This document shows positions 1 through 32,626 of a DNA stretch of 32,626 nucleotides, piece by piece. The DNA comes from a virus, in the IMG/VR virus record IMGVR_UViG_3300001460_000046, positions 1-32,626 of that record; one strand, written 5' to 3'. Made by a program: the position numbers and the translations under genes. The notes beneath the pieces are model-generated. The model did not search any database. It worked only from the letters and a program-made list of their open reading frames with translations, and was not told the origin of the DNA. Numbering within the stretch: position 1 is the stretch's first letter; each line of letters starts with the position of its first letter.

Positions 1-301
1 AAGCAGCTGTTAATCTTTTCTTTTTAATAGGGTCTTTTACTCTACCCTTTGCAGCTCTAACTCTTTGATGTATTAAATTTATAATTTGTGATTGCCTTGC
101 ATGAGATTTTGATTTAAAAGTTTTTTTAGTTAATGTATCTCTGATATCAGATGTGGTACTAAATTTTACCTTAACAGTATCTTTAGGATTTTCATCAGTA
201 TAAAGTCTTCTACTAGAACCTTTAGGTTTTTTACCTGTACCTTTCTTAGGATCTGCTTCTAATAGAATTTTTTCTACTAAAGTATCAAATTTTCTTACCA
301 T
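1..301 (-). CDS. Basic late protein with CTS-like N-terminus, incomplete at window edge
   Basis: A minus-strand reading frame starts with ATG at 301-299, overlapping the stop of the upstream gene (ATGGTAA), and stays open to base 1, giving 100 codons without a stop. The product starts MVRKFDTLVEKILLEADPKK and is rich in Lys/Arg (stretches such as KKGTGKKPKGSSRR and RVKDPIKKKR). I do not recognise the family. The first 15 residues form an amphipathic segment ending in ILLE, which fits the [L/I]xE site cut by the T4 prohead protease, so an internal head protein is a reasonable inference. The gene is translationally coupled to the other small basic protein upstream and probably uses its late promoter. 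The C-terminus lies outside the window. Confidence 0.75.
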   Translation of the reverse strand, partial: MVRKFDTLVEKILLEADPKKGTGKKPKGSSRRLYTDENPKDTVKVKFSTTSDIRDTLTKKTFKSKSHARQSQIINLIHQRVRAAKGRVKDPIKKKRLTAA

Positions 302-633
302 TTTCTGCATGACCAATATCTTGCCATAGTTTTAGGACCTGGATTATCACAATTATGCCTAGCTCTAAATGATTTACGAGCTTTAGGGTTACTTTTACGT
401 ATTTTCATTGTCTTTTCTCCACGTTTTTTTGCTGATGTACCGCCATGACCGAAGTTAACCTTCTTAACATTACCTGTTTTAGGATTTTTTACATAAACTT
501 TAAATTTCTTAACGTCACCTCTCATTGGTTTATTTAATTTTACTTTACGACCTCTATATTCAGCATCTTCAGATGATGCCATAACTGGCCCATATTCATT
601 TAAAAGTTCTATTACTAAATTATTAAACTGCAT
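295..633 (-). CDS. Small basic late protein with C-terminal Cys/aromatic signature
   Basis: 112 aa, first gene of a minus-strand late unit. The N-terminus MQFNNLVIELLNEYG is amphipathic and ends in LLNE, resembling a T4 capsid-targeting peptide with a [L/I]xE cleavage site. The body is strongly basic. The last ~30 residues carry a compact signature with RKSFRARHNCDN, a GPKT turn and ARYWSCRKW at the very end, with two Cys and one His that could bind metal or nucleic acid. I recall similar C-terminal signatures in proteins of marine T4-like phages and large viruses but cannot give a function. An AATAAATA late-promoter octamer sits exactly 5 nt before the ATG and no Shine-Dalgarno is present. 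Confidence 0.85.
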   Translation of the reverse strand: MQFNNLVIELLNEYGPVMASSEDAEYRGRKVKLNKPMRGDVKKFKVYVKNPKTGNVKKVNFGHGGTSAKKRGEKTMKIRKSNPKARKSFRARHNCDNPGPKTMARYWSCRKW

Positions 634-638
634 AATTA

Positions 639-646
639 TATTTATT
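639..646 (-). promoter_or_regulatory. Late promoter octamer AATAAATA
   Basis: On the minus strand AATAAATA is followed by 5 nt (TAATT) and the ATG at 633. It matches the T4 late-promoter -10 element TATAAATA except for the first base. The expected start of transcription is the A of the ATG. Confidence 0.7.
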
Positions 647-648
647 TA

Positions 649-656
649 ATTAAATA
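649..656 (+). promoter_or_regulatory. Late promoter octamer ATTAAATA
   Basis: ATTAAATA followed by ATAGT and the ATG at 662. It lies back to back with the minus-strand late promoter, so both divergent genes are served by a 28-bp intergenic region. Confidence 0.6.
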
Positions 657-661
657 ATAGT

Positions 662-1216
662 ATGGATAAAGAAACTAATTTGATTTTTGAAAAATACAAA
701 CAAGTAAATGAAGCTTTAGGGTTAGGTCCTAATACACCTTCTATGATTCATATAAAAGTTGGTGAAACTAAAGCTTTGAGACCAAAAACTCAACCACCAA
801 CTGAAGATGAAATGGTTTTTATTCAAGCAGGTGATAAAGAAGAGGATTCAGATTGCGGTTGCGGAGGAGAATCTGAAGATGATTGCGGTTGCGATAGTAA
901 AGAAGGTAAAACAATTTATGATGGTGAATTAGATATGGCTAGATTAGAATTATTAAAAGCTAATGAATACGCTGCAAAACTTTTTCATCATATAGGTAAT
1001 CACCCTGATAGTGATTATTTAGAAGGCTGGGTTGCAAGTAAAATAACTAAAGCAGCTGATTATCTATCTTCTGTTTATCATTATCTAGATTATGAAGATA
1101 ATTTTGCTACTAGAGAACCTTGTTATAGCGATGAGGAAGAAAATGAAGACGAAGATCTAGAAATAGACGATGATGAAATGACTAAAACAGCTCGCGAGTC
1201 TGGTTTTGGTGCTTAA
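662..1216 (+). CDS. Acidic late protein with CGCGG/CGC cysteine clusters, probable virion protein
   Basis: 184 aa, strongly acidic. The N-terminus MDKETNLIFEKYKQVNEALG is helical with two hydrophobic-x-Glu sites (IFE, VNE). Residues ~60-77 carry two near-identical clusters, DCGCGG and DCGCD, encoded by a short direct repeat (GATTGCGGTTGCG twice) and separated by an acidic spacer; this could be a small metal-binding patch. The middle (LELLKANEYAAKLFHHIG, then LEGWVASKITKAADYL) is a helical segment of a type I recall in structural proteins of marine T4-like phages, but I cannot name the family. The tail is a run of Asp/Glu. The gene has a late promoter 5 nt before the ATG, and its TAA shares a TTAA double stop with the convergent gene. 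Confidence 0.8.
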   Translation: MDKETNLIFEKYKQVNEALGLGPNTPSMIHIKVGETKALRPKTQPPTEDEMVFIQAGDKEEDSDCGCGGESEDDCGCDSKEGKTIYDGELDMARLELLKANEYAAKLFHHIGNHPDSDYLEGWVASKITKAADYLSSVYHYLDYEDNFATREPCYSDEEENEDEDLEIDDDEMTKTARESGFGA

Positions 1217-3108
1217 ATTAACTTATTATCAAAAATACGTTTAATTTCTTCATCAAATGAACCGTAAAGATCAGTAATTAAGTTTCTTCTTAGTGTATCA
1301 TCACCTGATTTATAAAGATATCTAATTTCTGAAGCACTTCTTATATCTTTATCTAATATATCAAAATCCATAGTAGGTAATGTTACGATATATCCATGTT
1401 TATCTAAAGTTTCAGACTTATCTAAATTTTCAAAAGGTTGGAAGTAACTAGGAGTACCATTTTTCTTAGTCCCGAACTTAAATCTCGGTTTATCACCTTC
1501 CATATCTTTAGCTGATACTGCAAAAATAAGAATTGTATTATCTGCAGTGTAATCTTGAACGATTTCTTTAGCTAAATATGGATTTACTACTTTTTTAACA
1601 AAATTAGGGTCAATTCCAGAACTTTGTATCATTTGAACTTTTTCATCGTAAGTAAATGGTGATCTTTCTGGATCAGTCTTTTCAGAAGTTGATATAAAAA
1701 CGTCACCATTAGGAAATTCCTGTTTTAGTTTATTATAAACTGAAGCATGACCTTTATGAAAAGGGTGAAATCTACCAGGATATATAACTAATATTTTTTT
1801 AGTAACGTTATCATTAAATTCTTTTAAAAAATTATACATTTCACCAAAGGTATCTATAGAATGTCTTAATCTGGTACCTTCCCCAGTGTTAAATACTGGA
1901 GGGTTATTAATATAATTTTCTTCATCACTTGGTTTACCTGCTAAAAAATTAGCTCTACTAAATTCTAACCTATCTACTAATTTTATTGCATTACCATCTC
2001 TATCAATTGCTACATACCCTTCAGGAGAGGTTACTTTTAATGTACCATCACCGTTATCTATAAAATGTTTAGTAGTATATACAGCATTATTATATTTGTT
2101 TATAAAAATTTGTTTAGCATCAGAAAGTAACTTACTTACTTTAAAGAGATTAATAATATTATCTTTATCTCTTTTTATTTCATTTAATTTTTTAGTATAT
2201 AGTAATTTAACCTTTGATTTACCAGTATCACTTTTTCTTTTAGCAATTTCTCTTTCCATTCTACCTAAAAACCAATTTATAAAACTATTATAAGAATCTT
2301 CAGGGTCTTTTAAGTATTCCCCTTCTTTAATTTCTACATTAGTGTAGATGTTTATAAGATCTAAAGGTAAGTCATTATAATCTACGTTTATACCATCTAC
2401 AACATTTAAAATACCTTTTATTTGCTCTGACTCATCTTTAGTTAAAGTAACTACACCAGTATCATCTTTAAAATAAGCATCGTCAACCCAAATATCATTA
2501 ACTTCATTTAAATTATCAATTTTAGCACCAAATCTAGCACCACCACCTAAATCATCATACTCAGTATGAAATATAATACCAAATTTAGATTCTTTTACCT
2601 TTTTACCTAACTCAGAATCTTCTTCAATAGCATATTTTATTGTATTTGGTTTAAAAGTTATATGAGAAGTACCATCTATATCTTCTATTCTTTTAGATGA
2701 ATCATCAAACATAAAATCACCTTGTAAGATATTTTTTATACCTAATTGAGGTAAGTATTTTAATGCTTTTTTAAGTTTATCAGCTAAACCTGGTGAACTA
2801 CCATGATTTAAATCAATATCACTCTCTGTATAATTAAACTTAGGGTTCATATTGAAAATAGATTTAGTACCAACAAAAAACTTACCGTTTTCAGGATTAA
2901 TACCTGCAAATAATGCTGGTGCTCCGTCCCATTTAACTGTAGTACCTATTCTACCACTGTTAGTTTCAAGATGATTTAATAAATCATGTATAAATTTTCT
3001 TGCTAATGTATATCCATCTTTACCCTTTTTAAGAATAAGTTCTTCTAAATGAGTTAAATGAGTATTAGCCTTTTTCTGCTCAGTAATATATTGTTTTAAT
3101 GTTTTCAT
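1213..3108 (-). CDS. Two-domain protein: ligase-like KxDG domain plus HxGH nucleotidyltransferase, CTS-like N-terminus
   Basis: 631 aa from the ATG at 3108, which overlaps the upstream stop (ATGA) and follows AGGAT; a start at 3129 would add MYPCRIK without such support. Residues 1-10, MKTLKQYITE, closely resemble the T4 internal-protein capsid-targeting peptide (MKTYQEFIAE) and end in ITE, a prohead-protease-type site. Residues 59-62 are KWDG, the motif I pattern of covalent nucleotidyltransferases (DNA/RNA ligases), followed by LQGDFMF (~128-134) and FGIIFHTEYD (~176-185), plausible for motifs III and IIIa. From about residue 437 a Rossmann-like nucleotidyltransferase begins: ILVIYPGRFHPFHKGH (HKGH at 451-454) with a late SASEIR segment like the SxTxxR motif of NadM/TagD-type enzymes. 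Substrates are unknown. It is the last gene of a late operon. Confidence 0.85.
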   Translation of the reverse strand: MKTLKQYITEQKKANTHLTHLEELILKKGKDGYTLARKFIHDLLNHLETNSGRIGTTVKWDGAPALFAGINPENGKFFVGTKSIFNMNPKFNYTESDIDLNHGSSPGLADKLKKALKYLPQLGIKNILQGDFMFDDSSKRIEDIDGTSHITFKPNTIKYAIEEDSELGKKVKESKFGIIFHTEYDDLGGGARFGAKIDNLNEVNDIWVDDAYFKDDTGVVTLTKDESEQIKGILNVVDGINVDYNDLPLDLINIYTNVEIKEGEYLKDPEDSYNSFINWFLGRMEREIAKRKSDTGKSKVKLLYTKKLNEIKRDKDNIINLFKVSKLLSDAKQIFINKYNNAVYTTKHFIDNGDGTLKVTSPEGYVAIDRDGNAIKLVDRLEFSRANFLAGKPSDEENYINNPPVFNTGEGTRLRHSIDTFGEMYNFLKEFNDNVTKKILVIYPGRFHPFHKGHASVYNKLKQEFPNGDVFISTSEKTDPERSPFTYDEKVQMIQSSGIDPNFVKKVVNPYLAKEIVQDYTADNTILIFAVSAKDMEGDKPRFKFGTKKNGTPSYFQPFENLDKSETLDKHGYIVTLPTMDFDILDKDIRSASEIRYLYKSGDDTLRRNLITDLYGSFDEEIKRIFDNKLI

Positions 3109-3644
3109 CTTGATCCTACAAGGGTACAATCCCAGCCTCCACCATCAGCTCTATGACCGAAATCTAATACACCTTTTAAATTATTTATTTGAATATAAAA
3201 ATCACTAATATTAGTTAAATTTTTCATATTTACAGACTGTAAAGCTAGATCATTACCAATATTATTAAAAGCTAAAAAATTATCAAACCCTTGAGCTTTT
3301 TTATATTCAAATAACTGTACAACACCACCTATATACCTTAATAGATTAACTCCAAGTTTAGCAGACTTACCTCTTAATTTACCTTTCCGTAAGAAATAAT
3401 CTCTTTCTACTACTAATCTATCATATAAATTATTATTTTTAGCTAATTCTATTATTTCACCTTTAGAATCCGGTACACCGCAATAGTGAGCTATAAACTC
3501 GCATATTAATTCAAGTTGTTGATTATCATCTTTACCTTCCTCTTGTAGTTTTTCAAAATTAGTTTTTAAAGCTGCTGTCTTAAACATTCTACCACTAGGA
3601 CCTTTTAATTCTACTTCTAAACCACCGGTACTTAAATCACCTTT
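3105..3644 (-). CDS. 3' part of frameshifted possible PD-(D/E)xK nuclease
   Basis: This frame continues the protein broken at the A5 run on the minus strand (3646-3642). It reads KGDLSTGGLEVELKGPSGRMF and then about 160 further residues, ending GGGWDCTLVGSR. The GD..(8)..ExK arrangement (Asp, then ELK) is the signature layout of PD-(D/E)xK nucleases. There is no credible start or ribosome site of its own: an internal ATG at 3587 exists but cuts off the conserved motif. The TGA overlaps the start of the KxDG/HxGH gene (ATGA). It should be read together with the 5' part as one protein of about 340 aa. Confidence 0.75.
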   Translation of the reverse strand, partial: KGDLSTGGLEVELKGPSGRMFKTAALKTNFEKLQEEGKDDNQQLELICEFIAHYCGVPDSKGEIIELAKNNNLYDRLVVERDYFLRKGKLRGKSAKLGVNLLRYIGGVVQLFEYKKAQGFDNFLAFNNIGNDLALQSVNMKNLTNISDFYIQINNLKGVLDFGHRADGGGWDCTLVGSR

Positions 3645-4126
3645 TTAGGTTTAATACCATCAGTTAAAAATGCTAAAAATAATTCACCGCATCCTGGTGA
3701 TCCATGCGTTGGAGCTTCTGGTACTGCACACCATGCGCTGCTAAAATAATTGTTATATACATCAGAGTTATGGAAACTATTTTTTACAAAAGCTTCTAAC
3801 GTAAAAAACGAACTGTTTTCACATAATCCTAAAAAATCTGATTGAGCATGCTTAAAATTTTCTTCTTTTACTTCTAAATTAGCGCTATGAGAAAAACTTT
3901 GAAAAATATTTAAATTATCATTTATATTACCACCTGCTTTATCTAATCTACCTTCAATTTCTTGTCTACCTGCTATACTATCAGTGGTACCCATCTTGAC
4001 ATATCTGGATAAAATATCATCATAATAGTTTTGATCTACATTAGCAAGTAGTTCATAGCTATCACCTTTTTTTGTATAAAGAGAAACGTCTTCTTTATAA
4101 ATTTTATCTAAAGATCTCCAGCTCAT
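3632..4126 (-). CDS. 5' part of frameshifted possible PD-(D/E)xK nuclease
   Basis: 164 codons starting MSWRSLDKIYKEDVSLYT at an ATG overlapping the upstream TGA. It ends prematurely in KPKKVI, directly after a CCTAAAAAGG run. One extra A (A6 instead of A5) joins it to the downstream frame and gives GIKPKKGDLSTGGLEVELKG. In the joined protein E148 (CGELFLAF helix), D164, E173 and K175 form a plausible PD-(D/E)xK catalytic set. The N-terminal ~140 residues are not recognised. The slip site is T-AAA-AAG, a poor -1 frameshift heptamer because the slipped P-site codon would be TAA, so a sequence error or true mutation is more likely than programmed frameshifting. The nuclease assignment rests on motif spacing only. 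Confidence 0.75.
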   Translation of the reverse strand: MSWRSLDKIYKEDVSLYTKKGDSYELLANVDQNYYDDILSRYVKMGTTDSIAGRQEIEGRLDKAGGNINDNLNIFQSFSHSANLEVKEENFKHAQSDFLGLCENSSFFTLEAFVKNSFHNSDVYNNYFSSAWCAVPEAPTHGSPGCGELFLAFLTDGIKPKKVI

Positions 4127-4449
4127 ACATCTATATCTATATCAGTTGAATATTTTTTCATGATATTGATTAATAGAGAAAGAGAACTTTTTGCATTTTT
4201 TTCATTAATGTCTCCTAAACTAGTAATTGAATCAACATCATTAGAATCGATTTGTGTTACTAAAGCTTTTTTAATCATTCTAACTAAAAGTACCTCAGAT
4301 TCAGGAGATAGTTTTTCAACCTCTGGTTCAGGTTGTTCTGCTACTTCGGTATCAGTAACTGTGGTAGTATCTGTTTCCATACCAGGTAATTCAGCACCTG
4401 TTTCATCTTGTTCAAATACTTTATCAAATGCTTCTAAAAATTTTTTCAT
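4123..4449 (-). CDS. Small acidic late protein with CTS-like N-terminus
   Basis: 108 aa. The N-terminus MKKFLEAFDKVFEQDE is an amphipathic helix ending in VFE, followed by an acidic, Thr/Pro/Glu-rich disordered stretch and a helical C-terminal half (SEVLLVRMIKKALV, then SLSLLINIMKKYS). The ATG lies just after the stop of the preceding gene, with a strong GGAGG at 4466-4462 on the minus strand, 12 nt upstream. The gene is operonic rather than leaderless. No family is recognised; an internal-head or scaffold-like role is inferred from the N-terminus and context only. Confidence 0.75.
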   Translation of the reverse strand: MKKFLEAFDKVFEQDETGAELPGMETDTTTVTDTEVAEQPEPEVEKLSPESEVLLVRMIKKALVTQIDSNDVDSITSLGDINEKNAKSSLSLLINIMKKYSTDIDIDV

Positions 4450-4450
4450 T

Positions 4451-4741
4451 TTATTTTATTCCCTCCGCTGCAGTTTTTATTTTACCTGCTATTTTTCTCA
4501 TCATAACCCCGTAAGCTTTATTAACTTCTTTTTGAGGATCTGGACCGAAAAGTCTTTCTTTTTCTGGACCAGTTGTTAATCTTTGAGCAATACCTATTGC
4601 ATCTTCTGTAGATTTATCTAAAAACTCATTTTCAGCATCTTCAATTTCATTTGTCATATTATTAATTTTATTTAAAAATGACTTAAATTTTTGAGGATCA
4701 CTAAATCTTAATCTACTTAAAATATCAGTTGCTTCTCCATT
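4451..4741 (-). CDS. 3' part of frameshifted small late protein
   Basis: In this frame the protein continues NGEATDILSRLRFSDPQKF and ends GKIKTAAEGIK, about 96 residues, mostly helical. It joins the 5' part when one A is removed from the A4 run at 4746-4743, giving LVKAGKNGEATDILSRL. An internal ATG at 4657 could only yield a 68-residue piece without a visible Shine-Dalgarno. Function unknown. Confidence 0.65.
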   Translation of the reverse strand, partial: NGEATDILSRLRFSDPQKFKSFLNKINNMTNEIEDAENEFLDKSTEDAIGIAQRLTTGPEKERLFGPDPQKEVNKAYGVMMRKIAGKIKTAAEGIK

Positions 4742-4868
4742 CTTTTCCAGCTTTAACTAATTCGAAAACTTTAGATTCTAAATCTTCTTCATTTTCATCA
4801 GCTGCATATTGATTTTCATATACCTTTTCAGCTAATATCTTATTAGCTATGCTTGTAAACTTATCCAT
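4725..4868 (-). CDS. 5' part of frameshifted small late protein with CTS-like N-terminus
   Basis: A 47-codon reading frame starts at the ATG at 4868, exactly 5 nt after the late octamer GATAAATA. It begins MDKFTSIANKILAEKVYEN, an amphipathic segment ending in ILAE, a good match to a T4 prohead protease site. It stops at TGA 4727-4725 shortly after an A4 run; moving to the next frame restores a continuous protein of about 138 aa with the segment at 4451-4741. The promoter and targeting-like peptide belong to the whole gene, so the break is probably an indel. Confidence 0.65.
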   Translation of the reverse strand: MDKFTSIANKILAEKVYENQYAADENEEDLESKVFELVKAGKEWRSN

Positions 4869-4873
4869 ATTAT

Positions 4874-4881
4874 TATTTATC
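4874..4881 (-). promoter_or_regulatory. Late promoter octamer GATAAATA
   Basis: Minus-strand GATAAATA, then ATAAT (5 nt), then the ATG at 4868. It probably drives the run of late genes down to 1213. Confidence 0.65.
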
Positions 4882-5437
4882 TAATTAAAAGAAGTTTTGT
4901 TGATAACTTGTTGAAGTAATCTTTATTTAAAAAAGTTAATTCATATCTTTTAGTAAACTTCTTTATATTAGAAAATGTATACCTACTAATATCAATTTTG
5001 TTTATTTTAGATATCATTGAATTAATAGTAGTTTGAGCTTTACCATCATTTTTATCAATAAGAAAAGTTAGGTATCCAATTGAGAATTTACTTATGTATA
5101 TTTTTACCGGTAATAATTTTTCTACCTTTCTTAAAGTATTATTAAAAAATAATAATAAATCCTTTTCTTTATAATATTTAAATATTTCACAATCATCTAA
5201 CTGGGTATTATTAAAGTAAATTAAAGTTTTACTTTTTGATTTTAATACCTTTTCACATACACCTAATATTATATAATGAAAGAAAAATTTCTTAACTAAA
5301 GAGTTATTAATACTTTTATCTAACAACTTATATTCATGTAATGTATTAATTATTTCAGGTTGTATATCTTTAATAAACAAGTCATTAAAATCTACAATAT
5401 TTAAATCATAATTATCTAAACATAAATCAGGCATCAT
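4877..5437 (-). CDS. Hypothetical protein in late operon
   Basis: About 186 aa with three possible close starts (ATG at 5446, 5437 and 5434); 5437 is given as a compromise. It overlaps the end of the upstream GIY-YIG gene, so the two are translationally coupled. The sequence is rich in Lys, Asn, Ile and Leu, with predicted helices (SLVKKFFFHYIILGVCEKVL) and no recognisable catalytic motif. The length is close to T4 gp62, but I see no convincing similarity and do not assign that function. The stop overlaps the next late promoter. Confidence 0.7.
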   Translation of the reverse strand: MMPDLCLDNYDLNIVDFNDLFIKDIQPEIINTLHEYKLLDKSINNSLVKKFFFHYIILGVCEKVLKSKSKTLIYFNNTQLDDCEIFKYYKEKDLLLFFNNTLRKVEKLLPVKIYISKFSIGYLTFLIDKNDGKAQTTINSMISKINKIDISRYTFSNIKKFTKRYELTFLNKDYFNKLSTKLLLIR

Positions 5438-5861
5438 TATTATCATTATAATACTGTTCCAGTAATTCTTTAGGTGGTCTACCTATTCTACAGTTTATAA
5501 TACCATTATAATAATTTTCATCCAATAATACATCTTTTTCAAATTGCATCTTTGATTCATAATAAGCTAATTCAAACTTATTATTACAAAACTTTAAAAT
5601 TTTAAAAACAAATTTATCTAAACCTAATGTACCCATATCTATTTTCAAGGAATCGCTACTACCAACATAGGTTTTCCAATCACTTTCTTTATAGTCAATA
5701 CGTTTACGTTTTTTACCTTTAAGAGGTAAGCGTTTTATTTTACGCTTCATTTGTTTTTTACCTATATATTTTTTACCGTTAGTTATATTAACGATCTCAT
5801 ATATAAAGCCAAACGCTTCTTCAGGTACAGGGCCGTAAACTTTCCAGTGACCTGTATCCAT
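5427..5861 (-). CDS. GIY-YIG endonuclease-like protein (SegE type)
   Basis: 144 aa. The signature is FGFIYEIVNITNGKKYIGKK: I20-Y21 and Y32-I33-G34 give the GIY-YIG core, followed by a very basic stretch (KRKIKRLPLKGKKRKR), a TYVGSS turn and a helix with a Glu (AYYESKMQF) that fits the metal-binding Glu of the family. T4 encodes several free-standing GIY-YIG endonucleases (Seg proteins); the SegE-type family is my best match. Unlike a mobile homing endonuclease it sits tightly inside a late operon: its ATG overlaps the stop of the preceding gene. A structural or packaging-linked nuclease role is therefore possible but is inference. Confidence 0.8.
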   Translation of the reverse strand: MDTGHWKVYGPVPEEAFGFIYEIVNITNGKKYIGKKQMKRKIKRLPLKGKKRKRIDYKESDWKTYVGSSDSLKIDMGTLGLDKFVFKILKFCNNKFELAYYESKMQFEKDVLLDENYYNGIINCRIGRPPKELLEQYYNDNNDA

Positions 5862-6109
5862 TAAGATAAACCGTTGATGTAATTAGTAACTGCAGCTTGC
5901 ACGTCTGAATAAGTCCAATCGCTGCCATAATTTGCATCACTTAATTCAGATAAATTTATAAAATTACCATCACTATTTAAAACAACTTGTATTTTTTTAA
6001 TCCCTGGTGCATCTATTATTCTAGTTATAGATACTTCTGAGTAAGATTCAGTCACTGCAGGTTGAGTGGTAACTGTTTTTTCTGCTGATAAAGTCAATGT
6101 TAAGCTCAT
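5861..6109 (-). CDS. Small hypothetical late protein
   Basis: 82 aa starting MSLTLTLSAEKTV, Thr/Ser/Val-rich with beta-strand character (SITRIIDAPGIKKIQVVLNSDG) and a helical end (YSDVQAAVTNYINGL). No family recognised. It has its own late octamer AATAAATA 5 nt before the ATG, which overlaps the stop of the gene upstream, and it leads into the GIY-YIG gene by a stop/start overlap. High dosage and late timing would fit a minor structural protein. Confidence 0.75.
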   Translation of the reverse strand: MSLTLTLSAEKTVTTQPAVTESYSEVSITRIIDAPGIKKIQVVLNSDGNFINLSELSDANYGSDWTYSDVQAAVTNYINGLS

Positions 6110-6114
6110 AATAT

Positions 6115-6122
6115 TATTTATT
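6115..6122 (-). promoter_or_regulatory. Late promoter octamer AATAAATA
   Basis: Minus-strand AATAAATA, then ATATT (5 nt), then the ATG at 6109. The octamer overlaps the TAA of the upstream gene. Confidence 0.65.
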
Positions 6123-6369
6123 TACGTTTTTTACGTTTTCTACGTTTTTTTCCTGTAACACCTTTTCTTGTTTGAACTGCTCCTAAAGCAAAAGGTCTTC
6201 TAAAATCACCTGGAGCATAAAAATCAGTATTAGATAATGTTTGAGGTTTAGAAATAGCATTAGCTCCTAATGCACCGCCTCCTACTGTATTTTCGTCTTC
6301 TTCTTTAGTTTTTTTCTTTTTATTTAAACTTTTTTTAAAAGCTTTTTCAAATAGAGTTGTTTTCTTCAC
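6118..6369 (-). CDS. Small highly basic late protein with CTS-like N-terminus, GTG start
   Basis: 83 aa, starting GTG at 6369. The ends are extremely basic: N-terminal KKSLNKKKKTKEED and C-terminal GKKRRKRKKRK, the latter encoded by a short ACGTTTTTT-like repeat. The centre is Gly/Ala-rich (VGGGALGANAISKP). The first residues, KKTTLFEKAF, contain an LFE site. It may be a DNA-condensing internal head protein; this is inference from composition and promoter. A perfect TATAAATA lies 5 nt before the GTG, and only 21 bp separate it from the divergent uvsY. Confidence 0.75.
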   Translation of the reverse strand: MKKTTLFEKAFKKSLNKKKKTKEEDENTVGGGALGANAISKPQTLSNTDFYAPGDFRRPFALGAVQTRKGVTGKKRRKRKKRK

Positions 6370-6384
6370 GTAAGTATTTATAAT
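6357..6384 (+). promoter_or_regulatory. Sigma70-like promoter of uvsY
   Basis: TTGTTT (6357-6362), a 16-nt spacer and TATAAT (6379-6384), then 6 nt to the GTG at 6391. The -35 part lies inside the divergent gene. The predicted start of transcription is the G of GTG. Confidence 0.55.
6375..6382 (-). promoter_or_regulatory. Late promoter octamer TATAAATA
   Basis: Perfect minus-strand TATAAATA, then CTTAC (5 nt), then GTG at 6369. It overlaps the plus-strand TATAAT box of uvsY at 6379-6384. Confidence 0.8.
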
Positions 6385-6390
6385 TATAAT

Positions 6391-6786
6391 GTGGATATTT
6401 TAGAAAAGTATATAAGTGAGATAGAAAAAGATTTAGAGATCAATGAATTTAATCTTAAAGATTCATCGATGAAAACTCCTGCTCGTAAACATTATTGGGT
6501 AAGTAAACTTATCAATCATAAAAAAAATCTTATTAGGTTAAAAAAGGAAAAAGATAATTTAAAGAAAAATATAACATTTCAAATTATTGAGGAAAGTCCA
6601 ATCAAAGTAACAACTCCAACTGCTGAAAGAGCTGCATTGAATCATGAAAAAATGATAACTATGTCAGAAAAAATAAAAGAGGAAGAATTGGTTATTGAAT
6701 TTTTAGAAAAGACTGAAAAAACTTTTAGTGCTATTGGTTTTGATATAAAAAATATTATTGAAATTATGAAAATGGAACAATTATGA
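6391..6786 (+). CDS. uvsY: UvsY-like recombination mediator
   Basis: 131 aa, GTG start. T4 UvsY (137 aa) loads the UvsX recombinase onto gp32-coated single-stranded DNA. This protein has the same length, an all-helical charged make-up and a UvsY-like layout: an N-terminal helix (MDILEKYISEIEKDLEI), the YWVSKLINHKKNLIRLKKEK segment matching the T4 YSKWLNKHSSIKKEMLRIEAQK region, and the ending FSAIGFDIKNIIEIMKMEQL matching the T4 KSRGFAIKHIQDMR end. The neighbour is uvsW (overlapping ATGA), as in T4. Its promoter is a TATAAT box 6 nt before the GTG. Confidence 0.85.
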   Translation: MDILEKYISEIEKDLEINEFNLKDSSMKTPARKHYWVSKLINHKKNLIRLKKEKDNLKKNITFQIIEESPIKVTTPTAERAALNHEKMITMSEKIKEEELVIEFLEKTEKTFSAIGFDIKNIIEIMKMEQL

Positions 6787-8216
6787 TTGAGTTTAAATTA
6801 GATAAAAATAAAATTAAAGTTGTAACTTCTAATTTAGATGAAATAAGAGAGTATTTTAGTGTTAATGACGATACAGCAAGATTTAGATTTAAAGGTAGAG
6901 CAAGATTTATAGTCTCGCCTAGAATATATTGTATAACACCAACAGGTTTATTTGAACCTGGAATGTTTTATGATGTTTTGACTTATATAAAAATGCAATA
7001 TCCGAATGAAGATATTATAGTTGATAATGATATAACTTCTTTAGTAAAGCCAGTTCTTAAAGATGTAAAATTGTATAATAATTTAAAGTATGAATTGAGA
7101 GATTACCAACAAGAAGCTTGTAAAAATGCTATTGCATTTGGTAGAGGTATTCTTAAAATGGGTACCGGTGCTGGTAAAACTTTAACTATATGTTCTTTAT
7201 TAATGAGTTTATATCTTCAAAAAAAAGAAAAGAAGGAATCATTTAAATGCTTATTAATTGTACCAGATTTAGGTCTTGTTAGTCAAACATATACTGATTT
7301 TGAGCAGTATAATGCGTTATTTAAATTTACTAAATGGACAGGAAAAAATAAACCAGATTTAACAGCAAATGTTATTATTGCTAATTTAGGTATATTACAA
7401 AGCCGTTTTATTGAAAATGATTGGTTGAAAGAAGTAGATGCTCTTGTTATAGATGAGTGTCATAAAGTTAAAAAATCAAATAAGATTAGTAAAATGGTAC
7501 AGCAGATAAAAACAGCACATAAATTCGGTTTAACTGGTACGTTACCTGATAATAAACCTGATGAATGGAATATTAAAGGTAAAATAGGAAAGGTAATTTA
7601 TGATAAAGATAGCTATGAACTAAGACTAGAAAAGTATCTAACTACTGTAAACGTTAGTATTATAGATTTAAAATATAATGATAAACCTTTATACGTTTCA
7701 GGTACTAATAATTTTAAAAATGAACTTGATTTTATATATACAAATGAATTTAGAAATAATTTAATAAAAGGTATGTGTAGTAAATTTGATAATAATTCTC
7801 TTATATTAGTTAATCATTTAGCACATGGTGATGCGTTATATAATAAACTCTCAGAATGCGAAAATAAGCAAGTATTCTTTGTAAAAGGAGAAGTAGAAGT
7901 TGAGACTAGAGATGAAATTAAAAAAATAATGGAAACTAATAATAATGTTATTTGTATAGCAATGAGTTCAATTTTTAGTACAGGTATTAATATTAAAAAT
8001 ATACATATGATTATGTTTGCATCTGGTGGTAAAAGTTTTATTAGAACAATTCAATCTATAGGTAGAGGTTTAAGATTACATGATAATAAAAATAAATTAG
8101 TAATAATAGATTTAGCAGATCACTTAAAATATGGTGAAAGACATTCCCTTAAGAGAAAAGAAATATATAATCAAGAAAAAATAAATTATAAAATTACTGA
8201 AATAGTTGAAAAATAA
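6783..8216 (+). CDS. uvsW: UvsW-like RNA-DNA/branch-migrating SF2 helicase
   Basis: 477 aa. T4 UvsW unwinds R-loops, migrates branches and helps shut down origin-dependent replication. Visible SF2 motifs are LRDYQQEA (Q-like), Walker A GTGAGKT (~127-133), Walker B/DECH (~224-227), a motif III-like LTGTL, and motif VI SIGRGLR near the C-terminus. The N-terminal ~100 residues match the small UvsW N-domain in size and position. It overlaps uvsY by 4 nt and probably shares its promoter. Confidence 0.93.
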   Translation: MIEFKLDKNKIKVVTSNLDEIREYFSVNDDTARFRFKGRARFIVSPRIYCITPTGLFEPGMFYDVLTYIKMQYPNEDIIVDNDITSLVKPVLKDVKLYNNLKYELRDYQQEACKNAIAFGRGILKMGTGAGKTLTICSLLMSLYLQKKEKKESFKCLLIVPDLGLVSQTYTDFEQYNALFKFTKWTGKNKPDLTANVIIANLGILQSRFIENDWLKEVDALVIDECHKVKKSNKISKMVQQIKTAHKFGLTGTLPDNKPDEWNIKGKIGKVIYDKDSYELRLEKYLTTVNVSIIDLKYNDKPLYVSGTNNFKNELDFIYTNEFRNNLIKGMCSKFDNNSLILVNHLAHGDALYNKLSECENKQVFFVKGEVEVETRDEIKKIMETNNNVICIAMSSIFSTGINIKNIHMIMFASGGKSFIRTIQSIGRGLRLHDNKNKLVIIDLADHLKYGERHSLKRKEIYNQEKINYKITEIVEK

Positions 8217-8233
8217 ATATTTTATTCTATAAT
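8206..8233 (+). promoter_or_regulatory. Sigma70-like promoter of gp55
   Basis: TTGAAA (8206-8211), 16-nt spacer, TATAAT (8228-8233), then 5 nt to the ATG at 8239. The -35 box lies in the end of uvsW. Confidence 0.7.
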
Positions 8234-8238
8234 TAGAT

Positions 8239-8619
8239 ATGGCTAATACTAAAAAAACTACCACGAAAAAAACTACTGGTAAAAGACGAGGACCTAAACC
8301 TAAAAAGACTGAATACTATGTTGATCCTCGAGATTTAAAAGCTGAACTAGTAGCTTATTATGATAGTGAAGATTGTTCTAGAGAACTTGCTGATATGATT
8401 CATAAAATAGCCCATGGTTTAAGTTATTCATCTAATTTTATAAACTATACATATAGAGATGAAATGGTAGGAGACGCATTAGTAAAAATGTATACTGCAG
8501 TTACAAATAAGAAATTTGATATAACGTCTGAATATAATCCATTTAGTTATTTTACTACTATTGCTTTTCATGCGTTTATTAACCGTATAAAAAAGAAAAG
8601 AAACATACTGAAACTTTAA
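8239..8619 (+). CDS. gp55: Late sigma factor gp55-like, 5' part of a frameshifted gene
   Basis: The protein has a Lys/Thr-rich start, then the gp55 core: YTYRDEMVGDALVKMYTAV, FDITSEYNPFSYFTTIAFHAFINRIKKK, the sigma region 2-like segment that recognises the late -10 octamer. After RIKKK the frame is lost and runs out as RNILKL. One A missing from the A6 run at 8589-8594 explains this: with A7 the protein continues INRIKKEKKHTETLNQYKEKVYEQEM, as expected for gp55. The gene's product would read the TATAAATA-type promoters seen throughout this window. Confidence 0.88.
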   Translation: MANTKKTTTKKTTGKRRGPKPKKTEYYVDPRDLKAELVAYYDSEDCSRELADMIHKIAHGLSYSSNFINYTYRDEMVGDALVKMYTAVTNKKFDITSEYNPFSYFTTIAFHAFINRIKKKRNILKL

Positions 8620-8717
8620 ACCAATATAAAGAAAAGGTTTATGAACAAGAAATGATCGACTCAACTGATGGCATGGTTTACGTTAAGCCGTTAAATGAAG
8701 ACGATAGTGATGAGTAG
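8595..8717 (+). CDS. gp55: 3' part of frameshifted gp55
   Basis: This frame reads EKKHTETLNQYKEKVYEQEM and ends VKPLNEDDSDE with TAG at 8715-8717, overlapping the start of gp47. It has no start of its own and completes gp55 to about 159 aa, somewhat shorter than the T4 protein (185 aa). The C-terminus is acidic, without the obvious hydrophobic clamp-binding end known in T4 gp55. Confidence 0.75.
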   Translation, partial: EKKHTETLNQYKEKVYEQEMIDSTDGMVYVKPLNEDDSDE

Positions 8718-9756
8718 GGTAGCTATTTTTTCAGATCTTCATCTTGGTGTACATCAAAATAATGATTTTTGGTTAGGTATATCTAATAAATGGGTTGAAT
8801 GGTATATTGGTAAACTGAAGGAAAATAATATTAGTGAGATTATTTTCTGTGGTGATTTCTTTCATTATAGAGATGAAATATCTGTTAAGACGTTAAATTT
8901 TGCAAAAGACTTATTAGATAAATTTAATGATTTTAAAATTACTATGATTACCGGTAATCATGATGCTTGGTATAAAGATACAAGTGAAATAAACAGTTTA
9001 AGTATCTTTAAAGGATATAAAAATATTAAAATTTATGATAAACTTCAAACGGTCGATTTATATAATAACGACGTGACGTTTTGTCCTTGGGGTACTAAAA
9101 TAGATGATATACCAAAAAGTGATGTTTTATTTGGTCATTTTGAATTAGAAAATTTTAAAATGAATGCATTTAAAATATGTGATCATGGAGATGATCCTGA
9201 AGTATTGATTAAAAAATGTTCTTTAATTTTTTCAGGGCATTTTCATAGAGAAGATACTAAAAATTTTAATAGTGGTGAGAGTAAAATAATTTATGTCGGT
9301 AACCCTTTTGAAATGGATTTTGGTGATATAGGTTCAAAGAAAGGGTTTTATATTTTTGATTTTAATGATAAAAAATTAGAATGGATAGATAATGATATTA
9401 CACCTAAACATCATAAAATATTTTTATCTAAATTAATTAACTGTAAAAATATACATGTAGAAAATTTATTTGAAAAAATATTACCTGGTAATATAATAAA
9501 ATTAATTATTGATAAAAATATTAGTACTGAACATTTAGATATTCTTACAGCTAAATTTACATCGTGTAGACCTGTAGAATTAAGGATAGATTATGATATT
9601 AATTATAATAAACTTAAAATAGAAAATGATATGGATTATGATCTATCAGGAGTTGATATCAATCATGCTATAGAAGAATTTATTAATTTGTTAGATATAG
9701 AAAATAAAAGAGATGTTGTTAATTATACACAATCTTTATATGAAAAAGTTAAATGA
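8710..9756 (+). CDS. gp47: gp47-like (Mre11-type) recombination nuclease subunit
   Basis: 348 aa from ATG 8710 (MSRVAIFSDLHLG), which overlaps the gp55 stop; an ATG at 8695 in frame would add five residues. Calcineurin-like phosphoesterase motifs are in order: SDLHLG, GDFFH, GNHDAW, FGHFE and SGHFHRE. With gp46 it forms the SbcCD/Mre11-Rad50-type nuclease that resects ends for recombination and recombination-dependent replication. It overlaps gp46 by 4 nt (ATGA), consistent with equimolar production. Confidence 0.93.
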   Translation: MSRVAIFSDLHLGVHQNNDFWLGISNKWVEWYIGKLKENNISEIIFCGDFFHYRDEISVKTLNFAKDLLDKFNDFKITMITGNHDAWYKDTSEINSLSIFKGYKNIKIYDKLQTVDLYNNDVTFCPWGTKIDDIPKSDVLFGHFELENFKMNAFKICDHGDDPEVLIKKCSLIFSGHFHREDTKNFNSGESKIIYVGNPFEMDFGDIGSKKGFYIFDFNDKKLEWIDNDITPKHHKIFLSKLINCKNIHVENLFEKILPGNIIKLIIDKNISTEHLDILTAKFTSCRPVELRIDYDINYNKLKIENDMDYDLSGVDINHAIEEFINLLDIENKRDVVNYTQSLYEKVK

Positions 9757-11558
9757 AATACGTAAAATTTAAAGATTTAAAAATAAGGAATTTTTTATCA
9801 GTAGGTGAAGATGTCGTTAATATAGGTTTTGAAAAAGGCTTGCATATTGTAACCGGTATTAATAGAGATAAAGAAGATAGGAGAAACGGTGTCGGTAAGA
9901 GTACTGTAGCTGATGCTTTATATTTTGCTATATTTGGACAGACTTTAAGAGATTTAAAAAAGAATTTTATAGCTAATAATCTTACTGGTGGTACTTGTGA
10001 AGTACAATTATCATTTACTGTTGACGATCCTAAGCACGGGGTTAATGAGTTTGATATAATTAGAACTTTAAACCCATCTAAGTGCTATGTATATAAAAAC
10101 GGTAATGATAAGACCAGAGATAGTATAACTAATACAAACGAATATATAGGTACAGTTTTATCTGCTACTCCTGAGATATTTCAAAATTGTGTTATAATGA
10201 CTCTTAATAATCATATACCTTTTATGGCTAAGAATAAAACTGAAAAACGTAAGTTTATTGAGCAAATTTTTAACTTAGAGATATTTAGTAAAATGCTTTT
10301 TGAATTAAGAAATGAGCATAATGAAGTTAAGAAAAATTTTGATATTGAAATAACTCGATTAGAAGAAACTAATAATTATTTAACTACTCAAAAAACGCAT
10401 AGAGACAATTTTAATAATGATCAAGAAAATAAAATAAAATCATTAAAAGATACTATTCAAGTTCATAAAAATGATTTAAAAGAAACGCAGGATAAACTCT
10501 CTGATATTGAAGCTTTAGATGATCAACCTTATAAAGATAAATTAGTAGAATTAGAAACTAAGTTAACTCAGAGTACTGGAGATAAAGAAGAAGCAAATCG
10601 TCAATGTATTGAACAAACTCAAATTATAAAAACTAATGCTGAAAATCTTAAAAAATTAGGAACTGAAGAAGATACATGCCCTGTTTGTTTGAGACCTATT
10701 GAAGAGCATGATAAAGAAAAAATAGAAGAAGAAAAAGAGTATATTAGAAAGTTTTTAGTTGGGGAAAAGCAAGGAGTAGAAGCTTGTTTAAAGAAGATAG
10801 AAGAATTAAATGGTGAAATAACTAAAATAAATTCAGCTATAAAAATGGTTAATAATAAAATTAATGATATAGGTAATAAAAAATATGGTATTGATCATAT
10901 TAAAGATTCGGTAGTTTATATTGAAAAATGTATTACGGAAATTGAAACTGAATTAGACGGAGTTAAAAATGAAAAGAATACATTTTCAAACGCAGTTAAT
11001 GAATTACAGCAAAAAGTAGATAATATTAAAAATGAAATTAGTAGTCTTAAGAAGGTAATTAATTTGATGGATGTTGTAAAGTTTGTAGTAAGTGAAGAAG
11101 GGGTAAAAAGTTTTATAGTTAAAAAAATATTATCTCATTTTAATAGTAAGTTAACTCACTTTCTTAAAAAACTAGATAGTAACTGCGTTTGTATGTTTAA
11201 TGAATATTTTGAAGAAGAAATTGTCAATGAAAAAGGAAAAATAAGTCTATATAATAATTTTTCAGGAGCTGAAAGAAAAGCTATTGATTTAGCATGCTTA
11301 TTTTCATTTATGGATATGAGAAAAGCACAAGGTGATGTACATTATAATATTAGTTTTTATGATGAGTTATTTGATAGTAGTTTAGATGAAAAGGGAGTTG
11401 AGTTAGTTTTAGAAATTTTAAATGAAAGAGTAGATAAATTAAATGAATGCGTTATGGTGATAAGTCATAGAAAAGAGAGTATTAAATCTGCAACTGGTGA
11501 TATTATATTTTTAGAAAAACATAATGGCATTACTAAGAGAGTTAGTTTTATTGATTGA
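9753..11558 (+). CDS. gp46: gp46-like (Rad50-type) recombination ATPase
   Basis: 601 aa. Walker A is NGVGKST (~45-51); a coiled-coil arm surrounds the zinc-hook CPVC (309-312); the ABC signature is FSGAERKAIDLA, and the Walker B-type stretch is ISFYDELFDSSLDEKG. This is the SMC-like ATPase partner of gp47. The arms (about 190-300 and 320-440) are rich in Lys/Glu heptads. The length is slightly above T4 gp46 (560 aa). Transcription probably comes from the upstream uvsY/gp55 promoters. Confidence 0.94.
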   Translation: MKYVKFKDLKIRNFLSVGEDVVNIGFEKGLHIVTGINRDKEDRRNGVGKSTVADALYFAIFGQTLRDLKKNFIANNLTGGTCEVQLSFTVDDPKHGVNEFDIIRTLNPSKCYVYKNGNDKTRDSITNTNEYIGTVLSATPEIFQNCVIMTLNNHIPFMAKNKTEKRKFIEQIFNLEIFSKMLFELRNEHNEVKKNFDIEITRLEETNNYLTTQKTHRDNFNNDQENKIKSLKDTIQVHKNDLKETQDKLSDIEALDDQPYKDKLVELETKLTQSTGDKEEANRQCIEQTQIIKTNAENLKKLGTEEDTCPVCLRPIEEHDKEKIEEEKEYIRKFLVGEKQGVEACLKKIEELNGEITKINSAIKMVNNKINDIGNKKYGIDHIKDSVVYIEKCITEIETELDGVKNEKNTFSNAVNELQQKVDNIKNEISSLKKVINLMDVVKFVVSEEGVKSFIVKKILSHFNSKLTHFLKKLDSNCVCMFNEYFEEEIVNEKGKISLYNNFSGAERKAIDLACLFSFMDMRKAQGDVHYNISFYDELFDSSLDEKGVELVLEILNERVDKLNECVMVISHRKESIKSATGDIIFLEKHNGITKRVSFID

Positions 11559-11562
11559 TTTA

Positions 11563-11570
11563 TATAAATA
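11563..11570 (+). promoter_or_regulatory. Candidate late promoter TATAAATA
   Basis: Perfect TATAAATA, but 19 nt before the ATG at 11590, so a leader of about 13 nt is expected, unlike the 5-nt spacing elsewhere. A TTGATT at 11555-11560 with TAAATT 16 nt later is a competing sigma70-like reading. Confidence 0.5.
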
Positions 11571-11589
11571 AGTTATTAAATTATAGAAT

Positions 11590-12825
11590 ATGATAGTAGG
11601 TAACCATCCAATGAATCAATCGCCGTTTGCGGTTAAAACGCCCTTCCAAACTAATATTGCACCACAACAAATGCAATCAGGTCCTAAACAACCTCAAGCA
11701 CCTGAACAACCACCTGAAGCAGCTTTACCTCGCTTTTTAAATTATTATGCTGATTATTCAGGATGCGGTCATTGGAGAATGATATGGCCAGAGCAAGTAA
11801 TGAATGCGCATAGTAAAGCAGTGGTACATGGTTCTACAGTAATGAATGTAGACCCTCGATACTACGTCGATGTCAAAGGTGTGCGTATACAGAGACAAGC
11901 TACTCCACAGCAGTTAGAGTTTGTTAAATGGTTACGTCAAATAGCTGATAAAGAAGGTTTTAGATTAATTTATGAAATTGATGATATTTGTTTTTCTGAA
12001 GATATTCCTGACTATAACAAATATAAAACTGCATTTACAGATCCAGCAATTAGAAAATCAGCTCAAGAAATGATGTCAATGTGTGATGAAATTACAGTAA
12101 CATGCCCATTCATGAGAGATTATTATAAGGAAAAGACCGGTAATAAAAACGTTACAGTTATACCTAATTTTATGCCTAAATTTTGGATAGATAGATTTTA
12201 CGATCATAACCGTACGATGGAGAGTTTTGAGAAAAATAAAAGAAAACCAAGAATATTATATGCTGGTTCAGGAGCACATTTTGATGTAGAAAACAGAGTT
12301 AAACAGAGAGATGATTTTCATCATGTATTGCAAGTTATTGCAAATACTGTAGATGAATTTCAATGGGTATTTTTAGGTGCTTTTCCACTTTCATTAAGAC
12401 CGTTAGTTGATGCAGGAAAGATTGAATTTCATCCATGGAGAAGATTATTTGAATATGGTAAGGGTATATATGATCTAAATGTTAATATGATGGTTGCTCC
12501 TTTGGAAGATAATATTTTTAATAGATCTAAGTCTGATTTAAAATATATTGAAGCAAGTGCTTTTGGTATACCTATTGCATGCCAAGATATGTGTACATAT
12601 GAAAATGCACCTATTAAATTTAAGACTGGTCATGAAATGGTTGATCAAATAAGAAAAACATTATCTGATAGAAAAAGATATAAAGCTTTATGTAGAAAAG
12701 GAAGACAGTATGCAGAAACTAGATGGTTAGAAGATGACCGTAATATTGATTGTTATACTGAACTTTATCAATACGGAGTAGATGATCCTAGAAGAGTTAA
12801 TCTTAATAGATACAATTTAGATTAA
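11590..12825 (+). CDS. GT4-like glycosyltransferase with Pro/Gln-rich N-terminus
   Basis: 411 aa. The first ~45 residues are a disordered Pro/Gln-rich tail (NIAPQQMQSGPKQPQAPEQP). The rest is a GT-B fold: DEITVTCPFMRDYY and VTVIPNFMPKFW in the first half, RILYAGSGAHFDVE starting the second Rossmann domain, and RSKSDLKYIEASAFGIPIAC, the E-x7-E-type nucleotide-sugar site of GT4 enzymes. The acceptor is unknown; phage DNA, virion protein or host surface glycan are all possible. The tail and late-type promoter make association with the virion conceivable. It ends in a TTAA double stop with the convergent gene. Confidence 0.8.
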   Translation: MIVGNHPMNQSPFAVKTPFQTNIAPQQMQSGPKQPQAPEQPPEAALPRFLNYYADYSGCGHWRMIWPEQVMNAHSKAVVHGSTVMNVDPRYYVDVKGVRIQRQATPQQLEFVKWLRQIADKEGFRLIYEIDDICFSEDIPDYNKYKTAFTDPAIRKSAQEMMSMCDEITVTCPFMRDYYKEKTGNKNVTVIPNFMPKFWIDRFYDHNRTMESFEKNKRKPRILYAGSGAHFDVENRVKQRDDFHHVLQVIANTVDEFQWVFLGAFPLSLRPLVDAGKIEFHPWRRLFEYGKGIYDLNVNMMVAPLEDNIFNRSKSDLKYIEASAFGIPIACQDMCTYENAPIKFKTGHEMVDQIRKTLSDRKRYKALCRKGRQYAETRWLEDDRNIDCYTELYQYGVDDPRRVNLNRYNLD

Positions 12826-13010
12826 ATCCCGGAACCGTATGACGTATCATCGTCTCCTAAATTAAACTCTCCTTGTGAGGGTTTTTTAGGTTTAGGAGCT
12901 ATAATAGGATTTTTCTTCTTTCTTTTACCAAGTATAGATGCAGCTTCTCTATAACCGACGTTATATTTTCTCATATATTTTTTTATTACTTGATCGAATC
13001 CTGGAGTCAT
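12822..13010 (-). CDS. Small basic late protein
   Basis: 62 aa from ATG 13010. This start is chosen because a perfect TATAAATA lies 8 nt upstream; the longer reading from 13037 would place the promoter inside the coding region. The product starts MTPGFDQVIKKYMRKYNVGY, has a helix with REAASILGKRKKK, then a Pro/Lys-rich linker and an acidic Gly/Ser end. Not recognised. The small basic helical part suggests DNA binding. It lies alone between a glycosyltransferase and DNA polymerase genes on the other strand. Confidence 0.7.
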   Translation of the reverse strand: MTPGFDQVIKKYMRKYNVGYREAASILGKRKKKNPIIAPKPKKPSQGEFNLGDDDTSYGSGI

Positions 13011-13013
13011 ATA

Positions 13014-13042
13014 TTGATTATTTATAGGAACGTTCATATAAT
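13014..13042 (+). promoter_or_regulatory. Sigma70-like promoter of gp43 with AGGAACG spacer element
   Basis: TTGATT (13014-13019), 17-nt spacer, TATAAT (13037-13042), 6 nt to the GTG at 13049. The spacer carries AGGAACG at its positions 7-13 (13026-13032), the same place as in the gp32 promoter. Confidence 0.7.
13019..13026 (-). promoter_or_regulatory. Late promoter octamer TATAAATA
   Basis: Perfect minus-strand TATAAATA with 8 nt to the ATG at 13010. It overlaps the -35/spacer part of the gp43 promoter on the other strand. Confidence 0.7.
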
Positions 13043-13048
13043 TAATAA

Positions 13049-15604
13049 GTGAGTTACCGTAATATATATTATGATTCGAGAGAAAGATGTGTCCATTTGT
13101 TTACTTGGGATAAAGATGGTAAAAGAATTAAAGTTACCAATTCGTTTGACCCTTACTGCTATTTAGAAGGTAAAGGAGATGCTGAGTCTATATATGGTAC
13201 TAAATTAGTTAAGAAAATTTTCAATACTCAGTATGATAGATATAAGTATTTGAAAGATACTAATATAAAAAGAGTTTTTGAAAACTTACCTGCAACTCAA
13301 CAGTACTTAGTTGATACTTTTTGGAAAGAAAATGAGAAGCCTGAGTTTAGTAAAAACCCTATTAAAGTTTTATTTTTAGATATTGAGACTTATTCACCCG
13401 ATGAGTTTCCTAAACCTGCTGACCCGACTCATACAGTTAATGTTATAACTTGTTTTGACTCATTAAACGGTAGATATACAACTTTTGGTTTAAAAGACTA
13501 CGATAATAAAGATGATGATGTAGTATATCATAAATGTGAGTCTGAAAGAGATTTATTTAAAAAGTTTGTAATGTATATTGAGAAGGATTATCCGGATATC
13601 ATGAGTGGATGGAATTCTGAATTTTTTGATTTACCGTATATTTTGAATAGATGTACTAGAATACTTGGCGAAGAATGGACTAATAGATTATCTCCTTCTG
13701 GTAGAGTTTATAGCAGAACTATAAAAGGTATGTTTGGTGTAGAACAAGTTAGATGGTATATTGAAGGTATGTCGTTAATTGATTACTTAGATGTATATAA
13801 ACGTTTTTCAGTCGGTGTTAAAGAAAGTTATAAGTTAGATAATATCGGTGCTACTGAGTTAGGAGAACAGAAAGTAGATTTTGGTAATATGAATCTTGCA
13901 ACGCTATCAGATAATGATTGGCAAACGTTTGTAGAATATAATATTCAAGACGTTAGACTGCTAGCTAAGTTAGAAGAAAAACTAAAGTATACTGAGCTTA
14001 TTAAAATGTTAGCTTATGTTGGTTTAACTACGTTTGAAGCTGCTCTAGGTTCATTATCGGTTATTAATGGGGCAACTGCAGTAAGGGCAAGATATCGTGA
14101 TCAAAAGATTCCATCGTTTATACGAAATGAAGATACAGGTAAAAATCCTGGTGCCTATGTTGGTGAACCTTTGAAAGGATTTCAAGAAAATATTATATCT
14201 TTTGATGCTAATTCTCTATATCCGAATGTGATGATATCTCTTAATATGTCTCCTGAAACTAAAGTAGCTAAAATAGAAGATAAAAATAATTCTGAGATAG
14301 TTTTAAGACATGTAAATGGTCAAGTGTTTAGTTTAAAGCATGATAAATTTTTAGAGTTCTGTAAAAAAGAGCAGATAGCTATTAGTAAAGCAAACGTTTT
14401 ATTTACTCAAAAACGTAAAGGGGTTATGCCTGAAATTTTAGACTATTATTATAATGAAAGAGTTAAAATTAAAAAAGAACTTGGTACTATAAAAAGAGAG
14501 TATTCTAAAACTAAAAACGATAAACTTAAATTTAAAATAGAACAACTTGATGCTAAGCAGTTGTGTATAAAAGTTTTTATTAATTCAATTTATGGTTATT
14601 TTGGTAATAAAAATGCACCGTTTGGGGATGATGATATTGCTTCATCAATTACTTTAACTGGTCAATCAGTTATTAAAAAATCTAATGATTTATTAAAAGA
14701 ATATATAAAACGAAAAACTAAAATAGAAGATGATAAAATCCTTAATCAATGTATTGTATATAACGATACTGATAGTAGTTATATTTCAGTTAAGCCTCTT
14801 ATTACAGCTGGTCTTTCGTTTACTGGTGATGACGGTAAATTAACTCAAGAGTTTTTTAATGAGGTACAAAATATTGAAGACTTCTTAAATGATGAAATTA
14901 AAGTATGGGGTAGAAAAGCTCTAAATAGTAGAGATTGTAGATTCGTGTTTAAACGTGAGGTAATTGCAGATGTAGGTATCTTTCTACAAAAGAAAAGATA
15001 CGTTCTTCACATATTAGATGATGAAGGTATACCTATGGATAAGTATAAGTATACCGGAGTAGAAGTAGTAAGAAGTACTATGCCTGATGCTATTAAACCT
15101 CATGTTAAAAATATTATTGAAACTATGCTTTCAACTCAAAATATTGGTGAGACTAATAAAGCATTAGATAACGTTTATAAAATTTTTAAAGATCTACCTG
15201 TGGAAGATATAACGTTTGTATCAGGTATTAAAGGTTATGAAAGATACGCAGGTCAATGCGATGGTTATAAAACTGCTAAAGGTATGCCTATTCACGTTAA
15301 AGCAGCATACTTCCATAATTTAATTTTAAAAAGACTTGGAGTTGAGAATAAGTATGAAACTATCAGTTCAGGTGATAAGGTAAGATACTTCTACGTAGAG
15401 CATCCTAACCCTTATAATTTATCATGCATTGCTTATAAGTATTACTACCCTGAAGAGTTTAAGAAAATATTTCATGCAGATTATGATAAGATGTTTGAAA
15501 AGATTCTATATAATGTAATTGAAAGATTTTATGATAACGTTAATTGGACTCCTCAGAAACCTGGTAGTGCAGTTCAGACTAATTTATTTGAACTCTTAAG
15601 TTAA
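13049..15604 (+). CDS. gp43: DNA polymerase gp43 (family B)
   Basis: 851 aa, GTG start 6 nt after TATAAT. 3'-5' exonuclease motifs: DIETYSPDEFP (Exo I), WNSEFFDLPYI (Exo II), YNIQDVRLLAKLE (Exo III). Polymerase motifs: FDANSLYPNVMI (motif A), KVFINSIYGYFGNK (motif B) and YNDTDSSY (motif C). The length is near T4 gp43 (898 aa). The C-terminus QTNLFELLS is in the place where T4 gp43 has its clamp-binding tail and probably binds gp45. All catalytic motifs are intact. Confidence 0.97.
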   Translation: MSYRNIYYDSRERCVHLFTWDKDGKRIKVTNSFDPYCYLEGKGDAESIYGTKLVKKIFNTQYDRYKYLKDTNIKRVFENLPATQQYLVDTFWKENEKPEFSKNPIKVLFLDIETYSPDEFPKPADPTHTVNVITCFDSLNGRYTTFGLKDYDNKDDDVVYHKCESERDLFKKFVMYIEKDYPDIMSGWNSEFFDLPYILNRCTRILGEEWTNRLSPSGRVYSRTIKGMFGVEQVRWYIEGMSLIDYLDVYKRFSVGVKESYKLDNIGATELGEQKVDFGNMNLATLSDNDWQTFVEYNIQDVRLLAKLEEKLKYTELIKMLAYVGLTTFEAALGSLSVINGATAVRARYRDQKIPSFIRNEDTGKNPGAYVGEPLKGFQENIISFDANSLYPNVMISLNMSPETKVAKIEDKNNSEIVLRHVNGQVFSLKHDKFLEFCKKEQIAISKANVLFTQKRKGVMPEILDYYYNERVKIKKELGTIKREYSKTKNDKLKFKIEQLDAKQLCIKVFINSIYGYFGNKNAPFGDDDIASSITLTGQSVIKKSNDLLKEYIKRKTKIEDDKILNQCIVYNDTDSSYISVKPLITAGLSFTGDDGKLTQEFFNEVQNIEDFLNDEIKVWGRKALNSRDCRFVFKREVIADVGIFLQKKRYVLHILDDEGIPMDKYKYTGVEVVRSTMPDAIKPHVKNIIETMLSTQNIGETNKALDNVYKIFKDLPVEDITFVSGIKGYERYAGQCDGYKTAKGMPIHVKAAYFHNLILKRLGVENKYETISSGDKVRYFYVEHPNPYNLSCIAYKYYYPEEFKKIFHADYDKMFEKILYNVIERFYDNVNWTPQKPGSAVQTNLFELLS

Positions 15605-15634
15605 CATCTTTTTAAGTAAGTATAAAGAAAATAG

Positions 15635-15662
15635 TTGAATTAAGTAATTAATAATATAAAAT
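15635..15662 (+). promoter_or_regulatory. Sigma70-like promoter
   Basis: TTGAAT (15635-15640), 16-nt spacer, TAAAAT (15657-15662), then 6 nt to the ATG at 15669. The spacing to the start codon matches the other early promoters. Confidence 0.6.
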
Positions 15663-15668
15663 AATACT

Positions 15669-16049
15669 ATGGCAGATAAAAAATATATTACATTCATTGA
15701 TAGTGTCGGTAGAGCTATTTTTGGCGTTAATACTTCAGAAAATGATGAAAGTATTACCGTACAAAATCCAGTTATGATTACCGTACAACAGCAAGAGCAA
15801 GGTCAAATGGCAGTACAGCTATTTCCTTTATTTTTTCAGGAATTTGTAGTTCCTGATGAAGACGGTAAACGTTATAATAATTTCGATTTTAAAAAAGCAA
15901 CTATGGCAGTAGCCAGTGATTTAAATATTGAACCAAGAATTATTGAACAGTATGAGCGAATTGTTAATCCTCAACTAGCACCAGCTGCTACTCAAGATAA
16001 TAATTCAGGGGGAGATAAAGAGGTAATCAATTTATTTGATGATGAATAA
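15669..16049 (+). CDS. Small conserved SH3/Sm-like protein between gp43 and uvsX
   Basis: 126 aa. The first ~70 residues read like a five-stranded small barrel: YITFIDSVGRAIFGV, a turn, SITVQNPVMITVQQ, then AVQLFPLFFQEFVV. The G-R-x-I-x-G start and the N-P-x-x-I strand resemble Sm/Lsm folds; I recall proteins of this type between gp43 and uvsX in marine T4-like phages but no known function. The C-terminus is disordered and acidic, ending EVINLFDDE, a short hydrophobic-acidic tail that could be a clamp-binding peptide. It is followed by a strong terminator. Confidence 0.8.
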   Translation: MADKKYITFIDSVGRAIFGVNTSENDESITVQNPVMITVQQQEQGQMAVQLFPLFFQEFVVPDEDGKRYNNFDFKKATMAVASDLNIEPRIIEQYERIVNPQLAPAATQDNNSGGDKEVINLFDDE

Positions 16050-16072
16050 TATGAATTAAAAATATATTTTTT

Positions 16073-16101
16073 AAATACCACTTTCGAGTGGTATTTTTTT
16101 T
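16073..16101 (+). terminator. Rho-independent terminator with TTCG loop
   Basis: Stem AAATACCACT (16073-16082), loop TTCG, complementary arm AGTGGTATTT (16087-16096), with a T run to 16101. It ends the gp43-side transcript before uvsX. It is the clearest hairpin terminator seen in the window. Confidence 0.9.
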
Positions 16102-16110
16102 GTTATAATA

Positions 16111-16116
16111 TATAAT
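16111..16116 (+). promoter_or_regulatory. TATAAT box of uvsX
   Basis: TATAAT, then TAAAGT (6 nt), then the ATG at 16123. A second TATAAT lies at 16104-16109. No good -35 hexamer is visible, because the terminator fills that place; an activator or an AT-rich upstream element may be needed. Confidence 0.6.
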
Positions 16117-16122
16117 TAAAGT

Positions 16123-17223
16123 ATGAGTAAAGAAATTGATGATGTGTTATCTGTAATAGATAAAAGTAATCCGTATGCTTCCTTTTTAAATGAAAGTGCT
16201 CTTAGCAACGTTGATGGTTGGTTAGATACCGGGTCCATGGTACTGAATGGTATAGTATCAGGTTCACTTTTTGGAGGTATACCTAAAAATAGAATGACCC
16301 TTTTAGCTGGACCTAGCATGACTGGTAAGAGTTTTATCTTACAGAAGATATTAGCTAATGCGCAGAAAGAAGGTATTACACCTGTTATATTTGATAGTGA
16401 AAATGCTATTGATAAAGAAGGTGCTGCTGCATTAGGTTTAGATGTAAGTAAAGTAAAATATGTACCTGTTTTTAGTATTGAAGAATGTCGTAATACTATT
16501 TTTGACTTCCTTACTAAAGTAAAAGAAAAAGGTCAAGAAGGTAAGTTTATTATAGCTATTGATTCGTTAGGTAATATGGAGAGTCAATTGCAGATTAATC
16601 GTCAGACAAAAGGTAATGTAAGTGCTGATATGGGTAGTAGAGCTAAAGCTATGAAATCTTTACTACGTACTCTTACCCAATTATCTGGGTTAACTAAAAC
16701 TACTATTCTAGCTACTAATCATATCTATGAAGACCCTGCCGCATTATTTCCATCATTAGTTAAAGCAATGCCTGGAGGTACTGCTACTGTTTATCTACCT
16801 TCAGTTACTATTCAGTTAGCTCGTAAGCCTGTTAAAGAAGATAAAAATACTGATGGTAAGTTAGCTGTTGGTCAAAAGAACTATTCAGGTGTTATATTAA
16901 GAGCGTTAACTGTAAAAAATAGATTTGTAAAGCAATACTTGCAAGGTGAAATGTATCTATCATTTGATAAAGGTCTTAATAAGTATTACGGTTTATTAGA
17001 CTTAGCAGTAGGTTTAGGTGCTGTTATTCAGACCGGTTCTACTTATCAATTACCTGATGAAACAAAATTAGGTTATTATTCAAAATGGAAAGATAATACG
17101 GAACTGTGGGATAATACTATTATACCTGTTATAGAAGAAAAGATTAAACAAGAATGGAAATATAGTAATAAATCAGAGGAAGAAGAATTAATACCTGATG
17201 AAGTAGATCATGAAGAAGAATAA
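16123..17223 (+). CDS. uvsX: UvsX-like RecA-family recombinase
   Basis: 366 aa (T4: 391). Walker A GPSMTGKS (~64-71), the RecA-like VIFDSENAIDKEGA segment and IAIDSLGN as Walker B. It forms filaments on ssDNA and carries out strand exchange with UvsY and gp32. The C-terminus is acidic (EEEELIPDEVDHEEE). Transcription starts after a terminator, so it is separated from gp43. The 3' end overlaps the QueC-like gene by 14 nt. Confidence 0.95.
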   Translation: MSKEIDDVLSVIDKSNPYASFLNESALSNVDGWLDTGSMVLNGIVSGSLFGGIPKNRMTLLAGPSMTGKSFILQKILANAQKEGITPVIFDSENAIDKEGAAALGLDVSKVKYVPVFSIEECRNTIFDFLTKVKEKGQEGKFIIAIDSLGNMESQLQINRQTKGNVSADMGSRAKAMKSLLRTLTQLSGLTKTTILATNHIYEDPAALFPSLVKAMPGGTATVYLPSVTIQLARKPVKEDKNTDGKLAVGQKNYSGVILRALTVKNRFVKQYLQGEMYLSFDKGLNKYYGLLDLAVGLGAVIQTGSTYQLPDETKLGYYSKWKDNTELWDNTIIPVIEEKIKQEWKYSNKSEEEELIPDEVDHEEE

Positions 17224-17962
17224 AATAGTAATAACGTTAAGTGGTGGAATGGACTCTGCAGTTCTTTTATATAAAGCTGCAGAAGAATATAATGAAGTAC
17301 ATACTGTTACTTTTGATTACGGTCAAAGGCATCATAGAGAATTAATTTCTGCAGAGAAGCAACTCTTAAATGTTCGTCATGATTTTCCTAATGTAGTTTT
17401 TACTAATAAAATATTAGATGCAAAATATATTAAAAATATAGCACCGGTATCATCTCTTACTAATGATGATATTGATACCCCTAATGTTAAGGATGTGATG
17501 GGTGAAGCTCAGCCGAAAAGCTATGTACCTTTTCGTAACTTAATGTTTTTAAGTATCTTATTATCATATGCTGAAGCTTTAAAAGCAGAAGAAGTTTGGT
17601 ACGGTGCAGCAGAAGCTGATAGTTTAGCTGGTTACTGGGATGGCTCCGTTCAGTTTGTAGATAAAATGAATCAAATATGTTTATTAAACCGTGAAGTCGA
17701 TGTAAGAGTTAGAGCTCCTCTCTTAGAAATGAGTAAGAAGGAAATTATTTTAAATGGTATTGAATTAGGTGTTAATTTTGCTGATACTTCTTATACCTGT
17801 TATTCCGGAGAATATCCTTGTGATGCTGAATCAGCAAGTAGTGCATTAAGACTTAAAGGGTTTGTAGATGCAGGTTTTAGAGATCCTTTAGTATATAAAC
17901 AGCAGGATAAGCTTAATAAAGTTTACGATAGTAGCAATTGTAAGAATATAGTTACTGACTAG
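17210..17962 (+). CDS. queC: QueC-like PP-loop ATPase (7-cyano-7-deazaguanine synthase family)
   Basis: 250 aa. The PP-loop SGGMDS (11-16), the VTFDYGQRHHRE segment, YVPFRNLMFLSI and the LRLKGFVDAGFRDPLVY end are diagnostic for QueC, which converts carboxy-deazaguanine to preQ0 with ATP and ammonia. The usual zinc site is altered: the first Cys (YTCY) remains, but the two Cys of the terminal CxxC before LR are Ser (ASSALRLKGF) and the third is displaced by one residue. A changed or structural-zinc-independent enzyme is likely. It overlaps uvsX and lies 1.3 kb from a separate class II glutamine amidotransferase, the partner fused to QueC in archaeosine-type enzymes. QueD, QueE, FolE and DpdA are not in this window. 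Confidence 0.88.
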   Translation: MKKNKIVITLSGGMDSAVLLYKAAEEYNEVHTVTFDYGQRHHRELISAEKQLLNVRHDFPNVVFTNKILDAKYIKNIAPVSSLTNDDIDTPNVKDVMGEAQPKSYVPFRNLMFLSILLSYAEALKAEEVWYGAAEADSLAGYWDGSVQFVDKMNQICLLNREVDVRVRAPLLEMSKKEIILNGIELGVNFADTSYTCYSGEYPCDAESASSALRLKGFVDAGFRDPLVYKQQDKLNKVYDSSNCKNIVTD

Positions 17963-19233
17963 TAACCGTGTCTAAACATTCTTTCAATTTGATGATGCCT
18001 ATGCATCTCATTTCTACCTCTTTCAATCATATCTATATTAATTTGTTGAGGTGATAATGCAATTTCTTCATTATCTTCTTCAGATTCTGATTCTACTTCA
18101 TCATTATATACTTTCATAAGACTTTTATAAGTTTCAGGTGATTTACTATGCAAATCTTTTAAAACTTTTTTAGCTTCATCTTCTTTACCCTTTTTAAGTA
18201 ATTCGTAAAATGTATCATGTAAATCAATTACTTCATTATCTTCTTCTTCATCACAAGTTTCTTCATCACTTTTTCTTAATTTACCTGTAACTGGGCATCT
18301 TTCTGCATCTTCTTCTTGATCTTCATCTGAATCATCTTTTTCTTCAGATTTTTCCATTGCATCAGCAATAGCTTGACCTCTATTTTTTTCATACTCTGAA
18401 AGTTCACCGTCATTATCAAGATCTGATTTTTCTTTATCTATTTCAGCATCTTCTTCATGACTATGACCACCAATAGGTTGATCAGGGTCTATAGATTCAT
18501 CTCCAAACATTGTAGCTAATTCACGAGGATCCATTCTTTCGTCATTATAAACGTTACCTGGATAATCTTCTTCACCTTCTGGAAAGTCTGCTACTAATTT
18601 TTCTCTGGTACCCATGTCTATCTCTCCACCAAACTTATCAACCGTTTCTGTTTCACTTGGTTTAACAATAACAACTGATACGATGTCTTTTTTATCAATA
18701 TCATCTAAATTGATTTTGGTACCTTTGAAATTATTAAGAGTTACTCTGTATTTTAAACCATCTTTTACAATTGAATAAAGATCATTATCACCAACATCTC
18801 CTTCTGATCTTAATACAGCATCATCACCTAAATTAAGTTGTAATGTTTCGAAACCTGTATCACCTCTTTTAAGATCACTTTCGGCAGCTCCTTTTTCTCT
18901 AGTAGTAATTTTAATATCACCTCTTGTAGCTAAAGGTTTAGATACGTTAGAAACGATATTAATAGCTTGTTGAACATCATCATCAGAAAGACTTTCAATA
19001 TCTAACTCAGGATTTTGCTTTTGCAAAAATCTAATTACTTTAGTAGCAAAATATCTTGGTGTCATTGTACCTTTTAAATTTCTTATATCTTGCATACCCA
19101 TTAATTTTGCTCTCAATGGATCTGATATTTTCTTACCCCTTGCTTCTTCAACAACGTCGTAATCTTGACCCATCATATAATTAGATGTATCTTCAACAAT
19201 AATCTTTTTTTCTTTCCAGTTATCTAAACTCAT
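17959..19233 (-). CDS. Acidic EF-hand late protein
   Basis: 424 aa, very acidic. Start: ATG at 19233, 5 nt after AATAAATA. The N-terminus MSLDNWKEKKIIVEDTSNYM contains an IVE site at residue ~14, compatible with the capsid-targeting pattern. Residues 271-282, DLDNDGELSEYE, are a complete EF-hand calcium loop (Asp at 1, 3 and 5, Gly 6, Glu 12). A following stretch has CPVTGKLRKSDEETC. The N-terminal 100 residues are helical, and the middle holds beta-type segments (KYRVTLNNFKGTKIN). The length, composition and promoter fit a structural or internal head protein; no family recognised. Confidence 0.8.
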   Translation of the reverse strand: MSLDNWKEKKIIVEDTSNYMMGQDYDVVEEARGKKISDPLRAKLMGMQDIRNLKGTMTPRYFATKVIRFLQKQNPELDIESLSDDDVQQAINIVSNVSKPLATRGDIKITTREKGAAESDLKRGDTGFETLQLNLGDDAVLRSEGDVGDNDLYSIVKDGLKYRVTLNNFKGTKINLDDIDKKDIVSVVIVKPSETETVDKFGGEIDMGTREKLVADFPEGEEDYPGNVYNDERMDPRELATMFGDESIDPDQPIGGHSHEEDAEIDKEKSDLDNDGELSEYEKNRGQAIADAMEKSEEKDDSDEDQEEDAERCPVTGKLRKSDEETCDEEEDNEVIDLHDTFYELLKKGKEDEAKKVLKDLHSKSPETYKSLMKVYNDEVESESEEDNEEIALSPQQINIDMIERGRNEMHRHHQIERMFRHGY

Positions 19234-19238
19234 AATAT

Positions 19239-19246
19239 TATTTATT
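19239..19246 (-). promoter_or_regulatory. Late promoter octamer AATAAATA
   Basis: Minus-strand AATAAATA, then ATATT (5 nt), then the ATG at 19233. It overlaps the -35 box of the divergent amidotransferase promoter. Confidence 0.65.
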
Positions 19247-19272
19247 GAATTTTGATAATTTTATACTATAAT
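19245..19272 (+). promoter_or_regulatory. Sigma70-like promoter of the amidotransferase gene
   Basis: TTGAAT (19245-19250), 16-nt spacer, TATAAT (19267-19272), 5 nt to the ATG at 19278. Confidence 0.7.
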
Positions 19273-19277
19273 AAGTT

Positions 19278-19949
19278 ATGTGCGGAATATTTTGTAGTAA
19301 TGATCTTAATACGTTTGAAGTATTAGAACAAGCAAATAGAAAAAGAGGTAACTTTTCTACAGGAATATTTTATATGTATAATACGTCTACATATAAAATT
19401 ATCAAAAAGGAAGGCGGGTTTAATTTTGATGATAATACTCTACCACATGGCAAAGGGTTTTTATATCTTGGGCATAATCAAGCTCCTACTCAAACAGGTA
19501 GACAATGGGAAGATGTTAATTCTCATCCCTTTTCATATGGTGATTGGTTTGTAGCTCATAATGGAGTTATAACTAATTTTGATGAATTAGTAGATAATCA
19601 TTCTAAATTTCATACCAATCCTGTAGATTCTAGTATTATACCAGGTTTATTAGACGAATTTGAATATGCTAAAGGACCTTGTGAAAACCCAAAAGATGAA
19701 CAAAAATTGATAAAAAGAGTATTAGAAAAATTAGAAGGTACATTTGCTGTTTGGATTGTTAATATTAAAACTATGAATGTTTATATAGCAAGACAAGGTA
19801 GTACTTTGTTTTATAAAGGAAGTAATATATCATCTGTTAAAGGTAAGCATTATAGAGAAGTGAAAGAAGGTATATTATATAGTTACTCTTATGAAGGTTT
19901 AACTAAAGTTAATACTTTCAAGAATAAATCACCATTTTTAACGTTATGA
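19278..19949 (+). CDS. Stand-alone class II glutamine amidotransferase
   Basis: 223 aa. Starts MCGIF, so Cys2 is the N-terminal nucleophile after Met removal; RGNFSTG and LGHNQAPT (Arg/Asn region), NSHPFSYGDWFVAHNGVITN (the HNG motif) and LEGTFAVWIVN complete the Ntn-hydrolase fold. It releases ammonia from glutamine but lacks any synthetase domain, so it needs a partner. The nearest ATP-using partner is the QueC-like PP-loop protein at 17210-17962; together they look like a split version of a Gat-QueC fusion. Partnering with another enzyme outside the window cannot be excluded. Confidence 0.9.
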   Translation: MCGIFCSNDLNTFEVLEQANRKRGNFSTGIFYMYNTSTYKIIKKEGGFNFDDNTLPHGKGFLYLGHNQAPTQTGRQWEDVNSHPFSYGDWFVAHNGVITNFDELVDNHSKFHTNPVDSSIIPGLLDEFEYAKGPCENPKDEQKLIKRVLEKLEGTFAVWIVNIKTMNVYIARQGSTLFYKGSNISSVKGKHYREVKEGILYSYSYEGLTKVNTFKNKSPFLTL

Positions 19950-20437
19950 ATATAAGACAAGCAAAATTAAAAAATTTACAAGAAATAGAAAAAATACATT
20001 TTATGCATTTTGTGTATAAAAATACCGATTCATTTATAATGAATACGTTCGGCCATGTATGGTCTAGTAGAGATTGGTGGGATAAATTTCCTATACAAGT
20101 ATGTTTAGATGAAAATAATAAAGTTTTAGGATTACATGCATATACAGTTAATGATAAAAAACCTAAAACTCTTAAAACGTATTATATAGTAACTGAAAAA
20201 AATACAAGAGGTAAAGGTATTGCAAGAATACTAATAACAAATGCTATTATCGAAAATAAAGATAAGGTAGATAATTACTATGTTAATACTGATAAGAATA
20301 GTGATGGAGCTTTATTTTATTTGAAATGGTTAGGTAATAATTTTAAGAAAGAAAAGAATGATTTTAATTCAGAAGATATGATCTTCGAGGAACCGATTTA
20401 TAATATAATAGATGAAGAAGCTAAAGACGACAGGTAA
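19946..20437 (+). CDS. GNAT-type N-acetyltransferase
   Basis: 163 aa. It begins MNIRQAKLKNLQEIEKIH, as many GNAT domains do, and has the acetyl-CoA loop TRGKGIARILI (R-x-x-G-x-G/A) with the strand before it (KTYYIVTE). The late aromatic segment SDGALFYLKWLGNNF matches the usual C-terminal part. The substrate is unknown. It overlaps the amidotransferase by 4 nt (ATGA) and the following gene by 26 nt, so the three are co-translated. Confidence 0.8.
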   Translation: MNIRQAKLKNLQEIEKIHFMHFVYKNTDSFIMNTFGHVWSSRDWWDKFPIQVCLDENNKVLGLHAYTVNDKKPKTLKTYYIVTEKNTRGKGIARILITNAIIENKDKVDNYYVNTDKNSDGALFYLKWLGNNFKKEKNDFNSEDMIFEEPIYNIIDEEAKDDR

Positions 20438-20750
20438 ACCGCGTCAGTTTGATACTGGTGCTCAAAGAGATGCTGCAGATGATAAACTTCGTATGAGTTT
20501 AGTCCCTCATAAAGCTCTTAATGATGTTATGATGAGATACTTGCAAGGTGCTAATACTTACGGAGAAAATAATTGGAAAAAAGGTATGAAGCATTCTATA
20601 CTATATGATAGTACTATGAGACATTTAATGCAAGACTTTACAGGAGATGATAGTGAAGATCATTTAGGAGCTGCATTATGGAATGTTATGGGTATGATAT
20701 GGAATAGAGATAATCGAAAAGATATGGATGATAGGAAAGATTATGAGTAA
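20412..20750 (+). CDS. dATP/dGTP diphosphohydrolase-like (DUF5664-type) protein
   Basis: 112 aa. Sequence FDTGAQRDAADDKLRMSLVP followed by RYLQGANTYGENNWKKGM, a pair of conserved helices, and HLMQDFTGDDSEDHLGAALWN. The pattern (GAxRD....R..L.P, Y....NW.KG, D...GDDsEDHL.A..WN) is that of the phage family often annotated as dATP/dGTP diphosphohydrolase N-terminal domain or DUF5664. The ED-H Glu/Asp/His cluster would bind metal and triphosphate. A role in adjusting purine dNTP pools is inferred from the family. Confidence 0.75.
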   Translation: MKKLKTTGKPRQFDTGAQRDAADDKLRMSLVPHKALNDVMMRYLQGANTYGENNWKKGMKHSILYDSTMRHLMQDFTGDDSEDHLGAALWNVMGMIWNRDNRKDMDDRKDYE

Positions 20751-21408
20751 AATTTTAATAGCTGGTACAGGTAAAGGTAAAAAAGAGAACATGCCTTTAT
20801 ATAAATCTTTTAATGAACGTAATTTTAAAAACGCTGACATTAAAATTAAAGAAAATAATACGCAAAGTTTACAGAAAGTATATAACAATTTTTTGGCATA
20901 CGCGAGAGATAATGGCTATAGTTATCTCATTCTTATTCATGATGATGTTTATATTAATTGCGATGATCTTGAGCATAGGGTCTATAAAAGTGGTGAGAAA
21001 TATCCTGTTTTCGGTCTTGCTGGTACTAATACTTGTCGTCTCGATGGTCATGGCCTATGGCACTTAATGGGTGATCAATCAAACTTAAGAGGGTGTGTAG
21101 CTCATGGTAACCCAGATAAATATCATTATACTTCTTTCGGACCTATACCTGATAGAGTTATTTTAATTGATGGAGTTTTAATTGGTATAAATCTAGAAAA
21201 GTTTTCTGATAAGGTTAAATGGGATGAAAGTTATCCGTCAAGATTTCACTATTATGATCTTGATTTTTGTTTAGAGTGTAATCATAATAAGGTAGCAGTA
21301 GGTGTAGTGGATATACCTATCATTCATGAAAGCCCTGGTTTAACAAGTCCTAATGAAGAATTTTATAAAGGTAAAGAATATTTTAGAAATAAATGGAACA
21401 ATCGATAA
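20743..21408 (+). CDS. GT-A type glycosyltransferase-like protein
   Basis: 221 aa from ATG 20743, preceded by AGGAAAG at a good distance and overlapping the previous stop (ATGAGTAA). The segment YLILIHDDVYINCDDLEHRV holds a DDV metal/nucleotide-sugar motif after a Rossmann-type strand, and FGLAGTNTCRLDG and DRVILIDGVLIGINLEKF follow, then FHYYDLDFCLECNHNKVAVGV. This order fits family 2-like glycosyltransferases, with YDLDFC as the acceptor-site acidic motif. Acceptor unknown. It sits in a replication operon, so modification of phage DNA is possible. Confidence 0.7.
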   Translation: MSKILIAGTGKGKKENMPLYKSFNERNFKNADIKIKENNTQSLQKVYNNFLAYARDNGYSYLILIHDDVYINCDDLEHRVYKSGEKYPVFGLAGTNTCRLDGHGLWHLMGDQSNLRGCVAHGNPDKYHYTSFGPIPDRVILIDGVLIGINLEKFSDKVKWDESYPSRFHYYDLDFCLECNHNKVAVGVVDIPIIHESPGLTSPNEEFYKGKEYFRNKWNNR

Positions 21409-22733
21409 GTAGATTAAATTTAGATTATTATGAAGAAGTAATAATTTATAAGAGTTTAACAAATGAGCAATATTTAGGGAAAATTATTGATCATTTAAAA
21501 CCTGAGTATTTTAATAATAAGAATATTAAACAGATCTTTACTTTAATTAAAGATTTCTATATTAAACGTTCTACGTTACCTACTGTAACTGAAATTAAAT
21601 CTTATCTTATTAACGATGAATTAAAATCTAGTTTTTTGCAAGTAGTAAAGAATTTTGCTAATATAGATAAAAATTTTAATGATAAAGAATTAGAATCTAA
21701 TACTGAACGTTTTTTAAAAGAAAGGGCTATCTATAATACTATGCTTTCCGTTGCTGAGGATGTATCTTCAGGTAAAGTAGATACTAGTTATATTTTAGAT
21801 AGTTTTGAAAAAAGCTGTAACGTTAATTTACAGAGTGAATATGGTTTAGATTTATTTGATGATATAGATGAATTAATTAAAGATCTTAATACTGAGCAAC
21901 CTACTATACCTAGTGGATGGGAGTTTTTAGATAAAAAGATAGATGGTGGGTTTATGGAGAATGGTAAAGCTTTATATGTATTCGCAGGTGAAACTAATGT
22001 TGGTAAAAGTATATTTTTAGGTAATATAGCTTGCAATATAGCAAGACAAGGTAAAACGGTTTTAGTTATTAGTTTAGAAATGCCTGAACTTGTATATGCT
22101 AAACGTTTATCATCTAATATTACAAGAATACCTATGAGAGATTTAAGAGTAGAAAGTAAAAATCTAAGATTTCAAATAGATGCTCATAGTAAAGGTAATC
22201 CTGAAAGTAAAATACTTATTAAAGAGTTTCCTCCTAATACTGTAACTCCTCAAAATATTCAAGGTTATTTAACTGAATTAAAAAATAAAGGGATTGAATT
22301 AGATGCTATAGTTTTAGATTACCTTAATCTATTAAAGAGCCATGAAGGTAGTAATTCATATGAAAGAATTAAACATATAACTGAAGATGTAAGAGCTTTA
22401 AGTTATGTATTTGAATGCCCTATTATATCAGCTACTCAATTGAATCGATCTGGCTATGATGAAGAAAATCCTGGTTTAGATACTATATCTGAATCAATTG
22501 GAATGGCTGCTACTGCTGATTGTATTTTTAGTATTTTTCAAGATGAAGAAGATAAAGAACTTGGTATAGTTAAAATGGGTATTATGAAAAATCGATTCGG
22601 TGCTAACTTCGGAAATACATCTTTACGTATTGATTATGATACGTTAACAGTATCAGAAGATGAGATGTTAAACTCTGATTCAGGAGGTGATCTATCTGGT
22701 TTAACTGATACGTTGAGCGTGTTGAGTAATTAG
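21393..22733 (+). CDS. gp41: Replicative DNA helicase gp41
   Basis: 446 aa (T4: 475). DnaB-type: an N-terminal helical domain, then PSGWEFLDKKIDGGFMENGKA before Walker A GETNVGKS (~201-208), VLVISLEMPE (motif H1a), AIVLDYLNLL (Walker B), PIISATQLNRSGYDE (H3) and the GIMKNRFGAN arginine-finger stretch. It unwinds the fork 5'-3' in complex with gp61 primase and a gp59 loader, both of which are encoded nearby. It overlaps the glycosyltransferase gene by 16 nt. Confidence 0.95.
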   Translation: MEQSISRLNLDYYEEVIIYKSLTNEQYLGKIIDHLKPEYFNNKNIKQIFTLIKDFYIKRSTLPTVTEIKSYLINDELKSSFLQVVKNFANIDKNFNDKELESNTERFLKERAIYNTMLSVAEDVSSGKVDTSYILDSFEKSCNVNLQSEYGLDLFDDIDELIKDLNTEQPTIPSGWEFLDKKIDGGFMENGKALYVFAGETNVGKSIFLGNIACNIARQGKTVLVISLEMPELVYAKRLSSNITRIPMRDLRVESKNLRFQIDAHSKGNPESKILIKEFPPNTVTPQNIQGYLTELKNKGIELDAIVLDYLNLLKSHEGSNSYERIKHITEDVRALSYVFECPIISATQLNRSGYDEENPGLDTISESIGMAATADCIFSIFQDEEDKELGIVKMGIMKNRFGANFGNTSLRIDYDTLTVSEDEMLNSDSGGDLSGLTDTLSVLSN

Positions 22734-22749
22734 AAAGAGGAACTAAATA
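22722..22749 (+). promoter_or_regulatory. Candidate sigma70-like promoter
   Basis: TTGAGT (22722-22727), 16-nt spacer, TAAATA (22744-22749), 6 nt to the ATG at 22756. AGGAAC occupies the end of the spacer (22738-22743). The -10 is weak, and the AGAGGAAC could instead act as a distant ribosome site. Confidence 0.4.
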
Positions 22750-22755
22750 AAATAA

Positions 22756-23148
22756 ATGTCTGATAGAGATAGTGTTATATACATAAAAAAATATATCGAT
22801 GAATATAGTTCAGTAAAAGAATTCGTAAGTATCGATAAAATTTTTAGTGAAAATATAAAATTAGGTGATAAAGATTATGAAGTAGGTGGTGTATTTTTCA
22901 ATGATAACCCTAATTTAATAGCTAATTATATTTTTGATAACTATGACATTAAAATTGATATATTATTTTTAATAAATTTAGAGAAAAAAATAGTTATATT
23001 GCGTAAAAATAAAAAAGTAGATATAGATTTAAGTAAATTAGCTAAACAATTATCTAAAGGTGGAGGAAAAACGTATATAGCCGGTTGCATATTAAATGAT
23101 AAAATAATAAACTTAACAAAATTATTAAAACCTTTACATGAGAAATAA
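22756..23148 (+). CDS. Stand-alone DHHA1-like domain protein
   Basis: 130 aa. The second half, IVILRKNKKVDIDLSKLAKQLSKGGGKTYIAG followed by CILND, follows the DHHA1 pattern of RecJ/NrnA-type phosphoesterases (S-L-R-S, V-D-V-x-x-L-A, G-G-G-H-x-x-A-A-G), where the GGGH loop binds nucleic acid or nucleotide. Here the His is Lys and no catalytic DHH domain is present. The first half would be the remaining DHHA1 strands. A nucleic-acid-binding accessory protein of the replisome is an inference from this and the position between helicase and loader. Confidence 0.65.
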   Translation: MSDRDSVIYIKKYIDEYSSVKEFVSIDKIFSENIKLGDKDYEVGGVFFNDNPNLIANYIFDNYDIKIDILFLINLEKKIVILRKNKKVDIDLSKLAKQLSKGGGKTYIAGCILNDKIINLTKLLKPLHEK

Positions 23149-23422
23149 CATACCATTCGATAATATACAAGATGAAGAGTTTCAAAAAAGTTTTTATTCT
23201 TTTTGCACTTTCGTATCTTTAATGCATGATAAAAAAATGAATTTCGCTACAATTTTTTTAAAAATATTAGAAAATAAAGCATTAAGAGATATCTTTGTTA
23301 GCATAATAGACGAAGAAAATGAATTTAATGCAATTAAAAAATATGTCATCACAGAACCCTCAATAACAAAAAGTAAATACGTAACTAAATTTTTGAACAA
23401 ATTTGATGGATTAAATGACTGA
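23138..23422 (+). CDS. Small hypothetical protein
   Basis: 94 aa, overlapping the DHHA1-like gene by 11 nt and the gp59-like gene by 8 nt. All-helical (FQKSFYSFCTFVSLMHDKK, then ATIFLKILENKALRDIFVSI). No family recognised. The tight coupling to the helicase-loader gene suggests a replication role. Confidence 0.65.
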   Translation: MRNNIPFDNIQDEEFQKSFYSFCTFVSLMHDKKMNFATIFLKILENKALRDIFVSIIDEENEFNAIKKYVITEPSITKSKYVTKFLNKFDGLND

Positions 23423-24038
23423 TTTTGAAAAACTAATTTATAACCATTTTCTAGAAGTAAGTAAAAAGGTAAATAATAAACCGGTAAGATATAGAAAAGA
23501 TTTTTCTAATTTTAGTGATGAAGATTATATTTACGTTAATAAGCTTTCAAGATTTTTTAATAAATTTAAAAATATTAATATAAAAGACTTCTTTGAAGCT
23601 CCTTATTTTGTATATAATGAAAACTACTTTAGTTTAAAGTTTTATCTTTCACCTAAAGCTATTAAAGCCTATACAAATTATAGTGATAATTATATTTTAA
23701 ATAATCCGGATAGTATTCAAACATTACAAAAGTTAAAAGATTCTATTACCTTTATCTACGAGTATTGTAAAAAAAATAATTTAAAAGTTATCGATTATTT
23801 GAAATATAAAGAAGGAAGCTATAATGTATTCTTAAAGCATATTAAAGAAAGAAATGTTAATTTTTTTATATTGTTTAGTTTTAGAGATTTTTCAGACGTA
23901 ACTGATAAAATTGAAAATGATATAAAAGATATCTACAGTAGCAATTTTTCTAAAGTTAATTATATACGTACAAAATATTATGCAAGCTCTAAAGCAAAAA
24001 AAATTATTAATAATTTTAAAAAATATATTGAAAACTAA
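23415..24038 (+). CDS. gp59: gp59-like helicase loader
   Basis: 207 aa, near T4 gp59 (217 aa) and directly upstream of gp32, as expected for this pair (in T4 the order is 32 then 59). All-helical, basic. The arrangement VRYRKDFSNFSDEDYIYVNKL, then FFEAPYFVYNENYFSLKFYL, then LQKLKDSITFIYEYCKKNN, follows T4 gp59 in spacing and pattern (YFFQKLSEKYKLKEL, IFISNLVANQDAWIGDI, LKQIKFKFEEDIRNIY). Similarity is low, so the call rests on layout, length and context. It would load gp41 onto gp32-coated forks. Confidence 0.65.
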   Translation: MTDFEKLIYNHFLEVSKKVNNKPVRYRKDFSNFSDEDYIYVNKLSRFFNKFKNINIKDFFEAPYFVYNENYFSLKFYLSPKAIKAYTNYSDNYILNNPDSIQTLQKLKDSITFIYEYCKKNNLKVIDYLKYKEGSYNVFLKHIKERNVNFFILFSFRDFSDVTDKIENDIKDIYSSNFSKVNYIRTKYYASSKAKKIINNFKKYIEN

Positions 24039-24056
24039 GAGGAACGTATCTATAAT
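24028..24056 (+). promoter_or_regulatory. Sigma70-like promoter of gp32 with AGGAACG spacer element
   Basis: TTGAAA (24028-24033), 17-nt spacer, TATAAT (24051-24056), 6 nt to the ATG at 24063. AGGAACG occupies spacer positions 7-13 (24040-24046). Confidence 0.8.
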
Positions 24057-24062
24057 AGTAGT

Positions 24063-24920
24063 ATGAGTATAACGAGTTCAATGTTTGATAGTATAAAGTC
24101 AGCCTTAGCAGCTGATAACGAGAGTAGTAAAAGTGGTATAGCCGATATCCTTAAAACTGAAGTAGGTAATACATATACAGTTAGATTACTACCCTTTGGT
24201 AAAGATCCGAAAAAGACGTTTTTTCATTTTTACCAGCATGGTTGGAATAGTTTTGCAACAGGTCAATATACAAGTGCCCTATCTTTGCAAACGTTTGGTG
24301 AAAGAGATCCTATAGCTGAAGAAAGATTTAAGATCTTACGTACAGGTTCTGATGAAGAGAAAGAAAAAGCTAAAGCTATTATGAGATCAGAAAAATGGTT
24401 AGTTAATATATATGTTGTTAATGATCCGGTTAATCCTGAAAATAATGGTAAGATTAAAGTATTAAGATATGGTAAGCAGATTCATAATATTATTATGGAT
24501 GCGATTGAAGGTGAAGATTCAGCTGATTTCGGTCCTCGTATCTTTGATTTAGGTCCTAATGGAGTTAATTTTAGAGTTAAAGTTGAGAAGCAAGGTGATT
24601 ATCCTACTTATGTTTCATCTAAGTTTGCAATGCCTAGTTCAATTGATGGATTAGATGAAGATGAAGATGCGCATAAGAAAGTGTATGATAATGTAATTGA
24701 CTTAACTACTGTATTTACAGCAAAAAGTTATGATGATTTAAAAACTATGTTAGATGAGCATTTTTACGTTGGTGATAATACTAAAGTAGAAGAAACTACA
24801 GTTAATGAAATAGTAAGCCAACCTGTTATTACTAATACCGCTCCTCCTGTTCAAGAAGAAAAGAAATCAGAAAGCGAAGATGAAGTATTGAAGGAATTAC
24901 TTGATGGGTTAGATGTATAA
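24063..24920 (+). CDS. gp32: Single-stranded DNA-binding protein gp32
   Basis: 285 aa (T4: 301). The OB-fold core includes TYTVRLLPFGKDPKKTFFHFY, QHGWNSFATGQYTSALSLQTFGERDP and WLVNIYVVNDPVNPENNGKIK with VLRYGKQI. The zinc-binding His/Cys set of T4 gp32 is absent: there is no Cys in the equivalent region, which I recall for marine T4-like relatives too. The C-terminus is acidic (KKSESEDEVLKELLDGLDV) and would interact with replication partners. It has its own strong promoter and a predicted leaderless start. Confidence 0.93.
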   Translation: MSITSSMFDSIKSALAADNESSKSGIADILKTEVGNTYTVRLLPFGKDPKKTFFHFYQHGWNSFATGQYTSALSLQTFGERDPIAEERFKILRTGSDEEKEKAKAIMRSEKWLVNIYVVNDPVNPENNGKIKVLRYGKQIHNIIMDAIEGEDSADFGPRIFDLGPNGVNFRVKVEKQGDYPTYVSSKFAMPSSIDGLDEDEDAHKKVYDNVIDLTTVFTAKSYDDLKTMLDEHFYVGDNTKVEETTVNEIVSQPVITNTAPPVQEEKKSESEDEVLKELLDGLDV

Positions 24921-25417
24921 TGTCTCAAGACGATATCAGAAAACAGCATGAGGAAGATCAAGCGGTACTAGCGTTTTTAGGCGGAACTTATGGGGAACTC
25001 AAACAGCTAGACGGTCATATTGTTGGCCGTTCTAGCACCCTAGCCCCTAGAAGTGAAGAAACAAAAAAGGTAGTTGAGGAGTTTGTTAAATCTAAACAAC
25101 AAGCTCCAAGACCTGCTCCTCCACCTCCTCCACCAACCCCTCCTCCAGTTGAAATCCAACAGCAAGAGATAGTTCAACAAGTAGATCAACATACGATAGT
25201 ACCACCGGAAATTCAAGATGATGAACCGTTCAATGACGATCAATTAACGTTTAATTTTGACGTAACTGAAAAGGATTTACTATTTGATAAGATTGATAAA
25301 TTAACTACACAAGTCGATAAATTACATCGTAAAGTCGATAAGTTGTTTAATGAGTTGAAGACGCCAGTAAAAAAGCAGTCAAAAAAAAAATCAGTTGAAC
25401 CTAAAGAGGAAAACTAA
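24920..25417 (+). CDS. Proline-rich hypothetical protein between gp32 and gp45
   Basis: 165 aa. It starts on the last base of the gp32 stop codon (TAATG). Layout: a short helical N-terminus (DDIRKQHEEDQAVLAFLGG), a basic patch, a polyproline tract (residues ~63-76), a Gln-rich linker, an acidic/hydrophobic motif (DDQLTFNFDV), and a C-terminal coiled coil (LLFDKIDKLTTQVDKLHRKV) with a basic tail. No family recognised. It looks like a flexible tether, and the QLTFNF piece resembles bacterial clamp-binding peptides, so a scaffold for SSB and clamp is possible. Confidence 0.75.
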   Translation: MSQDDIRKQHEEDQAVLAFLGGTYGELKQLDGHIVGRSSTLAPRSEETKKVVEEFVKSKQQAPRPAPPPPPPTPPPVEIQQQEIVQQVDQHTIVPPEIQDDEPFNDDQLTFNFDVTEKDLLFDKIDKLTTQVDKLHRKVDKLFNELKTPVKKQSKKKSVEPKEEN

Positions 25418-25423
25418 TATAAT
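25395..25423 (+). promoter_or_regulatory. Sigma70-like promoter of gp45 with AGGAA spacer element
   Basis: TTGAAC (25395-25400), 17-nt spacer, TATAAT (25418-25423). AGGAAAA occupies spacer positions 7-13 (25407-25413). The ATG at 25435 is 11 nt away, giving a 5-nt predicted leader. Confidence 0.75.
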
Positions 25424-25434
25424 AAAGCATATAT

Positions 25435-26163
25435 ATGGCTTATTTAAAAATAAAAAATAAAAAAGATTTTATATCTAATTTCTTAGGACCTATTTCCAAT
25501 CTTAATGAAACTTGTATATTAGAAGTAAAAGATAATAAATTAATATCAATATTAGCTTCTGCTGATAGTACGATTGTATGTAAAGGTGAAGTAGAGATTG
25601 AGTGTGATATAGAAACTAAAATTAATATACCTGATATAAAAAAGTTTATACGTGTATTAGAGATTATACCTACTGCAGATATAGAATTGAATATTAGTAG
25701 TAATAATATTTCTTATAATAAAGATGGTTATAAATTTAGATATCATTTATTAGATGATGGTATTATAAAACAACCTTCTCTTAATATTGATAAAGTTAAT
25801 AAACTAACTTTTGATACATCTTTTGAAGTAAAAGAAAATAATTTAAGTACTATATTTAAAGGTAGTTCATTTGCTACTGAAACTTCTAAAATTTATCTTT
25901 ATGAAGAGAGTGAAAAGATATATGGAGAGTTAGGTGATAGAAATAGACATAATTCAGATAACTTTGTATGTGTATTAAGTGAAGAATATAACGGTAGTTT
26001 ACCAAAGGCTTTACCTATTAATTTTGATTCTTTTAGATTGATTAGTTTTTCAGGTAGTAAAAATATTAAGTTTAATGTCAATACTGAAATGGGTGTGATT
26101 ACATGCACTTTTGATAAAGGTGATACATCATTGATTTATATTATATCAGCATTAATTAATTAA
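25435..26163 (+). CDS. gp45: Sliding clamp gp45
   Basis: 242 aa (T4: 228). PCNA-type fold: ILEVKDNKLISILASADSTIV, INIPDIKKFIRVLEIIPTADI, a KFRYHLLDDGII segment at the domain linker, and GSKNIKFNVNTEMGVITCTF in the second domain. The trimeric ring tethers gp43 and activates late transcription with gp55 and gp33. Clamp-loader genes 44 and 62 are not in the window. Confidence 0.92.
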   Translation: MAYLKIKNKKDFISNFLGPISNLNETCILEVKDNKLISILASADSTIVCKGEVEIECDIETKINIPDIKKFIRVLEIIPTADIELNISSNNISYNKDGYKFRYHLLDDGIIKQPSLNIDKVNKLTFDTSFEVKENNLSTIFKGSSFATETSKIYLYEESEKIYGELGDRNRHNSDNFVCVLSEEYNGSLPKALPINFDSFRLISFSGSKNIKFNVNTEMGVITCTFDKGDTSLIYIISALIN

Positions 26164-26164
26164 T

Positions 26165-26521
26165 ATGAAGAAAGATTGGTCTGAACATAAAGTTAAAAAT
26201 AAAATTAAAACTGCTGGTTATTTTATTAAAAGATTAAAAGATAACGGTTTTGTAGTTTTTAAAATGTTCAATGCATATGCTAAAAGTGATCCAAGAAGAT
26301 GGTCAGTTTTAGTAGATCCAGGTAATCATAGTGTATATGTAACTTGTTTTACCAATAAAGAACAAAAAGGTGAAGTATTATTTGAATTTGACGATGGAGG
26401 TAATCATTTTAATAAAGGGTTTTACCTTAAAACTGATAGTATAGAAGTTATTATTAATTTATTATTAGAAAAAGGCATTAATAATGATGCAACAGTTAAT
26501 CCATTTGGTTTAATTAAATAA
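26165..26521 (+). CDS. Hypothetical protein downstream of clamp
   Basis: 118 aa, starting 1 nt after the gp45 stop. Basic N-terminal helix (HKVKNKIKTAGYFIKRLKDN), then an alternating beta pattern (VFKMFNAYAKSDPRRWSVLV, HSVYVTCFTNK, EVLFEFDDGG) and a final helix. It looks like a compact alpha/beta domain with an RR-containing loop. Not recognised. Its place between clamp and coactivator genes hints at replication or late transcription. Confidence 0.75.
   Translation: MKKDWSEHKVKNKIKTAGYFIKRLKDNGFVVFKMFNAYAKSDPRRWSVLVDPGNHSVYVTCFTNKEQKGEVLFEFDDGGNHFNKGFYLKTDSIEVIINLLLEKGINNDATVNPFGLIK
26513..26520 (+). promoter_or_regulatory. Possible late promoter ATTAAATA
   Basis: ATTAAATA, then ATTAC (5 nt), then the ATG at 26526. 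The same octamer and spacing occur before the gene at 662. It overlaps the stop of the upstream gene, so coding constraint could produce it by chance. Confidence 0.4.
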
Positions 26522-26525
26522 TTAC

Positions 26526-26858
26526 ATGGAATCTAACGATGACAGTTTAGATAATAAAAATAAAAAGCCTGCTAAGAAGAAAAAAATTATAGTTAAGGAT
26601 GTTATTGATATCAAAACTGAAGAAGTTCTTAAAGAAGCATTAAGAAGAGTTGTTAGAGAAAAAATAAAAGAAAGAAATTGTGATGATGAAATAGAAGCAA
26701 TGGTTGCTACTTGCTCAGAGTTTTTAAAATCTTTTATTGTTATGGGATACGATTTTGAAGGAAACGCTATTAAACCAATTTTTTATGGTAAATCAGATTC
26801 TGATAAGGATGCGTTAATGTACTACCTTCAAACCTATTTTATGACTGGACATCAGTAA
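26526..26858 (+). CDS. gp33: gp33-like late transcription coactivator (tentative)
   Basis: 110 aa. Lys-rich N-terminus (NKNKKPAKKKKIIVKDVIDI), then helices with EAMVATCSEFLKSFIVMGYD and DALMYYLQTYFMTG at the end. T4 gp33 (112 aa) bridges the RNA polymerase flap and the clamp. The length, the position next to gp45 and a family memory from marine T4-like phages support the call, but the sequence itself has no decisive motif. The hydrophobic C-terminus could contact the clamp. Confidence 0.55.
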   Translation: MESNDDSLDNKNKKPAKKKKIIVKDVIDIKTEEVLKEALRRVVREKIKERNCDDEIEAMVATCSEFLKSFIVMGYDFEGNAIKPIFYGKSDSDKDALMYYLQTYFMTGHQ

Positions 26859-26879
26859 TTTTTATATTAAAATATATTA

Positions 26880-27743
26880 GTGAAAGTTTTAATTTTAGGT
26901 AAGGGATATATATCTAATTTTCTGGTAGATATTTTTAAAGGTAAAGGTTATAAGGTAGATAATTTTTCTAGAAAAGAATTAGATTATACTGATGACGATG
27001 AACTTTATAGTGTTATATCAACAGAACCATATGAAGCAGTAATTAATACAGCAGGTTTTACAGGAAAACCTAACGTTGATGAATGTGAAGTTAGAAGACA
27101 AGAATGCTTTAATTTAAATGTAAAGTTACCTAAAACAATAGAAAATATATGCAAACTATGCGACGTAAATTTCGTTCATATAAGTTCAGGTTGTATATAT
27201 ACAGGGTATGAAAAGGAATATACTGAAGAAGATGAACCTAACTTTGGATTATTTAACGATGAGGCTAGTTTTTATAGTAAAACTAAACATGCTGGAGAAA
27301 TGATGTTAGATGATCAATTTACTAATATTATTCGAATAAGAATGCCTATAGAAGATAAATTATCTCCTAAAAATTTATTAACTAAATTATTAAAATATGA
27401 TTTTCTTATTGATTTTGTGAATAGTAAGACAGATGTGTATAAATTAAGTGAGTTTGTATTTACTGTAGTTGAAAACTTTAAAGCTGGTATTTATAATGCT
27501 GTACATAGCAACCCTCTTTCGACGAAAGATGTTGTAGAAATTTTAAAAGAATATGAATTAGTTAACGAAAATTGGAATTTTATACCTTATGATGAATTAG
27601 ATATTAAGGCTAATAGAAGTAATTGTGTTCTTAATAATGATAAATCATATGATGACTTTAATTTTGAGTGGGGAGATGAGGAAACTTACTTAAGACTTAA
27701 CGCATCGTTAATTTCAAATAGAGAAAAATGGAATGATAAATAA
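26880..27743 (+). CDS. RmlD-like NAD(P)-dependent sugar-nucleotide reductase
   Basis: 287 aa, GTG start. Extended SDR: MKVLILGKGYISNFLVDIF (GxGxxxxxL-type nucleotide site), INTAGFTGKPNVDECE, FVHISSGCIYTGYE (catalytic Ser region) and SFYSKTKHAGEM (YxxxK). It resembles dTDP-4-dehydrorhamnose reductase. It is the first gene of a three-gene sugar cassette overlapping the nucleotidyltransferase by 11 nt. The exact sugar product cannot be told from sequence. Confidence 0.8.
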   Translation: MKVLILGKGYISNFLVDIFKGKGYKVDNFSRKELDYTDDDELYSVISTEPYEAVINTAGFTGKPNVDECEVRRQECFNLNVKLPKTIENICKLCDVNFVHISSGCIYTGYEKEYTEEDEPNFGLFNDEASFYSKTKHAGEMMLDDQFTNIIRIRMPIEDKLSPKNLLTKLLKYDFLIDFVNSKTDVYKLSEFVFTVVENFKAGIYNAVHSNPLSTKDVVEILKEYELVNENWNFIPYDELDIKANRSNCVLNNDKSYDDFNFEWGDEETYLRLNASLISNREKWNDK

Positions 27744-28203
27744 TAAACAAGAAATATTAGGGTTTACTGCAGGTAATTTTGACCTACTGCATCCAGGTTA
27801 TATATACACGTTTGAAGAAGCAAAAAGACATTGTGATAAATTTATAGTGTTTTTACAAAGAGATCCTTCTCAAACTAGATTTACAAAATATAAACCTGTT
27901 ATACCGTATTATGAACGATATAAAACATTAATGGCTATCCAATACATAGATGATGTTTATATGTACCAAACTGAAGAAGAACTTGTAGAATTAATTGCTT
28001 TCTTTAAACCTGATATACGTATATTAGGAGAAGATTATATAGGTAAAAAATTTACAGGTCATGATATCTTTATAACGCATAAGATACATCCACCTAAAGT
28101 CATATATACAACAAGATCGCATGAATGGTCTACAACAAAGATTAAAGATTTAATTACAAGACAAACATTAAAACAAAATCCTGATATTTTAAAAGATGAG
28201 TAA
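27733..28203 (+). CDS. Cytidylyltransferase-like (TagD/GCT-type) nucleotidyltransferase
   Basis: 156 aa. N-terminal signature FTAGNFDLLHPGYIYTFEEAK corresponds to the HxGH motif of glycerol-3-phosphate cytidylyltransferase-type enzymes, but the last His is Tyr (HPGY). The C-terminal RSHEWSTTKIKD matches the RTxGISTTxI motif. It would activate a sugar phosphate or polyol phosphate with CTP. The His-to-Tyr change is at a transition-state-binding residue, so altered or lost activity is possible. It is overlapped on both sides by sugar genes. Confidence 0.8.
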   Translation: MINNKQEILGFTAGNFDLLHPGYIYTFEEAKRHCDKFIVFLQRDPSQTRFTKYKPVIPYYERYKTLMAIQYIDDVYMYQTEEELVELIAFFKPDIRILGEDYIGKKFTGHDIFITHKIHPPKVIYTTRSHEWSTTKIKDLITRQTLKQNPDILKDE

Positions 28204-29149
28204 AAAAAACATATTAGTAACTGGAGGGTATGGATTTATCGGTGGTAATTTTATACGATTCCTTAAAGACAATTTTGATCATAATATAGTATGTGTAGAT
28301 AAGAACGGTTATGCTTCTAATCCGGAATATATTAAAGGTATATGTGATGAAGAATATGAGATTGATATTGCAAGACATACCAATGCATTAGAAGAAGTAT
28401 TTAAAACGCATGATAAATTTGATTATATTTTTCATTTAGCAGCTGAGTCACATGTAGATAATAGTATTTCAGGTCCTACTGAATTTGTTTATTCTAATGT
28501 ATTAGGTACGCAAAATCTATTAGAGCTATTCCGTAAACAAGAATATGGTAAATTTATACATATAAGTACTGATGAGGTTTACGGTCACTTAGGTTATAAC
28601 GATCCATCATTTACAGAGGATAGTCCTATTGCACCTCGTTCTCCCTATGCTGCAAGTAAGGCATCAAGCGATCTCATGTGTTTAAGTTATATTGAAACGT
28701 TTCAAAGTAATATATGTATAACAAGGTGTTGTAATAACTATGGACCTAATCAGAATGCGGAAAAATTTATACCAACTATAATTAATAGTTTAAAAAATGG
28801 AAAGAAAATTCCAGTATATGGTGAAGGGTTAAATATTCGGGAATGGATTCACGTGCATGATCATTGTTTAGGTATTTGGGCAGTTGCAACAAAAGGTAAA
28901 AAAGGTATATATAATATAGGATCTGGTTTTGAAATCTCTAATATTGAATTAGTTGATTGTATTTGTCGTAAAATGGGTAGAGATATTGATGATAGTGTTA
29001 AGTTTGTTAAAGATAGATTAGGACATGATTTTAGATATAGTATTGATAGCACAAAATTAGATAATGAATTGTTATTTGAATTAAATTATCCTAATTTTGA
29101 AGATGAGATAGCAAAAGTTGTTGAGTATTATGAAAATCCGACAAGGTGA
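28196..29149 (+). CDS. rmlB: dTDP-glucose 4,6-dehydratase-like SDR
   Basis: 317 aa. GGYGFIGGNFIR (GxxGxxG), FHLAAESHVDNSI, HISTDEVYGHL, PRSPYAASKASSDLM (YxxxK) and TRCCNNYGPNQNAEKFIPTI are hallmark motifs of RmlB, and WIHVHDHCLGIW follows. It makes a 4-keto-6-deoxy sugar nucleotide for the neighbouring reductase. The cassette may feed a virion, DNA or host-surface glycosylation step through one of the two glycosyltransferases. Confidence 0.9.
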   Translation: MSKKNILVTGGYGFIGGNFIRFLKDNFDHNIVCVDKNGYASNPEYIKGICDEEYEIDIARHTNALEEVFKTHDKFDYIFHLAAESHVDNSISGPTEFVYSNVLGTQNLLELFRKQEYGKFIHISTDEVYGHLGYNDPSFTEDSPIAPRSPYAASKASSDLMCLSYIETFQSNICITRCCNNYGPNQNAEKFIPTIINSLKNGKKIPVYGEGLNIREWIHVHDHCLGIWAVATKGKKGIYNIGSGFEISNIELVDCICRKMGRDIDDSVKFVKDRLGHDFRYSIDSTKLDNELLFELNYPNFEDEIAKVVEYYENPTR

Positions 29150-29399
29150 AGTGTTTGCATGTCATCACGGGCCTTATGCAGGTCAGATGTTTTGTTTCAT
29201 TAATAGAAATAAAAAGGAACTGTTATATAATTTTCTTAGAATGCCTGAAATGATAACTACTTCAATATCACAAAAAGATTTTGATGATGGGTTAGATAAA
29301 GGTATAATAAAATTAGTTGAGAAAGTACCAAAGTACGTTTTTCAAGTAATTGAAGCACAATATAAGAAAAATGAAAATACTGACGATAGACGGAAATAA
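29130..29399 (+). CDS. Small hypothetical protein
   Basis: 89 aa from ATG 29130 (MKIRQGEVFACHHGPYAGQM), overlapping rmlB by 20 nt; an upstream in-frame TTG at 29118 is less likely. The sequence has a small beta domain (GEVFACHHGPYAGQMFCFIN) and a helical tail. The N-terminus looks SH3-like. Not recognised. It overlaps the RNase H gene by 29 nt. Confidence 0.7.
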   Translation: MKIRQGEVFACHHGPYAGQMFCFINRNKKELLYNFLRMPEMITTSISQKDFDDGLDKGIIKLVEKVPKYVFQVIEAQYKKNENTDDRRK

Positions 29400-30255
29400 T
29401 TTAGTTCACAGAGTTTATTGGGTTGCCAATAATATAAAAAACGTAAAAGAAAATTATCACGTTTATATGTTTTTAAATTCAGTAAAAAGTTATGTAGAAT
29501 TATATAAGCCTGATAAAACTTTTATGGTCTGGGATGAAAAACCTGATTATAGACCTAATAAACGTAAAGAACTATTAAAAGAATATAAAGGTAACCGTAA
29601 TAAAGATTATAACGTTGAAGTTCATGCAGGTAATGAATTGATAAAAGAATTATTACAAGATATAGGTATTCCATCTATTTTTCCAAGAGAATATGAAGCT
29701 GATGATGTTATAGGTATAATTGATAAAGCAGCTCGTTCTGAAAGTGTATCTAAGTTTTACTTAACAAAAAAATTATACAGACATATTATCATTACTGTTG
29801 ATAGGGATTTATGTCAATTAATTAATGAAAAAGTTTCAGTTTATGATCCTATACGAAAATATGAAATTAATAATGATAATTTTGAAGAAAAATTAAAGTA
29901 TAAGAAGGAAGACTTTATTAAAGTTAAAGCATTGCAAGGTGATAAAAGTGATAACATACCTGGTATAAAAGGTATGGGTAAAGTTAAAACCGAAAAATAC
30001 CTAAAAGGAGAAGTAGAATTAACTAATGATGAAATAGAGATATATAATAAAAATTTGCAATTAGTTAAGCTTACTAATGATAGTGAAGAAGTTAATTATG
30101 TTAATGAGCAAATTTATAAAGCTAGTTTCGATACTAATTGGGATAAGTTTTTAGATAAATGTAAAGAATTGAAATTTAATAATATTCTTAAGAAAGATAC
30201 GGTATGGTATAATACCTTTTTTCAAGATAATAGATTAATAGACCTTTTATCATAA
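29371..30255 (+). CDS. rnh: RNase H / 5'-3' exonuclease (T4 Rnh type)
   Basis: 294 aa from ATG 29371 (MKILTIDGNNLVHRVYW); a TTG at 29350 would add seven residues. T4 RNase H is 305 aa and removes RNA primers from lagging-strand fragments. FEN/RAD2-type acidic residues: TIDGNN, MVWDEKPDYRPNKRKE, REYEADDVIG, TVDRDLCQLI and the helix-three-turn-helix QGDKSDNIPGIKGMGKVKTE. All metal-binding positions appear intact. Confidence 0.92.
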   Translation: MKILTIDGNNLVHRVYWVANNIKNVKENYHVYMFLNSVKSYVELYKPDKTFMVWDEKPDYRPNKRKELLKEYKGNRNKDYNVEVHAGNELIKELLQDIGIPSIFPREYEADDVIGIIDKAARSESVSKFYLTKKLYRHIIITVDRDLCQLINEKVSVYDPIRKYEINNDNFEEKLKYKKEDFIKVKALQGDKSDNIPGIKGMGKVKTEKYLKGEVELTNDEIEIYNKNLQLVKLTNDSEEVNYVNEQIYKASFDTNWDKFLDKCKELKFNNILKKDTVWYNTFFQDNRLIDLLS

Positions 30256-30258
30256 ATA
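30251..30258 (+). promoter_or_regulatory. Late promoter octamer CATAAATA
   Basis: CATAAATA, then ATTAT (5 nt), then the ATG at 30264. It overlaps the stop of rnh. It is a late gene on the plus strand between two replication genes. Confidence 0.65.
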
Positions 30259-30263
30259 ATTAT

Positions 30264-30506
30264 ATGCATAATTTTATAAACCCTCAAAAAATTAGATCAC
30301 CTTATACAGGAGAAACATCTATACCAACATTTAATACATATGATGCAGATGGTAAAACTTATGAGCAAGCTATTTTTTCAGACCCGGTAACAGGTCATAT
30401 TATCAAAAAAGGTTTAATTAGCGTTAAAGATGCTAAGACTGGGGAATTAATTCAAGATTACAATAGTGCACTAAGTCAGAGTAATACTACTCAACATAGG
30501 CAATAA
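30264..30506 (+). CDS. Small hypothetical late protein
   Basis: 80 aa, MHNFINPQKIRSPYTGETSI and YDADGKTYEQAIFSDPVTGH followed by IIKKGLISVKDAKTGELI. Gly/Thr-rich turns with beta-strand pattern suggest a small structural or decoration-type protein, though no family is recognised. No targeting-like hydrophobic-x-Glu end is present in the first 20 residues. It is driven by its own late octamer and is followed by the primase promoter. Confidence 0.75.
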   Translation: MHNFINPQKIRSPYTGETSIPTFNTYDADGKTYEQAIFSDPVTGHIIKKGLISVKDAKTGELIQDYNSALSQSNTTQHRQ

Positions 30507-30508
30507 TC

Positions 30509-30536
30509 TTGATATCCTAAGATCATATCTTATAAT
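30509..30536 (+). promoter_or_regulatory. Sigma70-like promoter of primase
   Basis: TTGATA (30509-30514), 16-nt spacer, TATAAT (30531-30536), AAGGT (5 nt), ATG at 30542. The AAGG could double as a ribosome site if transcription starts earlier. Confidence 0.65.
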
Positions 30537-30541
30537 AAGGT

Positions 30542-30913
30542 ATGATATCCGTACCTGAGCAGTATGTTATAGATGTACTATATGAGAATGTTTATAAAAT
30601 CTCATATAACAAATATACTAAAACCTATAATGGTTGCTGCCCTATATGTAAAGAAGGAGGTTCTTGGGGTAAAAAGAAAAGATTTTATTATATACCTAAT
30701 AAAGAATTAGCTTATTGTCATAATTGCGGTTACAGTAAAAAAGCTCTCGTCTTTATTACTGAAGTTACTAATAAACCTCTTCATTTTGTTATAAATGAAA
30801 TAAAAGACTTTGATACTGAAATTATAATTGATAAAAAAGAAGAGGTAATAAAAAAAGAAATTAATAAAAGTTTACCTGAAGATTGTATTAATTTATCTGA
30901 TGAAGTCAAATAG
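30542..30913 (+). CDS. gp61: DNA primase gp61-like, 5' (zinc-binding) part of a frameshifted gene
   Basis: The 123-residue frame holds the zinc-binding domain: CCPICKEGGSWGKKKRFYYI with AYCHNCGYSKKA (two CxxC pairs), which recognises the primer start site. The frame ends at TAG 30911-30913 (DEVK). One missing base near GTCAAATAG (for example GTTCAA) restores a continuous protein reading DEVQIEYYKDDPAVKEAL. The restored length is about 343 aa, as in T4 gp61 (342 aa). Confidence 0.85.
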   Translation: MISVPEQYVIDVLYENVYKISYNKYTKTYNGCCPICKEGGSWGKKKRFYYIPNKELAYCHNCGYSKKALVFITEVTNKPLHFVINEIKDFDTEIIIDKKEEVIKKEINKSLPEDCINLSDEVK

Positions 30914-31572
30914 AATATTATAAAGATGATCCAGCAGTTAAAGAAGCTTTAAGGATTATAAAAGAAAGAAAATTAGATAAAGGTATTAATAAACCTAAAA
31001 CGTTTTATATTTCATTAAACGATCCTGTACATAAAAATAGATTAATATTACCTTTCTATAATGAAATAGATGAAATTATATTTTATCAGAGTAGAGGTTT
31101 ATTAAAAAAAGATTTATTTAATAAACCAAAGTATCTGAGTAAAGTTAATGCAGAAAGAAGTTTATATGGGGTACAAAATATTGATTCTTCTTTAGAACAA
31201 GTTTTTGTATTTGAAGGACCTATAGATAGTTATTTTTGTAAAAATGGATTAGCTACTTGCGGTATTACAGAAAATAGCAATAGAATGTTTACATCATTGC
31301 AGAAAGAACAGTTAAATAAACTTAACTTTTATGATAAAATTTATGTATTAGATAATCAATGGTTAGATAAAGCAGCATTGAATAAAAGTATAATTTTAGC
31401 AGGTAGTAATGAAAAAGTATTTGTATGGCCTAAAGAATTAAAAACCTTTAAAGATTTCAATGAAATATGTGTTGCAGGTAATAAAGACAAAATAAGACCT
31501 GAATTTATATTAAAAAATACATATTCAGGTCTTAAAGCTAAAATTTTATTAACTGAAATAAAAAATAGTTAA
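30907..31572 (+). CDS. gp61: 3' (TOPRIM) part of frameshifted primase gp61
   Basis: This frame runs 221 codons from QIEYYKDDPAVKEALRIIKE to ILLTEIKNS. It contains RLILPFYNEIDEIIFYQSRG, typical of the primase N-terminal catalytic subdomain, and the TOPRIM Glu segment VFVFEGPIDSYFCKNGLAT, followed by KIYVLDNQ. No start codon with a ribosome site is found near its beginning; a partial reading from an ATG at 31285 would drop the TOPRIM Glu. The TAA forms a TTAA double stop with the convergent late gene. Confidence 0.82.
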   Translation, partial: QIEYYKDDPAVKEALRIIKERKLDKGINKPKTFYISLNDPVHKNRLILPFYNEIDEIIFYQSRGLLKKDLFNKPKYLSKVNAERSLYGVQNIDSSLEQVFVFEGPIDSYFCKNGLATCGITENSNRMFTSLQKEQLNKLNFYDKIYVLDNQWLDKAALNKSIILAGSNEKVFVWPKELKTFKDFNEICVAGNKDKIRPEFILKNTYSGLKAKILLTEIKNS

Positions 31573-31859
31573 TTTTTATTAAGAGGTTGTTCTTTACCTA
31601 CAAAACCAGGAGCTCTACTACCGGTAGTCATAAAATCTACGTATTGATTTAAGGTTTTTAATTCACTTACTATAGCTTCTAATGATTGCTCTATATTACC
31701 AAAAGCAATATCTTCATTATCTTCACAATCTAAAGGTTCCATTTGACCTAATTGGTCATCTTCAGGAGCCTCTTCCGGGGCATACTGATCATTTACATCT
31801 TCAGAAATAGTTTTACCTGCTAAGTATCTTTCAAAAATTATTTTTTCTTCGTTATTCAT
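31569..31859 (-). CDS. Small acidic late protein with CTS-like N-terminus
   Basis: 96 aa. The N-terminus MNNEEKIIFERYLAGKTISED has IFE and ISE sites. The middle is acidic (PEEAPEDDQLGQMEPLDCED), and a coiled-coil-like helix follows (NIEQSLEAIVSELKTLNQYV). Not recognised. A perfect TATAAATA lies 9 nt before the ATG, inside the end of the upstream gene. Confidence 0.75.
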   Translation of the reverse strand: MNNEEKIIFERYLAGKTISEDVNDQYAPEEAPEDDQLGQMEPLDCEDNEDIAFGNIEQSLEAIVSELKTLNQYVDFMTTGSRAPGFVGKEQPLNKN

Positions 31860-31861
31860 AA

Positions 31862-32272
31862 TTATACATATTTATATTTAGGATCATTTGCTCCAGCTAG
31901 GTAGCCTTTTAAAATTTCACTTAAAGATGATATTTCCATTGCAACTCTTGCAATCTTTTTAGTTTCAGCATTTGAAATGCTATCAAATAAAGTGTCATCT
32001 TCAGCTGTATTGAGTTTAGTTTGTACACTACCTTCTGTACCATTTAAATAATTTGAAAATCTATCCATTTCTTGTATCCATGAATTTAATTCATCATACA
32101 TTTCTTTTTGTCCGTTAGCTATTGGCGCATCTGGCACGTCTACGTCAAAATCACCTGTATCAGTACCGTCATCTAACGTAGCATCCATTGCTTCTGTGTC
32201 AGTAATTTCACTGTCTAATTCTTCGTCTTGTTCATTTAAAAACTTAGAAAACTTTTTTACATATAAACTCAT
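31862..32272 (-). CDS. Acidic late protein with CTS-like N-terminus
   Basis: 136 aa from ATG 32272, chosen because it lies 5 nt after a perfect TATAAATA; a longer reading from 32317 would run through the promoter. N-terminus MSLYVKKFSKFLNEQDEE: amphipathic, ending in FLNE. An acidic disordered stretch (DDGTDTGDFDVDVPDAP) is followed by helices (MYDELNSWIQEMDRFSNYL and KIARVAMEISSLSEILKGYL). No family recognised. It probably reaches the prohead and is trimmed after LNE. Confidence 0.78.
   Translation of the reverse strand: MSLYVKKFSKFLNEQDEELDSEITDTEAMDATLDDGTDTGDFDVDVPDAPIANGQKEMYDELNSWIQEMDRFSNYLNGTEGSVQTKLNTAEDDTLFDSISNAETKKIARVAMEISSLSEILKGYLAGANDPKYKYV
31869..31876 (-). promoter_or_regulatory. 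Late promoter octamer TATAAATA
   Basis: Perfect TATAAATA on the minus strand, 9 nt before the ATG at 31859, within the last codons of the upstream gene. Confidence 0.6.
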
Positions 32273-32277
32273 ATTAA

Positions 32278-32285
32278 TATTTATA
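32278..32285 (-). promoter_or_regulatory. Late promoter octamer TATAAATA (minus half of palindrome)
   Basis: Minus-strand TATAAATA, then TTAAT (5 nt), then the ATG at 32272. It shares four bases with the plus-strand octamer at 32282-32289. Confidence 0.75.
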
Positions 32286-32289
32286 AATA
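32282..32289 (+). promoter_or_regulatory. Late promoter octamer TATAAATA (plus half of palindrome)
   Basis: TATAAATA, then TTAGT (5 nt), then the ATG at 32295. It is part of an 18-bp perfect palindrome (32275-32292). Confidence 0.75.
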
Positions 32290-32294
32290 TTAGT

Positions 32295-32626
32295 ATGCAT
32301 TCTAAAGTAAACTTCAATGATTTTTTATCTCAACTAAATGAAGACATCGGATCCGACAATATGATACCTGATTCTCAAAGGCAACAACTTGGACTTAAGT
32401 CTGAAGTACCTGCTCAACAGACGTCAGTTAATGATATGATGAGAAGACAAGGAAGAACTGATGTTGCACCAGAAAATATACCATACCCGTTAGGTCAGTT
32501 TGAAGATACTGCATCTGAAGCTTATGTTGCTATACAGAATTTAGAACAGATACTTAAAATAGCTAAAACTAATGAAGTTATTAAGAATAAAAAACCTTTA
32601 GATGCTATTGGCAAAGAATTAATCAA
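32295..32626 (+). CDS. Late protein with CTS-like N-terminus, incomplete at window edge
   Basis: Open from ATG 32295 to the end of the window (110 codons). It begins MHSKVNFNDFLSQLNEDIGS, an amphipathic segment ending in QLNE, then a Gln/Ser-rich stretch and AYVAIQNLEQILKIAKTNEV. Not recognised. The late octamer is 5 nt upstream. The gene starts the next plus-strand late unit. Confidence 0.75.
   Translation, partial: MHSKVNFNDFLSQLNEDIGSDNMIPDSQRQQLGLKSEVPAQQTSVNDMMRRQGRTDVAPENIPYPLGQFEDTASEAYVAIQNLEQILKIAKTNEVIKNKKPLDAIGKELI

Follow-up and report, generated by a model that had tools for sequence, protein, structure and literature searches.

In canonical QueC, represented here by PF06508 cluster 1, the motifs are SGGxDS, YxQxHxxE, VPxRN, a conserved Lys, YPDC and the zinc motif C(x)8CxxCxxC (PMC13329287). 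Known QueC works with free ammonia (PMC13329287), so a glutaminase is not strictly required for the reaction. In some phages QueC is fused to a class II glutamine amidotransferase domain, and PMC6884629 reports that fused phage Gat-QueC with DpdA gives dG+. In vibriophages 6E351A and nt-1, QueC and a free amidotransferase (GAT) are encoded by adjacent genes, and 6E351A also has QueF. Others have measured the bases in both phages and found dPreQ1 at 15% of dG in 6E351A and mainly dPreQ0 in nt-1. In KVP40, nt-1 and pf16 the free GAT itself is annotated as hypothetical, and the passages on 7-deazaguanines in PMC6884629, PMC8056088 and PMC12028318 do not mention it.

Results

The window analysed here is a stretch of 32,626 nucleotides of DNA from a marine T4-like phage (IMG/VR record IMGVR_UViG_3300001460_000046, positions 1 to 32,626). 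Its plus strand encodes a QueC-like PP-loop ATPase of the 7-cyano-7-deazaguanine synthase family (17210..17962, 250 aa), whose start overlaps the last part of uvsX, and a free-standing class II (Ntn) GAT (19278..19949, 223 aa). The two ORFs are 1.3 kb apart, with an acidic, reversed ORF between them (17959..19233, minus strand, 424 aa). ORFs and profile matches thus confirm the layout given in a preliminary description of this DNA, a QueC-like ATPase and a free class II GAT with one opposite-strand gene between them. The 424-aa ORF has no Pfam or PHROG match, is variable in relatives, where it is unmatched between QueC and GAT in three loci (L016, L023, L026), and probably lies outside the pathway. 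A GNAT acetyltransferase gene (19946..20437, plus strand; PF00583, E 5.8e-6) shares its first 4 bases with the end of GAT and is unmatched in four loci that keep QueC and GAT (L016, L023, L026, L042). The dNTP-hydrolase-like gene that had been described nearby is present (20412..20750, plus strand, 112 aa); it encodes a dATP/dGTP diphosphohydrolase N-terminal domain protein (PF18909 dGTP_diPhyd_N, E 4.6e-19) and is a conserved neighbour, at 76-91% identity in relatives. Its part in the pathway would be conjectural; enzymes of the DpdA type exchange bases once the DNA has been made, so a modified dNTP is not needed. A glycosyltransferase-like gene lies downstream of GAT and GNAT. Scanning this region for promoters and terminators gave matches at chance level only.

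The window QueC scores 168 bits against PF06508 (cut-off 22, E 2.6e-49) and 155.5 bits against the TIGR00364 QueC equivalog (cut-off 150.3). Canonical motifs, drawn from PMC13329287 and a PDB match, are kept as SGGMDS, YGQRHHRE, VPFRN and the conserved Lys (SKKEI). The YPDC substrate motif reads YWDG, with Y and D kept and C lost, and is mostly YWDG or YWDS in relatives. The zinc motif reads C(x)6C-DAESASS, so that two of the four Cys are lost. Zinc Cys 3 and 4 are gone in nearly all marine GAT-associated QueCs, and those of the LADAxTPSSS type have lost the second as well (three gone); the motif is intact in L172 and L173. An E. coli QueC row served purely as a visual guide in the alignment. 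In the tree, GAT-associated QueCs form one clade (98/97), apart from the clade of fused Gat-QueCs (100/100). The window protein has YGQ and YWD[GS] where phage Gat-QueC fusions have YGC and Y/F-x-D-N. Loss of the zinc cysteines was considered as a mark of Gat fusion and rejected, since fused Gat-QueCs keep them.

GAT belongs to a phage-specific GHxQAPT subfamily and matches PF13522 (GATase_6) with 34.1 bits (cut-off 27, E 3e-8). Its profile matches the glutaminase domains of GlmS/GFAT and PurF in the PDB (E 1.6e-10), as does its AlphaFold model (pLDDT 70.5; Foldseek 3e-9). Cys2, the N-terminal nucleophile, and the HNG oxyanion motif are invariant in 14 relatives. Class II amidotransferases also have an Arg that binds the glutamine carboxylate. 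At this site, aligned with TRWAT of GFAT, the window protein has Gln, as do 80 of the 81 sequences in which the motif was found, the remaining one having Leu. Because Gln replaces the glutamine-binding Arg, the donor or activity of GAT is uncertain. By hhalign, the profile of the marine GAT and the fused Gat domain are related (probability 98.3), but profile comparison places the marine GAT nearer to the KVP40-type free GAT; the GAT tree did not separate the deep branches, so this grouping is based on profile scores together with the motif that both share. A genome scan found no cellular member of the GHxQAPT family; it gave three weak archaeal matches without QueC, and the one of these that we inspected reads as a GlmS-type protein.

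QueC lies upstream of GAT on the same strand in 60/60 viral loci, counting only those with enough upstream sequence, with a gap of 0.9-3.0 kb. A second GAT group directly adjoins QueC in KVP40, nt-1, pf16 and Vibrio phage 2.275.O; the surroundings of these genes differ, and the annotated ones have FolE, QueF or DpdA2 genes nearby. The linkage of QueC and GAT is real and more than chance. Much of the linkage seen in IMG/VR reflects gene order inherited within a single phage group.

Further pathway genes lie to the left of the window on G001, a 78,260-bp contig of the same virus (proteins 99-100% identical to those of the window; window base 1 is G001 17,555). They encode FolE2, a GTP cyclohydrolase IB (G001 13704-14747, plus strand; NF010200, 280 bits, cut-off 215), QueD (G001 11696-12373, minus strand) and QueE (G001 9873-10610, minus strand; phrog_2076), the last found by reading the contig. 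All three also occur in six related records (G002, G003, G005, G006, G010, G015). FolE (PF01227) was not found, FolE2 being present instead. Pfam Radical_SAM matches in G002, G006, G010 and G016 are not QueE.

A DpdA-like protein, phrog_19058, is encoded in every relative that is long enough (G002, G010 and G012, E about 1e-65, and G017). It was found by reading a 185-kb relative and then through PHROG, homologues in isolates and its fold. In the PDB, the 50 best matches of the AlphaFold model of the G002 protein (pLDDT 91.3) are all TGTs (E 4e-9), and the protein is 51% identical to the annotated DpdA of Flavobacterium phage immuto, which sits beside FolE, QueD and QueE. The Pfam TGT model has no match in the window's own 44.9-kb record or in 16 related records; this model fails to match the DpdA-like protein itself despite its TGT fold. 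Each of these four long relatives encodes QueF a short way from the DpdA-like gene, and the QueF of G002 has the NADPH motif ESKSIKLYFN and the catalytic Cys and Asp (CRVTSQPD), which makes it a genuine QueF and not QueF-L. Neither phrog_19058 nor QueF has a match on G001, which is incomplete, as is the 44.9-kb record. Joining G001 to contigs with the DpdA-like gene and QueF from the same metagenome was attempted and rejected: the overlaps are only about 71-84% identical, so these contigs belong to other strains. No archaeosine synthase (ArcS) domain was found in 11 records. DpdA, QueD, QueE and FolE had been suggested as genes to seek elsewhere in the genome, and the genome and its relatives provide them, with FolE2 replacing FolE. 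The earlier proposal of 7-deazaguanine chemistry aimed at phage DNA is supported by FolE2, QueD and QueE, by the DpdA-like TGT fold in relatives and by the conserved QueC-GAT pair.

Discussion

We think it fairly probable that QueC and the free GAT are parts of a phage 7-deazaguanine DNA-modification pathway giving mainly dPreQ1. FolE2, QueD and QueE would convert GTP to 7-carboxy-7-deazaguanine, which QueC would turn into the amide and then preQ0. The ammonia for QueC would be released from glutamine by GAT, and if QueC uses it, the pair would be a two-subunit glutamine-dependent QueC. Reduction of preQ0 by QueF would give preQ1, for which the DpdA-like enzyme would exchange guanine in phage DNA. 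The resulting dPreQ1 would block restriction enzymes, and the modification probably evades them. As in its relatives, QueF and DpdA would be encoded by the virus of the window itself, and its final base would be dPreQ1. GAT would be an active glutaminase that works, and is in contact, with QueC.

The preliminary description had interpreted the pair as a split Gat-QueC, in which the amidine G+ is formed from preQ0 by GAT and QueC and the DNA carries dG+. The pair does match the two halves of phrog_10428, the GAT profile is related to that of the fused domain, and nt-1, in which QueC adjoins a free GAT and the interval from DpdA2 to QueC contains no QueF gene, has dG+ at trace level (0.02% of G). 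We nonetheless regard an archaeosine-type product as unlikely, and the claim as unsupported: the window QueC falls outside the clade of fused Gat-QueCs and has neither the YGC nor the Y/F-x-D-N signature, GAT is without the Arg that the fused Gat domain keeps and is nearer to the KVP40 type, relatives encode genuine QueF, with no ArcS domain in the 11 records searched, and the phages with the same pair hold dPreQ1 (6E351A, with QueC, GAT and QueF) or mainly dPreQ0 (nt-1). There is a small but appreciable chance that the pathway is real and its main base is instead dPreQ0 or dADG, with QueF weak or lacking or the DpdA-like enzyme preferring another base. QueF is absent from the virus's own incomplete contigs, nt-1 provides a precedent for dPreQ0, and, immuto aside, the DpdA-like protein has its nearest homologues among isolates in Campylobacter phages, CP21 and CP220 being examples (48-49% identity), a group that PMC6884629 reports as highly modified by dADG. 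Against this, each of the four long relatives examined has QueF near the DpdA-like gene, and the QueF of G002 keeps its NADPH and catalytic motifs.

The missing Arg and the altered QueC could also be linked, such that a QueC without the zinc site and the YPDC Cys works only with the GHxQAPT protein, which would use a non-glutamine donor or bind glutamine in a new way; we consider this quite unlikely. If the pair did work so, it would be a new kind of amide/nitrile synthase, and an amine other than ammonia on the deazaguanine carboxylate might give an undescribed DNA base. It is very unlikely that GAT acts outside the deazaguanine pathway, in sugar or protein amidation with the acetyltransferase and glycosyltransferase, its nearness to QueC being synteny. 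The 4-base overlap of GAT and GNAT, the glycosyltransferase-like gene that then follows and the GlmS-like best family models of GAT would suit such a role, but several loci retain QueC and GAT and have no GNAT gene, no SIS domain follows GAT, and a related GAT adjoins QueC in KVP40, nt-1, pf16 and 2.275.O, where the surroundings are different.

If GAT is a QueC subunit, then preQ0 synthesis in these phages would be glutamine-dependent, and the pair would be a two-protein counterpart of Gat-QueC without implying archaeosine. This would correct how such genomes are read, because QueC plus Gat would not mean dG+. QueC is also seen here to persist without a zinc site that is regarded as a hallmark, and phrog_19058, listed as unknown, gains a likely function in many marine phages.

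Among described phages, Campylobacter phages CP21 and CP220 (Firehammervirus) share a homologue of the DpdA-like protein, and CP21 also has QueC, but this QueC keeps its cysteines, and tblastn with three GAT queries found no GAT match. Flavobacterium phage immuto resembles G002 in its DpdA and in having QueC, QueD, QueE and QueF, and its QueC, like that of the window, is without the zinc cysteines; it differs in that no GAT is annotated near QueC, the cyclohydrolase is FolE rather than FolE2, and QueC is in another clade. The fused Gat-QueC of the phage 9g type (JenK1, R7M, MiCath) likewise combines a class II Gat with a QueC domain. It is, however, one protein of the other QueC clade, whose Gat keeps the Arg (RAEPT) and whose QueC has YGC, Y/F-x-D-N and all zinc cysteines, and PMC6884629 gives dG+ as the 9g product. 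KVP40, nt-1 and 6E351A are like the window virus group in having preQ0 genes, QueC followed by a related free GAT, and a TGT-type inserter. Their GAT motif is GHVQAPT or CHVQAPT, QueF is present in KVP40 and 6E351A, and their QueC is of the same clade as that of the window. In the KVP40 type, QueC keeps the zinc cysteines and its gene touches that of GAT, with DpdA2 as inserter and FolE as cyclohydrolase, whereas the window virus group has a QueC from which cysteines are lost, a reversed gene between QueC and GAT, phrog_19058 as inserter and FolE2 as cyclohydrolase; the GATs of the KVP40 type are 24-27% identical to that of the window. The features that set the pathway proposed here apart from known ones are thus the separate GAT and a QueC minus two to three of its zinc cysteines.

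The virus and its longer contig

The window covers bases 1-32626 of a record of 44,934 bp from an uncultured virus, and its genes, assigned partly by eye, include a uvsX/RecA-type protein, a DnaB-type helicase, a gp32-type SSB, a DNA polymerase, a large terminase and sheath and tube proteins, a content that marks the virus as a T4-like myovirus. Because its proteins are 99-100% identical to those of the window, we took the 78,260-bp contig IMGVR_UViG_3300025120_014869 (G001, in which base 17,555 is window base 1) to be the window's own virus. At window 1213-3129 (minus strand), DUF6267 (PF19782) and a cytidylyltransferase-like domain (PF01467) are joined in one 638-aa protein. A run of small minus-strand proteins, many of them basic and with N-termini alike (e.g. 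MxxFKxFxE), occupies L073 15732-17493 and window 2-633; these are possibly internal virion peptides.

QueC and its amidotransferase partner

The preliminary description had named a QueC and a free class II glutamine amidotransferase (GAT) separated by one opposite-strand gene, and all three are confirmed. QueC (17210-17962, plus strand) matches PF06508 and scores above the TIGR00364 equivalog cut-off, GAT (19278-19949, plus strand) is supported by Pfam, a PDB profile match (GFAT/GlmS, PurF) and its predicted fold, and a 424-aa ORF lies between them. Measured against the catalytic signature given in PMC13329287, the window QueC keeps SGGxDS, YxQxHxxE, VPxRN and the Lys. The zinc motif of window-type QueCs is incomplete, with cysteines 3 and 4 lost in nearly all marine members and cysteine 2 also in some; L172 and L173, loci of the same clade, have all of the zinc cysteines. 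The QueC of Flavobacterium phage immuto, at a different position in the tree, likewise lacks them. Immuto-type QueCs (L077 18001-18882; L177-L179) read SDYKSASS there and fall in a clade other than the window's, and no GAT lies within about 1.4 kb of them in L177-L179.

Scanning viral contigs with the GAT alignment gave 80 GAT loci, at identities down to 40%. At 60 of the 80, a same-strand QueC precedes GAT at a distance of 0.9 to 3.0 kb; the remaining 20 are on contigs that stop within 1.4 kb upstream of GAT. Since most of the 60 loci share synteny by descent, they should not be counted as 60 separate pieces of evidence. Several loci that retain both genes are missing the GNAT neighbour. Independent support for the pairing comes from phages that keep the two genes linked amid other neighbouring genes. 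Outside the marine group, a tblastn search with KVP40.0125 returned 51 records, from KVP40/nt-1-type vibriophages, Pseudomonas phage pf16 (two records) and Vibrio phage 2.275.O; QueC is the gene next to GAT in KVP40, nt-1, pf16 and 2.275.O, by annotation or inspected matches, and in most of the remaining rows it touches the match according to the feature list. Vibrio phage GR7B (L264 2489-4079) has two consecutive genes that both carry the annotation 7-cyano-7-deazaguanine synthase; in the QueC tree, the second of them is very divergent. L267 (CAKLQH020000006.1), named Acinetobacter phage MD-2021a, has a stretch resembling a bacterial chromosome (dapD, queE, queC, bcp).

Pathway genes and the predicted DNA base

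The suggested 7-deazaguanine chemistry is supported by genes beyond the window. G001 encodes QueE (9873-10610, minus strand), QueD (11696-12373, minus strand) and FolE2 (13704-14747, plus strand), all left of the window, and these three are also present in six further related records. The Pfam TGT model had no match in the window's record or in 16 related records; relatives do encode a DpdA-like protein. That of the 185-kb relative G002 is a 268-aa member of phrog_19058, a family without assigned function, and the top 50 PDB matches of its AlphaFold model (mean pLDDT 91) are all TGTs. It is 51% identical to the annotated DpdA of immuto, whose gene neighbours are FolE, QueD, QueE and QueF, and the Campylobacter phages CP21 and CP220 have proteins that match it at 48-49% identity; the family retains LLDNSIFELG-like and IRSxDTSNP-like stretches. 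All four records with the DpdA-like gene (G002, G010, G012 and G017) have QueF nearby, and G002 QueF retains the ESKSIKLY NADPH-binding motif and the nitrile-reductase Cys/Asp pair. QueF and the DpdA-like gene are absent from the window's own contigs, and the DpdA contigs of the same metagenome were ruled out as part of its virus, being from other strains, so for this virus we can only infer these two steps.

Several further genes lie in this setting. Adjoining QueE in G001 (L073 9219-9869, minus strand) is a 216-aa phrog_3704 protein, labelled ferredoxin, that is 98.6% identical between G001 and G002, versus 83% for the adjoining QueE. Beside QueE in G002 (64404-65935, L066), spermidine-synthase-like and two AdoMet-decarboxylase-like ORFs, assigned by eye only, are inserted that G001 does not have. 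G002 also encodes an IMP dehydrogenase/GMP reductase-like protein (164970-165992, L071; phrog_9582, E 7.5e-69), so that an enzyme of purine metabolism is carried by a phage that would itself modify guanine. Radical SAM proteins other than QueE occur in G006, G010 and G016 and, several of them, within a sugar/glycosyltransferase-like region of G002 (76203-81809).

For two isolates in which QueC adjoins GAT, others have measured the DNA. PMC12028318 reports for 6E351A, which has QueF and which we equated by name with MW824377 (Vibrio phage 6E35.1a), that about 15% of dG is changed, with a mass matching dPreQ1; PMC6884629 reports for nt-1 mainly dPreQ0, at 0.11% of G, and trace amounts of dADG and dG+. 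Therefore, QueC and GAT alone do not imply dG+. Since QueF is present in all long relatives, our best prediction for the window virus is dPreQ1. dPreQ0 or dADG is a less likely outcome, as is dG+. An ArcS-type domain was found in none of 11 records.

Role of the amidotransferase and of the modification

According to PMC13329287, known QueC uses free ammonia. On the simplest view, a class II GAT dedicated to a neighbouring QueC would supply it with ammonia from glutamine. Against this stands the Arg that normally holds glutamine, which is Gln in these GATs (Leu in one sequence), although the rest of the active site is conserved. Either glutamine would be bound another way or the donor would be different; of all aspects of the pair, this is the one least well understood and of most interest. 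As for the modification itself, PMC6884629 describes phage-DNA 7-deazaguanines as a guard against restriction and shows that phage CAjan needs dpdA to have these bases, and we infer that they would likewise protect the window virus. The dGTP-diphosphohydrolase-like neighbour (PF18909) is conserved; DpdA-type base exchange does not need it.

Comparison with known systems

The 7-deazaguanine chemistry here is already known. The open-licence literature covered, in the parts available, does not mention a free, motif-distinct GAT syntenic with QueC or the loss of the QueC zinc site, and an earlier description elsewhere is possible. The pair had been suspected to be a split form of the fused Gat-QueC, a reading that is not supported. 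Maximum-likelihood analysis placed the GAT-associated QueCs (the marine group, KVP40, nt-1, pf16 and 2.275.O) in one clade with support of 98/97 and the fused Gat-QueCs in a separate one (100/100), and at two canonical motifs the fused phage proteins read YGC and Y/F-x-D-N where the window QueC has YGQ and YWDG. Compared as profiles, the marine GATs match the KVP40 type with an hhalign probability of 99.3 and the fused Gat domain with 98.3, which puts them closer to the former, and the window GAT has HxQAPT in common with KVP40-type GATs, whereas the fused Gat-QueC and other phage amidotransferases have R-containing motifs.
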